The position numbers and the translations under genes are program-made. From Bryobacterales bacterium (GTDB taxonomy: Bacteria > Acidobacteriota > Terriglobia > Bryobacterales > UBA6623), in the NCBI GenBank assembly GCA_028819255.1, contig JAPPMB010000003.1, forward strand, positions 62,001 to 126,000: a DNA stretch of 64,000 nucleotides, read 5' to 3'. A model generated the notes under the pieces. It was not told where the DNA came from. It saw only the letters and a list, made by a program, of their open reading frames with translations, and did not search any database. Below are positions 1 through 64,000 of this stretch, in pieces. Position 1 is the first letter of the stretch. Every line of letters starts with the position of its first letter.

Positions 1-340
1 GGGCGCGCCGACGGAGGCGATGGTCGAGACACTGGACGTGTTTCCCACACTCTGCGATCTCGCGGGGCTTCCCATGCCGGATTTCGTACACGGGACTTCG
101 CTACGGCCCATGTTGGCCGCCCCGGATTCCATCGGTCATCCTGCGGTTGCGTACCACCGGCGGGCCAGGACGATTCGAACCGAGACCCATCGGTTGATCC
201 TGCACGACGACGGCTACTCAGAACTGTACGACCACTCTTCGGTCGAAGGGGAAACCCGAAATGTCGCGGAGTCGAATGCGGCTCTGGTCAAGCAGCTTTC
301 CCAGCGGCTCTCGGACCAGCTGAGCGTCGCCGACCTGTGA
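1..340 (+). CDS. Sulfatase, C-terminal fragment (cut by window edge)
   Basis: Only the last ~113 residues are inside the window; the reading frame is open from base 2, so the gene begins to the left. The visible part starts in the conserved stretch where sulfatases carry the VDVFPTL-like helix (here MVETLDVFPTLCDLAGLP) and ends with the typical tail of arylsulfatase/iduronate-sulfatase proteins: a strand with the RTETHRLI motif (the place where the record of the sample's monomer is bound in family structures), then YDHSSVEGETRN, equivalent to the YDLxxDPxExxN motif. The catalytic formylglycine region is outside, so substrate and activity cannot be judged. Two other sulfatase genes lie in this window. 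Confidence 0.85.
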   Translation, partial: GAPTEAMVETLDVFPTLCDLAGLPMPDFVHGTSLRPMLAAPDSIGHPAVAYHRRARTIRTETHRLILHDDGYSELYDHSSVEGETRNVAESNAALVKQLSQRLSDQLSVADL

Positions 341-934
341 GATCCTGTTGCCGCTTGACGCGGACCAGTGGCTCACCAGTCTTGGCCTCGATCTACTGCC
401 CGGCGGAAGGTGAGGGTCCACGCACCGGGTAGCATCACGGCGTCCATCCTGACCGGCGACTCTTGTCGGGTCGCTCTCACCATCCCTACCGTTTCCGAAT
501 GACGCGCTGGCCGAAATCATCGATCGCCAGAAGGGCCGGGAGCCGAAGAGTGTGGCGCCGAACGTTCCTGCGGTTCTTGGCGAGCGATTCGAGCTCGAGA
601 ACGTGTACCTGCCGTCGGAGCATGGAGTGTGGCTGCCGGATTCTGTGATCGAAGTAATGTCGCGGTAAGAGAGGGAGCGCACCCTGCCGACGAATAAGAA
701 CCTGTACCGCAAACTGGGAGTGGAGGAGAACTTCATACTTTGCGGTCCGATCACGCTGCCGCCGCGCTCCTCACACGCCCCACCAGTGTTTTCCGTGGCA
801 GCCGCCGCCCGCTTGCGCCTGCCCTCTGCGTCCCCACATGCTCCGCCGAATCCCGAGGAATGGTGCTACGCGACCTCTCGCCACTTGTCAGTCGCTCTTG
901 CCTGCTCGATGGTTAGCATCACTCGCAGGGGATT
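341..934. other. Gap without an intact gene; possible coding relic
   Basis: No convincing complete gene. On the plus strand, the frame running from about 453 to the TAA at 666-668 reads like the end of a protein (for example NDALAEIIDRQKGREP and later ENVYLPSEHGVWLP, ending MSR), but it opens directly after a stop codon and has no start with a ribosome site. It may be the tail of a decayed gene; I do not recognise the family. The antisense frame is open over much of the stretch only because of the high GC content. No tRNA-like or phage-attachment structure was seen. Confidence 0.35.
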
Positions 935-1381
935 CTACAAGTACCTGCCTCCACCCAACGGATGCTGCCATCGCAGGCCGGGAAAGCGGGAAAAGTCCGA
1001 ATCCGTGGACACCATCGTGCAGCCATGCTCGATCGCCACAGCTGCGTGCTGCGCGTCGGCCACCAGCTTCCCAGTGGCCCCTGCGTCACGACAAAGCTGT
1101 TCGAAGATTGCGAAGTGATCGGGACCCGGGCCGACGACGCGAGCGTTCGGACGATCAGAGAGTTCCCGTATGAAGGCGAACACCTCGTCGACGGAAGAGG
1201 GTCTGGCGAAGACGCGACGGTTGGTTGCGATGCGGACCAGCCCCGACAGCGCTAGGACCGAGATTGCGAATGGCTCGGGACCTGTCGCTATGCGAACCAG
1301 CCACTGCGCGTATTTGGCATGGTCTGGAGTGGAGTCAACTCGGTGCGCATAAATCAGCACGTTGACATCCGGGAGCAACAT
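935..1381 (-). CDS. vapC: VapC-family PIN-domain ribonuclease toxin
   Basis: A 148-residue PIN-domain protein, the normal size for VapC toxins of the group that starts LLPDVNVLIYAHR. The first acidic metal ligand is Asp5; further conserved acidic positions are in the VADAQHAA segment and in STDSDFSRFPGLRW near the C-terminus, a signature of this subgroup. Such toxins are metal-dependent RNases cutting specific tRNAs or rRNA. I place the start at the ATG at 1381 because the PIN fold begins there; an upstream in-frame ATG (1420) would overlap the antitoxin gene. It lies 7 bases downstream of the antitoxin, so the two are co-transcribed. Target RNA unknown. Confidence 0.85.
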   Translation of the reverse strand: MLLPDVNVLIYAHRVDSTPDHAKYAQWLVRIATGPEPFAISVLALSGLVRIATNRRVFARPSSVDEVFAFIRELSDRPNARVVGPGPDHFAIFEQLCRDAGATGKLVADAQHAAVAIEHGCTMVSTDSDFSRFPGLRWQHPLGGGRYL

Positions 1382-1388
1382 GTCTTGA

Positions 1389-1646
1389 TTAACGATCACG
1401 CCCGGCGAATCGAAACTCATCGTCAGCCGCTTCTAGCGCTCGCGGTCGGTCCAGATCAATCCCTGGACTCGGACCGCCACCGCCCACTGTGACTAACCGG
1501 AACGGTTTATCCACAGCAGGTTCTCGGCGTTTGATCGCATCGTCCAACGTCTTGCCGATGAAAGCGCTCACGCTGAGACCCTGGGCGGCAGCCTCTCTGC
1601 GCACCTGCACAGCTAGTCGGTCGTCAAGCGAAATCGTAGTCCGCAT
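1389..1646 (-). CDS. vapB: Ribbon-helix-helix antitoxin (VapB-like)
   Basis: An 85-residue protein beginning MRTTISLDDRLAVQVRREA, the classical ribbon-helix-helix DNA-binding strand and first helix, followed by the GLSVSAFIGKTLDDA helix. The C-terminal half is polar and glycine/proline-rich, as expected for the disordered part that wraps the toxin. It directly precedes the PIN-domain toxin on the same strand. An ATG eight codons upstream (1670) is in frame but would add residues outside the fold. RHH antitoxins usually repress their own operon, and a short direct repeat sits just upstream of the start. Confidence 0.82.
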   Translation of the reverse strand: MRTTISLDDRLAVQVRREAAAQGLSVSAFIGKTLDDAIKRREPAVDKPFRLVTVGGGGPSPGIDLDRPRALEAADDEFRFAGRDR

Positions 1647-1653
1647 ATGCAGA

Positions 1654-1673
1654 GCATAACATGTGCGCATAAC
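1654..1673 (-). promoter_or_regulatory. Candidate vapBC operator: direct repeat GCATAAC
   Basis: Two exact copies of the 7-mer GCATAAC lie at 1654-1660 and 1667-1673, 13 bases apart, within 30 bases upstream of the antitoxin start. Short direct or inverted repeats at this place are the usual binding sites of RHH antitoxins. The identification as operator is inference. Confidence 0.35.
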
Positions 1674-1721
1674 TTCATCATCAATTGCCCCGCGTGGCTC
1701 GGGGAACCGAATCGCACTTCG

Positions 1722-1926
1722 TCATCCGTGTTCACAGTAGTCGAGCGCAAGCCTCTCGATGGCGAAGCCGGCGGTGTTCACGTCTTCCGCCTCCCAGGCC
1801 CGATGTGTTTTCGATCATGACCTCATCGGCGCCGACCCGCATCATGCCGACGAGAGCAAAGACCTGAGTCTTGTCGCATTCCGGCGCAATTCCCCTAGGC
1901 GCCACCACGGGGGTCGCGTTGACCGG
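1722..1926 (-). pseudogene. Possible decayed coding relic, family unknown
   Basis: Reading the minus strand from 1926, a frame free of stops gives a protein-like stretch (ECDKTQVFALVGMMRVGADE, then MIENTSGLGGG); after a shift of frame near 1780 the sequence continues as DVNTAGFAIERLALDYCEHG and stops at 1722. Two adjoining protein-like pieces in different frames suggest a frameshifted remnant. No start codon with ribosome site is seen and I cannot name the family. It could also be chance. Confidence 0.25.
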
Positions 1927-2479
1927 TCAGCCGAGCGCGCCAAGCGTCGGCATCATCGCAGCCTGTCCGGGCTTCGCCTTCCTTCCGGGAAGGTCCAAGT
2001 GCATGTACTGCACGGGGATACGCTTTCGCCCGGAGTGGGCTTTCGGCCGCCGGCATGCCCGTCAAGCAACTCGTTCCTGCTTGCGGCCTCACAGGAACGG
2101 CCTCCCACAGGCCCCGGGATGCTCCATGCATCTTGCCATCATCTGTCCTTCCGCCGGGCTGCGAGAGCCCTGTCTGCGCAGCGGGCTGCCTGCTCGACAG
2201 TCAAGGCCTGGCCAGCAAGTGATGTTGATCGCTGGGGAGTCGCCCTCGTCGTCGAGACATGACGATTATTCCGCAGCTGTAGTCTCGCCTGCAGGCAGCT
2301 GTGCTCATGACGCCTCTCACCTGCGGCTCGCTGAGTGGAGTTCGGAAGCCGGGGATACGGCACTCCACCCGTAGTGCGGCTTCCCGCCGTCAACTTCGTC
2401 GGCTGCACGCACCGAAGAAGTCGTGTCGGGCAACGCCCGTTGGCGGGACCCGCTCGAGCCTACGGCGATTGACGGTTGA
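1927..2479. other. Intergenic region without recognisable genes
   Basis: About 550 bases between the accessory patch and the end of the cox operon. Several frames are open but give low-complexity, Arg/Ser/Pro-rich translations typical of non-coding GC-rich DNA. No tRNA, repeat array or clear terminator was seen. Confidence 0.5.
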
Positions 2480-2941
2480 TCAGACAGCCGTTCGTTCCAC
2501 GAGCTGCGCCTCGATCCTGTCGCGCATGCAAGCGAAGAACTTGTCCGCAATCATCTTCGCTGTTCCGGCAAGCAACCGCTGTCCCACCCGGGCCACGGGA
2601 CCGCCGACCCGTGCCTTGGCATGCACGGACACCGAGCACCCCGCATCCGTCGCGCAAATTTCGACACGAGCTTCGCCCTTCGCGAATCCGGCGCTCCCTT
2701 TGCCGTCGACCTCCAACAGGAACGACTCCGGGCGATTCTGGTCGCGCAAAGCCACGACGCTCCGAAAACGGCCCTTGATTGCGGCGATGCCGAGGACCAT
2801 CGTCGCCTGGTAACGGTCGTTTCCGAGGGGCTCCATCGTGTCGCACCCGGGGACGCAGCGCGCAACCATGTCCGGGTTCGTCATCGCGTCGAACACAGTC
2901 TCAGCTGCGGCCCCGATCTCATGCGTGCTGCGAAACTCCAT
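2480..2941 (-). CDS. coxG: CoxG-like SRPBCC protein (CO dehydrogenase subunit G family)
   Basis: A 153-residue single-domain protein of the START/SRPBCC fold. The start MEFRSTHEIGAAAETVFDAM and the PDMVARCVPGC motif (family consensus PEVLAxCIPGC) are diagnostic of the CoxG/SRPBCC family, as is the GVGG-like AKARVGGPVARVGQRLLAG segment. CoxG proteins are membrane-recruitment or accessory factors for Mo-hydroxylases; the C-terminal membrane anchor present in some family members is absent here. I use the ATG at 2941, 22 bases after the coxE stop; a start at 2983 would overlap coxE. It is the last gene of the coxSLMDEG operon. Confidence 0.88.
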   Translation of the reverse strand: MEFRSTHEIGAAAETVFDAMTNPDMVARCVPGCDTMEPLGNDRYQATMVLGIAAIKGRFRSVVALRDQNRPESFLLEVDGKGSAGFAKGEARVEICATDAGCSVSVHAKARVGGPVARVGQRLLAGTAKMIADKFFACMRDRIEAQLVERTAV

Positions 2942-2963
2942 CTCTTTGCGGCCTATCGCAAGC

Positions 2964-4154
2964 CTACCAGAGTCCGGACCCACCCGACTCCCGGGAATCG
3001 CGGGGCCCGGGCCTCGGCTCGTCCGGAAGATTGTTGAGATGCGTTGCCAAGCGGTCGAGGCTGGCCAGGTTGTGAACGGGCAGGAAGTCGTCCACCAGTG
3101 GGAGGGCGGCCCGCAGGCCCCGCGTCAGCGGCTTGTACTGCGGCGATCCAAGCAGCGGACTGAGCCACACCAGCCTGTGGCAGGAGCGGCTGAGTCGTGC
3201 CACCTCCCGGCGCATCGCGGACGGGTCGCCTCGATCCCAGCCGTCGGAAACCACCAGCACCACGGCCCCGTTGCCTAGGACCCGGCGCCCCCAGTGGAGG
3301 TTGAAGGCCCGCAGGGCCTCGCCGATCCGCGTACCGCCGGACCAATCCGGCACGAGCCGCGAAATCTCCCGCAGCGGATTGCCTCCGCGCCGCACCCGGA
3401 GCTTGCTGGTGATGCGCGTAAGGCGGGTCGCGAAGACGAACGATTCCATGTGCCAAAGGCTTCCGGTCAGGCAGCAGGCGAACCACAGCAGCATCCGCGT
3501 GTAGCGCTCCATCGAACCGCTGATGTCGCAAAGCAGCACGAGACGCCGCGGTGACGTCTTTCTTGCCCGCGTCGGGGGCAGGTCCGGATCGGCCTCGCGA
3601 CGTGCGAGTCTCGCCAGCATCCTGCGTCGGTCCGGGGCGGTGCCCTTTCCGGAAACCCAGCGCTTGGTCTTGCGCGGCGCCGGACGCCACCGAAGCTCCT
3701 TCAGCAGGCGAACCGCCTGTGCGGTTTCCTCGGCAGTGAGTTTCTTGAAGTCCTTCTCACGGAGAACCTCTTGATCGCTGTAGGTCGAGATCCGGACGCG
3801 TTCGACCCGCGTGTGTCCGGCCTGTGACGTTCCGTAGGATGCCGCTGACAGCGACTCCATTTCGACCTCGGGATCCCCGAGCCTGCGTTCACTGCCTAGC
3901 GGGCGCAGGTCCAGTCGGGTTCCAGTCCCCGACGGCCTGCTCCAGAACTTGCGGAAGGCCGAATCGAATACCGCCAGGTCCTCCGCCCGCCGGACGAAGA
4001 CCGTCCTGAGAGCGAATCTGAATTCGTCCCTGTGCCCGATGTCGACGTGCTGCACCGCCTTCGCGGCGTCGATCGTGCTTCCCGCTGGCACTGCGAGGCC
4101 AAGCGACCGAAGCAGGCGTGAGAACTGCGTCAGGTTTTCGAGGAGGTGGCCCAT
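2964..4154 (-). CDS. coxE: CoxE-like VWA-domain protein
   Basis: A 396-residue protein with an N-terminal CoxE helical region and a C-terminal von Willebrand factor A domain. The metal-ion-dependent adhesion site DISGSM lies near residue 209, and VVSDGWDRGDP later in the domain supplies the remaining MIDAS-side residues. CoxE works with the AAA+ ATPase CoxD in building the [CuSMoO2]-type or related active site of Mo-hydroxylases. Its start overlaps the end of coxD by 25 bases, indicating translational coupling. The central basic linker with KRWVSGKG is typical of the family. Confidence 0.9.
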   Translation of the reverse strand: MGHLLENLTQFSRLLRSLGLAVPAGSTIDAAKAVQHVDIGHRDEFRFALRTVFVRRAEDLAVFDSAFRKFWSRPSGTGTRLDLRPLGSERRLGDPEVEMESLSAASYGTSQAGHTRVERVRISTYSDQEVLREKDFKKLTAEETAQAVRLLKELRWRPAPRKTKRWVSGKGTAPDRRRMLARLARREADPDLPPTRARKTSPRRLVLLCDISGSMERYTRMLLWFACCLTGSLWHMESFVFATRLTRITSKLRVRRGGNPLREISRLVPDWSGGTRIGEALRAFNLHWGRRVLGNGAVVLVVSDGWDRGDPSAMRREVARLSRSCHRLVWLSPLLGSPQYKPLTRGLRAALPLVDDFLPVHNLASLDRLATHLNNLPDEPRPGPRDSRESGGSGLW

Positions 4155-5098
4155 GCAGTGGTTGGTTCCTGGCCCGCATAGCTCATCCGCACCCCGCGGT
4201 GCCGGGCTCTGTCCAGCATCGCCTTGACCGGCTCGCCGCGCACCGCCTGAATGTCTTCCTGGTTCTTGAGCAGGATGCCGAGCGTCTCATTGATCCGTTC
4301 GGGCGTCAGCAGGTCTTCGTCCAAGGCCACGAGGGCTGCCACCCAGTCAAGCGTTTCCGAGACCCCAGCCGTCTTGTAGAGCTCGGCGGTCCGCAGTTCC
4401 TGCACAAATGCAGTGGCCTGCTCGCTGAGCGCCCTCGAGGCGCCCGGCACTTTGATCTGCACGATCCGGAGTTCCTTCTGGAAGTCCGGGTAGTCGATCC
4501 AGCAGTACAGGCAGCGCCTCTTGAGTGCGTCGTGCAGCTCCCTCGTACGGTTCGACGTGATCAGCACAATCGGAGGCTGCGACGCGCGGACGGTGCCCAG
4601 TTCCGGAATCGTGACCTGGTAGTCCGAAAGCATCTCCAGCAGGAAGCCCTCGAACTCCTGGTCGGCCCGGTCCAGCTCGTCGATCAGAAGCACCGGCGGC
4701 GGTCCGTCGTGCTCGATCGCACGCAGAATCGGCCGCTCGATGAGGAACTCCCGGCGGAACAGCTCCTTCGTGGCGTCTCGCCTGTCCAGTTCGCCGCCGC
4801 CCCGCATCAGCTGGATCTCGAGGATCTGCCGTGAGTAGTTCCATTCGTAGACGGCATGACTGACATCCAGTCCCTCATAGCACTGCATCCGGATGAGGCT
4901 GCGGCCGAGTGCCGCCGCCACCGCCTTGGCGACCTCGGTCTTGCCCACGCCGGCCTCACCCTCGAGAAGAACCGGCCTCTGAAGGCGCAGGCCGAGAAAG
5001 AGCGACGTTGCCAAGGCGCGGTCGGAGACGTACTCCTCCCGCGCCAGCATCGATTGCAGTTCGCTGATGGAACTGGGAATCGACCTTGAATCGGACAT
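4130..5098 (-). CDS. coxD: CoxD-like MoxR-family AAA+ ATPase
   Basis: A 322-residue AAA+ protein. Walker A is GEAGVGKT at residues 47-54, Walker B is LLIDELDRAD around residue 140, sensor 1 is ITSNRTRELHDALKRRC, and the arginine of that last motif is the probable arginine finger. MoxR ATPases pair with VWA proteins, here CoxE directly downstream, as a chaperone for cofactor maturation of Mo-hydroxylases. It follows coxM by 15 bases in the same operon. Confidence 0.92.
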   Translation of the reverse strand: MSDSRSIPSSISELQSMLAREEYVSDRALATSLFLGLRLQRPVLLEGEAGVGKTEVAKAVAAALGRSLIRMQCYEGLDVSHAVYEWNYSRQILEIQLMRGGGELDRRDATKELFRREFLIERPILRAIEHDGPPPVLLIDELDRADQEFEGFLLEMLSDYQVTIPELGTVRASQPPIVLITSNRTRELHDALKRRCLYCWIDYPDFQKELRIVQIKVPGASRALSEQATAFVQELRTAELYKTAGVSETLDWVAALVALDEDLLTPERINETLGILLKNQEDIQAVRGEPVKAMLDRARHRGVRMSYAGQEPTTAWATSSKT

Positions 5099-5113
5099 CA
5101 GACGGTCCGGCAG

Positions 5114-5983
5114 CTAGCCGCTGCGACCGGCCGCGGCGGTGATTGCCCGGCGCACCCAGATGTGGGCGACAGCCTTGCGGTATCCCGCCGAAGCATACAC
5201 GTCTCCTAGCACCTCGTCGTCGTCCAGGCCGTCGGCCACCGCGCTGGAGGCCGCAGCTATGGATTCCTCGGTCAGAGGCCCTCCGACCAGCGCCTGCTCG
5301 ACCGCTCCGGCACGCACCGGAGCCGGAACGAGCCCGCCCAGGGCCACGCTTGCCCCCGTGCAGGTCCCGCCGCTGGATGCAATTCTGGCGGCGGCCCCGA
5401 TCACGGCGTAGCGGGAAGCGGGGTGCGCGAACTTGGCGTACGCGGATCCCTCTCCCGGGCCCGAGGCCGGAACCTCGATGCGGGTCAGGATGTCTTGCTC
5501 TCCGACCGCGGTGGTCATCAGTCCCTCGAAGAAGTCCGAGGCTCCGACCGTCCGCTCGCCCTCGGGTCCGGAGATGACGAACTCCGCCCCCAGACATGCC
5601 AGCACGGCCGGCAGATCCGAGGCGGGGTCCGCGTGGGCGACGTTGCCGCCGATGGTGCCGCGATTGCGGACTGCCGGGTCGCCGATCATGCCGGCGGCCT
5701 CCGAAAGGGCCGTTGCGGCCACGTTCAGGACTTCGGAGGAGGCCAGTTCCGCATGGGTGGTCAGCGATCCGATGCGAATTGTGCCGCCGTCGGAACTGAT
5801 CCCGCGCAGGCTGTCGATCCTCCCGATGTCGATCAGCGCGGACGGCGATGCCAGCCGCACCTTCAGGATCGGAATCAGGCTGTGGCCGCCTGCGAGCAGC
5901 TTGGAGTCGGGGTGCTTGGACAGAAGTTCCGCAGCTTCCGCGACGGAGCCTGCCCGGTGGTAGTCAAACTCGGGTGCGTACAC
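5114..5983 (-). CDS. coxM: Mo-hydroxylase FAD-binding medium subunit (CoxM)
   Basis: A 289-residue FAD-binding protein of the PCMH/CO-dehydrogenase medium-chain family. The two FAD pyrophosphate-binding motifs are present: AGGHSLIP near residues 32-39 and TIGGNVAHADPASDLPA near residue 112. The C-terminal domain begins with the FAKFAHPASRYAVIG motif that is standard for CoxM/CutM. In the heterotrimer this subunit passes electrons from the 2Fe-2S subunit to the quinone pool. It begins 3 bases after coxL, so translation is likely coupled. Confidence 0.92.
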   Translation of the reverse strand: MYAPEFDYHRAGSVAEAAELLSKHPDSKLLAGGHSLIPILKVRLASPSALIDIGRIDSLRGISSDGGTIRIGSLTTHAELASSEVLNVAATALSEAAGMIGDPAVRNRGTIGGNVAHADPASDLPAVLACLGAEFVISGPEGERTVGASDFFEGLMTTAVGEQDILTRIEVPASGPGEGSAYAKFAHPASRYAVIGAAARIASSGGTCTGASVALGGLVPAPVRAGAVEQALVGGPLTEESIAAASSAVADGLDDDEVLGDVYASAGYRKAVAHIWVRRAITAAAGRSG

Positions 5984-5986
5984 GGC

Positions 5987-8344
5987 TCAGTTCCTCCCTT
6001 GCGATTCCTGAATGGACCGCCACACGCGTTCCGGCGTCAGCGGCATGTTGACGCTTGCCACACCGAGGGGCTGCAGCGCGTCAATGACGGCATTGTAGAC
6101 GGCTGCGGTCGACGCGATGGTGCCGGCCTCGCCGATGCCCTTGACCCCCAGCGGATGGTGAGGGGACGGCGTGACCGTCGAGTGCACCTCGATGTCGGGC
6201 AGGCGGTCGGCTCGGGGCAGAGCGTAGTCCAGCATCGTGCCGGTCAGGAGCTGGCCGTCCTCGTCGTAGACGCCCTCCTCCCACATGGCCTGGCCGATGC
6301 CCTGCACGATCCCGCCGTGGACCTGGCCCTCAACGATGACGGGATTGATCTGCGGGCCGCAGTCGTCCACCGCGATGTAGCGCTTCAGCTCCACGTTGCC
6401 GGTCTCCGAGTCCACCTCCACGACCGCAAGGTGGGCGCCGTACGGAAACACGAAATTCGGCGGATCGTAGAACGATGTCGCCTCCAGCCCGGCCTCCACT
6501 CCTTCCGGCATGTTCCAGGCCACATTCGCCATGAGGGCGATGTCCTGGATGGTCTTGCCGGTATCGGGGGAGCCCTTGACGAAGAAATTGCCGTCCTCGT
6601 ACTCCATGTCCTCGACTGCCGCCTCGAGCAAGTGCGCGGCGATGATCTTCGCCTTGTCCCGGATCTTGCGCGCGGCAAGGGCGAGTGCGGCCCCGCCAAC
6701 CGCTGTGGTGCGGCTGCCGTAGGTCCCCCAGCCCATCGGCGTGCTCTCGGTGTCGCCGTGGATGACCTTCACGTCTTCAGGCGAGACGCCCAGTTCGCCC
6801 GCGACGATCTGGGCGAACGTCGTTTCCTCGCCCTGACCGTGAGGGGACGCGCCGATCATGACGTTGACCTTCCCGCTGGGGTGGAACCGCAGGATGGCGC
6901 TCTCCCAGAGGCCGCCCTGGAAGCCGATCGCGCCGGCCACCTGCGACGGCCCAAGGCCGCAGATCTCCACATAGGTCGAGAGCCCGAGGCCGATGTGGCG
7001 GCCCTTTTCTCTCGCGGCGGCCTGCTCGGCCCGGAGACCCTCGTACCCCGCCTTCCCAAGCAGCTTGGTCAGGGCGCCGTCGTAGTCGCCGCTGTCGTAG
7101 GTCAGGCCCGTGACCACGTCGTGTCCGTCGTCGAACTTCGGGATGAAGTTGCGCCGGCGAACCTCCGCCGGGTCCAATCCCAGCCGGGAGGCGAGCAGGT
7201 CCACGAGACGCTCGACCATGAACGTCGCCTCGGGCCGGCCGGCTCCGCGGTAGGCCTCCACAGGGGTTGTGTTGGTGTAGATGCCGTACACGTCCTCGTG
7301 AATTGCCGGAATGTCGTAGACCCCCGAGAGCATGAGCCCGTGCAGGATCGTGGGGATGCCTGGGGCCGCCGTCGAGAGGTACGCTCCCATGCCTGCGTGA
7401 ACGGTCGCCCGGAGGCCGGTGATCCTGCCGTCACTGGTGGCGGCCATCTCGATTTCCTGCACATGGTCGCGTCCGTGGGTTGTGGCCTGGTAGTTCTCGC
7501 TTCGCGTCTCCACCCACTTCACCGGCACGCCGAGCTTCTTCGAGCAGAAGACGGTGATGAAGTCGGCCGGATAGACCGCAATCTTGCTGCCGAAGCCGCC
7601 GCCCACCTCGGGCGCGATGACACGGAGCTTGTCCTCGGGCACGCCGTTGACGAGCGAGCACAGGAATCGCACAATGTGCGGGTTCTGGGTCGTGTTCCAG
7701 AGCGTTAGCTCCCCGGTGGCCTGCACGTAGCGGGCGAGGGCCGCGCGCGGCTCCATGGCATTCGGGATGAGGCGCTGCTGGACGATGGTTTCCTTCACGA
7801 CCACGTCGGCGGCGCCGAAGGCCTCGTCGATGTCCCCGCCGCCGGTGACGGTCCAGTGGAAGGCCTGATTGCCCTTGATTTCGTCGTGGAGTTGCGGCGC
7901 GTCCTCGGCCGCAGCGGCCTTGGGCGCAATGACCGCATCCAGCGGCTCGTAGTCGACATCGATCAGGTCGAGCGCGTCGTAGGCCTGACTGCAGCTCTCC
8001 GCGACGACCACGGCCACGATGTCACCCACGTACCGCACCGTGTCCTTGGCGACGCAGTGGTATTCGGCAATGGTCAGACCGGAATTGGGCAGGAGCCAAG
8101 CGCAGGGCGCCGGAGCGATCTCGTCCACGGTGTCAGCGTGCGTGTAGACGGCGACGACACCGCTTGCCTCTGACGCTGCGGACGTGTCGATGCCATTGAT
8201 GCGGGCGTGCGCGTACGGGCTGCGGAGCATGGCGGCATGCAGCGTGCCCGGAAGGACGATGTCGTCGGTGTAGGCGGCGCTGCCCGTGATTAGCCGGGGG
8301 TCTTCCCTCCGGCGGATCCCGGAACCAAATGTGGAGGCGCTCAT
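5987..8344 (-). CDS. coxL: Mo-hydroxylase large subunit, form II CoxL type
   Basis: A 785-residue molybdopterin-cytosine-dinucleotide-binding subunit of the xanthine dehydrogenase family. It has the active-site loop AYRGAGR near residues 363-369, the signature of form II (BMS) CoxL; true form I CO dehydrogenases have AYxCSFR with the Cu-binding cysteine, which is absent. The essential glutamate in KGIGEAG is conserved near residue 735. The Moco-binding glycine-rich stretch GGGFGSK is present. The start ATG overlaps the coxS stop by 4 bases. Gene order S-L-M is that of form II operons, while form I operons are M-S-L. The substrate may therefore be an aldehyde, nicotinate- or purine-like compound instead of CO. 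Confidence 0.93.
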
Positions 8345-8811
8345 TGGGAACCTCCCGCTGCGGCGTCCTGGACGGCGCGCACGATGTTCTGGTAGCCGGT
8401 GCAGCGGCAGAGGTTGCCCTCAAGGCCGTGGCGGATCTCCTCCGCAGAGGGGTCCGGGTTGCAGCGGAGCAGCTCGTGGGAGGCCATGATCATTCCCGGT
8501 GTGCAGAACCCGCACTGCAGGCCATGCTTGTTCCAGAACGACTCCTGGAGCGGATGCAGGCCATCGTCGCCGGCCAGCCCCTCGATTGTCGTGATCGAGG
8601 TCCCGTCCGCCTGGACTGCAAGGCAGGTGCAGGCCTTGGCCGACACCCCGTCCAACAGGACGGTGCAGGCGCCGCACTGGCTCGTATCGCACCCCACTTT
8701 CGTGCCGGTCAGCCCGAGCACGTCTCGAATGAAATGAACGAGCAACAGCCGCGGTGCGACGTTCCGGTCGTAACGGCGACCGTTGATCGTAATGCTCACG
8801 GGAATCTTCAC
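8341..8811 (-). CDS. coxS: Mo-hydroxylase 2Fe-2S small subunit (CoxS)
   Basis: A 156-residue iron-sulfur protein with two 2Fe-2S domains. The plant-ferredoxin-type cluster is bound by Cys41, Cys46, Cys49 and Cys61 ([10 protein letters not shown]), and the C-terminal four-helix domain by Cys100, Cys103, Cys135 and Cys137 (CGFCTPG, LCRCTGY). All eight cysteines are present, so the subunit should carry electrons from the Mo site to FAD. The start is GTG at 8811 behind a strong AAAGGAGG ribosome site 7 bases away. It is the first gene of the operon. Confidence 0.95.
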
Positions 8812-8820
8812 CGATTCGCC

Positions 8821-8880
8821 TCCTTTCGTAAAGCAGCAGCGCGGCGGCAGGCCGCGCCGGAACTTTCAGCGAGATTGTAT
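8821..8880 (-). promoter_or_regulatory. Leader of the cox operon: -10-like box, hairpin and strong RBS
   Basis: Upstream of coxS on the minus strand I see a -10-like TACAAT (complement of 8874-8879), a perfect 7-bp GC stem GCGCGGC/GCCGCGC (8839-8845 with 8851-8857, loop of 5) and an AAAGGAGG ribosome site (8821-8828). No good -35 is evident. The hairpin lies between the likely transcription start and the RBS, so it would be in the 5' leader. Confidence 0.45.
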
Positions 8881-9212
8881 ACCAACTGTGAAGCCCGGTC
8901 GGAACCGCAACCATCCCGAGCACACGGATTGCCGAACTGCGTGCCGGCGCCCAGAACGAGCGGGGACGTTCGTCGGCATCCCCTGAGAAGAGTTTAAACA
9001 GCGATCCGCTCGCTCATCGATTCGGCCGAGGACAACCGAAGTGGATTCGGAGACCTGGAAGCTCGGCCGGGCGACTCCGTGTCTTCCGCACCGGATCGGG
9101 TCCAGGTGCTTCCGTCGCACTAGACTGCACGTTGGGCCGACTCCCGGCCGTCCGCATCGGCAGCAGGAAGCTCCCTGCGGGTGGCATCGAGAGTTCGCCG
9201 CTTCCCGGGAGC
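8881..9212. other. Intergenic region upstream of the cox operon
   Basis: About 330 bases between the cox leader and the stop codon of the AbgT transporter gene. Apart from sequence that may hold upstream regulator sites of the cox promoter, no gene or repeat is recognised. A GTTTAAAC palindrome-like AT-rich patch occurs near 8993-9000. Confidence 0.4.
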
Positions 9213-10763
9213 CTATGGGTAGGTATAGGTCGATTGCAGGCCCAGAGGAATGCCCAGCGCCCAGTAGAGCCCCAGGGCCAGGGACCAGATGACAAGCAGA
9301 CTGACCGAATACGGCAACATCAGAGAGGTGACCGTGCCGATGCCGGTGCCCTTCACCCAGCGCTGGCAGAACGCAACCACGAGCGGAAAGTACGGCATGA
9401 GAGGCGTGACGATGTTCGTGGTGGAATCGCCAACCCGGTAGGCTGCCTGCGTGAGTTCGGGGGAAAGCCCCACCTGCATCAGGATCGGGACGAACACCGG
9501 TGCCAGCAGCGCCCACTTTCCGGATGCCGATCCGACGACCAGGTTCACCATGGCGCTCAGCACGATGATGCCGGCGATGGTCATCATGCCGGGCAGGCCC
9601 ATGGCCTTGAGCAGCTCGGCGCCTTCCACCGCGAGCAGTGCGCCCAGGTTTGACTTGGAGAACGCTGAGGTGAACTGTGCGCAGAAGAAGATCATGGTCA
9701 GGTAGTAGCCCATCGTCGACATGGACTTGCTCATGCCGGCGATGATGTCGCGATGACTTTGCACGGTTCCTGCCACATATCCGTAGACGGTGCCCGGAAT
9801 CAGGAACAGCAGGAAGATCAGTGGGATCATCGACTGCATCAGCGGCGCCGCAAAGGAACTGAGCTGTCCGTTGGGAGCACGCAGGGGGGAATCGGCCGGA
9901 AGCACCGCGAGCAGCAGCACCAGCACACCCAGCGCCATGGTCGCGAGGCCCACCCATACCCCAGTCCGTTCGTTCCGCGAAAGCGCCTGCGACTCGACGT
10001 CGTCTGCGCCCTCGCCGTCGAGCGGCGTTCCTCGCAGCCGCGGTTCGATCACGCGGTCGGTCAGGATCCATCCGACGACGATCACAAGCAGGCTCGACAC
10101 GCTCGTGAAGAGCCAGTTGCAGAGCGGGTTCACCTCGCGGCTCGAGTCCAGGATCTGTGCCGCCGACTGGGTGAATCCCTGGAGCAGGGGATCAATGGCC
10201 GACGGGATGAAGTTCGCGCTGAAGCCGCCTGAGACCCCCGCGAACGCGCAGGCGATCCCCGCGAGGGGATGCCGGCCGGCGGCGTGAAAGATGACGCCTC
10301 CCAGCGGAATCACAAGCACGTAGCCGACATCTGCCGCCGTGTGGCTGATGATCGCCACCAGAAGCAGCATTGGGGACAGCAGGCTGCGCGGAGTGATCCC
10401 CACTAGCCCCTTCAGAAGTGCCCGGATGAATCCGGTGTGCTCAGCGACACCGACTCCCAGCAGCGCTACAAGAACGACTCCAAGCGGTGCAAAGCCGGTG
10501 AACACCGTCACCATGCTGGCCAGGAAACCGGCCAGGCTTGGTCCCGAAAGCTGGTTCTCGACCGTGAGCGTCCGCGCTCCGTCCTTGGCCGGAACGGTGA
10601 ATTCGTAGCCCGCCAGCAGCCAAGAGACGATCCAGACTGCGCCAAGGGCTATGACGAAGAGCGCAGCGGGGTCCGGCAAGCGATTGCCGACCCGCTCAAC
10701 CCAGAAAAGTGCCCTCTGGACCCTGGTTGGAGGTGATTCGCGGGATGCATCGGAGGTCGCCAT
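9213..10763 (-). CDS. AbgT-family transporter (aminobenzoyl-glutamate transporter-like)
   Basis: A 516-residue membrane protein with about 11-13 hydrophobic segments. The sequence HTGFIRALLKGLVG, the SHTAADVGYVLVIPLG motif and the VGSASGKWALLAPVFVPI and GDSTTNIVTPLMPYFPL loops are signatures of AbgT transporters. E. coli AbgT imports p-aminobenzoyl-glutamate; other members such as MtrF export sulfonamides, so the substrate here is open. The correct start is the ATG at 10763 (MATSDASRESP); the frame stays open far upstream but that part lies antisense to the sodium symporter gene and is not coding. Confidence 0.9.
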   Translation of the reverse strand: MATSDASRESPPTRVQRALFWVERVGNRLPDPAALFVIALGAVWIVSWLLAGYEFTVPAKDGARTLTVENQLSGPSLAGFLASMVTVFTGFAPLGVVLVALLGVGVAEHTGFIRALLKGLVGITPRSLLSPMLLLVAIISHTAADVGYVLVIPLGGVIFHAAGRHPLAGIACAFAGVSGGFSANFIPSAIDPLLQGFTQSAAQILDSSREVNPLCNWLFTSVSSLLVIVVGWILTDRVIEPRLRGTPLDGEGADDVESQALSRNERTGVWVGLATMALGVLVLLLAVLPADSPLRAPNGQLSSFAAPLMQSMIPLIFLLFLIPGTVYGYVAGTVQSHRDIIAGMSKSMSTMGYYLTMIFFCAQFTSAFSKSNLGALLAVEGAELLKAMGLPGMMTIAGIIVLSAMVNLVVGSASGKWALLAPVFVPILMQVGLSPELTQAAYRVGDSTTNIVTPLMPYFPLVVAFCQRWVKGTGIGTVTSLMLPYSVSLLVIWSLALGLYWALGIPLGLQSTYTYP

Positions 10764-11264
10764 GGCTGGAGAGGAACTCCAGTATAGTGATGGCGAACGG
10801 CGCCCGACCCTGCGGACCCCCGTATCCGGCCGGAAGGGGATCGCCGGCGTCTTGGGAAGCCGGTTCACCATCGGCCGGTTGGGGCGCTTGGAAATCCGCG
10901 AGTCGTGGGTCCGGGAGAGCGACTGCCAGGCGTCCCGCCAGGGGGCGTCCCCGCGCTCGGCCTGCCGCAGGACTTGGCCACGCTCATTTCGGTTCCGCCT
11001 GAACCGCGCTGAGCCCGCTCCGGCATCCGCCGGGGACCTGAACCGGTCGCCAAACTCATCGGCGACCGGCCAACGCAGGCCGAAGAGGTCGAGGCGGGCC
11101 GGCCGAGAGGCCCCACCCGGTCGGTCGGGAAGGCAAGCCGCCCCATCTGGCGAACCACGCAGCTCCTTCCGCTCCACCGCTCCCCGTGTGCCACAATCGC
11201 CGTTGTTGGACGGACTGCCAGCGATTCGACGGAGTTGGCTGCAGGGGCGTTGACGTACTGATCC
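10764..11264. other. Divergent intergenic region between two transporter genes
   Basis: Five hundred bases between the starts of the AbgT gene (leftward) and the sodium symporter gene (rightward). A TATACT hexamer on the minus strand (complement of 10781-10786), about 18 bases upstream of the AbgT start, could be its -10 box, but no -35 is convincing. No small gene or RNA structure was recognised. Confidence 0.4.
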
Positions 11265-12818
11265 ATGGCGCAGGCGCGGTTCGGCTCCAGATGGGCAATG
11301 ATGCTCGCCATGCTCGGCATGGCTGTCGGCACCGGCAACATTTGGCGATTCCCTCGGATCGCTGCCAAGAACGGCGGCGGCGAGTTCCTTGTTGCGTGGA
11401 TCGCTTTCCTGTTTCTGTGGTCGATTCCGCTGATCCTCCTGGAATTCGGGATGGGGCGAAAGACCCGCTCGGGGCCCGTCCGGGCGTTCGTGAGCATGGC
11501 AGGGCCCGGATGGGCGTGGACGGGGGCCATGGTCGTCTGCGTCTGCACCGGAATCCTCTGCTATTACTCCGTGGTCGCGGGCTGGACGGCCCGCTACGCC
11601 GTGGCAGCGTTCGGCGGAGAGCTTGCAGCCGCTGTTCCGGGCGCGTTCTGGACCGACTTCACGTCGTCGGCGTGGCCCGCCGCGTGCCATGCGGTCATGC
11701 TCACTCTGGCCGTCGTGGTTGTGGCCAAGGGCGTGACGGCGATCGAGAGGGTCGCCAAGGTCCTCATGCCGGCCCTGATCGCCTTGGTTTTCGTTTTGGT
11801 CGTGCGGGCGGCGACGCTTCCCGGAGCCGGGGAGGGCTTGGCCTACCTGTTCGGCATTGACTGGGGCCAGCTGACGAGGGCCCAGATCTGGATCGAAGCT
11901 CTGACGCAGAACGCTTGGGACACGGGTGCCGGCTGGGGTCTGGTCCTCTGCTACGCGGCCTACCAGCGCGACCGCGAGGACACGGCGCTCAACAGCTTCG
12001 TCCTGCCAGCCGCGAACAACACGATTTCGCTGCTCGCAGGGATCATGGTCATCTGCACTGTCTTCTCGGCGGTGCCGGCCCTCCTCGAGCGGGCAGCAAC
12101 GGATCCGAGTCAGCTGCGAGGATTGGGATCTCTGGAGCAGGCTGTCCGTGAAGGGCAGCAGTTCTCTGCCCGGCTCATGCAGGACACCGTGTTCTCGGAG
12201 GACAATGCCGGCATCACGTTCATCTGGATGCCCGAGCTGTTCCGCTCGCTGCCTCACGGGCGACTTTTCATGGCCCTGTTCTTCGCAGCTCTCGCCTTTG
12301 CCGCATTCACGAGCCTGATCGCGATGGTCGAGGTGGCCGTGCGCGCTCTTGGAGACGCGGGGTTCGATCGCCGGAAGGCGGTCGTCGGCGTGGGGGCGGC
12401 CGGGTTTCTCGTCGGCCTGCCTTCCGCACTCAGCCTAGGCGTCCTGGACAATCAGGACTGGGTCTGGAGCGTCGCCCTGATCCTCTCCGGGCTTTTCTTC
12501 GCTCTCGCCGTCGGTCGATATGGCGTGCGGAGGTTTCGAGAAGAGACGCTAAATCACGAGCATTCCGATGTTCGGATCGGCTCCTGGTGGGATTTCGTGA
12601 TCCGGGCAGTCGTCCCGTTCGAAGCGGTTGTGCTGACGACCTGGCTTCTCTACCAGGCTTCGCGGGACGATCCGGCAGGCTGGTTCGTGCCATTCGGCGC
12701 TGACCATGTCTTCAGTGTCGGCACCGTCCTCGTCCAGGTGGGAGTCGTGGCTCTCGTGCTCCTGCTTCTCAATCGGAAGCTTGCCGCATCGGTGCGGGTC
12801 GGAGGCTTCCCCACGTGA
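11265..12818 (+). CDS. Neurotransmitter:sodium symporter (NSS/SNF) family transporter
   Basis: A 517-residue polytopic protein of the LeuT fold. The N-terminus has SRWAMMLAMLGMAVGTGNIWRFPR, matching the unwound TM1 sodium- and substrate-binding motif (GNxWRFP) of NSS proteins, followed by the NGGGEFLVAW element. NSS carriers use sodium to import amino acids or their derivatives. The stop codon overlaps the GTG start of the ornithine cyclodeaminase-family gene by 4 bases, so the pair is an operon and the carrier probably supplies the substrate of that pathway. Confidence 0.92.
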   Translation: MAQARFGSRWAMMLAMLGMAVGTGNIWRFPRIAAKNGGGEFLVAWIAFLFLWSIPLILLEFGMGRKTRSGPVRAFVSMAGPGWAWTGAMVVCVCTGILCYYSVVAGWTARYAVAAFGGELAAAVPGAFWTDFTSSAWPAACHAVMLTLAVVVVAKGVTAIERVAKVLMPALIALVFVLVVRAATLPGAGEGLAYLFGIDWGQLTRAQIWIEALTQNAWDTGAGWGLVLCYAAYQRDREDTALNSFVLPAANNTISLLAGIMVICTVFSAVPALLERAATDPSQLRGLGSLEQAVREGQQFSARLMQDTVFSEDNAGITFIWMPELFRSLPHGRLFMALFFAALAFAAFTSLIAMVEVAVRALGDAGFDRRKAVVGVGAAGFLVGLPSALSLGVLDNQDWVWSVALILSGLFFALAVGRYGVRRFREETLNHEHSDVRIGSWWDFVIRAVVPFEAVVLTTWLLYQASRDDPAGWFVPFGADHVFSVGTVLVQVGVVALVLLLLNRKLAASVRVGGFPT

Positions 12819-13804
12819 GGGCGCTCGGGCCGTCCGAGATCGCACGGGCCCTGCCGATGGCGGATGCCGTCGAGGCCATGCGGGACGCGTTTGCCGCGCA
12901 TGCGGAGGGCACGGTGCTCGCGCCCGCGCGGTCCGTGCTTCGGACAGGCGGCGGATCCGGTGCCACGCTTGTCATGCCGGCGGCGCTGGAGGCGGCTGAT
13001 CTGCCCCTGCTGGCAGTGAAGGTGGTTTCCGTGTTTCCGGAGAATCGCCGGCACGGCCTGCCCTCGATCCATGGCACCGTGCTGGCCATCGATGCGGCCA
13101 CCGGCGTGCCCAAGGCCCTGCTCGACGGCGCCTCCCTGACTGCAATCCGCACGGCCGCGGCCTGCGGAGTTGCGGCCGACTGTCTCGCCCGCCCCGAGAG
13201 CCGGGTGCTGGCCGTGTTCGGCAGTGGCGTCCACGCCCGCACGCAGGTGGAAGCCATGCGGACTGTCCGCGGAATCGAGGAAGTGCGCATCTTCAATCCC
13301 AACGTGCCTTCGGCCAGAGCAATGGCTGACGAGCTTGCAATGTCGTCCTCCGCGCCCTGCGGATTCCGCGCCGTCGGGTCGCCCGCCGCGGCACTGGCAG
13401 GCGCCGACATCGCCTGCGCCGCCACAACGTCACGGGTGCCTGTGTTCGAAGACGCGGACGTCCCGGATGGGCTTCACCTCAGCGCGATCGGCTCGTTCAA
13501 GCCCAAGGACCGGGAGATTCCGGGAGCCACGGTCGCTAGGGCGCGGATCGTGGTGGACGACCGCGAGTCGGCGCTGGAGGAGGCGGGAGACCTTCTGATC
13601 CCCATGAGCGAAGGGCTCATTGACGAGGGCAGCATTCACTGTTCCCTTGGGGACCTGGTTCTGGATCGCTGCGAGGGGCGCGCCTCGTCCACCCAGGTGA
13701 CCCTGTTCAAGTCGGTCGGGCTGGCGGTCCAGGACGTCGTTGCCACCCAGGCGGTTCTGCGGCGAGCCGCGGCGCTCGGCTTGGGCGGAAGCGGGGTCTG
13801 GTAG
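12815..13804 (+). CDS. Ornithine cyclodeaminase / mu-crystallin family protein
   Basis: A 329-residue NAD(P)-dependent protein of the OCD/mu-crystallin family. An N-terminal substrate domain contains MPAALEAADLPLLAVKVVSVFPENRRHGLPS with the catalytic-region lysine, and the Rossmann domain begins at VLAVFGSGVHARTQVEAM (GxGxxA/R-type dinucleotide motif). Members include ornithine cyclodeaminase, alanine dehydrogenase, ketimine reductase and delta1-pyrroline-2-carboxylate reductase. The last is favoured here because the adjacent convergent gene encodes a dehydratase resembling cis-3-hydroxyproline dehydratase, whose product is pyrroline-2-carboxylate. Start is GTG overlapping the transporter stop. 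Confidence 0.88.
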   Translation: MRALGPSEIARALPMADAVEAMRDAFAAHAEGTVLAPARSVLRTGGGSGATLVMPAALEAADLPLLAVKVVSVFPENRRHGLPSIHGTVLAIDAATGVPKALLDGASLTAIRTAAACGVAADCLARPESRVLAVFGSGVHARTQVEAMRTVRGIEEVRIFNPNVPSARAMADELAMSSSAPCGFRAVGSPAAALAGADIACAATTSRVPVFEDADVPDGLHLSAIGSFKPKDREIPGATVARARIVVDDRESALEEAGDLLIPMSEGLIDEGSIHCSLGDLVLDRCEGRASSTQVTLFKSVGLAVQDVVATQAVLRRAAALGLGGSGVW

Positions 13805-13806
13805 GC

Positions 13807-14910
13807 CTATTCGACGACTAGGACCGGCTCGCCAAGCACCTCCCGCCGGGGCTCCAGGCCGAGCCCCGGCGCAGCCGGCGCGGCCAGCCGCCCTCGCTGG
13901 CGGACGGGAGGGTTTCTCGCTGTGCTTACCGTCACGTAGCTGTTGAAGTCTGTCGAGGTGAAAAGAAACTGGGGCGGCGTGCTGTGCGCCAAGTGCGCGA
14001 TCGCCGCCGTCGTGAAGTCGCCGCCCCAGGTGTCCTCCACGGTCATTGCGATGCCCAGCGACACGCAAAGGTCCCGAAGCTGACTGGCCTTCGTCAGGCC
14101 TCCGAGCTTGCTGATCTTGAGGTTGATCACGTCCATCGCGGCATCCCCGTTCGCCCGCAGCAGGGCGCCGACGCTGGCGATGGATTCGTCCAGAACAAAG
14201 GGATGGCGCGTGTGTCGGCGGACGGACAGGCACTCCTCGTACGACAGGCAGGGCTGTTCGATGTAGACGTCGACGTCCCGGACCGCCCGAACGACCCTCA
14301 TCGCGTCGTGCATGAGCCAACCGGTGTTGGCGTCGGCGATCAGGCGGTCTCCCGGGCCGACCACGGCGGCGGCGGCCCGGATGCGCTCGACGTCCTCCGC
14401 CGGGTCCGCCCCGACTTTCAACTGGAACCGCGTGTAGCCCTCCGCGCGGTGCGTCGAGACGAGCTCGGCCATTCTCGCCGGAGTCTCTTGGGAAATCGCG
14501 CGATACAGTACGAAGTCATCGGCCTGCCGCCCTCCCAGCAGGCTGGAGATCGGAAGGCCTGCGACCCGACCGAGGATGTCCCAGCAGGCGATGTCGATAG
14601 GGGATTTGACGTAGGGGTGCCCCTTCAGGGCCTCGTCCATCCTCCTGTTCAGGACTCCGAGACAGGTGGGGTCCATGCCGATCAGGCTCGGTCCGATCTT
14701 GGCGATGCCGGTCCGGGCACCCTCGGCAAAGGCCGGGAGATAGGCCGGTCCCAGCGGACAGACCTCGCCGTACCCGCAAACGCCCTCGTCGGTATCGACC
14801 TGCACAAGCGTGCTGTCGAACACGGAGACCGTGTTGCCGCCGGACCAGTTGTAGGGTCCCTCAGCCAGCGGCAGGTCCGTTTGGTAGGCGCTGATCTTCC
14901 GGATCTTCAT
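13807..14910 (-). CDS. Enolase-superfamily dehydratase, cis-3-hydroxyproline dehydratase-like
   Basis: A 367-residue member of the mandelate racemase subgroup. The barrel shows Lys165 in RFQLKVG, metal ligands Asp193 (DANTG), Glu218 (IEQPC) and Asp241 (VLDES), and the opposite-face base Lys265 (LKISK). The N-terminal capping domain with [14 protein letters not shown] and [12 protein letters not shown] resembles the cis-3-hydroxy-L-proline dehydratase / hydroxyproline-betaine epimerase branch. Two catalytic lysines in place of Lys/His is the pattern of that branch. The start ATG at 14910 is 14 bases after the permease stop. It is convergent with the OCD-family gene (2 bases between stops). Exact substrate is inference. 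Confidence 0.82.
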
Positions 14911-14924
14911 GGGGTCGAAGCTTC

Positions 14925-16619
14925 CTAGCCGTGCGTGCCGTCCTTTCGTGACCGGTCGCGAAGCGTAAAGAACACCGTGCCCGCGACGAAGTACACAAGC
15001 GTGGGGATCGTCAGGTGCGAATGCAGGTCTGCCAGCGCTGCCCCGTAAGTTTCCGGCGGAGTGCCCAGCAAGGAGTAGCCAAGCCAGAGACACGAGCCGA
15101 GTGCGGCCGCCGCCGCAAAACCCGACACTCGCTCGGACCAGGACTTGGGAGTGGCCGCCGGGCTCGGCGCCGGCCCGGAAGCCGGGACGCTGCGGCGGGG
15201 CCGCGGTGCTTCCGCCGGCCCCGCCTCGCCGGCCCCCATCGCCTTCGCCAGGAGCCAGTACGAAACCATGGCGAACGCGTAGACCGGGAGGAACAGGAAG
15301 AAGAGGTGCAGGAGGCCGCTCCTTTCGAGACCAATGGCTGCCGCAACGGAGGTGCCCCACGCCAGCAGGGCGGCCCAGTTGAGTGTCAGGCCCTTGCTGG
15401 TCGCCCAGTACCGGTTCAGTCCGGTCCTGGGGAAGATCCAGTGTTCAGTGACGACGATGGCGCCAATCGGCGAGATCAGGAGGCCGTAGATCGCCACGTA
15501 GTCCAGCAGGCCCGTGAACACGAACGGGAAGCATGCAACCACCGTGGTTGCGATTCCCGCGACGAGCGTGACCTTTGCCCGCGACCAGTTGGGCGTCACC
15601 GCCTGTAGCGCCAGGCCCACGCGATACAGCGTCGGGTTGGAAGTCGTCCATCCGGCGATGACCACGGCAAGCGCCCCGACCCATCCCAGAGCCTGGTAGC
15701 CGACCTCGCCCGCATCGAGCTGCACCAGGTGCTGACCCATCAGCAGGGCCGCGCCGGCGCCCATCAGTCCGGCGCAGATCCAGGCCAGGTAGTGGCCGAG
15801 GAACATTCCGAAGGACGAGTAGAGTCCGTACGAGGCCTTCCGCGCGAACCGGAACAGCGCCATGTCGGACAGGGCTCCGTGCATGCCAAGGTTGCAGATC
15901 CACGCGAAGGCGGCGACCTTCCAGAAGCCCATGGGCTCGCTGCCATCAGGCGTCTGCCCTGTCCAGACGGTACGGCCAGCCATTTCGAAGAAACCGTTTC
16001 CGCCCGCCGCCTCGAAGAGTTCCGGCAGCACGGCGATTGCTCCGACGATGAACATCAGGAACATCCATGGGGAGCAGACCGTGGCGAATGTCGCCAGCCT
16101 CTTGAATCCAAGGACCGCCAGCGTCACCACGACGGCACCGACTCCAAGAACGACCAACACGAACCGGAAGTCAGTCGGATACCAGTCCAGCTGCGGCGGG
16201 ATCCCGAACGGTATTCGCACGGCCGAGGCCGAGACGGTGATCATGCAGCCCGCCATGATCGAGTACAGGACGGCGTTGACGACGTTGTAGATCGATGTTA
16301 GCCGCGGGCCCCCTATCTTCCGCAGGTACCAGTACAGGGTGAGGCGCGTGTCCACTGCGAGCGGCGCGCAGACAAGCGTCCAGGTGAGCACGGCCAGCAG
16401 GTTGCCGATGACCAGGCCGAAGAAGATGTCGTGAACGCTGGCGCCCCAGTTCACAAAGGTCACGCCGATGACGAATTCGGTCGCGGCGACATGCTCCCCC
16501 GCATACGCCCCTGCGAAGTATCCAGGCCCGAGCAGCCGTGACTTGGGAATGGGCTCCCGGTCGAATTCGTAAAGGAACTCGGGATCGTGGCTGGCGGAGA
16601 CTGTCTGCGTCGCACTCAT
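14925..16619 (-). CDS. NCS1-type (purine-cytosine permease-like) transporter
   Basis: A 564-residue membrane protein with about 12 transmembrane segments and a soluble, proline-rich insert near residues 455-490 before the last pair of helices. The opening ([31 protein letters not shown]) and the later [12 protein letters not shown] loop are like cytosine/purine permeases and related nucleobase or carboxylate carriers. An AAGGAGC ribosome site stands 7 bases before the ATG. It lies between rhaA and the dehydratase gene, in the same direction with short gaps (34 and 14 bases), so it likely imports the substrate of one of them. Confidence 0.8.
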
Positions 16620-16653
16620 TGATTGGCTCCTTGGTCCGTTCCGGTGTCTGCCT

Positions 16654-17907
16654 TCACCTTCGGCCCGTCACGGACTCCTCGTATGCCCGCACCTGGTCGA
16701 GCCATGCCGATTCCTGCGGAACGCCCCGCATTTCGCAGTAGTGGTCCCAGACGGCGCCGAACGGCATCGTCAGCATCTGCTCGAGCAGGGCCAGACGACC
16801 CGTAAAGTCACCGTCTTGCTCCATCCGGCGGAGTCCCGCCGAGGGCTCGAGCAGGGCCATCAGCAGGGCCTTCAGCATCGCCCGGGCCCCGATCACCCAG
16901 GCAGCCACGCGGTTGATGCTCGCATCGAAGAAATCCAGCCCGATATGCACCCTGGACATGTACCTTCCGCGAACGAGTTCCTTTGCGATCTCGCGCAGCT
17001 CATCCGAGACCAGGACCACATGATCACTGTCCCAGCGCACGCCGCGACTCACATGCAGCAGCAGGCGATCGACCCACAGCAGCACCGAGGAAATCTTGTC
17101 CGAGACGACCTCGGTCGGGTGGAAGTGGCCCGCATCCAGGCAGAGGACGGTGCCCCGGGATGCCGCATAGCCGAGGTAGAACTCGTGGGATCCGACCACA
17201 TAGCACTCCGAGCCGAGCCCGAAGAGCTTGCATTCGACCGCGTCAATATTGTGCTGCGGATCCAGCGGCTCGCTGAAGACGGCATCCAGCGCTTCCACGA
17301 GCCGCTCCCGCGGCGTCCGTCGGTCGGCTGGCAGATCCTTGTATCCGTCGGGGATCCAGACGTTGGTCAGGCAGGGCGTGCCGAGCGCCTTGCCGAACGA
17401 TGCGCCGATCCTGCGGCAGGCCTTCGCGTGCTCGACCCAGAACTGGCGGATGCCGGGATCCGAATGAGCGAGGGTGAACCCGTCGGCTGCCATGGGGTGC
17501 GCGAAGAACGTGGGATTGAAGTCCAGCCCCAGATTCCGGTCTCTTGCCCAGTCGCACCAGCCGCTGAAGTGCTCTGGCTGCAGCTCGTCGCGTCCGATCC
17601 TCCTGCCGTCGGTCTCGGCGTAGATGGCGTGCAGGTTGAACCGATGGCGGCCGGGAATCAGAGACAGCGCCGACTCGAAGTCCATCCGAAGCTCCGACGG
17701 CGACCTCGCCTGGCCGGGGTAGTTCCCGGTGACGGCCAGTCCACCGCCGACTTCCCCGGTTCCCCCCTCGAACCCTCGGATGTCGTCACCCTGCCAGCAG
17801 TGGATCGAGAGGGGTATCGAGGAGAGGGCCTGAAGTGCCGAGTCGCAGTCAACGCCCAAACCAGCGTAGCGCTCCCGGGCAAGCGCGTATGCTTGCTGCG
17901 CTGACAA
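16654..17907 (-). CDS. rhaA: L-rhamnose isomerase
   Basis: A ~417-residue TIM-barrel isomerase converting L-rhamnose to L-rhamnulose. Colinear with E. coli RhaA over its whole length: [65 protein letters not shown] (metal Glu), [17 protein letters not shown] (metal Asp and His), and VRWDSDHVV. The metal-binding acidic and histidine residues are retained. No ATG precedes the domain at the right distance: the best guess is TTG at 17907; an ATT at 17922 has an AAGGCGG sequence 7 bases before it. No rhamnulokinase or aldolase gene is nearby, so the pathway is incomplete in this window. Confidence 0.9.
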
Positions 17908-18501
17908 GATGCAATCAAGAATAGACCATCCGCCTTGCGGGGACTCGGCTGGGCGGCCGGGCTGCCGCGCCCCGCGGTCGCGATCCAGGCGGGACAAGGG
18001 GTTCTCGCGAGCCCTTCGCAATCTCGGTTCTGCCCGCTTCGAGTCCGACCGCGTGGCCCGGAGCCGCATTGGTCAGGGAGTGGCGGCAGGGTCGGGAGTT
18101 GGGGCACCAGTGTGGGGAACGGCGAGTTCAGGGTAGCCCGACGGAGGCCGCGAAGCGACCGAGACCGGTTGGTGAACAATCCTCACAGAAGAATCGTCAA
18201 CGAAGGTCTGTCGAAACTGATTCGCAGAAGCCCCAGATCTTCCGGACTGGGATGACGGCGATCGCGCGGCGCGTGAGCGACGGGCGGATGCCGGGCTGGA
18301 TCGAACAGATGCCCATTGCCGCGCCTGCCCCCTCCTACACGAGGTCCGTTGCAGATGATCCCGACCCCTGGGACCGTCAGTCGAGCAATGCCGCATTCTC
18401 CCCTAATTCGCGCTCCTCGCGGCATCTGCTCTGTCGCGCCGGGCCTGACTGCCAAGTCCAGAGGGCCTGCAGTCCGGACCCTCGGCGATTCGACTGGCGG
18501 C
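17908..18501. other. Intergenic region between rhaA and the bacterioferritin gene
   Basis: Nearly 600 bases downstream of the bacterioferritin stop codon and upstream of rhaA. It should hold the rhaA operon promoter, but no clear -35/-10 pair or palindrome was recognised. Open frames here are low-complexity and not supported. Confidence 0.4.
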
Positions 18502-18972
18502 TCACCTGCGCATTTGCTGGGAAAGGTACAGTCCGAGCCCGGCATCGCTAATGATTTGCAGTTGGGACTCGAGCCAGTCGATCCTTAATTCCTCATCCGC
18601 GAGAATGCTCTCCAACAACTCCCTTGACGCGTCGTCTTCATGCTTGACGCAGACATCGATTCCCGCATTGGCGCAATTGGCCGTGTCTCTGGCAAGCTTG
18701 CGGTCACGTGCGTGAATCTGGCCGACGTCGGTTCCGATCCGAAGGTGGTAGGTGTCGCGCAAGTTGGGCATCCCCTCGAGGAACAGGATCCGGTCCACGA
18801 GCTGCTCCGCGAACACCATGTTCCTGATCGATGCCTTGCGGATGGCGTGGGCGATGCCTTCGTATCCCCAATCCAGGCACATGCGGGCGTGGAGGAAGGA
18901 CTGGTTGATGGCGGTCAACTCGTACTTGAGGAGCTGACGCAACGAGGTAAGTACATTGGGGTTGCCCTTCAT
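18502..18972 (-). CDS. bfr: Bacterioferritin with a degenerate ferroxidase centre
   Basis: A 156-residue four-helix protein that aligns with E. coli Bfr without gaps through residue 135 (same ILFLEG at 62-67 and DWLE at 132-135). The haem-ligand Met52 is kept. Of the six diiron ligands only Glu18 and Glu127 remain: position 51 is Asn, 54 Phe, 94 Ala and 130 Arg. Tyr25 is Ser. Such subunits cannot build a normal ferroxidase site. In some Bfr proteins a haem-binding subunit without ferroxidase residues co-assembles with a second, competent subunit; no such partner is encoded in this window. It is a single-gene unit. Confidence 0.9.
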   Translation of the reverse strand: MKGNPNVLTSLRQLLKYELTAINQSFLHARMCLDWGYEGIAHAIRKASIRNMVFAEQLVDRILFLEGMPNLRDTYHLRIGTDVGQIHARDRKLARDTANCANAGIDVCVKHEDDASRELLESILADEELRIDWLESQLQIISDAGLGLYLSQQMRR

Positions 18973-19296
18973 TCTCGACTACGCTCCGTATCGCTCGAAA
19001 GTACCGGCGCTGAAGCCCCAAGTGGGCCTCCCAACCAGAATCATAGCCCAGTCCCGCGATTCTCGCCCGCTTGGCGCGGCAACTGGCCGCCAGTCAGCCG
19101 GCTCTCCGACACTCGGACGACATTGGAATGGCATCGGCTGGACGCGACGGCCGTCCCTTCCTCCCCAACACTCCGAACAGGTGACATCTTCACAGCTCTC
19201 TGGCAATTGCCCACTGGTCGACGAGTCCACGGCCGGCTCGGGCCTTGCGTGACGGGGCGCAGTCGGCTTGCATTGAGGCCACTAAGGGCCAGCGGA
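18973..19296. other. Intergenic region upstream of bacterioferritin
   Basis: About 320 bases separating the bacterioferritin start from the first IS630 relic. It should contain the bfr promoter. No Fur-box-like or other palindrome could be defended. Confidence 0.4.
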
Positions 19297-19890
19297 CTGG
19301 TGTTCCGTCATAGGGTGGTTTTCGGGTGGACGGCCTTGGGCTTGCACCGAGCACCAGCGTCACTTTCCGGCGGCCGGCGTCATGCCCCTCCAGCAGGCCC
19401 GCCATCTCGTGCACCCAGTCCGTATTCGTGCGACGCTCGCGGGCCCTCGCCTGCCGCCTGCCGCTCGGCGGCTCGCAGAACACGTGCGCCGCCGCCGTGC
19501 CCGCCAGTTCGCACTCGTAATGCACCCGCTGCGGATGGTTCCCGGTCGCCGGCAGACTCTCGCGCGTCTCCTTGACCAACCGCACCGGCCGCTTGTCCAT
19601 GGACACCGTCGGGTGCTGCGCATGCACCATGGTTCGTGTGCGGCGCCGGTAGGCATCCGCGAACGGCCGCTCGGTCCAACCCGGCCCGTCCGAATCCATC
19701 TTGAGCAGGATTCCGGCGAGTCGCGCCATCTGGCCACTGCCCCTGAGCTCGTTGATCGTGGCGTCGCCAATCTTGCGCTCTTCCTCTGTCAGACGGAACA
19801 TGTACTTCCGGTGCATCATCTTCTCTTGGGCCTCGCCCGTCCCAAGTAAGACACATGCCGCCTGAATTGTTAGATCTGACAGAACGCCAG
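19297..19890 (-). mobile_element. IS630-family relic 1 (internally deleted)
   Basis: About 594 bases bounded by imperfect inverted repeats: TGTTCCGTCA at 19301-19310 and the complement of CGTTCTGTCA at the right end (19877-19886), each with a CTGG/CCAG outer tetramer resembling a mutated CTAG target. Minus-strand reading gives the transposase N-terminus (MHRKYMFRLTEEERKIGDAT), then jumps to the catalytic middle (VSMDKRPVRLVKETRESLP, CEPPSGRRQ, KVTLVLG) and then to the last residues (CKPKAVHP), so at least two internal segments, including the HTH end and the second and third catalytic acids, are lost. It cannot encode active transposase. Confidence 0.85.
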
Positions 19891-20016
19891 ACCATCCGTT
19901 CCAAACGCTCGAGCGTAACCGAGATGAGCAAGTAGGGCAGGAGGATCGGTAGTCGCTTGTCCAAATGCACTAGATGTGCCTTCCAGACCGCCAAACAGGC
20001 GCTGTAGCCGGCCTGC

Positions 20017-23000
20017 CTAGAAGACGAGGCGGAGGCCGAAGCGTGCCGTGATCGGATCCAAGAACCGGTTTCTCATCAGGAAGCGCGGATCTTGGGTTGC
20101 GCCCTGCGAGGCCGCAATCGCCTCGTAGTTGTAACCGTTCAAGACCTGTGAGATGGGGTCTCCGGGTTGCCACAGCGGCAGGGTCTGGCGGTACAGGCTG
20201 CGGAAGGTCCGCAAGGCAGTTTTCTGGTTGAGGACGTTGATCACGTTGAAGTTCAGTTCAAGCCACTTGCTCTCGTCTGCAAACGGGTAGAAGCGCTGGA
20301 TCACGGAGAGGTCAGTCTGTGTCCAAGCCGGGTTCCTGCCGTCGCTTCCGCGATTGTCCACAAGAACGTCAACGTGCTCCAAGTCGACCGTCCGACTGAT
20401 CGGAGTACCGCTCATGGCACGAAGGAATCCGCCGATTTCCATTTTCCATGGCGTGATGTACGCCCAGTTGGCTTTGAGCTGGTGCGCTCTATCCGTGCCC
20501 AGCGGCCCGTCGATCAAGCTGCCGTTGGAGTCGTAGTTCAGGAACCATAGGTCGAAGTCCCGGTCCACGTTCGGACTGAGGCGGCCGTTTTCATCGGAAC
20601 TGCCCAAGCCAGAGTACAGGCCGTGGAGTCGCGAATACACATAGGCGAAATCGGCAAGCCACCTATTGTGGAAGGCTCTCCGAAGGCGGGCTTCCCACGC
20701 GTTGTAGGTCCTCTTGGGCATAGGCGTGGGCGGCAGGCCCGCTTCGATGAATCTGTCCACCGAAAGGCCTCGGCCCGGATTGGTGATGTAGTAGGCCTCC
20801 CCGGCCGGAGTCTGGCGGCCCACGTCCTCGATGGCTCTGTCGAGGTTCTTGCGGGTGTACCGAAACGACAGCACATAGTCCGTCGCGACCTCGTATTCGA
20901 GACCGGCCACGGTTCCGGTCATGCGCATCGGCTTGAGATCGGGGTCGAGATCTTCGAAGGACGGAATACGCCAGTTCCGAGTCTCCAGAAACGTTCCCGG
21001 GTAGTTGCCTTGGCCTGAGAACCCGCCGATCTGGGTCCAGTCAAGCGTGCTGTCATCCATCAGGTAGTAGTGGCTCAGCCATTTGAATCCTCCGAAGGAG
21101 CCGTTGGCCATCTCCAGTTTCATGGCATCGTAGAACTGGCCCCAACTGCCGACCAGCTTGAGCCTCGCGTTGCCGAGCACGTCGTAGGCAAACCCAACGC
21201 GGGGTGCGATCTTGTCGAAGAAGTTCCACTTGAAGGCCGCTCCCGAGAATTCCGGCAGATCGCTGAAGGATGGGATCTCCTCCCGCTCCATGCGCAGGCC
21301 GATATTCAGAGTCAGCGACCCGTTGATTGTCCACGAATCCTGCACGAACAGAGCGTGCCTGTTCGTGCTAACATTGGCCAAGACGCCGAACGGAGAACGC
21401 AGTTCGTAGTAACCGCACGGGTCGTAGAGCATGCCGTCCGGGCCCGTACAAGTGCTGGTGCGCACAGTGCCGTCCACCAAGGTGTAAGGTCGGGTGTAGC
21501 GGTACAGCAGATAGTCGTACTTGTAGGAATCATTGATGTCGTGCCCGAGCCCGTTGAGCTGCCAGCCAAAGCGCAGGTTGTGTCGCTGGCCGGCCGTGTT
21601 GGCCAGATAGCTCCCCGTCACCGAAATCGTGCTCTTCTTTTGGAAGTCTTGCGACGTTTCGAAGCTCGCGCCGTGACTGATCGAGTAAAAGCCTCGGGGA
21701 CGATACAGCGGGCTGTCCGACGCGAATCCGATCAGGCCTGGCGATTCAATGAACCGGTGACGAACCTGTTGTGGTCCGAGCAGTTGCTCGGTCTGGATGG
21801 CATTCAGGCCCCACCGGGCGTCCACCACGAAAGTGGGTGTCGGGGTGAACATCGCCGCCCCGGCGACGGTGTGACCGGGGTATTCGTAGCCTTCTTCCGA
21901 CCAGCGAAAGTTCGGGTTGGAAGTGCCGTCGAGATCAGGCAATCCACCTTTCCGCTTCGTGAAGTCTGAAGCCCAAGAGGCCATCAGGCGGACTTTCTCC
22001 GCAGGCTGGAAATCGACCTTCGAAGTCGTGCTCCTCAACTGTTCGTTGCGTTTGAAGACGCCGGACTCTCCCGAGGTGAACGTCACCGATCGCGAACGGT
22101 TGCGCACCTGTGGCAGCAGCGCACCGAAGAACCAGGCCCGATCGCGCCAGATGGGACCGCCTAAGGTGAAGCCGAATTCGTTCGTGACCAGCCCATCTTC
22201 TGGATCGTAGACGTACTCCGCTACGTCGACATCTTGAGTCGGATCAAGACGGAGTCGCTTGTTGGGCGCCCCGTCAACGGCGCTCCCGCTGCCATACCAC
22301 AGCAGGCTTCCGTGAAAACTGTTGGACCCGCTCTTGGTCTGGACGCTGAGTACGCCGCCCATCGCCCCGCCGAATTCCGCCTCGTATCCGGCAGTCTTGA
22401 GCTGGAACTCTTGCACCGTCTCGACGCGCAGGTTCTGATTGTTGAGGCCGTTGTACATGCTCGTCGTGTCGATGCCGTCGACATAGAAGACGTTTTCCGC
22501 GCCCGAGGAGCCGTCGACCGAAATGCCGCGAACCGTCCGCCCCTTGTGAGAGACATTGCCGGCTAGGGCTTCGATGTTGACGCTGGGTGTGTAGCGGGCG
22601 TATTCAGTGAAGTCACGACCGCCTGCGGCATTGGTGAGCCTGTCGCCTGAGAATATCGAGGCCTGCTCGCTGTTGAACGTATCGATCACTGCCGTGCCTG
22701 CTTCGACCACGATCGTGCTGTCGACTCGGCCGACTTCGAGGGGCATCTCCACCAAGAACGTCCGACCGATTTGGACCAAGACGTCCTCGTTCATGACGGT
22801 TTGAAAGTCTTCGGCCCGAACCTTCACGCTGTAGTTTCCCGGCGGGAGATTGCTGTTGAAGACCGACCCATGTTCGTCGGTGACAGCGAGGACAGATCGG
22901 ATCAAGGCCGGGCTTCTGAACTCAACTTCGGCACCGGGAATAACGCTGCCAGTTTGGTCAGTTACGAGCACGTGCAGCCCGCCGACCTGTTGCTGGGCAA

Positions 23001-23070
23001 CGCCGCGGCCGTGAGTGGCAATCAAGGGAATAGCGAATAACGCGAATCGCGCAATGGTTTGACGATACAT
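20017..23070 (-). CDS. Oar-like TonB-dependent receptor with carboxypeptidase-regulatory domain
   Basis: A 1017-residue outer-membrane protein. A signal peptide (MYRQTIARFALFAIPLIA) is followed by a beta-sandwich carboxypeptidase-regulatory-like domain (VLVTDQTGSVIPGAEV, about residues 30-115), a plug domain containing the VFYVDGIDTTSMYNGL segment, and a barrel that ends in phenylalanine (GLRLVF), the outer-membrane assembly signal. No TonB box was pinpointed. I use the ATG at 23070, which has AGGAAA at the right distance and begins the signal peptide. Such receptors import large or scarce ligands; the substrate is unknown. The gene is bracketed by two IS630 relics. Confidence 0.9.
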   Translation of the reverse strand: MYRQTIARFALFAIPLIATHGRGVAQQQVGGLHVLVTDQTGSVIPGAEVEFRSPALIRSVLAVTDEHGSVFNSNLPPGNYSVKVRAEDFQTVMNEDVLVQIGRTFLVEMPLEVGRVDSTIVVEAGTAVIDTFNSEQASIFSGDRLTNAAGGRDFTEYARYTPSVNIEALAGNVSHKGRTVRGISVDGSSGAENVFYVDGIDTTSMYNGLNNQNLRVETVQEFQLKTAGYEAEFGGAMGGVLSVQTKSGSNSFHGSLLWYGSGSAVDGAPNKRLRLDPTQDVDVAEYVYDPEDGLVTNEFGFTLGGPIWRDRAWFFGALLPQVRNRSRSVTFTSGESGVFKRNEQLRSTTSKVDFQPAEKVRLMASWASDFTKRKGGLPDLDGTSNPNFRWSEEGYEYPGHTVAGAAMFTPTPTFVVDARWGLNAIQTEQLLGPQQVRHRFIESPGLIGFASDSPLYRPRGFYSISHGASFETSQDFQKKSTISVTGSYLANTAGQRHNLRFGWQLNGLGHDINDSYKYDYLLYRYTRPYTLVDGTVRTSTCTGPDGMLYDPCGYYELRSPFGVLANVSTNRHALFVQDSWTINGSLTLNIGLRMEREEIPSFSDLPEFSGAAFKWNFFDKIAPRVGFAYDVLGNARLKLVGSWGQFYDAMKLEMANGSFGGFKWLSHYYLMDDSTLDWTQIGGFSGQGNYPGTFLETRNWRIPSFEDLDPDLKPMRMTGTVAGLEYEVATDYVLSFRYTRKNLDRAIEDVGRQTPAGEAYYITNPGRGLSVDRFIEAGLPPTPMPKRTYNAWEARLRRAFHNRWLADFAYVYSRLHGLYSGLGSSDENGRLSPNVDRDFDLWFLNYDSNGSLIDGPLGTDRAHQLKANWAYITPWKMEIGGFLRAMSGTPISRTVDLEHVDVLVDNRGSDGRNPAWTQTDLSVIQRFYPFADESKWLELNFNVINVLNQKTALRTFRSLYRQTLPLWQPGDPISQVLNGYNYEAIAASQGATQDPRFLMRNRFLDPITARFGLRLVF

Positions 23071-23150
23071 GTGACTTTCCTGGTAGTAAGCGTTCAGTGT
23101 GGGGCGCAAGTATGGCCGCAGGGTTCTTCAAAGTTCGTAGCGGTGACTAG

Positions 23151-23707
23151 CTCGTGCTCCGTCGCAGAATGACTCTCGGGTAGACGGCCTGGAGCTTGCA
23201 GCGAGCGTCGTCGATCCTCATCTGCCGTTCCACTCCTCGCTGGCGTGCGCTGACATCGGTGGACCAAGCGGCGGTCTGCGTGCGCAGCTCGTTGAGGGAG
23301 CCGATGCGGTGCACTCTCAGGCACTGGCGGGCCATCGCGCTCAACTCGCATTTCGCCACGTTCAGCGAGCTGCCGTGCTTCGGTGTGTGGCAGAACTCGA
23401 CCGGACACACCAGTTCTCGTGCCCGCCCGGGCTCGAACGCCGCGTAGAACGCTCTTTTCGTGTAGGTGTTCAGATTGTCCGGCACCAGCGTGACCTTCTC
23501 GCACCCCGCGTAGCGCCCCTCCAGAAGGCCCGCCACCTCGTCCGCCCAGTCCGTTGTCGTGCGACGCTTGCGGACCCTCGCCAGCCGCCGTGCGCTCTTC
23601 CCCAGTCAGAAGAACTATGCACTTCTTTTGCGTCACTGGCTTCCGGGCCTCGCCCGTCCCAAGTAGGACATGATCTGCCTGAATCGTCAGAAGTGACAGA
23701 ACACTAG
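23151..23707 (-). mobile_element. IS630-family relic 2 (internally deleted)
   Basis: About 557 bases. The right terminal repeat reads TGTTCTGTCA on the minus strand (23694-23703) next to CTAG (23704-23707); the left repeat is TGCTCCGTCG (23155-23164), with CTAG at 23147-23150 just outside. The remains of the transposase are the first ~15 residues, then a jump to the catalytic C-terminal part: VPDNLNTYTK with the second catalytic Asp, and TPKHGSSLNVAKCELS, where the third acid (Glu of the AE pair) is Lys. Both the deletion and this change make it inactive. Same orientation as relic 1 and clearly related to it at both ends. Confidence 0.87.
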
Positions 23708-24579
23708 AAACGGTAAACCATCAGCAGCTGCGGAAGAATCTCGCGCGCGTCCTTGAAGCCGAACTTGTTGATCCAGACATGAAACTCGATTCCAGCGAAC
23801 CAGCGGCCCTCAAGCCCCGCCAGTGCCTTGCCCAGGTCGACCCGGAACTGCGGCTGGAGAAGGATCCAGTACGGTGCGCGCACGCCGAACTCGGTGTCTC
23901 TCGGGCTCTTCCACTCACCGTGACCCTCGAAGGAGAACGACGCCTTTCCGACCTTAAAGGGAAGTCCCCAGTTGAAGTCCACCAAGTGGCTGGGGCCCTC
24001 TTTCGGCGCCCCGCCCGCCGCCAGTCCCTTGGACCCGTCCAACAGGTACATGTAGTCGAGATTGGCGAAGGCGAATCCGGGAAGGTCCAGCTGGATTCGC
24101 CCCCCCGGACCGAGGTTGAGAAATTTCGCCTGTGCGCCCCAGTTCAACGCGGCAAGCGGCCCGGCGTCTCGGATCGGGCCCCATGAGAGCTTGCGTCCCG
24201 TAATGGCCCCCAGGCTCAGATACGGGTACCACTCGAGGTAGACATCCCTGTCTGCCTGCGACCCCGAGCAGCAGATCATGTCAACGAAGAAGAAGTTCTC
24301 GCCGAATTTCCATCCGCTTGCATGCTGAAGCGTCTGGATGTGCTGGAATCCGTCCGGACTGACCAGATGGGGGCGAAGCGCTCTGCCCCCTTGGTACTGG
24401 AATTCCGTGACGCTCCAGCTTTGCGGCAAAGCCGTCGCGCGGGTCGCGAGGACGCAGGCCGCCAGGATGCCGAACCTGGCGATCCGCTGTTGCAGGCTCG
24501 ATGCACATCCGCCAGCGGCTAACGGTGACGCCTCGCTTCGGCAAGGCGTCACGCTAGGCACTTGAGAGTCGCCGCTCAC
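23704..24579 (-). CDS. Tsx/OmpK-like outer-membrane channel protein
   Basis: A 291-residue beta-barrel candidate. After a signal-like stretch (ARFGILAACVLATRATALP) comes HASGWKFGENFFFVDMICC, followed by LEWYPYLSLGAITGRKLSWGPIRD, which matches the pattern of the nucleoside-specific channel Tsx and OmpK family, and the protein ends with phenylalanine (MVYRF), the barrel assembly signal. Family members let nucleosides or small solutes across the outer membrane. The TAG stop lies inside the CTAG at which IS630 relic 2 is inserted, so the insertion touched the very end of the gene without removing the terminal Phe. The start is not well defined. Confidence 0.68.
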   Translation of the reverse strand: MSGDSQVPSVTPCRSEASPLAAGGCASSLQQRIARFGILAACVLATRATALPQSWSVTEFQYQGGRALRPHLVSPDGFQHIQTLQHASGWKFGENFFFVDMICCSGSQADRDVYLEWYPYLSLGAITGRKLSWGPIRDAGPLAALNWGAQAKFLNLGPGGRIQLDLPGFAFANLDYMYLLDGSKGLAAGGAPKEGPSHLVDFNWGLPFKVGKASFSFEGHGEWKSPRDTEFGVRAPYWILLQPQFRVDLGKALAGLEGRWFAGIEFHVWINKFGFKDAREILPQLLMVYRF

Positions 24580-24637
24580 CCTCTGCTTGACTCGGAACTC
24601 CTTATAGCGCCGGATTCAACTGCTGTGCGACACTCTC

Positions 24638-27600
24638 CTAGAAGATCCACTTCAGACCGAACTGGATCCTCCTGGGCTCGGAGGCGGTTACGATCCGGCC
24701 CGCTGCGGGACGTCCGATTTGTGTGTTCGGCCTGCCGAACACCGGCGTGTTTGTGAAGTTGAACGACTCGAACCGGAACTGCAGGTAGTCGCCCTCCCAG
24801 GGAAGGTTGAACCGTCTGGAGAGCGAGAAGTCGATGGCCGTCGTGCCGGGGCCCCAGATCAGATTCCGCCCGGCGTTGTCCAGCATGCCAGGCTGGCCCG
24901 CTACGACCGCATCGGTGTTGAACCAGCGGTCGATCGTTCGCTGCGATGCCGGCAGATTGAGCTCCCCCACGAGATCGCCGCGGTTGGCTCCGCCGACGTT
25001 CGTCGTGTTCTGGTTGAAGGAGTGGCTGTCCGGTGTTCCGCCGAGGAAGTTGAGAATGCCGCCGATCTGCCAGCCGCCCAGGATCCACGCACCGGGGCCG
25101 GAACTGAGCATGTTCTTGCCCGGTCCGAACGGAAGCTCGTAGACGATGCTGGTGACGTATGCCAGCCGGCGGTCGAGGGAGGCGTTGCCCCGCTCGATGG
25201 TCTGGTTGTAGGTGAACCGCTGCTGGGATGTGGTGCCGGTGGTGAGGTTCTCGTTCACGATGTCGATGTTGTGGGCCCAAGTGAACGAGCTCAGGAACGT
25301 GAAGCCGCCGGTGAAGCGCTTCTCCGCCTTGATCGTCAGCGAGTTGTAGTTCTGGTTCAGGAAGTTCACGCCGCGCAGGCCGACAGAGTTGAAGAACGGA
25401 CGGATCCTCCGGTTCTGCCATCTGACCGTGGGGTGGGGCGTCAAGGGCCGGTTGATGTTGATCGCACCGTGAATCTGCGAGGTGGAGGAGCCGTTGTAGC
25501 CGATGGTCAGCAGGGTGTCTCCCGGAAGCTCGCGCTGGATGTCGAAGAACCACTGGCCGGCATAGAAGCTCGGCCAGACGCCGTCCTTCTTCACATTGAC
25601 GTTGAGCCCCGCTCTCGGGAGCCCTGCCCGCGTGGAGGCCGGGAACCCGTCCTTGGTGAAGAACGAGCTGAAGTCGCGAGGTTGGGCGTTGTCGAACTCG
25701 TTCGACTGAGGGGCGCCCGTGTTGAAGCGTGCTGCCTCGCCGCCCGTGTTGTCGTGCTCGCCGTAGAAGAGGCCCGCGCCCACCCGGACCACCGTCTGAT
25801 CGTTGATCCGGTACGCAAGGCCGATTCGCGGCGCGAAGTTGTTCAGGTCGTTCTCACAGGCGCAGTCCGAGCCGCTCTCAGGCGTGCGGAAGTGGGGCAG
25901 GTATTCCGCCTCGCCCCACCCTCCCTGGCGGACGGGCAGCCGCTCGCCGGGTTCGATGGAGCGTCCGTTGACCTCTCCGAGAAACCGCACAACCGTGCTG
26001 TTCAGTGTGTGGCTTTGCGGATCGGGGAACGTGGGTGTGAGGAACAGTTCGTAGCGAAGCCCCATGTTCAGCGTGAGCCTCGGTGTGAGCTTCCAGTCGT
26101 CCTGGACGAAGACTCCCCAGTATGGGATGACCTGCTCCTCGCCGTTCGGCCAGCCCCACCGGCCATTGGCGTTCCATCCCAGCAGCCCGTCCGCGACTGC
26201 GTTTCCGGTTGCGCCGCGGCTGGCCGCGACATTCGGCATTTCCGCCGTGTAGACGCCCGTGTACTGAAACCTGCCGCGGCGGAATCTGGACGGGGAGCGG
26301 GGGATCTGCGTGCGGCGGTACTCCGCCCCCACCTTGATCGTGTGGCTGCCTTTGACCCAGGTGAAATTGTCAGAGATCTGCAGATTGTCCATCTTGTTGA
26401 CGTTGGGCCAGAACGCCCGCGGACCAACGGCCGTGAAGCCGCTCAGCAGAGAGAGCGCGTAGCCGTGATCCAGTCCGTCGTCGATGGAATCGCCCGGCGC
26501 TCCCAGAACGCCGAACTGCGAGTTCAGCGACTCGGTGAATGGTATGTCGAACCGCGTCGGGAAGAAGGTGTATCCGAATCGCAGCTCGTTGAACATCGTC
26601 GGGCTGATGGTCGAGTGGAGGGCCGACGCCCAGTTCTGTCCGGGCAGGTCGATGGTCTGCCCGTTTCCGCCGTTCGCCGGCAGAGGCAGCTGGCCGTTCT
26701 GCAGGACGAACTCGTCACGGATCGAGTACCGAGCGAACCAGCGGTTGCCGGGAGTCATGTTCCAGTCGAACTTCATGTCGTACTGGTTGTGGTCGATCGT
26801 GTCCGCCGGCGCATAGAAGTGGTTGTTCCTCTCGTGCTCCCTTCCTGCGATGTTCGGAGCCGGATAGTTGCTGAACAGTGCTGTCGCGACCGGGTCGAAG
26901 CGGCTCGACGGGATCACGAAGTTCGGAAACGCCGATCGGGTGCCGTCCTCGGAGAGCGTCAGGGGATCGTAGATCCTGCGGTCCGGGTCCGGCTGCTGAG
27001 AGAAATCACCTCCCAGCGCGTCCCTGCTGGGAATTGAGGCGGTGAAGCTCTGGCCCGCACGATCCTTGGTGCCTTGGAAGCTGAAGAACCCGAACAGCGT
27101 GTTGCGGACGATCGGGCCGCCGACTGTCCCGCCGTACTGGTTGCGCCGGAGGGTCGGCTTGTCCGACCCGACGCGGTTGGCGAAGAAGTTGGTGCCGTCC
27201 AGCTTGTCGTTGCGAATGAACTCGTAAAGCGAACCGTGGAACTCGTTGGTGCCTGACTTCGTGCTTACGAGCACCTTGGCCCCCATGCGGTAGCCGTACT
27301 CGGCAGACATGTTGTTGGTCACGACCTTGAATTCGCCGACCGCGTCTACCGAGGGCTTGGTGGCCTGTGCCTGGAATCCCAGCGCGCCGCCCGAATTGCG
27401 CGAGGAGTTGTCCGCGCCGTCAAGCAGCACGTTCGTTTGCGCCGCATGCATCCCGACAGCCAGGATTCCGCCCTCGCCGCCCCGGACGCCGTCGTGGCGC
27501 GTTCCCTTGCCCATCTCGCGCGAGGGCAGGACCCCGACGGAGAATTTCGCGAGTTCGAGGTAGTTGCGGCCATTGAGCGGCATCTCGAGGATCCGCTTCG

Positions 27601-28006
27601 AGTCGATGACCTGGCCGACTTCCGTCTTCTCCGACTGGATTAGGATTGCGGCGGCGTTCACCTCGACCGTCTCAGTGACGGAACCCACCGACATCGCGCA
27701 GTCGATGCGCATCGTCTGCTGGACCTCCAGACGCACTTCCGGGAACTCCTGAGTCGAGAATCCGTCGGAGGAGCAGGTGACCGAGTAGAGGCCCTGGTTC
27801 AGGCCGGGAGCCGTGTAGAACCCGACCTCGTTCGTCGAGACTGAACTCTCGGTTCCCGTCTCGATGTTCGCCACGACGATCGAGGCGCCGGGTATCACGG
27901 CGCCCGTATCGTCTGTTACCGTTCCTTGGATCGTGCCGCTCGTCTGGGCGAATGACAGCCCGATAGCGAAGGAGCACGCCAGCGTCAAGCGCAGCAATGA
28001 ATTCAT
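24638..28006 (-). CDS. Giant Oar-like TonB-dependent receptor
   Basis: A 1122-residue outer-membrane receptor. The ATG at 28006 follows an AGGGGG ribosome site and opens a signal peptide (MNSLLRLTLACSFAIGLSFA). Next is a carboxypeptidase-regulatory domain (GTIQGTVTDDTGAVIPGASI), a plug with the PLNGRNYLELAKFSVGVLP motif that is very common in acidobacterial receptors, NVLLDGADNSSRNSGG, and a long barrel ending in WIF. The family is expanded in Acidobacteriota and thought to handle large polymers. It is not accompanied by a SusD-like lipoprotein. Transcription is towards the Tsx-like gene, 58 bases beyond its stop. Confidence 0.92.
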   Translation of the reverse strand: MNSLLRLTLACSFAIGLSFAQTSGTIQGTVTDDTGAVIPGASIVVANIETGTESSVSTNEVGFYTAPGLNQGLYSVTCSSDGFSTQEFPEVRLEVQQTMRIDCAMSVGSVTETVEVNAAAILIQSEKTEVGQVIDSKRILEMPLNGRNYLELAKFSVGVLPSREMGKGTRHDGVRGGEGGILAVGMHAAQTNVLLDGADNSSRNSGGALGFQAQATKPSVDAVGEFKVVTNNMSAEYGYRMGAKVLVSTKSGTNEFHGSLYEFIRNDKLDGTNFFANRVGSDKPTLRRNQYGGTVGGPIVRNTLFGFFSFQGTKDRAGQSFTASIPSRDALGGDFSQQPDPDRRIYDPLTLSEDGTRSAFPNFVIPSSRFDPVATALFSNYPAPNIAGREHERNNHFYAPADTIDHNQYDMKFDWNMTPGNRWFARYSIRDEFVLQNGQLPLPANGGNGQTIDLPGQNWASALHSTISPTMFNELRFGYTFFPTRFDIPFTESLNSQFGVLGAPGDSIDDGLDHGYALSLLSGFTAVGPRAFWPNVNKMDNLQISDNFTWVKGSHTIKVGAEYRRTQIPRSPSRFRRGRFQYTGVYTAEMPNVAASRGATGNAVADGLLGWNANGRWGWPNGEEQVIPYWGVFVQDDWKLTPRLTLNMGLRYELFLTPTFPDPQSHTLNSTVVRFLGEVNGRSIEPGERLPVRQGGWGEAEYLPHFRTPESGSDCACENDLNNFAPRIGLAYRINDQTVVRVGAGLFYGEHDNTGGEAARFNTGAPQSNEFDNAQPRDFSSFFTKDGFPASTRAGLPRAGLNVNVKKDGVWPSFYAGQWFFDIQRELPGDTLLTIGYNGSSTSQIHGAININRPLTPHPTVRWQNRRIRPFFNSVGLRGVNFLNQNYNSLTIKAEKRFTGGFTFLSSFTWAHNIDIVNENLTTGTTSQQRFTYNQTIERGNASLDRRLAYVTSIVYELPFGPGKNMLSSGPGAWILGGWQIGGILNFLGGTPDSHSFNQNTTNVGGANRGDLVGELNLPASQRTIDRWFNTDAVVAGQPGMLDNAGRNLIWGPGTTAIDFSLSRRFNLPWEGDYLQFRFESFNFTNTPVFGRPNTQIGRPAAGRIVTASEPRRIQFGLKWIF

Positions 28007-28156
28007 AAAACCCCCTAAATCGAAAGCCGATCTCCGCACGACTCTCCAGTGTGTCGAAGACGGCCTCGCTTCATCGTAACGTGAGCCATCGAGCATGGTC
28101 AATGTTTGCGGCATCGCGAGACGATGCCCGTCGCGCAGGGGCCACCGCATCTTCCG

Positions 28157-29098
28157 CTAGCGCGGACTTGGCGACAATCGCAGGAACCGCTGCATTGCGG
28201 AAGCTGAACGCTCCTGCTGGCCGAGCTCCCTGTACACGCCAGCCAGCGCATACTGGATCGCCGGGTCGTCCGGGGCGTGCCGCGCTGCGATCTCGAGGGC
28301 GTCGGCGGCCTCGTCCAGCTCGCCAGCCTTTCGCAACACGATTCCCAGTTCCAGCCGCACCGTGGCACTCCCGGGATCGATCGACGCGGCGAGTTCCAGA
28401 GATTCTCTTGACGGCTCAAGGTCGCCGAGGTCATGCAGAAGGCTTCCCAAATGAAAGTGCGGCCAGACCGTCCCGGCGCTTCCTTCGTCGCCGAGGGAGA
28501 TCGCTCGGCGGTAGGCCTCCGACGCCTCGCCAAGCCGGCCAAGTCCCTCCAGGCACTGGCCCAGAAGGTCGTAGGTCTCGACCGAGCCGCCGGTGAGAGC
28601 GATTGTCTGCTCCAGTTCGCTCACTCCCGCCCCGAAGCGCTGCTGATGGTAGTGCACCCTCGCGATTGCAAGACGGTACGGTTCCTGTTCGGGGTGCGAC
28701 CGTAGCAGCTGCTCCAGCTCGGCCCTCGCCCAGTGTCTTCGTTCCAGGCGGAGAAACGAGTTGGCGAGCAGGAATCGAGCCTCGCGCTCAAGCGGCGAAA
28801 TCGTGTCCGCGCGCTTCAGGGCTGCTGCGGCCGGGTAGTAGCGGCCTGACTGGTAGTGCGCGATTCCGAGCGCGCGAAGGAGAGCCGCGTTGTCCGGGTC
28901 CGTCTCCGAACCACGGAAGAGAATGCTCTCGGCATCCCTCCACGACGCCTCCCCCACCGCCTTTGCCAGCGCCGCCGCCTCACTCTGCTCGATGCCCAGG
29001 CGATACGGGTCTATGGTCAGCATGTTCTCGGCCGCCGCCACTCCGAAAGGCAAGAGCGCAGCCGGGAGCAGGATCGACCGGATTCGCATGATGCGCAT
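28157..29098 (-). CDS. Exported TPR-repeat protein
   Basis: A ~313-residue protein with an N-terminal hydrophobic stretch (IRSILLPAALLPFGVAAA) that looks like a signal peptide, followed by roughly six to seven tetratricopeptide repeats (for example ALGIAHYQSGRYYPAAAALKRA, LLGQCLEGLGRLGEASEAYRRA, ELGIVLRKAGELDEAADALEIA). TPRs form protein-protein docking superhelices. ATGs at 29098 and 29089 are both possible starts; the first is 11 bases after the upstream gene. Together with the next gene and the divergent UnbV gene it forms a combination seen often in Acidobacteriota and Planctomycetota, of unknown job. Confidence 0.8.
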   Translation of the reverse strand: MRIMRIRSILLPAALLPFGVAAAENMLTIDPYRLGIEQSEAAALAKAVGEASWRDAESILFRGSETDPDNAALLRALGIAHYQSGRYYPAAAALKRADTISPLEREARFLLANSFLRLERRHWARAELEQLLRSHPEQEPYRLAIARVHYHQQRFGAGVSELEQTIALTGGSVETYDLLGQCLEGLGRLGEASEAYRRAISLGDEGSAGTVWPHFHLGSLLHDLGDLEPSRESLELAASIDPGSATVRLELGIVLRKAGELDEAADALEIAARHAPDDPAIQYALAGVYRELGQQERSASAMQRFLRLSPSPR

Positions 29099-29109
29099 CG
29101 GCAACGGAC

Positions 29110-29820
29110 TTAATTCGTCCGGCAGTCCGCAGGAAGAGCAGGGTTGATCTTCCGCAGAGCCTGGCATGCGCCGCTCGCGCCTCTTGCGTCGCCGGCCGCC
29201 TCGAGCAGCAGGATGAGCGGTTCGTACGGGCTGACGAACCACGGGTCCGCCCGCGTCGCCGCCCCAAACGCCCCAATGGCCTCCGGAGCGGATCCCTGCG
29301 CCAGGTGGATGCGCCCGATCTCGAACCAGGCCTGTGCGTAGTCGGGGTAGGCGCGCACCGCAGCCTCCAAGTGACGAAGTGCGGCTTCGAGACTGCCATC
29401 ATGGCCCCGGCGCATTTCGCGCACCGCTGCGTGGAAACTTGCCACGGCGTGTGGCGGTGCGGCAAGGTGCGAGACGCTGAGGCTCTCGCCTTGGCCCTTC
29501 CCGAGTCGGTAAAGGACCACTGCGGCGATTCCGGGATCGGACGGCAATGCCCCAGTGGCGACCGAGTGGGGCCGATAGCCGGGCGCCGAGGCCTCCACAA
29601 GGCAGTCGTTCCGCTTGGGGAGCTCCTCGAATTCGAACCAGCCCGCATCGTCGACGCCGACCGTCTGCCGATCCGATCGGCCGCAGCTGAGCACGACGAC
29701 AGCATCCTCGGGCAGCGGCATCCCGTCGTCGGCGAGGATCCGACCGCGACGGGACTCGCCGTCCAGCGGCAGGGCCGCGAGCATGCAGGCGGCGACGATC
29801 CGGATTCGCACCTGCCCCAT
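29110..29820 (-). CDS. Exported protein with carboxypeptidase-regulatory-like and TPR segments
   Basis: A 236-residue protein. A short signal peptide (IRIVAACMLAALPLDG) is followed by an Ig-like regulatory domain (GRILADDGMPLPEDAVVVL, GWFEFEELPKRNDCLVEASAPGY) and two or three TPR units (HLEAAVRAYPDYAQAWFEIGRIHLAQG). Cysteine is otherwise rare; a C-terminal CQALRKINPALPADC pair could form a disulfide. Same operon as the downstream TPR protein (11 bases apart). Its start faces the start of the UnbV gene with only 14 bases between them. No enzymatic motif. Confidence 0.75.
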   Translation of the reverse strand: MGQVRIRIVAACMLAALPLDGESRRGRILADDGMPLPEDAVVVLSCGRSDRQTVGVDDAGWFEFEELPKRNDCLVEASAPGYRPHSVATGALPSDPGIAAVVLYRLGKGQGESLSVSHLAAPPHAVASFHAAVREMRRGHDGSLEAALRHLEAAVRAYPDYAQAWFEIGRIHLAQGSAPEAIGAFGAATRADPWFVSPYEPLILLLEAAGDARGASGACQALRKINPALPADCRTN

Positions 29821-29834
29821 AATACGGTGAGACG
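29821..29834. promoter_or_regulatory. Very short divergent start region with shared -10-like box
   Basis: Only 14 bases separate the start codons of two divergent genes. The sequence CATAAT/ATTATG spans the minus-strand start codon and is -10-like on both strands (CATAAT on plus, TATTAT on minus). Promoters must therefore lie mostly inside the coding regions, or the mRNAs are nearly leaderless. Interpretation is tentative. Confidence 0.3.
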
Positions 29835-31523
29835 ATGCCGCACCTGCGGCCCCTTGTTTTCCTGAGCGCGCTGGCCGCCGTCCAGCCTCTGCAGGCGCAA
29901 CGTTTCGAGGACGCCACTCCCGAAACCGGCATTGCCTTCAGGCACTCGGCCTCCAAGACCCTGCGCAAGTACCTTCCCGAGACCATGGGAGGAGGACTCG
30001 CGATCCTCGACGCCGATCTGGACAACCGGATGGACCTGTTCTTCGTCAACGGCGCGAGGATCGAGTTCCCGCATCCGGACGGATCCGAGCCGGACAAGTC
30101 GGAGCCGCGGTTCTGGAACCGCCTCTACCTCAACCAGGGGGATTTCAGGTTTGCGGATGCCACGGAGGAATTCGGGCTCCAGGGCGCCGGTTACGGGATG
30201 GGCGTTGCCGTCGGTGACTACGACAACGACGGCGATCCAGACCTGCTTGTCACCAAGGCGGGGACCGGTGATGTCCGCGCTGCGGCGCTCTACAGGAACG
30301 ACGACGGCCGTTCGTATACGGACGTGACCGATGAGGCCGGCATCGCGGCCCGTGGCTGGGCCACCAGCGCCGGGTTCTTTGACGCCGACAACGACGGGGA
30401 CCTCGACCTGATGATCCTCCGCTACATGCGCTGGCACTTCAGCGTCGACAATCGCTGCGGCATGGAGGCCAGCTACGGGCGCTCGTATTGCCACCCCGAC
30501 CTGTTTCCTGCGGAATCCAGCCTCTTCTACCGGAACAACGGCGACGGAACGTTTGCGGACGAGAGCGCAATCTCCGGGATTGCCGCCCACCGCGGCAAGG
30601 GCCTGGGGGTGGCGTTCGCTGACTATGACCTTGACGGCTGGATGGACATCGCCGTCGCGAACGATTCCCACCCCCAGTTCCTCTTCCGGAACCGCGGCGA
30701 CGGGACCTTCTCCCAGGAATCGCTCTTGGCGGGCACAGCCTATGACGACCACGGAACCGAGTTCGCCGGGATGGGGATCCTGTTCCAGGACCTGGACTCG
30801 GACGGACGGCCCGACCTGCTCGTCACGACGCTTTCGCAGGAGCGCTACGCCCTGTTCTACAACGCAGGCAACGGTCTCTTCGACTACTCGACTGGCCGTT
30901 CCGGCCTGGGCACAGCGACCCAGCTGTTCGCGGGCTGGGGGCTGGCGGCGACGGACTTCGATGCCGACGGCAATCTGGAAGTCTTCTTCGCGAACGGCCA
31001 CGTCATGGACAACATTGAGCACTCCCAGCCGCACGTGGGGTATCGACAGCCGCCACTCCTGGTCACGATGGACGGCCGGCGAATGACCGACATATCCAGT
31101 TCCGCCGGGAGTGTCTTCGCGAGGTCCTGGTCCAGTCGAGGCACGGCTGTGGGTGACCTGAACGACGACGGCCGTCCCGACCTGGCGGTGTCGAACGTGG
31201 ACGGCGCTCCGTATGTCGCCAGGAATTCCTCCCGGCCGGATCATGAATGGGTGGGAGTTCGGCTCCGCGGATGCGAGAGCAACAGGGAAGGAATCGGCGC
31301 GCGCCTCGCACTGGAGCGGCCCTCGGCCGCGAAGCAGCATCGGCACGTGACTCGGGGCGGGAGCTATCTCTCCGCCCGAGACCCGCGTGTCTTCTTCGGG
31401 GTCGGCAATGACACGGAAGGTCTGACACTGACTGTCGAATGGCCGAGCGGCCTCAGCGACCGGTACTCCGGGTTGGCGACCGGAGAGATCCACGCGATCG
31501 TCGAGGGCGGTCGCTGCCAGTGA
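29835..31523 (+). CDS. FG-GAP repeat / ASPIC-UnbV domain exported protein
   Basis: A 562-residue protein with a signal peptide (LVFLSALAAVQPLQA) and multiple FG-GAP beta-propeller repeats with calcium-binding loops such as GDYDNDGDPDLLV, FDADNDGDLDLMIL, ADYDLDGWMDIAVAND, DLDSDGRPDLLVT and DLNDDGRPDLAVSN. The C-terminus holds the ASPIC/UnbV domain: GVRLRGCESNREGIGARL, GGSYLSARDPRVFFGVG and LTVEWPSG. These are standard for the CRTAC1-like family in Acidobacteriota and marine bacteria. The function is unknown; extracellular binding or adhesion is likely from the propeller. Confidence 0.92.
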   Translation: MPHLRPLVFLSALAAVQPLQAQRFEDATPETGIAFRHSASKTLRKYLPETMGGGLAILDADLDNRMDLFFVNGARIEFPHPDGSEPDKSEPRFWNRLYLNQGDFRFADATEEFGLQGAGYGMGVAVGDYDNDGDPDLLVTKAGTGDVRAAALYRNDDGRSYTDVTDEAGIAARGWATSAGFFDADNDGDLDLMILRYMRWHFSVDNRCGMEASYGRSYCHPDLFPAESSLFYRNNGDGTFADESAISGIAAHRGKGLGVAFADYDLDGWMDIAVANDSHPQFLFRNRGDGTFSQESLLAGTAYDDHGTEFAGMGILFQDLDSDGRPDLLVTTLSQERYALFYNAGNGLFDYSTGRSGLGTATQLFAGWGLAATDFDADGNLEVFFANGHVMDNIEHSQPHVGYRQPPLLVTMDGRRMTDISSSAGSVFARSWSSRGTAVGDLNDDGRPDLAVSNVDGAPYVARNSSRPDHEWVGVRLRGCESNREGIGARLALERPSAAKQHRHVTRGGSYLSARDPRVFFGVGNDTEGLTLTVEWPSGLSDRYSGLATGEIHAIVEGGRCQ

Positions 31524-31812
31524 TCCGCTTGGCGGATCTTGTGTGTCGCAACGGTGTTCATCGGCCCTCTTGGATCTCCCCGTCCACAAGATTGCGGGCC
31601 GTGTGGCAGGTTCTGCCCGCGGGTGGGCCCGACCGGGCCACACGACCGGATCGGCGCCGCGGATCCGACCGGACGCGGATATGGCCGGGACGCACGCCGG
31701 TCGACGCGCCCATGTGCGGACCAGGGGCTGATGCACGAGGGGCGGCCCGCTCCACCGAATACGGCTGGTAGACTCGGAACCGCACCCTTCCGGAGGGCGC
31801 TGCCCCTTTCCG

Positions 31813-33246
31813 ATGGACTCCTTCTTTCGCCTCGTCCTGCTTGCTGCGCTTGTCGTCCCGCTCAGTCCCGCGGCATCCCCGCCCCCCAATGTGATAGTCG
31901 TACTGGTCGATGACCTGGGCTGGGCGGATCTGGGCTGCCAGGGCTCGGACTTCTACCGAACGCCGAACATCGACCGCCTTGCGGCAACGGGGATGCGGTT
32001 TACCGACGGCTACGCGTCCTGTGCGGTCTGCTCGCCAACGCGGGCGGCGCTGATGACGGGCCGCGCCCCGGCCCGGCTCGGCATCACGGACTGGATTCGC
32101 GCCGAATTCCAACTGAACAGCCGGCAGTGGCCCAACATTCGCAGCAAGTTCGGATTCCACCGGCCCGCCGACGAATCCCGCAGCCTGCTGACGCCCGTCA
32201 ACGAACAGCGGCTTCCACACGACGAGATCACCGTCGCCGAACTGCTCAAGCCCCTCGGATTTGCAAGCGCCTTCATCGGCAAGTGGCACTTGGGAGGCCG
32301 CGGCCATCTTCCGGTCGACCAGGGGTTTGACGAGAACTACGGGGGGTGGGACTATGGCCAGCCGCCTTCATACTTCGATCCGTACGTTGAGGAGCCCCGG
32401 CTGCCCATGGGCATTCCGACTCTGGAGCCGCGGCGCGAGGGGGAATACCTGACGGACCGGGAGGCTGACGAGGCCGTCGCCTTCATTGAGCGCAACAGCG
32501 GCCATCCGTTTCTGCTCTATCTGTCCCACTATGCCGTCCACACGCCGATCCAGGCGAAGGCGGACTTGATCTCAGACTATGAGGCCCGGCGCGACGGAGA
32601 AGGACAGGACGATCCTGTCTATGCGGCCATGGTCCACAGCGTCGACGACGCCATGGGACGGATCTTGGAGGCACTCGGGCGAACCGGTCTGACGGACCGC
32701 ACCATGATCGTCTTCACAGGTGACAACGGCGGCTTGGACCGCAACGGCAGGCCGACGGAAAACGCGCCGCTGCGGAGCGGCAAGGGCTTCGCTTACGAAG
32801 GCGGCTTGCGGACGCCGTGGATCGTGCGTTGGCCGGGTGTGACGCAGCCTGGCTCGGTGTCCGGCCATCCGGTCGCCAGCATTGATCTGCTGCCGACAAT
32901 CGCGGCCGCGGTGGGCACGAGGCCACCCGCGGACCGCGCAATCGACGGCGTGGATCTCGGGCCGGTTCTGCGCGGCGGCGAACTGCCGGAGCGCACGCTG
33001 CACTGGCATTTCCCGCACTACCGCCGGGGGCCGGGACACGACCCGTACTCGGTCGTCCGCAGGGGCGACTGGAAGCTCATCCGCTTCTACGATCCGCCCA
33101 GGATCGAACTCTACAATCTTGCGGCCGATCTTGGCGAACAGAATGATCTGGCTGGTGCCAATGGGTCCAAGGCAGCCGAACTCGAGTCCGCCCTGGATGA
33201 AGCGCTGCGCTCGGTTGGGGCGCGGATGCCGGTCCCGGCCGAATAG
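31813..33246 (+). CDS. Secreted sulfatase (formylglycine type)
   Basis: A 477-residue arylsulfatase-superfamily hydrolase with a signal peptide (LVLLAALVVPLSPAA). The metal site starts with VDDLGWADLG, and Cys73 in CSPTR (C-x-P-x-R) is the residue to be oxidised to formylglycine. GKWHLGG gives the conserved lysine and histidine of the active site, HYAVHTPIQAK the next histidine, and FTGDNGG the final metal-binding Asp/Asn. The family hydrolyses sulfate esters of glycans or arylic compounds. No formylglycine-generating enzyme or anaerobic maturase is encoded nearby. The end is YNLAADLGEQNDLA. Confidence 0.93.
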   Translation: MDSFFRLVLLAALVVPLSPAASPPPNVIVVLVDDLGWADLGCQGSDFYRTPNIDRLAATGMRFTDGYASCAVCSPTRAALMTGRAPARLGITDWIRAEFQLNSRQWPNIRSKFGFHRPADESRSLLTPVNEQRLPHDEITVAELLKPLGFASAFIGKWHLGGRGHLPVDQGFDENYGGWDYGQPPSYFDPYVEEPRLPMGIPTLEPRREGEYLTDREADEAVAFIERNSGHPFLLYLSHYAVHTPIQAKADLISDYEARRDGEGQDDPVYAAMVHSVDDAMGRILEALGRTGLTDRTMIVFTGDNGGLDRNGRPTENAPLRSGKGFAYEGGLRTPWIVRWPGVTQPGSVSGHPVASIDLLPTIAAAVGTRPPADRAIDGVDLGPVLRGGELPERTLHWHFPHYRRGPGHDPYSVVRRGDWKLIRFYDPPRIELYNLAADLGEQNDLAGANGSKAAELESALDEALRSVGARMPVPAE

Positions 33247-33257
33247 CCGCGCGCCTC

Positions 33258-34637
33258 TCAGGCCCCCGTCCTCTGTCCCAGCAGTTCGAGAAAGCGCCCG
33301 GTCGACGCGATGCCCATGTGGAAGTTCCGCAGGCTGAACTTCTCGTTCGGCGCGTGCAGGGCGTCGTCGGGAAGTCCGTAGCCCATGAGCACCGTGGGGA
33401 TCCCCAGATGCTGCTGGAAGTCCCCGACGACCGGAATCGAGCCGCCAGAGCGAATGAGCACGGTCTCGCGTCCCCAGGTCTCCCGGAGGGCCTGGGATGC
33501 AGTACGGATGACGGGATGGCTGGTTGCCGCCAAGGTCGCGGGGGCGGAATGGATCAGCCGGACCTCGACCTCGATTCCCTCGGGGGCGTTGGCCTTCGCG
33601 AACGAGCGCATCAGTTCCAGGATTCTGGCCGGGTCCTGTTGCGGGACCAGGCGGGCGCTGACTTTGGCCACCGCGGCCGCCGGGATCACAGTCTTCGCTC
33701 CAGGCCCGACGAAGCCGCCGGAAATGCCGTGGACCTCGAACGTGGGCCGTGTTCCGAGCCGCTCGAAGACGCTGTAGCCCGGCTCTCCCGTCAGCGCGGT
33801 CGCCCGCACCTCGTCCCGACGATAGGCCCTCTCGTCGAACGGGATGCTGGCCCAGCTAGACCGTTCCGCCGAGGAAGGCGCCTCCACGCCGTCATAGAAA
33901 CCGGGGATCCGGACGCGGCCTTCGGCGTCCTTGCACCTTGACAGGAGCTCCACCAGGCCGAAGATCGCGTTGGGTGCGACACCCCCGAAGAGTCCGGAGT
34001 GCAGGTCTCGCTCTGCTCCCCTGGCCGCCCATTCCGTGTAGACCAACCCGCGCAGGCCGGTGCAGATGGTGGGGGTTTCGGCCATGTACATGGCGGTGTC
34101 GGACACCAGCGCGGCATCGGATGCAAGCCGCTCGGAATTCGAGGCGACGAACTCCGAGATGGCCTTGCCGCCCACTTCCTCCTCGCCTTCGATGACGAAC
34201 TTGACATTCACTGGAAACTCTCCCTGGGCCTCCCGCAGGGACTCCAGCGCCTTGATGTTTGCCAGCACCTGGCCCTTGTCGTCGGACGCCCCTCGGGCGT
34301 AGACCTGCCCGTCCCGGACAGTGGGATCGAACGGGTCGGAGTGCCATTCGTCGATCGGGTCGACCGGCTGCACGTCGTAGTGTCCGTAGAACAGGATCGT
34401 CGGCTTGCCGGGCGCATGGCACCATTCCCCGTAGACGAGCGGGTGCCCGCGGCCTTCAATGATCTCGACCGAGTCGAGTCCGCACTGAACTAGCTGGCCC
34501 TTTGCATAGTCCGCCGCCCGGGCAATGTCGGGAACGTGCTCCGGCAGTGTGCTGATGCTGGGGATTCTCAGGAAGTCGAAGAGTTCGTTCTCGTAGCGCG
34601 CGCGGTTTCGGGCGGCGCATTCGGCGAAGGTCGGCAT
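33258..34637 (-). CDS. M20-family dipeptidase/metallopeptidase
   Basis: A 459-residue zinc peptidase. GHYDVQPVDPIDEW carries the first metal His and Asp, GASDDKGQ the bridging Asp, IEGEEEVGG the catalytic Glu and metal Glu, VSDTAMYM the next Asp and LHSGLFGGV the dimer-domain His. ALHAPNEKFSLRNF holds the final His. This complement is typical of carnosinase/peptidase T-like M20 proteins. An internal dimerisation lid follows about residue 190. Start ATG at 34637 after an AGAGAAG ribosome site. Convergent with the sulfatase gene (11 bases between stops). Confidence 0.93.
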   Translation of the reverse strand: MPTFAECAARNRARYENELFDFLRIPSISTLPEHVPDIARAADYAKGQLVQCGLDSVEIIEGRGHPLVYGEWCHAPGKPTILFYGHYDVQPVDPIDEWHSDPFDPTVRDGQVYARGASDDKGQVLANIKALESLREAQGEFPVNVKFVIEGEEEVGGKAISEFVASNSERLASDAALVSDTAMYMAETPTICTGLRGLVYTEWAARGAERDLHSGLFGGVAPNAIFGLVELLSRCKDAEGRVRIPGFYDGVEAPSSAERSSWASIPFDERAYRRDEVRATALTGEPGYSVFERLGTRPTFEVHGISGGFVGPGAKTVIPAAAVAKVSARLVPQQDPARILELMRSFAKANAPEGIEVEVRLIHSAPATLAATSHPVIRTASQALRETWGRETVLIRSGGSIPVVGDFQQHLGIPTVLMGYGLPDDALHAPNEKFSLRNFHMGIASTGRFLELLGQRTGA

Positions 34638-34737
34638 CTTCTCTAAGGATAGTGGCAGGCAGACCGGGTCCAGGCCGCTGCGGTGTCCGCTCGCCCGACC
34701 AGTTCGGCACCCCATGACAAGATGGAATTCGGAAACC

Positions 34738-35811
34738 ATGAAGACCGCTATCATCGGCTTGCCGCAGGTCGGAAAGACCTCGCTGTTCAAGATTCTGACC
34801 GGCGTCTCGTCGGAACGCCGTATCGGCGCCACCAAGGTCCAGTTGGGTGTTGCAAGGGTTCCGGATCCTCGCTTGGAGGCCTTGGCGGGCCTCTTCAAGC
34901 CCCGAAAGGTGACGCCGGCAACGGTCGAGTACGCCGACATGCCCGGGTTGTCGCGGGAGGCTCTGCGAGAGGCCAGCTACATCGGGAGCCTGCGCACGGT
35001 GGACGCGTTCGCCCACGTCCTCCGTCTATTCGAAGACGAGACCGTGATGCACGTCGAGGGATCGCTGGATCCCGCGCGCGACTGGGAGAACATTGACCTC
35101 GAATTGATCCTCAGCGACCTGCAAGTCGTGGAAAACCGCCTGATGCGCATCGAGAAGGACCTCAAGCGGATCAAGGACCCCGCCCTGCCTCCGGAACGCG
35201 ACCTGCTGGTGGAGTGCCGGTCCTGGCTCGAATCCGGGACGCCGCTTCGCGAACTCGACTTGGATCCGGTTCAGGCCAAGCGGCTCAGGGGATTCCAGTT
35301 CCTGTCGGAAAAGCCGATGTTGCTGGTCCTCAATGTCGGCGAGCACGACACGGGCGACGTCGCCGCAGTCGAGGCCCGATTCCGAGCCGACGTCGCGGGT
35401 GACCGCAGGAACCTCGCAGTCACCGCCGTTTGCGGTAGCGTCGAGTCGGAGCTGGTCGAACTGGACCCGGAGGACCGACAGGAGTATCTCGAAAGCTACG
35501 GACTCTCCGAGTCCGGGATCGAGCGGCTCATCAAGGCCACCTACGAGCTGCTGGGACTGATGTCGTTCCTGACTGTGGGCGAGACCGAATGCCGCGCATG
35601 GACCGTCCGCCGGGACGTGTCGGCTCTTGAGGCGGCCGGGACGGTCCACACCGACTTCGCAAAGAGATTCATCCGCGCGGAGACCATCAACTGGATGAGG
35701 CTGGTGGAACGGGGGGGGTACGCCGGGGCCAGAGATCACGGAGAGCTTCGCCTGGAGGGCAGGGACTATGCGGTGCAGGACGGCGACGTGCTGTTGATCC
35801 GGCACGGGTGA
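34738..35811 (+). CDS. ychF: YchF-like GTPase/ATPase, divergent
   Basis: A ~357-residue P-loop ATPase of the Obg/YchF clade. G1 is GLPQVGKTSLF (usual YchF: GLPNVGKST), G3 is DMPGL (usual DIAGL), and the stretch between G3 and the coming helix is shorter by about four residues, with the glycine-rich KGEGLGN of standard YchF gone. The specificity motif is NVGE (N-x-x-E), as in the ATP-preferring YchF. The end carries the TGS domain (GETECRAWTVRR, HTDFAKRFIRAE). YchF binds the ribosome and 50S-associated factors. Start ATG at 34738; another in-frame ATG lies eight codons upstream. Confidence 0.86.
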   Translation: MKTAIIGLPQVGKTSLFKILTGVSSERRIGATKVQLGVARVPDPRLEALAGLFKPRKVTPATVEYADMPGLSREALREASYIGSLRTVDAFAHVLRLFEDETVMHVEGSLDPARDWENIDLELILSDLQVVENRLMRIEKDLKRIKDPALPPERDLLVECRSWLESGTPLRELDLDPVQAKRLRGFQFLSEKPMLLVLNVGEHDTGDVAAVEARFRADVAGDRRNLAVTAVCGSVESELVELDPEDRQEYLESYGLSESGIERLIKATYELLGLMSFLTVGETECRAWTVRRDVSALEAAGTVHTDFAKRFIRAETINWMRLVERGGYAGARDHGELRLEGRDYAVQDGDVLLIRHG

Positions 35812-35869
35812 GCGGTTCGCGGTCAGGGGCTGGATGGCCGACGGCACCGGCGGCAAGCCAGGCAAGGGA

Positions 35870-36705
35870 CTATGGGTGGGTTGTGTCTTGGAACGCATGG
35901 TCTTCCCGCATATGCGAAATGTCGATGATGAGATCCAGCGTGCGACCCGTTGACGAAGAATGCGGGAGATCTGACACGAAACGGTCGACCGGCTCAAGGG
36001 GAGCAGTCAGAAGGCCAGTCGTCCTCGGACTCCGCTGCAAGGGGAAATGGACGGACTGGCCCACACGCAACTCCAGGCCCAGGACTGCACTCGAAGTCCA
36101 GTCCTCCTCAAGCCGGGGGAGTGCTTCCCACTGCCCCTCTCGCAGCGTCTTGCCCACCAGCCGATGACCGTCCATGCCGTCCATCCGATTGCTGTTCGGC
36201 GAGTAGCGAAAATACTCCCTCACACCGAGTTTGGAATAGACCTTCCGCTTGGCCATCGCATCGTTCTGCTGCGTCGAGTTGGAGACCCCTTCCGGCACGA
36301 AGTCCGGAATCCGGCCGCCCTCCTTCAATTACCGTGAACGAATCTCGCAGCCAGCCGTCCACACCGAGCACGACCATCACGTCCGGCGCCACGTACACCT
36401 ATCTGTTGCCCTTCACGTAGTAGTAGAGAGATCGGGTCGGTCGCCACATATCCGCGTCCCTCGAAGTGTCGCGCCAGGGCCGGACCCGCATTGTGCATTG
36501 TGAAGGCTTGGAGATCATTGCCTGCCATGGGCAATCCGTCCGTGTCCGGATACTCGACCTCGGCCATCCGAACATCCTGGGGCGGCTGCACCGGGACCGC
36601 TACCAGGCCGTCCGAGACGACCGCCTCTGCCACTCGCCGAAAGACCACCCTCGTGGCGTTTCCTGCCGCTGGTCCGACTCCGCCGGCATAGGCCGAGTCC
36701 AACAT
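35870..36705 (-). pseudogene. Uma2-family endonuclease, frameshifted pseudogene
   Basis: Uma2 (DUF820) signatures are spread over three frames. From the ATG at 36705: VRMAEVEYPDTDGLPMAG and FTMHNAGPALARHFEGRG. Then a shift and a TAG stop: YYYVKGNR, stop, VYVAPDVMVVLGVDGWLRDSF. Then a second shift near 36320: GRIPDFVPEGVSNSTQ, AKRKVYSKLGVREYFRYSP and VLGLELRV. The conserved order (APDVxVV, PDFVxE, KRxxYxxLGVREYW) is intact in the joined protein, so this is a recent wreck of one gene and not random sequence. Two frameshifts and one nonsense codon preclude a full product. The low end is approximate. Confidence 0.8.
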
Positions 36706-37245
36706 TCGCGTCAGGCTATCCAAGCGGTGCAAGGTGCGCTCCCCTTGCCGCCCATCCGGGTGGGCTTGGCGGTCGAGCCTCGAAGTCTGTCGAGCAGAAG
36801 TGAGTTCCTGAGGAGCATCACGAAGGGCGGTTCGGTGATCCGGAATTCGGAAGCCCTGGGTACAGGGTCCTTTGGAGGGTTGTGCAGAGACTGCCGCCAA
36901 ATGACGGTGGGCTGGTATCCTGCTGCCTCCGCAGCCTGTGCGTGCATGCGGAGAGAGCGTTCGATGCGGTGACCGAGGTGGAGCCGGAGAACTCCCGCGT
37001 CGAATCGAGGTCTCCCACACGCCAGAGCACGCCGATTGGCCAAACATCGTCAAGGCCGACTCGAGCGAACAAACGAGGCAATGCCGGAGAGGTTGGTCGC
37101 TTGGAGACTTGGCGGCCTCGCCGGCCGAGACCGTCCCAAGGTCGATGGACGTCAGCGCATGTCCGCGTGGCCCGGCGGATGAGGATCGACGATCCGCGCT
37201 TCAGGACTGAGAGTTTCCGGCTGCACAGCCCGCTCTTGCGGCGCG
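36706..37245. other. Region without a supported gene between Uma2 relic and cytochrome gene
   Basis: About 540 bases. A minus-strand stretch near 36780-36850 reads FRITEPPFVMLLRNSLLLDRL and could be another fragment of lost coding sequence, but it has no start or family I can name. No RNA gene or repeat was identified. Confidence 0.35.
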
Positions 37246-37773
37246 TCAGGGTTTCGGCCGCGGATCCGGCACAAAGCCGTCCCGGTTCGGCATCTCCACC
37301 TTGGGCAGCGAGTCGCGGTCCATGACATCGTCTTCGCCGACGATCCCGTTGAGGTACAGAACGTAAGCTGTGACCGCATAGACCTGGTCGTCGGTCAGCG
37401 TGCCCGGCTCCTCGAACGGCATTGCGCGCCGAGTGTAGTCGAAGAGCGTCGTTGCGTAGGGCCAGTAGCTGCCAACGGTCTTAATCGGGGGTGCCTTCTT
37501 CAGATCCGCGGGTTTGCCGACTAGCGCTGCGTGGTCTCCTCCGACCCCGAGCTCGCCGTGGCATTCCTTGCAGCGGACCTCGTAGATCTGGCTGCCTTCG
37601 ACGGCTGACCCGCTCCCTTCGGGGAGTTCATCGCCTCCGGGGCCGATCGTGATGTCCCACGCCCGCACTTCGGCGGCCGTGACCTCCCGTCCCAGCCCGA
37701 GTTCCTGGCTCAAAAGCGGGTGTGTGACTAGGCCGATGAGCGCCATGCATGCACCGGAACTAAGCTTCCGCAT
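37246..37773 (-). CDS. soxD: SoxD-like c-type cytochrome subunit
   Basis: A 175-residue periplasmic cytochrome with a signal peptide (ACMALIGLVTHPLLS). A single haem site CKECH lies near residue 70, inside the EVRAWDITIGPGGDELPEGSGS ... EGSQIYEVRCKECHG pattern of SoxD / sulfite dehydrogenase cytochromes. Downstream GSYWPYATTLFDYTRRAMPF and VYAVTAYVLYLNGIV (distal Met ligand in RAMPF) are also SoxD-like, and the end is MPNRDGFVPDPRP. It passes electrons from the molybdenum subunit to soluble cytochrome c. Its start overlaps the soxC stop by 14 bases. Only one haem, where some SoxD proteins carry two. Confidence 0.88.
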   Translation of the reverse strand: MRKLSSGACMALIGLVTHPLLSQELGLGREVTAAEVRAWDITIGPGGDELPEGSGSAVEGSQIYEVRCKECHGELGVGGDHAALVGKPADLKKAPPIKTVGSYWPYATTLFDYTRRAMPFEEPGTLTDDQVYAVTAYVLYLNGIVGEDDVMDRDSLPKVEMPNRDGFVPDPRPKP

Positions 37774-38983
37774 TGGACACGCTCCCGTCCGCGGCGATCC
37801 GCCATCCCTTGATCCGGTTGCAGTGGTAGGCGGAGTAGCGTCCCCGCTGGGCGATCAGCTCCTGCCTCGTGGGCTGCACGTACCCGGTGTCGTCGCGGCA
37901 CCGCGAAAGCAGCACGCACTCGGAGCCGTCCCAGTTCCAGGGCAGGCGGAATCTCGTAAAGGCCCGAGAGTACACGGGCTGCTGCAGACTCGCCTCCGAC
38001 CAGTTCGCCCCACCATCCGTCGAGACTTCGACGGAAGTGATCTTTCCGCGGCCCGACCATGCCAGGCCCGTGACCTCGTGGTACCCGGGGCCGCCGATCG
38101 CATGGCCGCCCGACGGAGCAGTGATGACGGACTTGGCGTCCATCTCGAACGTGAAGATCCAGGCCTCGCCGTCCTCCATGAGTTCGGTGTACTTGGACGT
38201 CTCGTCCTTGGTGAACTGCGGCCCCTCGGTGAGCTTGATCCTGCGGAGCCACTTAACGTTGGTGTTGCCTTCCCATCCGGGCAGGACAAGCCGCACGGGG
38301 TAGCCCTGCTCCGGCCGCAGCGCCTCGCCATTCTGCCCGTAGGCGACGATCGCGTCGTCGAGCGCCTTCTCGATCATTACGCTGCGCTGCATCCGGCAGG
38401 CGTCGTCGCCCTCTGCGAGCAGCCATTTGGCCTCGGGCTTCACGCCCACCTCGTCCAGCAGGACCCGGAGCGGAACGCCGGTCCATTCGCTGCAGCTTGC
38501 CAGGCCGTGGCTGAGGCGCACCGTGGGGGCGCCCTTGGCGCTCCACTCCCCGCCGCTGTTGCCGGAGCACTCGACGAAGTGAACCCTCGACACGGAGGGC
38601 ATCCGCTTGAGGTCGGACAGCGTGAACATCATCGGCCGCTCGACAAGGCCGTGAATCAGGAGCTTGTGCGCGGTCGGATCGATGTCCGGGACGCCCGCGT
38701 GGTGCCGCTCGAAGTGGAGGGCGGACGGCGTAATGATCCCGTAGGTCTCGTCTAGCGGCGTTCTCGATGATGCGGCTTCCGGAGTTTGGGAGTCGCGCAC
38801 GCCTCGGGCAACCGTCTCGTGCGGACTCCGCTCGCCGTACCGCCGGACGGGTGCGCCGAGCAGACTGGGCGCAGTGGCCGCCTCGGGCGGAGTGGCGTCG
38901 GGCGCGCTGCAGGCAGTGAGCGCGGCGCCCGCGAATGCCCCAGCTCCAAGGAATGCGCGTCGGCTCGATTGCTTAGCGTCCAT
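37760..38983 (-). CDS. soxC: SoxC-like sulfite/sulfane dehydrogenase molybdenum subunit
   Basis: A 407-residue molybdopterin enzyme of the sulfite oxidase family with a Tat signal (SRRAFLGAGAFAGAALTAC). The Mo-coordinating cysteine is in HFVECSGNSGG near residue 137, followed by WTGVPLRVLLDEVGV, and the C-terminal dimerisation domain has VEVSTDGGANWSEASL. Family members are SoxC (needs SoxD for thiosulfate/sulfane oxidation) and related sulfite dehydrogenases. The overlapping soxD-like cytochrome supports a SoxCD-type heterodimer. No soxXYZAB genes are in the window, so its place in a complete pathway cannot be seen. Confidence 0.9.
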   Translation of the reverse strand: MDAKQSSRRAFLGAGAFAGAALTACSAPDATPPEAATAPSLLGAPVRRYGERSPHETVARGVRDSQTPEAASSRTPLDETYGIITPSALHFERHHAGVPDIDPTAHKLLIHGLVERPMMFTLSDLKRMPSVSRVHFVECSGNSGGEWSAKGAPTVRLSHGLASCSEWTGVPLRVLLDEVGVKPEAKWLLAEGDDACRMQRSVMIEKALDDAIVAYGQNGEALRPEQGYPVRLVLPGWEGNTNVKWLRRIKLTEGPQFTKDETSKYTELMEDGEAWIFTFEMDAKSVITAPSGGHAIGGPGYHEVTGLAWSGRGKITSVEVSTDGGANWSEASLQQPVYSRAFTRFRLPWNWDGSECVLLSRCRDDTGYVQPTRQELIAQRGRYSAYHCNRIKGWRIAADGSVSNAEA

Positions 38984-39197
38984 GCGTGGCTACATCGTAG
39001 CGCGGCCCGCGGACCGTCGGCGTTCGGAACATGGCGCGCCGCAGCTGAGCCATTGGCATCGACCAATTCCCGGGTCCGATGCGTGCACACGCCCTGTATC
39101 CGGGGACGCGGGGGAGCCTTGCATCGGTGCTCCGCCTCGCGACGTCTGGCTGCCGGCCGGAAGGCGGCGGGCCAAGGGCTACAATCGTGGAGTCTCG

Positions 39198-41024
39198 ATG
39201 CCCCGCCGACCTGCACTCCGTACCCCTGCATGGCTCGGCGCAGCCGCGTTGCTCGGATCCATGCTCGCCAGTGCTGGAACCCGACCGTATGTGATGGGGA
39301 CCCGGGGCGTGGTCGTCTCGGGGCACCACCAGGCCAGCGATGCCGGTCTGGACATGCTCAAGGCCGGCGGCAACGCAATCGACGCCGGAGTCGCGACGGT
39401 CTTTGCGCAGGCCGTCACTGAGTTCGACCGTTTCGGGATCGGCGGCGAGGTTCCCATCCTCATCTTCAGCGCCGAGCACGGCCGTGTCGTCGCGGTGAAC
39501 GGGCAGGGACAGGCGCCCCGCAAGGCCACCCCCGAGTGGTTTCGCGCAAACGGTCTGCACGCCATCCCGGGCGACTGTTTCCTGGCGGCGCCCGTGCCGG
39601 CCGTTGTGGGTTCGCTCATCCTTGCGCTCGAGGAATTCGGGACTATGTCGCTGGGCGAGGTCCTCGCCCCCGCAATTCGCCTGGCCGAGGAGGGATACGC
39701 GGTCTTTCCCACCTACCTCCAGAACCTCACCAGGGTGGCAGGACGCATGCGGTCGGAATGGCCGTCGTCGGCCAGGATCTTCCTTCCGGGCGGCAAGCCG
39801 CCGGAAGTCGGGGACGTGCTGGTCCAGACGGATCTTGCCCGCATGTTCAGGCGCCTCGTCGCGGCCGAGGAGGCAGCGGCGGCAAGCGGCCGTACAGCAG
39901 GCCTTCGTGCCGCCAACGATTTGTTTTACAAGGGGCGGATCGCCGAGGAGATCATCGCGTTCCAGAAGGGATTCCGCTGCACCGACGGCAACGGCTTCAC
40001 GTCTGCCGGCCTCATGGAGATGGAGGATTTCTCGGCGTTCAGACCGCAGGTCGAGGAGCCGGCGCACACGTCGTACCGCGGCATCGACGTCTACAAGGTG
40101 GGCTTCTGGTCCCAAGGGCCCGTGCTGCTGCAGTCCCTGAACATCGTCGAGGGCTTCGACGTCCGGTCCCTGGGCCACAACACCGCGCCATATCTCCACA
40201 TACTCGCCGAGGCCATGAAGCTGGCCTTTGCCGATCGCGAGTGGTACTACGCCGATCCGGATTTCGTCGGCGTTCCGGAGCACGGACTGCTGTCCAAGAC
40301 CTATGCGGCCGAGCGGCGGCGGCTGATCGACCTTGGGGTTCCTTCCCTGCAGTTGCGTCCCGGGAATCCCTATCCATTCCAGGGCGACGCCCTGGCCCAC
40401 GCACCGATACCCGAGACGGTGCCATTCCGCCCCGACCCGCCCGGCACGACCGGCACGCGCGTCGCTGACGCGGCCGGGAACATCTTCTCCGCGACTCCCA
40501 GCGGCGGCTGGTTCACCGCTTCTCCGATCATCGAAGGCCTCGGGTTCGTCCTCGGCACGCGATGCCAGAGTTTCTTCCTCGACGACCAGGCCTCCAACCG
40601 GCTCGAGCCCGGCAAGCGCCCGCGGACGACACTCACGCCGACGCTCGCGATGAAGGACGGCAAGCCGTACATGGCATGGGGAACCCCAGGAGGCGATGCG
40701 CAGGACCAGGTCAACCTGCAGTTCCTGCTCAACGTCGTGGAGTTCGGCATGGACATCCAGACGGCCCTGGATGCCCCGCTGATGCAGATTCTCGATTTCC
40801 CTCCTTCGTTCTTTCCGCGCGAGATCCATCCGGGGGTGATGCGGGTCGAGTCCCGGATGTCCGCGGAAACGATCGAGGGTCTGGAGGCGATGGGGCATCG
40901 GGTCCGGCCGTCCGGAGACTGGTCGATCGGCGACGCCACGGCCCTGATGGTGGATCACGAGCGGGGAGTGCTTTACGGAGCCGCCGGTCCGCGGCGCGAC
41001 AAGTCCTACGCCCTGGCGTGGTAG
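39198..41024 (+). CDS. ggt: Gamma-glutamyltransferase family protein
   Basis: A 608-residue Ntn-hydrolase precursor with a signal-like start (PAWLGAAALLGSMLASAG). The large-subunit motifs GHHQASDAGLDMLKAGGNAIDAGVA and GGEVPILIFSA are typical. The small subunit should begin at Thr417 in GTTGTRVADAAGN: Thr-Thr is kept, but the usual His of TTH is Gly. Later GGDAQDQVNLQFLLNVVEFGMDIQ and PRREIHPG-like ends follow the family. GGT cleaves gamma-glutamyl bonds, for example of glutathione, in the periplasm. Divergent from the soxCD pair, with 214 bases between starts. Start ATG at 39198 chosen to match the signal peptide. Confidence 0.85.
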   Translation: MPRRPALRTPAWLGAAALLGSMLASAGTRPYVMGTRGVVVSGHHQASDAGLDMLKAGGNAIDAGVATVFAQAVTEFDRFGIGGEVPILIFSAEHGRVVAVNGQGQAPRKATPEWFRANGLHAIPGDCFLAAPVPAVVGSLILALEEFGTMSLGEVLAPAIRLAEEGYAVFPTYLQNLTRVAGRMRSEWPSSARIFLPGGKPPEVGDVLVQTDLARMFRRLVAAEEAAAASGRTAGLRAANDLFYKGRIAEEIIAFQKGFRCTDGNGFTSAGLMEMEDFSAFRPQVEEPAHTSYRGIDVYKVGFWSQGPVLLQSLNIVEGFDVRSLGHNTAPYLHILAEAMKLAFADREWYYADPDFVGVPEHGLLSKTYAAERRRLIDLGVPSLQLRPGNPYPFQGDALAHAPIPETVPFRPDPPGTTGTRVADAAGNIFSATPSGGWFTASPIIEGLGFVLGTRCQSFFLDDQASNRLEPGKRPRTTLTPTLAMKDGKPYMAWGTPGGDAQDQVNLQFLLNVVEFGMDIQTALDAPLMQILDFPPSFFPREIHPGVMRVESRMSAETIEGLEAMGHRVRPSGDWSIGDATALMVDHERGVLYGAAGPRRDKSYALAW

Positions 41025-41044
41025 ACCGCCGCCCCGCCGGGGGT

Positions 41045-41096
41045 GGATTCCGACCTGGAACGCACGGCTTCCCGGGCGCCGAAAGGCCCGGAATCC
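41045..41096 (+). other. Overlapping alternative hairpins upstream of proS
   Basis: GGATTCCG (41045-41052) is perfectly complementary to CGGAATCC (41089-41096). Inside it, CCGGGC (41072-41077) pairs with GCCCGG (41086-41091), sharing bases 41089-41091, so the two stems exclude each other. The end of ggt lies at 41024 and proS starts at 41160. There is no following T-run, so a simple rho-independent terminator is not supported. Confidence 0.35.
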
Positions 41097-41159
41097 GCGG
41101 TGCTAGGATGAGACTTCGGGGGTGCCCGCGGCCGTCCGGCTGTCCCCGGAATCCTCCCA

Positions 41160-42896
41160 ATGCGCTGGAGCCGCCTCCACATCCCCACCTTGCGCGACGA
41201 TCCGGCGGAAGCCGAGGTCGTGAGCCACAAGCTGCTGCTGCGGGCGGGGTACGTGCGGCAGCTGTCCGCCGGACTGTACTGCTACCTGTATCTGGCCAAG
41301 CGCTCCCTGCACAAGGTCGAGCAGATCGTTCGGGAGGAAATGGACAGGATCGGGGCGCAGGAGATCTACACGCCGGAACTTCATCCCGCCGAGATCTGGA
41401 AGGAAAGCGGCCGCTGGGATGCGATCGGCGGGGACATGTTCCGGCTCAAGGACCGCTGGGGCAGGGAGCACTGCCTGGGCATGACCGAGGAGGAGGTCGT
41501 CACGTTCATCGCGCGCGGCGAGCTGCGCAGCTACAAGCAGCTGCCGCAGATCTGGTACCAGATCCAGGCCAAGTTTCGCGATGAGCCGCGCCCGAAGTCC
41601 GGACTGATGCGAGTGCGGCGGTTCACGATGAAGGACTCCTACACCTTCGACATGGACAAGGCCGGGCTTGACGCCGCATACGACAGGCATCATGCCGCGT
41701 ACTGCCGGATCTTCGATCGCTGCGGGCTGCAGTATCTGCCCGTCGAGGCGCACTCAGGCCCCATGGGCGGAAGCGAGTCGTGCGAGTTCATGGTGCCCTC
41801 GCCCGCCGGCGAGGACTGGATCGTCGAGTGTCCGGAGTCCGGGTACCGAGCCAACCTCGAGAAGGCCGTGACGGAGCCGCGGCCGCCCGAAGCGCCCGAC
41901 CCGTGCGGTGACGCCGGTCCGGAGGAGTTCCCGACGCCCGGCAGGAAGACGATCGAGGAGGTTGCCGCGTTCGACGGCCAGCCCGCCTCGTCGCACATCA
42001 AGTCCCTGCTGATGGTCGCCGGGAACCGTCCGCTGATGGTGCTGCTCCGCGGTGACGACCAGCTCAACGAGCTGAAGCTGGCCCAGCGGCTGGAGGGCGA
42101 GCTCGCGCGACCGGCGCATCCGGAGGAGATCAGGGGCTGCCTTGGCGCCGGCGCGGGCTACATAGGTCCGGTGGGGGCCGACGGGCTCGAACTGCTCGCC
42201 GACTCGGCGCTCGAGGGGCGCCGCAACATGGTGGCAGGCGCGAACAAGGACGGATTCCATCTCCGTGGCGTCACACCGGGGCGGGACTTCACGGCCGGCT
42301 ATTCGGACCTGCGCGAGGCTCGCGAGGGCGACAGCGATGTCGAGTCCGGATCACCCGTCAGGTGTCGCAAGGCCATTGAGGTGGGCCATATCTTCAAGCT
42401 TGGCGACAAGTACTCGAAATCCATGGGACTTTCCGTGCTCAACGAGCAGGGCAGGTCCGTAACGCCGGTCATGGGATCGTACGGCATCGGGATCGAGCGC
42501 ATCCTGACCGGCGCGATCGAGCAGGGTCATGACGAGGCCGGCATGGCCCTGCCCGCCTCCATTGCGCCGTTCGAGGCGGTGGTGACGCCGGTGAACGTCA
42601 AGAACGATGCCCAGAGGAAAGTTGCCGAGGTGCTGTACGATCAGATGGGGCGGCTTGGCGTGGACGTGCTTCTCGATGACCGTTACGAGCGGGCCGGGGT
42701 CAAGTTCAAGGACGCCGACCTGATCGGGATACCGTATCGGGTGACCGTTGGCCGCAGAGTTTCAGACGGCCTGGTCGAGCTCTCCGAACGCAAGACAAAA
42801 AGGTCAGAAAATGTTACGATCGGGAAACTGGCCGCGATGCTGAAGCGACGCATTGCGGACGCGATGCCCAAGGCGGGGGCGGGAGGTTCTGCGTGA
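41160..42896 (+). CDS. proS: Prolyl-tRNA synthetase, bacterial type with editing insert
   Basis: A 578-residue class II synthetase. Motif 1 region (SAGLYCYLYLAKRSLHKVEQIVREEM), motif 2 (KFRDEPRPKSGLMRVRRFTMKDSYTFD) and motif 3 (GSYGIGIERILTGAIEQ) are all present, followed by the anticodon-binding domain (VTPVNVKNDAQRK, DDRYERAGVKFKDADLIGIPYRV). Between motifs 2 and 3 is the INS editing domain (residues about 230-395; EEVAAFDGQPASSHIKSLLM, GDDQLNELKL), so it can clear mis-acylated Ala-tRNA(Pro). Length and order equal standard bacterial ProS. Confidence 0.96.
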   Translation: MRWSRLHIPTLRDDPAEAEVVSHKLLLRAGYVRQLSAGLYCYLYLAKRSLHKVEQIVREEMDRIGAQEIYTPELHPAEIWKESGRWDAIGGDMFRLKDRWGREHCLGMTEEEVVTFIARGELRSYKQLPQIWYQIQAKFRDEPRPKSGLMRVRRFTMKDSYTFDMDKAGLDAAYDRHHAAYCRIFDRCGLQYLPVEAHSGPMGGSESCEFMVPSPAGEDWIVECPESGYRANLEKAVTEPRPPEAPDPCGDAGPEEFPTPGRKTIEEVAAFDGQPASSHIKSLLMVAGNRPLMVLLRGDDQLNELKLAQRLEGELARPAHPEEIRGCLGAGAGYIGPVGADGLELLADSALEGRRNMVAGANKDGFHLRGVTPGRDFTAGYSDLREAREGDSDVESGSPVRCRKAIEVGHIFKLGDKYSKSMGLSVLNEQGRSVTPVMGSYGIGIERILTGAIEQGHDEAGMALPASIAPFEAVVTPVNVKNDAQRKVAEVLYDQMGRLGVDVLLDDRYERAGVKFKDADLIGIPYRVTVGRRVSDGLVELSERKTKRSENVTIGKLAAMLKRRIADAMPKAGAGGSA

Positions 42897-42936
42897 CCCG
42901 AGGCCGGGCCGGGAGCCTCTTGGCGGAGATGGTCAG

Positions 42937-45495
42937 ATGAGTGCCGGAGCAAGGAGTCGACGCCCGTCCGGCCGCGAGCGCGGCCGGAGGCTGCGCCTGC
43001 GATTCGGCCCGCTGGTGCGGGTGGCGCACTTCCTGCAGACCCCGCTCGGCGTGACCTTGCTGGCCGTGCTCCTGATCGGCTCCGCCGTGGGCGGTGTCGT
43101 CTTCAACCACTACTACTGGGAGTTCCGGAAGATCATCGACCTGCGCCTCGAAGGCGGCGCGTTTGACCGGACCGCAAGATTCCTCGCGGTCCCCAGGGTC
43201 ATTTCGGAGGGGGATCCGGCTTCCGTAGCCGCGATTGCAAGGAATCTCCGGTCTGCGGGATACACGCAGGACCGCGACAACCAGGTCGGCTGGTACGAGG
43301 TTTCCGGCGAGAAGATCGATGTCCATCCCGGCACGCTGTCCCACTTTGCCCCGGTGCCTGCCCGGATCCATGTCGCCGAGGGGCGTGTCGAGAGCATCGT
43401 TGAGCTCGATTCGCACAGCTATCTGAACGCGTACAAGACCGAGCCCGAGCTGATCACGAACCTGTTCGACCGGGAGCGCACGAAGCGCCGCCTGTTCAAG
43501 TACGGGGACTATCCGCAGCACCTCATCGACGCGGTCATCGCCATCGAGGACCACCGGTTCTACTCGCACGGGGGAATCGACTTCATCCGCACGACGCGGG
43601 CAGCCGCAGACGGCCTGCTGCAGTGGAAGAAGCCCCGAGGAACTTCGACGCTTACGCAGCAGCTGGCCCGCAACTTTTTCCTCACCCGGGAGAGCACCTG
43701 GAGCCGGAAGCTGGCCGAGGCGATGATCGCGCTTCAGCTCGAAGGACGCCTCACCAAGGAGCAGATCTTCGAGAACTACTCCAACCAGATCTTCATGGGT
43801 CGCTTGGGCAGCTTCAACGTCCACGGCTTCGGCGAGGCGGCCCGGGGGTTCTTCGACAAGGACGTCAGAGATGTGACGCTCACCGAGGCGGCCATGCTCG
43901 CCGGACTGCCCCAGGGGCCGAGCTACCTGAATCCCTATCGCTACCCGGACCGCACGAAGCACCGTCGCAACCAGGTCCTCGATGCAATGCTGCGCGAGGG
44001 CTTCATCGATCAGGAGGAGCACGCCGCCGCTGCGGCAGAACCCATCGTGCTCTCACAGGGCCACATGGAGTCGCGCGATGCGCCGTACTACATCGATCTG
44101 GTGAACAAGAGCCTGCAGGAGCACTTCGACACCGATGACCTGGTGAAAAAGAACTACTGGGTGTACACGACGCTCGACAAGCAGCTGCAGGAGTTCGCGG
44201 TCGAGGCCGTTCGCGAGGGCATGAAGCTCGTGGACGAAAGGATTTCAAAGCAGCGCCGATTCCGCGGCATGCAGCCGCCCTTGGCCCAGGCTGCGCTGGT
44301 GGCGATCGATTCGCGCACCGGCGAAGTGAAGGCGATCGTGGGCGGGCGCGACTACGGCGGCAGCCAGCTCAACCGCGCGCTGGCTAGGCGGCAGCCCGGA
44401 TCCACGTTTAAGCCGTTCGTCTTCGCCGCCGCCATCGACACGGCGCTGGACCGCGAGCGGGACTCGATCATCCGCCGCGGGTACGGCACCTCGCTTCCCG
44501 CCTACGCGAGGGTTGCCTACGATTCTCCTCCGGCAATCCTGACGGCGAGCACCATCGTGAACGACGAGCCGACGGTCTTCGAGTTCGATGAGACCCAGCC
44601 GCCGTATAAGCCCTCGAATCACAAGGACAAGTTCTTCGGACGGATCAGCCTGCGATTCGCGCTGATGAAGTCGGTCAATGTCGCCACGGTCAAGGCCGGC
44701 CAGATGGCCGGCTACCGGCGCGTCGCCGATCTGGCCGAGCGTGCCGGCATGGGGCAGGACATCCTTCCGGTCCCGTCGCTGATGCTGGGCGCCTACGAGG
44801 TCACGCCTCTCGACATCGCGGCGGCGTACACGGCCTTTGTGAACGACGGAGTCCGGGTGGAGCCTCACTTCGTCCGCTACGTGCGCAACGACCGGGGCGA
44901 GACGCTCTTCGAGTCCCGGCCCGAGAGGCGCGAAGTGATGGACACGCGCGTCGCGTACATCCTCACACACATGATGCAGGACGTCATCCGGCACGGCTCA
45001 GGGATTCGCGCCCGCTTCACGTATGGCATCACCGATGCCGCCGGGAAGACCGGCACGGACGACGACGGGTGGTTCGCAGGCTTCACCAACAACCTGGTCT
45101 GCGCCGTCTGGGTAGGATTCGACGACAACACCGACATCGCCCTGGAAGGCGCGCATTCGGCCCTTCCGATCTGGGCGATGTTCATGAAGAAGGCCCATGA
45201 ACTTGCCATCTACGCCAATCCGGGACCGTTCGAGGCTCCCGAGGGGGTTGTGCGCCTTCCCGTGCACCCGGTCCAGTTCATGCTCGCCGAGAACTACTGC
45301 ACGAACTGCCGTGAGGAGGTCTACATCGCCGGAACGCAGCCGGCGTCCCAGAATCTGGACGGCTACCTGCTGGACCGCAGGCGGGAGGCGGAGAGACTGG
45401 ATCGCGCGGAGAACGCCCCTCCCAGGCCGGGCTTCTTCAGGCGCATCTTCGGGACCAACGGCGGAGACCAGCGAGCATCGATCGCCCCGGAGTGA
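42937..45495 (+). CDS. Class A penicillin-binding protein with UB2H-like domain (PBP1b-like)
   Basis: An 852-residue bifunctional peptidoglycan synthase. A cytoplasmic basic tail precedes one transmembrane segment (TLLAVLLIGSAVGGVVF, about residues 40-56). Residues ~80-160 resemble the UB2H domain of E. coli PBP1b, then glycosyltransferase 51 with catalytic Glu204 (AIEDHRFYSHGG) and TLTQQLARNFFL. The transpeptidase has Ser in GSTFKP near 488, SVN near 578 and KTGT near 704. ATG at 42937, GGAG ribosome site. A short basic tail follows. It overlaps no neighbour and is 40 bases after proS. Confidence 0.94.
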   Translation: MSAGARSRRPSGRERGRRLRLRFGPLVRVAHFLQTPLGVTLLAVLLIGSAVGGVVFNHYYWEFRKIIDLRLEGGAFDRTARFLAVPRVISEGDPASVAAIARNLRSAGYTQDRDNQVGWYEVSGEKIDVHPGTLSHFAPVPARIHVAEGRVESIVELDSHSYLNAYKTEPELITNLFDRERTKRRLFKYGDYPQHLIDAVIAIEDHRFYSHGGIDFIRTTRAAADGLLQWKKPRGTSTLTQQLARNFFLTRESTWSRKLAEAMIALQLEGRLTKEQIFENYSNQIFMGRLGSFNVHGFGEAARGFFDKDVRDVTLTEAAMLAGLPQGPSYLNPYRYPDRTKHRRNQVLDAMLREGFIDQEEHAAAAAEPIVLSQGHMESRDAPYYIDLVNKSLQEHFDTDDLVKKNYWVYTTLDKQLQEFAVEAVREGMKLVDERISKQRRFRGMQPPLAQAALVAIDSRTGEVKAIVGGRDYGGSQLNRALARRQPGSTFKPFVFAAAIDTALDRERDSIIRRGYGTSLPAYARVAYDSPPAILTASTIVNDEPTVFEFDETQPPYKPSNHKDKFFGRISLRFALMKSVNVATVKAGQMAGYRRVADLAERAGMGQDILPVPSLMLGAYEVTPLDIAAAYTAFVNDGVRVEPHFVRYVRNDRGETLFESRPERREVMDTRVAYILTHMMQDVIRHGSGIRARFTYGITDAAGKTGTDDDGWFAGFTNNLVCAVWVGFDDNTDIALEGAHSALPIWAMFMKKAHELAIYANPGPFEAPEGVVRLPVHPVQFMLAENYCTNCREEVYIAGTQPASQNLDGYLLDRRREAERLDRAENAPPRPGFFRRIFGTNGGDQRASIAPE

Positions 45496-45589
45496 CGCGC
45501 GACGGATCGAGCCCGCCGGCCCGCCGTCGCCAACGTGATCCGAGGCAAGGCACGGCGCCCGCGCCGCTGCAGCCGCGCTCAATCGGAAG

Positions 45590-47080
45590 CTACCAGTTGG
45601 CTGGGCGAACGTAGCCGGGCGGCGGCTTGGTTTCCACGGTCTTCGACCGGACCGGCGGCTCGTGTGCAGCCGCTCCCTCCAGTCCGTGCCTGGGGATGAG
45701 CAGCTTGGGCTCGCCATCGATCCTTCCGACCCGCCTGGCGGTCTCGGGAAGGGCGATTCCCGGGTCGAGCGGCCAAACCGGGCCGTCGCCGAGATTCCTG
45801 CGACCCTCTTCCAGCAGCCCGGAGAGGCGGGCCGCCACTTCCGGTCTCTCGCTCGCACGATCCGCGCTCTCGGCGATGTCCTCCTCGAGGTTGTACAGCG
45901 TTCCGTCAGAGTGCAGTTTCCAATTGCGGCTGCGTACGGCGCGAAGCTCATACCCTCGGTAGTAGTAGAACGCCGCGTAAGGAGAGGGCTTTGCAGTGTT
46001 TCCCTTGAGAATGTCCGAGATGTCGAATCCGTCCAGGCGGTCAGCCGGCGTCTCTGCTCCCGCCAACGCCGCGAAGGTCGGGAGGATGTCCATTGTGGTG
46101 GAGACGTCGTCATAGGAGGAGCCGGCCGGAATCGTGCCGGGCCACCACGCCACAGCCGGCACTCGCAGACCGCCTTCGTAGGTGGTACCCTTCCGGCCGC
46201 GGAGCGGTCCGGAGCTTCCGCGGGCCGGGCCGTTGTCCGAGGTGAAGACCAGAAGCGTGTTGTCCGCGATGCCGTGTTCCTCGAGCTTGGCGCGGATCTG
46301 TCCCACACCCGCGTCGAGTTCCTCGATGCAGTCGCCGAGAATCCCGTTGGTCGAGGACCCCTTGAAATCCTCTCCGGCCCACAAGGGGACATGGACCATC
46401 GAGTGCGGGATGTACAGGAAGAACGGCTCCTTGCTGTGCCGCTCAATGAACTCCAGCGCCTCCGCCGTGTAGCTGCCGGTCAGGAATGACTGGTCCTCGG
46501 GCACCTCCCGGACGACTTTCCCGTTTCGCAGCAGGGGCAGCGGAGGGTGGTTTCGCGGGTTCAGCGGCATGAACGGACTCATGTCATTCGAATACGGGAG
46601 CCCGAAGAAGTACTCGAAACCGTGCTGATTGGGAAGAAACTCCGGCTGGTCGCCCAAGTGCCACTTGCCAATCAGTCCCGTCGCGTATCCGCGGTCCCGG
46701 AGGACTTCGGCGACGGTGATCTCGTCGGGATGGATTCCCTGCGGGTCACCAGGCATCAGCACCGGATGCCACAGGCCCGTTTGCAGCCCGTTCCTGATCG
46801 GGTAGCAGCCGGTCAGCAGCGCCGCCCTCGACGGTGTGCAGACGGGGTGGGCATAGAAGCTCGTGAGCTTCATTCCGGCTTCGGCCATTGCGTCGATCGC
46901 CGGAGTACGGTTCTGGGTTGAGCCGAACGCGCCGATGTCCCCGTATCCCATGTCGTCAACGAAGACGACGATGAAGTTCGGGCGGTCGGCCGAATCGCGC
47001 ACGCCGGATCCTGGATCGGCGCACGCCAGCAGTGCCGCGATCGCCCCAAGGGCTGCTGCGAATCGAATGGGAAGCGACAT
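45590..47080 (-). CDS. Lipoprotein sulfatase (formylglycine type)
   Basis: A 496-residue sulfatase with a lipoprotein signal (LLAC lipobox, Cys20), so it is probably anchored in a membrane, processed by the Lgt and LspA encoded about 7-9 kb away. The active-site cysteine is Cys81 in CTPSR. Other ligands: VDDMGYGDIG, GKWHLGD, HSMVHVPLWA, TSDNGPA. The C-terminal LYNLEEDIAE segment is standard. I choose the ATG at 47080 since it opens the signal peptide; the upstream ATG at 47119 would add residues with no signal. Sulfate-ester substrate unknown. Confidence 0.92.
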   Translation of the reverse strand: MSLPIRFAAALGAIAALLACADPGSGVRDSADRPNFIVVFVDDMGYGDIGAFGSTQNRTPAIDAMAEAGMKLTSFYAHPVCTPSRAALLTGCYPIRNGLQTGLWHPVLMPGDPQGIHPDEITVAEVLRDRGYATGLIGKWHLGDQPEFLPNQHGFEYFFGLPYSNDMSPFMPLNPRNHPPLPLLRNGKVVREVPEDQSFLTGSYTAEALEFIERHSKEPFFLYIPHSMVHVPLWAGEDFKGSSTNGILGDCIEELDAGVGQIRAKLEEHGIADNTLLVFTSDNGPARGSSGPLRGRKGTTYEGGLRVPAVAWWPGTIPAGSSYDDVSTTMDILPTFAALAGAETPADRLDGFDISDILKGNTAKPSPYAAFYYYRGYELRAVRSRNWKLHSDGTLYNLEEDIAESADRASERPEVAARLSGLLEEGRRNLGDGPVWPLDPGIALPETARRVGRIDGEPKLLIPRHGLEGAAAHEPPVRSKTVETKPPPGYVRPANW

Positions 47081-47219
47081 GGTGCGCCCATCATCCCATT
47101 CGGGTACGGAGACCGGCAACAGGCATCCGTGAAGGGGCGGTTCTCCGCTGCGGGCCGGACACCCTCCGGCTGGCGGCCGGCCTGGCAGGACCTCCCATGC
47201 CGAAGGACCGGGAGTCGGG

Positions 47220-48200
47220 CTACTCGACCTCTCCCCGGGCCTTGACGAGTGCCGGCACGATCTCGAACAGGTCGGCCACGACGCCGTAGTCGGCGATCTC
47301 GAAGATCGGCGCTCCGCGATCCTTGTTCACAGCGACGATCGTCTTCGCGCCCTTCATGCCGACCACATGCTGAATCGCACCCGAAATCCCGAGTGCCAGG
47401 TAGAGGTTGGGAGAGACTGTCTGCCCGGAACTGCCGATCTGGCGGTCCAGAGGAAGCCAGCCGTTGTCGCAGATGGGCCTCGAGGCTGCGAGCTCGCCGC
47501 CCAGGGCGGTGGCAAGAGCCTGAGCCTGGGGGATGTTGGCGGGATCCTGGATCCCGCGCCCGACCGAGACGATGATGTCCGCCGATCCGAGGTCGACGGC
47601 GTCCTTGGCGTCCTGGAAAGGCGGTTCCGACGAGGTGCGGACCATCGAAGGGGCCAAGGCGAGATCCAGAAACCGCACGGAAGCCGGGGCCTCGCCGTCC
47701 ACCACCGAGTCAGCCCTGAACGCCCCCGACTGCACCGATGCGAAGTACGGTGGTGGTCCGTCCACCACGACATCGCCGTGAAGCTTCCCTTGGAAGAGCT
47801 GGCGGACGAAGACCGGGCCGTCGCGCTCGAACCGGATTCCCACTGCGTCGCTGACGAACGCCCTGCCTAGGGACGCCGCAAGCTTGGGCGCAAGGTCCCG
47901 AACCTGGTAGGTGTGCGGAAACAGCACGAGCCGCGGCTGGATCTGCTCGACGGCCTGCCGCAAGGCCTCTGCAAACCCGTCTGGGCTGTATGTTCCCAGA
48001 ACCGGATCGTCAAGCGCGATGACCTCGGAAACCTGCTTGGCAGACAGGTCGGCTGCCAGATCCCCAACTCCGGAACCCGCGACCAAGGCCGCCAGTGGAC
48101 AGCCCATCGCCCCGGCCGCCGCCTGTCCGGCTGCTAGGCATTCGAACGACATGCGGTGCCACTTGCCGCCCGCCTGCTCGGTCACCACAAGGACGCTCAT
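47220..48200 (-). CDS. etfA: Electron transfer flavoprotein alpha subunit
   Basis: A 326-residue subunit. The C-terminal FAD-binding domain has the signature GSSGQTVSPNLYLALGISG, and AIQHVVGMKGAKTIVAVNKDRGAPIFEIADYGVVADL, the well-known ETF-alpha motif, follows immediately. The N-terminal domain (VVTEQAGGKWHRMSFECLAAG) has the alpha-type fold. It accepts electrons from acyl-CoA or related dehydrogenases and passes them to the quinone pool via ETF-QO. ATG at 48200 overlaps the etfB stop by 4 bases. Confidence 0.94.
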   Translation of the reverse strand: MSVLVVTEQAGGKWHRMSFECLAAGQAAAGAMGCPLAALVAGSGVGDLAADLSAKQVSEVIALDDPVLGTYSPDGFAEALRQAVEQIQPRLVLFPHTYQVRDLAPKLAASLGRAFVSDAVGIRFERDGPVFVRQLFQGKLHGDVVVDGPPPYFASVQSGAFRADSVVDGEAPASVRFLDLALAPSMVRTSSEPPFQDAKDAVDLGSADIIVSVGRGIQDPANIPQAQALATALGGELAASRPICDNGWLPLDRQIGSSGQTVSPNLYLALGISGAIQHVVGMKGAKTIVAVNKDRGAPIFEIADYGVVADLFEIVPALVKARGEVE

Positions 48201-48967
48201 AGCACCCTGGCCTCGAATCGCAGCTTGTTCAGCAGTTTCGCAGCGACTTCCTGGCTGCTTCCCTCCAGGAACTCGGTCTGCTTGGATTGCCGGGGCTGAT
48301 AGAGGGACCGGACTCTCTGGTGCACCGGCTCGCCGATCCCGAGCTCGTCTGGCGAATACCTCCGGAAAGGCTTCCTCCGGGCGCGCTTGATGCCCATCAG
48401 CGTGGCGTACCTTACCTTGTTGATGCCGCTCTGGATCGTGAGCAGCGCAGGCCTGGGCAGCGTGATCGTCTGGAACCAGCCGGCTTCGAGCTCGCGCTTG
48501 CATCGGAGCTGCCCGCCCGAGGCGTCGATCTCCATGATGATCGTGGCGTGCGGAAGTTCCAGAAGCTCTGCAAGGATGACCCCAGTCTGGCCGAATCCCG
48601 CATCGTCCGACTGCAGCCCGGTCAGGACCAGATCGTGGGGCTCCCGGCGGATTGCGGCAGCCAGCGCCTGTGCGGTCGCATAGGCGTCCGATTCGACGTA
48701 GCGGTTGCCCTCGACGTGGATCGCGCGGTCCGCTCCCTTGGCCAAGGCCTCGCGCAGGGTGGAGGCCGAACGCGCGGGTCCCGCAGTGATTGCGACGACC
48801 TCGCCCCCGTGCCTTTCCTTGAGGCGCAGTGCTTCCTCCAGGGCGAACGTGTCAGGCTCGTTCATTTCGAACGAGACGCCGTCGTCGACGGCCCAGGTTC
48901 CGGTCTCGTTCGGGCGCAGCACGGAATCCCGCGCCATCACCTGCTTCACGCAGACGAAAATATTCAT
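48197..48967 (-). CDS. etfB: Electron transfer flavoprotein beta subunit
   Basis: A 256-residue protein with the beta-ETF pattern: VCVKQVMARDSVLR, then NEPDTFALEEALRLKERHGGEVVAITAGP, LVLTGLQSDDAGFGQTG (AMP-binding side) and the final loop LPRPALLTIQSGINKVRYATLMGIKRA, which is the ETF-beta signature. It pairs with EtfA, the next gene. The operon is 48 bases upstream of the FabF gene stop and may be independent of it. Confidence 0.94.
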   Translation of the reverse strand: MNIFVCVKQVMARDSVLRPNETGTWAVDDGVSFEMNEPDTFALEEALRLKERHGGEVVAITAGPARSASTLREALAKGADRAIHVEGNRYVESDAYATAQALAAAIRREPHDLVLTGLQSDDAGFGQTGVILAELLELPHATIIMEIDASGGQLRCKRELEAGWFQTITLPRPALLTIQSGINKVRYATLMGIKRARRKPFRRYSPDELGIGEPVHQRVRSLYQPRQSKQTEFLEGSSQEVAAKLLNKLRFEARVL

Positions 48968-49015
48968 GGTCCTGCGTCAGGCGGGACACCTGGCTGACGC
49001 CAACCGCCAATTCTA

Positions 49016-50260
49016 TCAGCGGCCATTGAACCGTCGGAAGACCAGTGCCCCGTTCGTGCCCCCGAACCCGAACGAGTTGCTGAGCGAGTACCCGATCTCC
49101 ATCTCCCTAGCGACCCCGGGGACGTAGTCGAGGTTGCAGCCTTCGCCGGGCCGGCTCAGGTTCACCGTAGGCGGCGCCACCTGGTCGCGGATCGCCAGCG
49201 CCGAGATCCCCGCCTCCAAGCCGCCGGCGCCGCCCAGCAGGTGGCCGGTCATCGACTTGGTCGAGCTCACCGCCAGACTCTTCGCGTGGTCGCCGAAGAG
49301 GCTCTCGACGGCCCGGGACTCGATGACATCCCCTACCGGCGTGGAAGTGCCGTGCGTGTTGACGTAGTCGACATCGACGGTCGATATTCCTGCGTCGTCC
49401 AGTGCGTTCCGCATCACTCGCACCGCACCGTCGCCGTCTTCCGCGGGGGCCGAGATGTGATACGCGTCGCCGCTCTGCCCGTACCCGGTCATCTCGGCGA
49501 TGATCGGCGCGTCGCGACGCAGCGCACCCTCGAGAGACTCCAGAACCAGGATCCCCGCCCCTTCGCCCACCACGAAGCCGTCCCGGTCGATGTCCCACGG
49601 CCGAGAGGCTCCCGCAGGATCGTCATTGCGCGTCGAGAGCGCCCTCATTGCACCAAACCCCGCAATGCTCATCGGCGTAATCGCCGCCTCGGCCCCGCCG
49701 CAAATCATCGCATCCGCGTAGCCGTTCTGAATCAGCCGAAAGGAGTCGCCCACGGCGTGGGCCCCGCTGGTGCACGCGGTCGCTGTCGCAGAGTTGGGAC
49801 CCTTCGCGTTCCAGCGGATCGAAACATGGCCGGACGCCAGGTTGACGATCGTCGCCGGGATGAAGAACGGGGTCACACGCCTCGGCCCTGCCTTCAGCAG
49901 CTTCGCGTGCTCACGCTCGATGATGTCGAACCCGCCGATTCCGCTGCCCACGTAGACTCCCGTCCTCGTCGACAGTTCCGGAGTCACTTTCAGCCCCGAC
50001 ATCTCCATCGCGAACTCGCTCGCCGCGAGCGCGAAGAAGATGAACCGGCCCATCTTCCGGCTGTCCTTGCGGGAGACGAAGTCTAGAGGATCAAAACCCC
50101 GGATTTCTCCCGCGATCTGGCAGGGAAAGCCGCTGGCGTCGAAGTGCGTAATCCGCTTGATGCCGTTTCGCCCTTCGCGAAGCGCCCTCCAGCACGTCTC
50201 CGTGCCCACTCCTACCGGAGAGACGAGGCCGACGCCGGTTACGACAACTCTTCTCGGCAA
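49016..50260 (-). CDS. fabF: 3-oxoacyl-ACP synthase II
   Basis: A 414-residue ketoacyl-ACP synthase. Active-site Cys163 lies in TATACTSGAHAVG; the two histidines are in NTHGTSTP and in SSTKSMTGHLLGG, the latter with the conserved lysine. The C-terminal GFGGTNGALVFRR is present. It extends acyl-ACP chains in fatty-acid synthesis. The start is TTG at 50260 (PRRVVVTGVGLVSPVG follows), 14 bases after the acpP stop, so the two form one operon. Confidence 0.95.
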   Translation of the reverse strand: MPRRVVVTGVGLVSPVGVGTETCWRALREGRNGIKRITHFDASGFPCQIAGEIRGFDPLDFVSRKDSRKMGRFIFFALAASEFAMEMSGLKVTPELSTRTGVYVGSGIGGFDIIEREHAKLLKAGPRRVTPFFIPATIVNLASGHVSIRWNAKGPNSATATACTSGAHAVGDSFRLIQNGYADAMICGGAEAAITPMSIAGFGAMRALSTRNDDPAGASRPWDIDRDGFVVGEGAGILVLESLEGALRRDAPIIAEMTGYGQSGDAYHISAPAEDGDGAVRVMRNALDDAGISTVDVDYVNTHGTSTPVGDVIESRAVESLFGDHAKSLAVSSTKSMTGHLLGGAGGLEAGISALAIRDQVAPPTVNLSRPGEGCNLDYVPGVAREMEIGYSLSNSFGFGGTNGALVFRRFNGR

Positions 50261-50274
50261 CTCGGGTCCCGTTA

Positions 50275-50511
50275 TCAGCTCGACTGGCCGGACTCTATGT
50301 AGCGAATCGCGTCGCCGACCGTGCGAATCTTCTCGGCATCGTCATCAGGGATCTCGATGCCGAAACCTTCCTCGAGCGCCATGATCAGCTCGACGATGTC
50401 GAGAGAATCGGCGTTCAGGGACTCCTGGAACGACGCGTCGGGCGTCACCTGGGACTCCTCGACGCTGAGCTGCTCACAGATGATCTGTGTGACCTTGGTT
50501 GAGATATCCAT
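50275..50511 (-). CDS. acpP: Acyl carrier protein
   Basis: A 78-residue acidic four-helix carrier. Ser36 in [10 protein letters not shown] is the site for the 4'-phosphopantetheine arm; the rest ([28 protein letters not shown]) is the standard ACP pattern. ATG at 50511 with an AGGAGCAGG ribosome site. It is upstream of fabF on the same strand. Confidence 0.95.
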
Positions 50512-50610
50512 ACCTGCTCCTGTTGAAGCTCCAAATGATTCCGCGCCTCGCCGGACTGCTGTGCAAGTGCGTCACACGACGGAGACACGCACTCGCGGGG
50601 GGATGGCGCG

Positions 50611-50940
50611 CTACAGGCTCAACACGTAGGCTACGATGTTGACCTTTTCTTCCTCGCTGAGCATCTGCTCGAACGCGGGCATGCCGTTGCCACCCTTGTT
50701 CAGGTTCTCCATGACGGCTTCCGCCGTGGCGTCCTTGCCGCTGGGCAACTTGCCATCCTTGATTCCCGCCAGTCCGGGACCGATCTTCTTCTCGGCGCTG
50801 TCGTTGAAGTGACAGACCATGCAGCGCTGCTCAAACGCGGCCTGACCTTTCGCCGCATCGCCCTCTTCGTGATTGTCCGCCCGTGCACCGGTGACAACCG
50901 CAAGAGCGACCGCGCACAGCGCAACACCAATGCGAAACAT
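50611..50940 (-). CDS. Small periplasmic c-type cytochrome
   Basis: A 109-residue protein with a signal peptide (MFRIGVALCAVALAVVTGARA) and one haem site CMVCH. IGPGLAGIKDG and the C-terminal GNGMPAFEQMLSEEEKVNIVAYVLSL (with the axial Met in GMPAF) are as in class I cytochromes of the c5/cbb3-associated type. I use the ATG at 50940, which has a GGGAG ribosome site and the signal peptide; a longer frame exists but has no support. Its partner is unknown; acpP is the next gene 99 bases away. Confidence 0.88.
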   Translation of the reverse strand: MFRIGVALCAVALAVVTGARADNHEEGDAAKGQAAFEQRCMVCHFNDSAEKKIGPGLAGIKDGKLPSGKDATAEAVMENLNKGGNGMPAFEQMLSEEEKVNIVAYVLSL

Positions 50941-51140
50941 GGCTCTCCCGTACCTCCTACCCCAGTCTACCGCAGTTTGTGCTTGAGTGCAGGACGGGCG
51001 CCCGACGGGAATTCTCCTTCTGCGACATTGGTCGCATGGACAGGGATGTCCGGATCCTTCGGGGTCCGCACCACCTTGCCCGGAGAGGCGGACTCCGGGA
51101 GAATCAATCTCCCCGGCGTCGGCTCGTATCATAGGTGGCC

Positions 51141-52154
51141 ATGAAGATACGGACCCTTCTGCTGCCGCTGTTCGCGCTTCCGCTTTCCGCCGCCGGCACG
51201 CTCGACATCTACTGGATCGATGTGGAAGGGGGTGCGGCCACGCTTATCGTTACTCCGGACTCGGAGACGATCCTGACGGACGCGGGCTGGCCGGGCTTCG
51301 ACGACCGCGACCCCATTCGGATCGTCGATGTTCTCGAGAACGAGGTCGGACGGAAGGAACTTGACTACTTCATCGCCTCGCACTTCCACAGGGACCACAC
51401 CGGCGGCGTGGCCGCGCTGGCCTCCATGATCCCCATCGGCCGGTTCGTGGACCACGGCGACAGCGTGGAGATGGGATGGAACGAGCGGGCCGACCTGCTC
51501 TGGCAGAGCTACACCGACGCGGCGGGCGACGATCGCATGCAGGTGGAGCCCGGCGACAGGCTGCCCCTGAAGAACACGGACTTCCTGTTCGTGGCCGCGC
51601 GCAGCCGGTTCCTTGACAGCCCGCTGTCCTATCAGGGGCCGAATCCCGCGTGCCGCGACATCGTGCACAAGCGCGTCGACAAGGGCGAGAACGGCAAGAG
51701 CATCGGCTTCCTGGTCAGGGTCGGTCCGTTCGAGTTCCTGGATCTAGGCGATCTCACCTGGAACTTCGAAAACGAGACCGCGTGTCCGACGAACCTGTTT
51801 GGCGAGATCGACCTCTACCAGGTCACCCATCACGGGATGCACATGTCCGGAGCCCCGGCCCACATTCGCGGCATTCGCCCGCTGGTGGCCGTCATGAACA
51901 ACGGCCCGCGCAAGGGCGGGAGTCCGGCCACCTACAGGGCGCTCACGTCGGTTCCGTCGCTTGCTGCCCTCTGGCAGGTGCATCGCGCTGTGGAGAGCGA
52001 TGCGGGCCACAACCCGGAAGACGACTTCATCGCCAACCTCGGGGAGACTGAAGGCTGCGGGGGGCACTGGATCAAGGCGTCGGTGCAGCCTGACGGTCGC
52101 TTTACGCTGACAAACTCCCGCAACGGGTTCAGCAGGTCCTACGGCCCGCGCTAG
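51141..52154 (+). CDS. Exported metallo-beta-lactamase-fold protein
   Basis: A 337-residue protein with a signal peptide (MKIRTLLLPLFALPLSAA). The motif HFHRDHTGG gives zinc ligands His81, His83, Asp85 and His86, and a later THHGMH and a DLGDL segment look like the second-metal ligands of ComEC-like or other hydrolytic MBL-fold proteins. DVEGGAATLIVTPDSETILTDAG is the family opening. The hydrolysed substrate is unknown. ATG at 51141; an in-frame GTG stands at 51135. Its stop codon shares the CTAG tetramer with the convergent ctp stop. Confidence 0.75.
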   Translation: MKIRTLLLPLFALPLSAAGTLDIYWIDVEGGAATLIVTPDSETILTDAGWPGFDDRDPIRIVDVLENEVGRKELDYFIASHFHRDHTGGVAALASMIPIGRFVDHGDSVEMGWNERADLLWQSYTDAAGDDRMQVEPGDRLPLKNTDFLFVAARSRFLDSPLSYQGPNPACRDIVHKRVDKGENGKSIGFLVRVGPFEFLDLGDLTWNFENETACPTNLFGEIDLYQVTHHGMHMSGAPAHIRGIRPLVAVMNNGPRKGGSPATYRALTSVPSLAALWQVHRAVESDAGHNPEDDFIANLGETEGCGGHWIKASVQPDGRFTLTNSRNGFSRSYGPR

Positions 52155-53791
52155 GAAATGGTGCCCAGCTTCGCGGTCATCAGGTGTGCCGCCTGTTCAA
52201 GCAGGGAGCGGGCGTGCAGCACGACCGGGTCGTACGTCGCCTTGATCCGCATGCCCTCGTCGTAGTCGAAGTACGAAATGTGCATCTGCGTGGTCAGGGC
52301 CCGCAGCAAGTACTGGCGGTCCTCGGGTTGCACTGCCCGCGTGGGAATCCCATTCGCAGCACAGTATCGGAGCAGCCTCTCCAGCAAGCCCGGGGATGGC
52401 GTCTCCTCCCTGAGCATTGTGTGCCCGCGAGATCGCAGCTGCGCCACGAACCGTTCCACGATTCGCCGACGCTCGATCAGCCGCTGCGTTGCCGACCGGG
52501 CGGGCTCTTCCACCTGGACGTCCGGGGCGATGCCACCGAATTCGTAGACTTTCCGTCCCATGTCCGTGAGACGGACCGTTCCCTGCTCGGGCTGAAAATG
52601 CTTGCTGCAGGGCTCGCTGAAGTACTCGCTCGCCGTGATGCGCTCGTAGGGCCGCTGGATGAGGCGGCCACTCGGGGAGTAGTATCGCGCGGTTGTCAGG
52701 ACCATCCCGCTCGACTCGGGCAGCGCGAAGACCGACTGCACCATGCCCTTGCCGAAAGTGTTCGAGCCGGCGATGAGCGCCCTGTCGTGGTCCTGAAGGG
52801 CGCCCGCGACGATCTCCGAAGCCGAGGCGGACTGGCAGTTCACTAGCACCACCACCGGATAGTCGAGGTCCGGGTCCGCGGACTCGGCATTGTATCGCCG
52901 CTCGGGTGATGACCGGCCGCGGTGGGACACCACGCTCTGGCCTTTCTCCAGGAACTGGCTGGCCACCTGAACGCCTGCGGAGAGCAGACCGCCCTTGTTG
53001 TGCCGCAGGTCAAGCAGCAAGCCGCTCATCCCCTTTGCCTGCAGGCGCCGAAGGGCCTCGCCGACATCCGCACTGGTCTTCTCACCGAAGCTCGTCACAC
53101 GCAGATAGCCTGTGCCGTCCTTGAACAGCATCTGCACCGGCACCGTCGACCGCGGTATCACGTTCCGCACTGCGACCGCCTCGATCCATTCGTCGGCACC
53201 CTCCCGCGAGAGGCTCAGCCGTACAGTTGTTCCGGGTGGCCCCTTGATTCGGTTCGCGACCGTCAACAGGTCTTGGCCCTCCACGGGTTCGCCGTCCACG
53301 AGTTCGATGGTGTCTCCGGGCAGGATGCCCGCCTCAAACGCCGGAGTCCCCGGGAACGGGAAGTCGATGACCGCCTTGTCGCCGAAGCTGTCGATCTGCA
53401 CGCCGACGCCTGCGTAGCTGCCTCGCTCCTGCTCGCGCATCTGGAGGAACTCCTCGGGGCTGAGGAATGTGGAATGGGGGTCCAGCGTCGCGAGCATCGC
53501 CGGGATTGCGCCCTCGTACATCGCGGCGTTCCAGTCGACAGGCTCCGCGAAGCGCTTCTCGATCAGCCGGGTTATCCGGAACGCCTGTCGAATGTGCCCG
53601 CTGAGGGGCGCCATCTGGATGAGGTTGCCGTTGGTCCCGATCCGGAGCCCGTAGATTCCGCCGATCAGGCTGGAGGCCGCGATCACCGCCGCGCAGGCGC
53701 CCAGGACCCGAAGGCGGCGGGCGATCCCTGCCGCATTGCGCGGCGGGCGGCTGCGCCCGGGCTGTGGGCGGACGTCGGAACTAGGGCGCAT
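52151..53791 (-). CDS. C-terminal processing peptidase (S41)
   Basis: A 546-residue membrane-anchored serine protease: one transmembrane segment after a basic tail (VLGACAAVIAASSLIGGIYG), a PDZ domain (YAGVGVQIDSFGDKAVI ... PAFEAGILPGDTIELVDG) and the tail-specific protease domain (YLRVTSFGEKTSADVGEAL, GLLLDLRHNKGG). The catalytic Ser is near 323 in CQSASASEIVAG and the Lys near 347 in GSNTFGKGMVQ. It cleaves unstructured C-termini in the periplasm. ATG at 53791 overlaps the pterin dehydratase end by 11 bases. Confidence 0.93.
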   Translation of the reverse strand: MRPSSDVRPQPGRSRPPRNAAGIARRLRVLGACAAVIAASSLIGGIYGLRIGTNGNLIQMAPLSGHIRQAFRITRLIEKRFAEPVDWNAAMYEGAIPAMLATLDPHSTFLSPEEFLQMREQERGSYAGVGVQIDSFGDKAVIDFPFPGTPAFEAGILPGDTIELVDGEPVEGQDLLTVANRIKGPPGTTVRLSLSREGADEWIEAVAVRNVIPRSTVPVQMLFKDGTGYLRVTSFGEKTSADVGEALRRLQAKGMSGLLLDLRHNKGGLLSAGVQVASQFLEKGQSVVSHRGRSSPERRYNAESADPDLDYPVVVLVNCQSASASEIVAGALQDHDRALIAGSNTFGKGMVQSVFALPESSGMVLTTARYYSPSGRLIQRPYERITASEYFSEPCSKHFQPEQGTVRLTDMGRKVYEFGGIAPDVQVEEPARSATQRLIERRRIVERFVAQLRSRGHTMLREETPSPGLLERLLRYCAANGIPTRAVQPEDRQYLLRALTTQMHISYFDYDEGMRIKATYDPVVLHARSLLEQAAHLMTAKLGTIS

Positions 53792-54116
53792 GCAGTCGGT
53801 CGATCTTTGCTGCCAGGACGAAGTCGGATTCCGTCAGTCCATCGATTTTGTGGGTCCAGATCTTGATGCCGACTCTGCCCCACGCCAGATAGATGTCAGG
53901 ATGGTGTCCCTCGCTCTCGGCCAGGGCGCCCACACGGTTGGTGAAGTCGAGAGCTTTCTGGAAATCCGGGAAAGCGAATTCACGCTCGATGTGATGCTCA
54001 TTCGCCACCGTCCAGTCCGCCACCTGCGCGGCGAACGTCGCGAGTTCATCCCCATGCAGCGGCGGCACACCACCTCGGCAGGGCACACAGGACTGCTGGG
54101 CGAGATCCACCATCAT
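53781..54116 (-). CDS. 4a-hydroxytetrahydrobiopterin dehydratase
   Basis: A 111-residue PCD/DCoH-family protein. The signature ESEGHHPDIYLAWGRVGIKIWTHKIDGLTESDF contains the two active-site histidines and the later conserved His (THK). It dehydrates 4a-hydroxytetrahydropterin in pterin-dependent hydroxylase recycling, or has a role in molybdopterin-related metabolism in some bacteria. ATGs at 54116 and 54113 are in tandem; an AGGAT ribosome site is 12 bases from the first. The 3' end overlaps ctp by 11 bases, making a two-gene operon. Confidence 0.92.
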   Translation of the reverse strand: MMVDLAQQSCVPCRGGVPPLHGDELATFAAQVADWTVANEHHIEREFAFPDFQKALDFTNRVGALAESEGHHPDIYLAWGRVGIKIWTHKIDGLTESDFVLAAKIDRLHAP

Positions 54117-54334
54117 GAATTGATCACATCCTACCACGAGCAGCCGAAACCGGAACGTGACACATCGGAAATGCTCGGGATTCGGTCGCGCGCGGCGTGC
54201 GGGCCGCGGATCTGCCCAAGACGGTGTCGCGGCGCGCTTGTGCGACCAGGCCGGACGCCCGGACGGCGCTCGTCCCCGTCGCAACGTCCAACGACCGGTT
54301 CCTGTAGACTGGTTCTTGGAAGGCCCTGCAACGG

Positions 54335-54880
54335 ATGGGGATCGTCAACCAGGCCGCAAAGCGGGGCAGCTCGCCTCCTGAGGTTGGCATTCGGGCGGCC
54401 GGACCGCTCGTCGCGGGTGTGGTTCTCCTGGACTGGATCACGAAGTGGGCCATAACGGTCTCGATGGACCATGGCGCCGCCGAGGCAGTGTTGCCGGGCT
54501 TCTTCAACTTGGTGCATGTCCGCAACACCGGGATCGCGTTCAGCCTGTTCGCCGATTCCGCCCCGTGGATCCGCAATCTCGTCCTGCCCGCCGTGTCCGT
54601 GGCCGCGATCATCATCGTCTTCGCCATGATGCGCGACAGCGCCAGGATGCCTGTCACCTCCCGGACTGCGTTGGCGCTCGTTCTCGCAGGGGCGGTCGGG
54701 AATCTCTCGGAGCGCCTGCTGCACGGGTACGTCACCGATTTTCTCGACTTCTACGCCGGACCCTACCACTGGCCGGCATTCAACGTCGCCGACAGCGCGA
54801 TCACGATCGGTGCCGTCCTGCTGATTCTTGACTCGCTGCTCGGCCGCCACGCCGTGCAGGAAGCCGCCCGAGTGGCGTAG
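54335..54880 (+). CDS. lspA: Lipoprotein signal peptidase (signal peptidase II)
   Basis: A 181-residue four-helix membrane aspartic peptidase that removes signal peptides of prolipoproteins after Lgt modification. The key motifs are NTGIAFSLF (64-72) and GYVTDFLDFY (catalytic Asp135) with FNVADSAI (catalytic Asp153). The common GNLIDR motif reads GNLSERLL here. The gene for Lgt follows 11 bases after its stop, a natural pairing. The ATG at 54335 is the first good start; no strong ribosome site. Confidence 0.93.
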   Translation: MGIVNQAAKRGSSPPEVGIRAAGPLVAGVVLLDWITKWAITVSMDHGAAEAVLPGFFNLVHVRNTGIAFSLFADSAPWIRNLVLPAVSVAAIIIVFAMMRDSARMPVTSRTALALVLAGAVGNLSERLLHGYVTDFLDFYAGPYHWPAFNVADSAITIGAVLLILDSLLGRHAVQEAARVA

Positions 54881-54891
54881 ACGCGCTCCCG

Positions 54892-55716
54892 ATGTTTCCG
54901 AAGCTCCTCGAGTTTGGGGCATTCACGCTTCCCACCTACGGCGTCCTGATCGGCCTCGGCTTTCTTGCCGGCCTTTCGGTGGCATCGCGGCTGGCCCGCC
55001 GCTCGGGGCTGGACCCCGAAAGGCTCACCGCCATGGCCGTAGTGCTCCTGATCTCGGCGATCGTCGGTGCGAAGGTCTTCATGTTCGTTGACAACTGGAG
55101 CTACTATGCCGCCGATCCCGGCCGGCTGTTCACGTTGTCCGCGTTGCGCTCCGGCGGAGTGTTCTACGGCGGGCTGCTGTCCGCCTTGGTTGTGTCCCAT
55201 TTCTACACCCGGCGCTACCGCCTGCCCTGGCTTGCCACGGCGGACGCGATGGCACCCGGACTCGCGTTCGGACATGGGATCGGAAAAGTGGGATGCTTCG
55301 CCGCGGGTTGCTGCTGGGGACAGGAATCGCACGCCTTTTGGGCGGTGACGTTCACCGATCCGGCGGCTCACGGCTTCACGGGCGTGCCGCTGAACGTGTC
55401 GCTGCATCCCACGCAGCTCTACGAGGCGCTCGGCAGTGCTGCGATCGGGCTAGTTCTACTGTGGCTCTTCGTGCGCGCTCACCCTTCGGGCGCCATCCTC
55501 GGGAGCTACCTCGTCCTCTACTCCGGCTTCCGTTTCGGTGTCGAGTTCTTCCGGGACGACGGCGCTCGAACCGCGATCTTCGGTGACGCCATCAGCAGCA
55601 CGCAGCTGGTGGCGCTGGGGCTGGTGATTCTCGGAATCTGGCTGCTTCGGAGCGCGCCGCGATGGTCGACGCCCGAGCCGGCACGCGCCGCGTTCGGGCG
55701 CAAGCGCCGACGCTAG
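54892..55716 (+). CDS. lgt: Prolipoprotein diacylglyceryl transferase
   Basis: A 274-residue inner-membrane protein with seven predicted helices. GGVFYGGLLSA, GKVGCFAAGCCWGQES (the Lgt G-x-x-GCF-x-G-CC-WG motif of many non-enterobacterial homologues) and HPTQLYEALG are the family signatures. It transfers diacylglycerol to lipobox cysteines, for example that of the lipoprotein sulfatase. In operon with lspA. The stop TAG falls in a CTAG shared with the convergent leuD stop. Confidence 0.93.
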   Translation: MFPKLLEFGAFTLPTYGVLIGLGFLAGLSVASRLARRSGLDPERLTAMAVVLLISAIVGAKVFMFVDNWSYYAADPGRLFTLSALRSGGVFYGGLLSALVVSHFYTRRYRLPWLATADAMAPGLAFGHGIGKVGCFAAGCCWGQESHAFWAVTFTDPAAHGFTGVPLNVSLHPTQLYEALGSAAIGLVLLWLFVRAHPSGAILGSYLVLYSGFRFGVEFFRDDGARTAIFGDAISSTQLVALGLVILGIWLLRSAPRWSTPEPARAAFGRKRRR

Positions 55717-56321
55717 GCGAGCGTGTCGAGCGCGTTCGCTGATCCGGCTTCGTAATCCACAATTGCGTCCATCTTCTGCTGGATGTAGCTGAGCTGGTCG
55801 CCACCCTCCAGCAGGCATTGCCGCGAAAAGCTGTCCACCGGGAAGGACACCCTCCGGCCACCCGGCAGTGTCAGTGTCCGGCTCCGCAGGTCGATCGTGA
55901 CTTCGAGGCTGTCGTCGCGGGCCGCGCGATCGAACAGCTGCTGGAGCGTGTCCTCGTCGACGATGATCGGCAGCAGACCGTTCTTGAGGCTGTTGTTGCG
56001 AAAAATGTCGGCGAACGAGGTACTGATCACCGCCTTGAACCCGTAGCCGAGCAGCGCCCACGGGGCGTGTTCGCGCGAGCTTCCGCAGCCAAAGTTGTCC
56101 CCAGCCAGCAGGATGCTGCCTCCGTTGGCGCGGGGCTGGTTCAGAACGAAGTCCGGGTTGGGACTGCCGTCGGCGAGATACCTCCAGTCGTTGAAGAGAT
56201 TCTCGCCCAGACCCAGCTTCTCGATCGTCTTCAGGAAGCGTGCGGGAATGATTTGGTCGGTGTCGACATCGCTGGTCGGCAGCGGGACGACTTTTCCTCG
56301 AAACGCGTTGACTGGCTGCAT
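55713..56321 (-). CDS. leuD: 3-isopropylmalate dehydratase small subunit
   Basis: A 202-residue subunit with the leuD/aconitase-swivel fold. VVPLPTSDVDTDQIIPARFLKT and GDNFGCGSSREHAPWAL (active-site swivel residues) are diagnostic. It partners with LeuC, encoded 15 bases upstream, in the isomerisation of 2- to 3-isopropylmalate in leucine synthesis. ATG at 56321. Confidence 0.96.
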   Translation of the reverse strand: MQPVNAFRGKVVPLPTSDVDTDQIIPARFLKTIEKLGLGENLFNDWRYLADGSPNPDFVLNQPRANGGSILLAGDNFGCGSSREHAPWALLGYGFKAVISTSFADIFRNNSLKNGLLPIIVDEDTLQQLFDRAARDDSLEVTIDLRSRTLTLPGGRRVSFPVDSFSRQCLLEGGDQLSYIQQKMDAIVDYEAGSANALDTLA

Positions 56322-56336
56322 GGATGGTTCCCTCTT

Positions 56337-57725
56337 CTACAGGTATGCGCGCGGGTCGGCGACCTTGCCCTCGATCGCGGTCGCCGCCGCCGTGAGCGGG
56401 CTGGCCAGAAACGTCCGGCCGCCCTTGCCCTGGCGGCCCTCGAAATTCCGGTTGCTTGTCGAGACGCAGTACTGGCCGCCCGCGAGCTGGTCGCCGTTCA
56501 TCGCGATGCACATGCTGCATCCGGCGTCCCGCCAGTCTGCGCCCGCCTGGCGGAAGATGTCGGCAAGCCCTTCGGCCACGGCCTGTGCCCTCACCTTTTC
56601 CGAGCCCGGCACGACCAGCATCCACACTCCGGGCTTCACCTTGCGCCCCTCCAGCAGGCTCGCCGCCTCCCGCAGGTCGGTGATCCGGGAGTTCGTGCAG
56701 CTTCCGATGAACACGACGTCGACGGGCTGCCCGATGAGAGGCTTGCCGCCTTCCAGCTGCATGTACTGGAGCGCCTTGCGCACGCCGGCATGCCCGTTGG
56801 GCTCCGGCACGGGCTCGCTCACCCGGACTCCCATCCCGGGATTGGTGCCCCAGGTGATCATCGGCTCGAGTTCCGACGCGTCAATTGTCACCGTGCGGTC
56901 GTAGACCGCACCCTTGTCGGTCGGAAGTGTTCGCCAGCGCCTGACGGAAGCGTCCCATTCCGCGTTCCTGGGCGAGGTGGGCTTGTCCGCCAGGTACTCG
57001 TACGTCGTGTCGTCGGGAGCGATGATGCCGGCCCGGGCGCCACCCTCGATCGACATGTTGCAGACGGTCATGCGCCCTTCCATCGAGAGCGAACGGATGG
57101 CCTGGCCCGTGTACTCCAGAACATGGCCCGTACCTCCGCCCACGCCGATCCTCGCGATCAAGGCCAGGATTAGGTCTTTGGCTACGATGCCTGCCTGGGG
57201 CCGTCCGCTGAAGCGGACCTCGCAGGTGCGCGACTTCTGTTGGAGCAGGCACTGCGTCGCGAGCACATGCTCAACTTCGGTCGTCCCGATGCCGAACGCC
57301 AGCGCCCCGAACGCGCCGTGCGTGGACGTGTGGCTGTCGCCGCAGACCACCGTGATCCCGGGCCGCGTGAGACCGAGTTCAGGCCCGATCACGTGCACGA
57401 TCCCTTGGGACTCGTCTCCCACGTCCTTGAGCGGGATGCCGAATTCCCGGCAGTTGATCCGGAGCTGCTCGACCTGCTTGGCGGCGATCGGGTCGAGGAT
57501 CGGAAGTGTCTGATCCCTTGTGGGAATGCTGTGGTCCATCGTCGCAAGCGTGCGGTCGGGACGTCGGACGCCGATGCCGCGATCCCGAAGTCCCTGAAAC
57601 GCTTGTGGCGACGTCACTTCGTGCACCAGGTGGAGATCGATATACAGCACCGCCGGGGCGTCATCCTCATGCACCACGACGTGCGAATCCCAGACTTTCT
57701 CGTAGAGCGTGCGGGGCCGTGTCAC
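56337..57725 (-). CDS. leuC: 3-isopropylmalate dehydratase large subunit
   Basis: A 462-residue 4Fe-4S dehydratase. Cluster cysteines are in IGSCTNSR and in the GCSMC pair; the opening [12 protein letters not shown] is the normal LeuC start and the middle [23 protein letters not shown] is intact. Starts with GTG (57725). It catalyses the second step of leucine biosynthesis with LeuD. Confidence 0.96.
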
Positions 57726-58279
57726 GCATTGAGTCTATCGCACGGCCCGCCGTGCGCAGCCTTCGCAGCAGCAAGGTTCCCCGGTCCGCCGCGGACGGTG
57801 CGCGCGGGACTGGGCATGTCCGTCCCGACGACGGATAGGCACGGGCTGCGCTGCGGGCAGGACGACATCGCGGCGAGTCGAGAGCGCCAGGCTCCGGCCA
57901 CGGTGGCAATGCCGCCTTAGCGAGCGAGGCCGGCAGGTCTCGGCATGCAGCGGCAGCGAACGCGGGCCCCTGCGTCGACGCCGCGGGAGGGAATCTGCTA
58001 TATGTGAGGAATGCCGGTGGGCGGTCGGCCTCGAACGGTCGATGCGGCTTCCCGGACGCCAGACTACCGGGACTGCCAGAAGGAATTCGACAGCGAATCA
58101 TGGTCGCCCGGCGAGGGGTGAATTTTCCCGCACCACAGGTTCAGCCGATCGACCACGAGGCTCTTCTCCGCGCCCTTCGTGCACGGGAACGGCAAGAACC
58201 CGCACGTCTCGAGAAGGGGCGGCGACGGCTTCGCGGAACTCCCTCACTCTGAGCGGTCTCCGGCCAGGGGAGGTGCGCA
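57726..58279. other. Intergenic region, possible small ORF
   Basis: About 550 bases upstream of leuC and the HNH gene, so promoters for both are expected here. A TATAT box stands near 57999-58003. A 36-codon frame (58011-58121, MPVGGRPRTVDAASRTPDYR...) and an 82-codon frame (58004-58252) could be tiny genes, but neither has a well-spaced ribosome site, and I recognise neither. Confidence 0.35.
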
Positions 58280-58819
58280 GTGACCGCGGACCGACCCCGG
58301 TCGAGCTTCTTGCGCAGGCCCGTGCTCGTCCTGAACGCAACTTACGAGCCCATCCATGTCTGTGCGGTCCGCAGGGCCTTGATTCTTCTGGTCAAGGGCG
58401 TGGCAGCGACCGAGGAAGCCGGCGAAGGGAGCGTCCGTTCACCGAGCCAGAGCCTCGAGGTGCCGTCCGTGATCCGGTTGCTGGAGTACCGGCGAATCCC
58501 GCGCCAGATGCGGGCCATCTCACGCAAGAACATACTGATCCGCGACCAGTACACCTGTCAGTACTGCAAACAGAGATTCGGACCGGGCGAGCTGACATTG
58601 GACCACGTCGTGCCCCGCTCGAGGGGAGGAAGCAACACGTGGGAGAACCTTGTCGCCTGTTGCCTCCGATGCAACAATCGCAAGGGCGACAGGCTTCCGA
58701 TGGAGGCCTCCATGAGTCTCCATCGGCCACCCAAACCGTTCAGCCTGCACACCAGCCGCAGCCTCATGCGCCAGATGGGCGATCAGCAGGAAAACTGGCG
58801 CAAGTACCTTTTCTTCTGA
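58280..58819 (+). CDS. HNH endonuclease
   Basis: A 179-residue nuclease-fold protein. Zinc-finger pairs CQYC and CLRC frame the HNH core LDHVVPRSRGGSNTWENLVACC with the catalytic His and Asn; NNRKGDR closes the motif. The N-terminal region VLVLNATYEPIHVCAVRRALILLVKG is characteristic of a widespread bacterial HNH family, typically chromosomal and not restriction-linked, of unknown cellular role. GTG start at 58280 behind a GGGGAGGT ribosome site. Confidence 0.9.
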   Translation: MTADRPRSSFLRRPVLVLNATYEPIHVCAVRRALILLVKGVAATEEAGEGSVRSPSQSLEVPSVIRLLEYRRIPRQMRAISRKNILIRDQYTCQYCKQRFGPGELTLDHVVPRSRGGSNTWENLVACCLRCNNRKGDRLPMEASMSLHRPPKPFSLHTSRSLMRQMGDQQENWRKYLFF

Positions 58820-58872
58820 CGGCCGGCGCCCGCCCCTCGAAGCAACACGGGAGGAGAACCGATACTGGTGTG

Positions 58873-59562
58873 ATGGCTCAAGCCGACTGGCTCCTGTGCG
58901 ACGCGGACGACACGCTCTGGGAGAACAACATCTACTTCGAGGAGGCGATCAGGGAGTTCATCGAGTTTGTTGACCATCCGGTCCTCAGCCCTGCCGAGGT
59001 GCGGAGGAGTCTGGACCGCGTCGAGATGCACAACATCAAGCTTCGAGGCTACGGCACAGCCAACTTTGGCCTGAATCTGGCGGAGTGTTTCGAGGGGCTT
59101 CGCGGGCGTCCTGCGGACGCCGTTGAGCGGAGGCGTCTGCAAGGGATGGCAGACCAGGTCCTCCACGCCCCTGTCACGCCGATTCCGGGCGTTCCGGAGA
59201 CCCTCGAGGAACTCGTCCGTCGCTACAGGCTCGGACTCGTCACCAAGGGAGACAAGACGGAGCAGCGCTCGAAACTTGGCCGGTCGGGCCTCGCGAGCGC
59301 ATTCGAGTACGTGGTGACCGTGCCGGAGAAGGACACGGAGTGCTATCAGGCGGTGGTCATGGAGCTGGGCGCCGACCCCGACCGCACATGGATGATCGGC
59401 AACAGCCCCAAGTCGGATATCAACCCGGCTCTGGCAGCCGGCCTCGGCGCCGTGCTTGTGTGGAACGACAACACCTGGAGCCTCGAAATGCAGGCCCTGC
59501 CCGTCGGCCACGAACGCTACCGCGCCGTCCGGCGATTCAGCGATCTCACGTCAATCTTCTGA
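58873..59562 (+). CDS. HAD-superfamily hydrolase
   Basis: A 229-residue phosphatase-like protein. Motif I is CDADDTLW (nucleophile Asp10 and Asp12), motif II TKGDK with the lysine later, and motif IV/III GNSPKSDINPALAAG supplies the acidic pair and the conserved Ser/Lys. The cap insert is of the small helical type between motifs I and II. Likely a haloacid-dehalogenase-type phosphatase of unknown substrate. ATG at 58873, GTG in frame three bases before it. The end overlaps the convergent glycosyltransferase gene by 12 bases. Confidence 0.9.
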   Translation: MAQADWLLCDADDTLWENNIYFEEAIREFIEFVDHPVLSPAEVRRSLDRVEMHNIKLRGYGTANFGLNLAECFEGLRGRPADAVERRRLQGMADQVLHAPVTPIPGVPETLEELVRRYRLGLVTKGDKTEQRSKLGRSGLASAFEYVVTVPEKDTECYQAVVMELGADPDRTWMIGNSPKSDINPALAAGLGAVLVWNDNTWSLEMQALPVGHERYRAVRRFSDLTSIF

Positions 59563-60840
59563 GCGGTCGGCGCCTTGGTCCGACGGCGCGACTCGCCGGT
59601 AGAGTTCCAGAGTCTCCCGGGCCATGCGGCCCGAATCGAAGCGCTGCAGGACCGCGTCCCGTCCCCGGATTCCCATGCGTACGGCCTCTCTCGGATCGTC
59701 GGCCAGCTGCTTGAGCATGCCCGCGAGATCGTGGCTATCGCCCGGTGCGAATGTGAGGCCGCCGCCGGTCGCCGACACAAGCTCGGGGAACACGCCGATC
59801 CTCGGCTGAACGACCGGAACGCCAGCCGCGAGCGCCTCAAGGACGTAGAGCCCCTTGGCGGCGCGGTAGTCCGTCGGCACGGAAAAGGCATCCAAGCCAC
59901 GTAGAAACTCGATTTTCCGGTCCCGGGAAAGGTACCCGAGATCTTCAAAGCCGAACCGCTCCCGCAGGCTGTCGATGTACGGCTGCGTCTGCCTGGCCCG
60001 CCAGCCGGCCACCCGCAGGCGGACATCGAGGTCCGGTCTCGCCCTGCGCAACTTCCGGACAGCGCTCGCTAATACGGCCAGGCCTTTGTTCTTCGCCACC
60101 CGGGCAAGGAATCCGACATGGAAGCGATCCGACGCCCGGGGCTGACGCGGTCCGAAGCCTTCGATCGAGATTCCCGGAAGGACCGTTTCCGTGCGGTTCA
60201 GAATGTCGCCGAGAATGGGGGCCATCGCCTCGGCCTGGTCATCGCACGACGGGACGAACAGGTCGATGTTGTCTGCGTGACGCCGGATCAGGTCGCGACA
60301 CTCCGATCGATGGGGTTCGGTGAGGCCGTTCAGGAATTCGGCCTCGCCCTGCAGCGAGCAGACGACAGGGACTCCGAACTGAGTCTTGACCGGTTCCGCC
60401 ATGCACGCCAGCATCGAGTTGGTCAGGTGTACGATTTCCGGCCGGATCTCGGTCAGCATCTCCATGAGCTTCGCCATTTCCCGGGAATACGGGCCGTTCG
60501 CGCCCTGAAACGTGTCGCGGGTCATGGCACCCAAGTTGGCCGGGTCCGTGTCGACGGCGAAGTTCGACGCCCAGCCCAGCAGCCGCGGGTGGTCGAGCAG
60601 CCGGTCCAGCGCGCCGCTGTTCCGGAAGAAGGAGAATCTGCTCTGCAGGTAGAGGTTGATTCCCCCGAATACGATGCGGCGGTCGCTGACGTCCTCCTCG
60701 TCCGTCAGAAGCGGCGTATACGCAGGCAGCAGGACCACCTCGTGCCCCAGCCGCGTCAGGGCTGCAGCCAGCGCATTGTCCTTCAGGCAGTTGGCGCAGA
60801 TCGTCCCCGCCGCGCCGGCGCCGATGTACGCGATTCTCAA
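59551..60840 (-). CDS. Glycosyltransferase family 4-like
   Basis: A 429-residue GT-B protein. The N-terminal Rossmann domain opens with IAYIGAGAAGTICANCL (a donor-side glycine-rich loop), and the C-terminal domain has VGFLARVAKNKGLAVLASA and PTDYRAAKGLYVLEALAAGVPVVQP, the E-x7-E-type nucleotide-sugar site of GT4. It probably adds a sugar to a lipid or to another glycan, acceptor unknown. No other cell-envelope glycan genes adjoin it. Confidence 0.85.
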   Translation of the reverse strand: MRIAYIGAGAAGTICANCLKDNALAAALTRLGHEVVLLPAYTPLLTDEEDVSDRRIVFGGINLYLQSRFSFFRNSGALDRLLDHPRLLGWASNFAVDTDPANLGAMTRDTFQGANGPYSREMAKLMEMLTEIRPEIVHLTNSMLACMAEPVKTQFGVPVVCSLQGEAEFLNGLTEPHRSECRDLIRRHADNIDLFVPSCDDQAEAMAPILGDILNRTETVLPGISIEGFGPRQPRASDRFHVGFLARVAKNKGLAVLASAVRKLRRARPDLDVRLRVAGWRARQTQPYIDSLRERFGFEDLGYLSRDRKIEFLRGLDAFSVPTDYRAAKGLYVLEALAAGVPVVQPRIGVFPELVSATGGGLTFAPGDSHDLAGMLKQLADDPREAVRMGIRGRDAVLQRFDSGRMARETLELYRRVAPSDQGADRSED

Positions 60841-60909
60841 TCCAATCCCCGGCGTGGGCGCCGGTGTCCAGACCGGCGCGGCAACAACAATCGTACGCCC
60901 CGGACGGGA

Positions 60910-62421
60910 TCACTCCGGAAAGAACTTGCGGATCGTCCGGCCTGAAGGAGGCTTGGTTGCGAGCGAGGTGGCGATGAGCGTGACGGTGGAGGCCGCCACC
61001 ATGGTTGCGACGGGAAGCATGCCCGCGAACAAGTACGAGGTGTCTCTTCCGTAGCCGCTGTCATGAAAGAACCACAGCCCCAGCGCAACGGTCACGAGAA
61101 CGCTTGCCATCGCGCCCTGTGCTGTCGCTCTCCGCCAATAGAGAGCTGCGACGGCGACGGGAAACAGGGACGCGTAACCGCTAAAGCACCACACCCCCAG
61201 CGTGAACACGCTTCGTGGCTCGCTGAGGGAGAACAAGTATGCCGTGGCGGCCACGGCCGCCACGATGAGACGGCCCAAGCGCACCAGCTGCCCATCGCTG
61301 AGCGTTCTGCCCAGCAGGCGAACCGCCACGTCGTTCGTGAACATGGAGCCAATCGCCAGGAATTGGGAGTCGAGCGACGACATGACCGCCGCTAGGATGC
61401 CTGCGCCCAGGATTCCTCCGAGCAGGGGGGATGTCAGCTTTCGGACCATGATCGCCAGCTCGCTGTTGACCGGGGACCCTGGCGGAACGACCGCCGAACC
61501 GTCGGGCATCACTGCGGCGGTTGCCCAGACGCCGATCAGGACACACGGAAGCCAGACCAGAAGCATGCAGACCGGATGCAGCACGAGCAGCGGCTTAAAC
61601 GAGGACGCCGACCGGGCAGTCAGCCAGTGCTGATAGACATGAGGGAACATGCCGATCGAGAGGGGGATGAAGCAGTAGCTGAAGAAGTGCAGATGCCCGA
61701 AGGCATCGCCCCGCACGAGCTTCTCGGGATGGGCCGCCGCCACCGCCTGGGTTGCTGCCTGGGCTCCCCCGAGCTTCGAGGAGATCACCAGGAAAGTGGT
61801 GATTCCCGTCACGATGAACACCGCGGCCTGGATTGAGTTCGCCCACGCGGCCGCGCGCAGGCCCCCGGCGAAGACGTAGAGCAACACGACCGAAGTGATC
61901 GCCAGGCCGGTGAGCCACGGCGGGATTCCGCCTGCCGTCGCAGGAAAGGAATCGGGAAATGCGCCCGTCGTGAGGGCCTGCACCACGCTTCCGGCGCCAA
62001 GCAGGCCCACCAGCACATAGGGCACAACCAGACCCGCCAGGACGGGAAAGAGCATCAGCCCGAGCGCCGCACTCTCGTACCTGTCGCGGAAGAACTGGAT
62101 CTGCGTGGTGTAGCCGTGCTTCCTGCCCATCGCCCACAGACGCACGCCGGCAAAGCGGAACACCCCCGCATGGACCAGCCCGGACCACGAGGCCATCAGT
62201 CCGTAGACTCCGATGCCCCTGCGGTACGACTCGCCGGTACTTCCGACCAGAGAGAACGCCGTCATCGCCGTTCCGAAGACAGAGAGCATGAGCAGCACGG
62301 GACCGATCGACCGGCTCGCCAGGAAGAAGTCCTGCGCCGTCCTGCGAAACGCCCGGTTGCTCAGGAGGCCGACGGCGATGAGAACGACTAGGTACGCGCA
62401 GATGACTGCGAACTGGGTCAC
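60910..62421 (-). CDS. SSS-family sodium:solute symporter
   Basis: A 503-residue polytopic carrier of the LeuT fold with about 13 helices. RRTAQDFFLASRSIGPVLLMLSVFGTAMTAFSLVGSTGESYRRGIGVYG is the SSS opening, and ILAAVMSSLDSQFLAIGSMFTNDV is the Na2-site helix 8 motif. Import substrate unknown (sugars, carboxylates or vitamins are common). Its first codon overlaps the DUF3311 gene stop by 4 bases, a classic pair in which the small protein assists the carrier. Confidence 0.9.
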   Translation of the reverse strand: MTQFAVICAYLVVLIAVGLLSNRAFRRTAQDFFLASRSIGPVLLMLSVFGTAMTAFSLVGSTGESYRRGIGVYGLMASWSGLVHAGVFRFAGVRLWAMGRKHGYTTQIQFFRDRYESAALGLMLFPVLAGLVVPYVLVGLLGAGSVVQALTTGAFPDSFPATAGGIPPWLTGLAITSVVLLYVFAGGLRAAAWANSIQAAVFIVTGITTFLVISSKLGGAQAATQAVAAAHPEKLVRGDAFGHLHFFSYCFIPLSIGMFPHVYQHWLTARSASSFKPLLVLHPVCMLLVWLPCVLIGVWATAAVMPDGSAVVPPGSPVNSELAIMVRKLTSPLLGGILGAGILAAVMSSLDSQFLAIGSMFTNDVAVRLLGRTLSDGQLVRLGRLIVAAVAATAYLFSLSEPRSVFTLGVWCFSGYASLFPVAVAALYWRRATAQGAMASVLVTVALGLWFFHDSGYGRDTSYLFAGMLPVATMVAASTVTLIATSLATKPPSGRTIRKFFPE

Positions 62422-62660
62422 CGTGCGCGGCCCTCAAGGCTGTCGGCTGTCGGCTCGTTGGGTGACAAACGCTCGTCTTCGGTCCAGGCAAACCGGCACA
62501 CGGCTGCCCAGAGCCCAGCAGTGGCAATCGAGTATCCGGCGTGGTAGGCCAGGCCGGCGGGCAGGAAGCCGAGGACGAGCCGGGAATCGTTCCACAGCCA
62601 TAGGTCGTGGTGCAGCAGGATGAACGCCGCAATCGCAGCGAAGGGAATCGTCGCCTTCAT
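62418..62660 (-). CDS. DUF3311-like small membrane protein
   Basis: An 80-residue protein with two hydrophobic stretches (TIPFAAIAAFILLHHDLWLW and LVLGFLPAGLAYHAGYSIATAGLWAAVC), the pattern of DUF3311 proteins that sit before SSS carriers. I use the ATG at 62660; a longer frame with an ATG at 62726 overlaps the DUF1501 gene by 23 bases. The gene ends 4 bases into the symporter gene. Confidence 0.7.
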   Translation of the reverse strand: MKATIPFAAIAAFILLHHDLWLWNDSRLVLGFLPAGLAYHAGYSIATAGLWAAVCRFAWTEDERLSPNEPTADSLEGRAR

Positions 62661-62703
62661 CAGAGAAACCAGGACTTCGGGGCGCGGGTGGTTCGCCGTC
62701 GCG

Positions 62704-64000
62704 CTATGCGAGGGCCTTCCTGACAAGGTTGCCGTGCACGTCGGTGAGGCGGAAGTGGCGGCCCTGGTACTTGAACGTGAGTTTCTCGTGGTCGATTCCC
62801 ATCAGATGGAGGATCGTGGCGTGGAGATCGTGCACGTGCACCGGATCCTCAACGATGTTGTAGCTGAATTCGTCGGTGCGTCCGATGGCCGTGCCCGGCT
62901 CGATGCCTGCACCCGCCATCCACATCGTGAAGCAGCGAGGATGATGGTCGCGGCCGTAGTTGTCGGAGGTCAGCTTTCCCTGGCTGTAGACCGTGCGTCC
63001 GAACTCGCCGCCCCACACGACCAACGTGTCTTCGAGCATCCCCCGCTGCGCCAGATCCTGCACCAGCCCGGCCGAGGGCTGGTCCGTGTCGGCACACTGC
63101 TTGCGGATCTGCCCGGGAAGGTCCGTGTGCTGGTCCCAGCCCCGGTGGAAGAGTTGGACGTAGCGCACGTCGCGCTCCAGCAGTCTCCTCGCCAGAAGGC
63201 AATTCGCTGCGTAGGTCCCGGGCTTGCGGGAGTCCGGCCCGTAGAGCTTGAAGGTCGACTCCGGCTCCTTCGACAAATCCGTCAGCTCCGGCACCGAGGA
63301 TTGCATGCGGAATGCCATCTCGTATTGGGAAATGCGTGTCAGGATCTCGGGGTCGCCGAAGTCCCTGTAGCGGATTGCATTGAGTTGCCCGAGATCGTCG
63401 AGAAAGCGCCGCCGGGCGGCCCGGTCTACACCGCTGGGATCCGACAGGTAAAGGACCGGATCGCCGGTGGACCGAAACTTGACACCCTGGTAGCGGGTCG
63501 GCAGGAACCCGCTGCCCCACAGCCGATCGTAAAGGGGCTGACCGTTGCGACCGCTTCCCGCGGAGACCATGACCACGAATCCGGGCAGGTCCCGGTTCTC
63601 GCTGCCCAGCCCATAGGAGATCCAGGCCCCGATCGAGGGCCTGCCTGCGAGCTGTGCTCCAGTCTGGAAGAAGGTGACGGCGGGATCGTGGTTGATCGCC
63701 TCAGTGTGCACCGACCTCACGATGCACAGGCGGTCGGCGATCGCAGCCGTGTGAGGCAGCAGCTCACTGATCCAGGCTCCCGACTCCCCGTGCTGCTGGA
63801 ACTGGAACATGGAGGGAGCGATCGGAAACGTCGTTTGAGTGGCCGTCATCGCGGTCAGCCGCTGGCCTTGCCGCACCGAGTCAGGCAGGTCCTCGCCTCG
63901 CAGGCGCTCCAGTTCGGGCTTGTAGTCGAACATGTCGATCTGCGATGGGGCGCCAGACTGAAACAGGTAGACCACGCGCTTCGCCTTGGGAGCGAAGTGG
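62704..64000 (-). CDS. DUF1501 protein, cut by window edge
   Basis: At least 431 residues; the frame is open past the right end of the window ([22 protein letters not shown] is the standard DUF1501 start region, with residues HFAPKAKR before it). Other family motifs: [69 protein letters not shown] and [22 protein letters not shown]. These proteins resemble the alkaline-phosphatase/sulfatase superfamily and are often paired with DUF1553/PSD1 genes, which would lie beyond the edge. Usually they have a Tat signal peptide, which is not visible here. Confidence 0.88.

Follow-up and report, generated by a model that had tools for sequence, protein, structure and literature searches.

The window, the whole 64,000-nucleotide stretch of DNA analysed here, carries on its minus strand a reading frame with an ATG start whose product is a bacterioferritin (hereafter the window Bfr; Table 1). 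The genomes that host this gene belong, judging by their named relatives, to uncultured Bryobacterales/Terriglobia of the Acidobacteriota. The protein matched TIGR00754, the NCBIfam equivalog model for bfr, along its full length (residues 1 to 155 against profile positions 1 to 155) and above the curated cut-off of 125.55 bits, and it matched the Pfam Ferritin model with 80.6 bits. A sequence search of the PDB returned 50 distinct sequences, nearly all of them bacterioferritins, and the top match was SoBfr2, the haem subunit of the Shewanella hetero-Bfr 9IIG (phmmer E value 3.1e-35). The helices of the AlphaFold model (residues 5-34, 38-64, 83-110, 114-144 and 146-151) correspond to the five Bfr helices, a four-helix bundle followed by a short fifth helix. 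Foldseek superimposed the model on several Bfrs with TM scores of 0.97-0.98 and an rmsd of 0.7-0.8, and 9iig_M, the haem subunit of SoBfr12, was among the best fold matches (TM 0.98, rmsd 0.8).

Table 1. Genes in and around the bfr locus of the window
Feature	Position	Strand	Evidence
bfr paralogue, 156 aa	18502..18972	minus	TIGR00754 165.4 bits; AlphaFold mean pLDDT 96.7; Foldseek TM 0.98
rhaA, L-rhamnose isomerase, downstream neighbour of bfr	16654..18069	minus	TIGR01748 680.9 bits; synteny
Permease-like membrane protein, downstream of rhaA	14925..16619	minus	order conserved
TonB-dependent outer-membrane protein	24641..28009	minus	CarboxypepD_reg and OMP_b-brl_4 domains

All residues are numbered by E. 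coli Bfr positions. The ferroxidase site of a canonical Bfr has six diiron ligands (E18, E51, H54, E94, E127 and H130). Four of these are replaced in the window Bfr (N51, F54, A94 and R130) and only E18 and E127 are kept; positions 25, 46, 50 and 52 hold S, K, R and M. Our ligand table reproduced exactly the residues listed in the first-pass annotation of this DNA, namely the four replacements, the retained E18, E127 and M52, and S25. That annotation had relied on a gap-free comparison with E. coli Bfr, which was upheld: in HMMER comparisons with the closest bacterioferritins of known structure, residues 1 to 154 aligned without a gap, so no gapped alignment brings the diiron ligands back, and misalignment as the cause of the ligand loss was ruled out. 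The haem ligand Met52 is present in this protein and in all 12 ferroxidase-less proteins that we identified (see below). The haem pocket of M. tuberculosis BfrA is formed by L19, I22, N23, F26, R45, F49, M52, R53, A55, E56 and Y71 (PMC2777505). The window Bfr keeps these residues at positions 19, 22, 23, 26, 45, 52, 55 and 56, its pocket consisting of L19, I22, N23, F26, R45, I49, M52, A55, E56 and L71. Both the family model and the fold thus identify the protein as a bacterioferritin, and the missing six-ligand ferroxidase site sets it apart from a canonical homo-Bfr. Recognised haem subunits of hetero-Bfrs likewise have this site degraded or lost.

We examined conservation in 11 genomes of the window genus (G000-G010, the window genome being G000) and one genome of a sister genus in the same family (G012), 12 in all. 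An orthologue was present in every genome of the genus, the ten others being 65-77% identical to the window Bfr. S25, K46, N51, M52, F54, E127 and R130 were invariant in all 11, position 94 was Ser in a single genome and Ala in the other ten, and position 18 was Gln in two genomes against Glu in nine. The presence of an orthologue with fixed replacements throughout the genus excludes chance or sequencing error. The relative in the sister genus was 62% identical and contained S25, K51, M52, H54, G94, E127 and Y130, residues that make up a second form of ferroxidase-site loss in which His54 is still there. Copies from three genomes of another genus (G013-G015) and from G017 were 47-51% identical and had an intact ferroxidase site. 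Pairwise Nei-Gojobori (NG86) dN/dS values for the 14 closest pairs of ferroxidase-less orthologues were 0.06-0.15, and those of the canonical paralogue in the same genomes (described below) were 0-0.12. Thus the loss of the ferroxidase site is ancient and has been held under purifying selection.

One could suppose that E18, E127 and other residues allow the altered site to go on oxidising iron or to bind a single metal ion. E127 is invariant and E18 is found in most members of the genus; moreover, SoBfr2, which has no E94, shows a weak peak near E18, and an E18A change affected its iron storage (PMC12120770). Against this, the site has lost both His ligands and two of its four Glu ligands and has gained an Arg, while the two members with Q18 indicate that E18 is not under strict selection. 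We regard a residual site of this kind as improbable.

A gained positive charge in the emptied site was seen in most lineages of a survey that covered few lineages, two further ones having no such charge. The gained residues were R130 in the window genus, K51 in the sister genus, K18 in Idiomarina, R54 in Silvimonas, K127 and R130 in Marinobacterium, K54 in Bowmanella, and K18 and K51 in Skermanella. In the window genus Arg130 lies at the site alongside the remaining Glu127 and usually Glu18, the corresponding residue of the sister genus being Lys51. The L chain of animal ferritin has a Lys in place of a metal ligand, where it forms a salt bridge. By analogy, a salt bridge from the Lys or Arg probably substitutes for the metal in the emptied site. 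The L-chain salt bridge is the subject named in the title of reference 10 of PMC6529640.

The gene order in the relatives, all on one strand, is TonB-dependent outer-membrane protein, ferroxidase-less bfr, rhaA and permease. In most of them an orthologue of the outer-membrane protein in Table 1 (about 87% identical) lies approximately 190 bp upstream of bfr. The rhaA gene adjoins the ferroxidase-less bfr in the genus (L027-L035) and in the sister genus (L136:8647-10410); intact bfr copies in other genera of the family are located away from rhaA. The distance between the bfr stop codon and the aligned rhaA start was measured in eight genus relatives and in G012; it was about 30-150 bp in G012 and in seven of the eight, so that bfr, rhaA and the permease gene are often spaced as if they formed one operon. 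L026 has a 2.4-kb insertion between bfr and rhaA, and 432 bp separate bfr from the start of the rhaA reading frame in the window. The permease-like protein had no Pfam or NCBIfam match. Upstream of bfr in the window, approximately 5.7 kb (18973-24640) with a second TonB-dependent receptor (20017-23109) part the gene from the receptor gene that usually precedes it. This segment, which also contains a reading frame (19190-19819) with no Pfam match, resembles an insertion or rearrangement peculiar to the window genome.

The insertion-like DNA between bfr and its usual upstream neighbour, the loss of catalytic residues and a long stem branch (see below) would fit a decaying duplicate on its way to becoming a pseudogene. 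However, every one of the 11 genus genomes, like that of the sister genus, has an intact copy (62-77% identity); dN/dS is low in close pairs, the replaced residues are fixed and synteny is kept. The orthologues, dN/dS values and synteny together rule this reading out, and we give it hardly any credence.

The first-pass annotation had noted that no second bfr lies nearby, and had asked what would then supply iron oxidation. Although its observation was correct for the immediate neighbourhood, it did not hold genome-wide. The canonical second gene that it had proposed to look for is present on another contig of the window genome (G000:C138:58895-59356) and encodes a full ferroxidase site. Such a paralogue, with E18, Y25, E51, M52, H54, E94, E127 and H130, was found in each of the 12 genomes that carry the ferroxidase-less gene. 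These findings rule out the absence of an oxidising partner with all six ligands and resolve the question of oxidation. The two bfr genes gave the only PF00210 matches in the window genome, which therefore yielded no Ftn or Dps belonging to this family. The two genes lie on different contigs in the window genome and approximately 70 kb or more apart in those relatives in which one contig carries both. Although the canonical partner keeps Met52, its haem pocket differs at positions 19, 23, 26 and 71; it contains F19, H23, I26 (I or M at 26 in other genomes), K45 and M71. The BfrA-like residues of the ferroxidase-less copy, compared with the altered ones of the canonical copy, thus make the copy without oxidation the one with the better-kept haem pocket.

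The combination of a retained Met52, a degraded ferroxidase site and a second bfr with an intact site in the same genome is that of the haem subunit of a hetero-Bfr. The partner of a hetero-Bfr is expected to be without Met52; here, Met52 occurs in the partner in all 12 genomes. We favour a model in which the window Bfr is a haem-binding, ferroxidase-inactive subunit that acts beside the canonical one, probably within the same 24-mer. In the first-pass annotation two roles had been suggested, that of a haem carrier within a mixed shell and that of a haem-binding Bfr that does not oxidise. The data agree with both, and the presence of a canonical partner in 12 of 12 genomes favours the mixed shell. 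The canonical subunit of such a shell would oxidise Fe2+, and ferroxidase-less dimers would hold haem for electron entry to the mineral and iron release. Ferroxidase-less subunits would also dilute the ferroxidase centres of each shell, much like the H and L chains of animal ferritin. We infer co-assembly, haem loading, the absence of activity, the role in iron release and the electron donor by analogy with Bfr1/Bfr2 of Magnetospirillum (PMC6529640) and SoBfr12 of Shewanella (PMC12120770).

Several observations argue against a mixed shell. The two bfr genes are far apart, so co-expression is not evident, and a canonical partner with Met52 could build a complete homo-24-mer by itself, with no compelling need for the ferroxidase-less subunit. 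In addition, the neighbours of the ferroxidase-less gene serve rhamnose use rather than iron, and no stand-alone Bfd was found that could act as electron donor. A search of the genus genomes (G000-G010) for the stand-alone Bfd ferredoxin of Bfr-Bfd iron release (PF04324, Fer2_BFD) found none, although the genus has two Met52-bearing Bfrs and the E. coli control was positive. The PF04324 matches in the genus were confined to long frames (738-1087 aa), and the one that we read, in the window genome, was NirB-like.

The main rival to the mixed shell is a separate haem-binding cage, in which the ferroxidase-less Bfr would form its own homo-24-mer or dimers, bind haem and store no iron alone, unmixed with the canonical Bfr. 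It might then serve as a haem store, a haem buffer or a haem-based redox protein. In favour of this reading, Met52 and the haem pocket are intact, and the gene lies away from its paralogue, within a rhamnose locus. The dimer interface of the window Bfr also contains R30 with acidic residues at 56 and 60, which matches the salt-bridge set reported for haem-binding PaBfrB dimers (PMC12120770), whereas close relatives have E30; the protein may therefore readily form dimers with itself and have changed its assembly preference. However, known ferroxidase-less subunits that keep Met52 assemble with a partner that bears a ferroxidase centre, and co-assembly comes readily even to unrelated Bfr and Ftn subunits (PMC12120770, PMC8945002). 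Every genome with the ferroxidase-less gene, moreover, has a canonical partner. We therefore consider a separate cage unlikely, though a more serious contender than a residual ferroxidase site, and prefer the mixed shell.

The 12 ferroxidase-less proteins grouped as one clade (100/100), on a stem of 0.87, in the Acidobacteriota part of a 115-member Bfr tree, and the canonical paralogues of the same 12 genomes formed a separate clade (100/98). Within the genus, tips were short and of roughly equal length in the ferroxidase-less and canonical clades. This pattern of a long stem and short tips is that of a burst followed by constraint. Proteobacterial ferroxidase-less subunits that keep Met52 (from Idiomarina, Silvimonas, Marinobacterium, an alphaproteobacterium and Arenicellales) were placed elsewhere, and a single clade of acidobacterial and proteobacterial ferroxidase-less subunits was rejected (p-AU 0.016, a value to be read with caution as the branches are long). 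Tree placement and this test reject the shared descent that would join the window Bfr to the haem subunits of proteobacterial hetero-Bfrs. Thus a ferroxidase-less, haem-keeping Bfr arose in Acidobacteriota independently of Proteobacteria. In the surveyed proteobacterial pairs the partner gene is adjacent and encodes R, L or I at position 52, whereas the acidobacterial partner is distant and keeps Met52.

We also surveyed 25 other Terriglobia genomes with at least two bfr genes, leaving out one unreadable copy (L193). Nearly all copies that could be read had a full ferroxidase site and Met52, which rules out ferroxidase-site loss as the rule in Terriglobia with two bfr genes. The exceptions were L168 (G341: D51, F130) and L192 (G142: H25, D94, K127, N130), possibly further independent losses. 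G013 and G015 have an intact copy together with a second, divergent Bfr-like protein, which softens any strict rule that loss occurs only where a second Bfr exists. Many Terriglobia (canonical paralogues L001/L022 and L143-L191) have two bfr genes that both encode Met52 and a full ferroxidase site, one copy with the usual N23/F26 pocket and the other with V, A, H or M at 23 and M or I at 26. These pockets are perhaps two haem environments.

A Bfr has thus once more, and independently, lost its ferroxidase site while keeping its haem site, this time outside Proteobacteria and with dispersed genes. Two steps that are usually seen together come apart here, as the haem subunit lost oxidation and the oxidising subunit kept the haem ligand, and these genomes provide a natural test of whether splitting the oxidation and haem tasks needs a haem-free partner. 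The second form of loss in the sister genus, with His54 present, and the intact site in other genera of the family make the order of loss readable. A fuller and more tentative reading is a hetero-Bfr of new layout, with Met52 and haem binding in both subunits, only one of which would oxidise and has a remodelled pocket (F19, H23, I26, M71), a shell holding as many as 12 haems of two kinds, a separate acidobacterial origin, no Bfd and a haem-subunit gene in a rhamnose locus. Taken jointly, these features make up a reading that is possible but on balance doubtful.

The idea of a ferroxidase-less subunit that keeps Met52 is not new, as such subunits are known from Proteobacteria (PMC6529640, PMC12120770). 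In Magnetospirillum gryphiswaldense, Bfr2 likewise keeps Met52 without several ferroxidase ligands and Bfr1 oxidises (PMC6529640); there, however, the genes are adjacent and Bfr1 is without Met52, whereas the acidobacterial genes are dispersed, the partner has Met52, and the pair, from another phylum, has an origin separate from that of related proteobacterial subunits on our tree. In SoBfr12 of Shewanella oneidensis (PDB 9IIG; PMC12120770), SoBfr2 shares K46 and has a degraded ferroxidase site (D51, V94), but it keeps most ligands, unlike the window Bfr, and its partner SoBfr1, encoded by an adjacent gene, has K52 instead of Met52. Mixed 24-mers of a haem-binding and a second type of subunit are also formed by Pseudomonas aeruginosa FtnA/BfrB and Acinetobacter baumannii Bfr/Ftn (PMC8945002; PDB 9BTS). 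In P. aeruginosa, however, it is the haem subunit that keeps its ferroxidase centre, its haem-free partner being a ferritin, whereas the putative haem subunit described here is the ferroxidase-less one. Animal ferritin likewise places a ferroxidase-less L chain beside a ferroxidase H chain, but the L chain has no haem and its loss is of unrelated origin. By these analogies, the window Bfr appears to work like the haem subunit of a hetero-Bfr, from which it differs in descent and in the Met52 of its partner.
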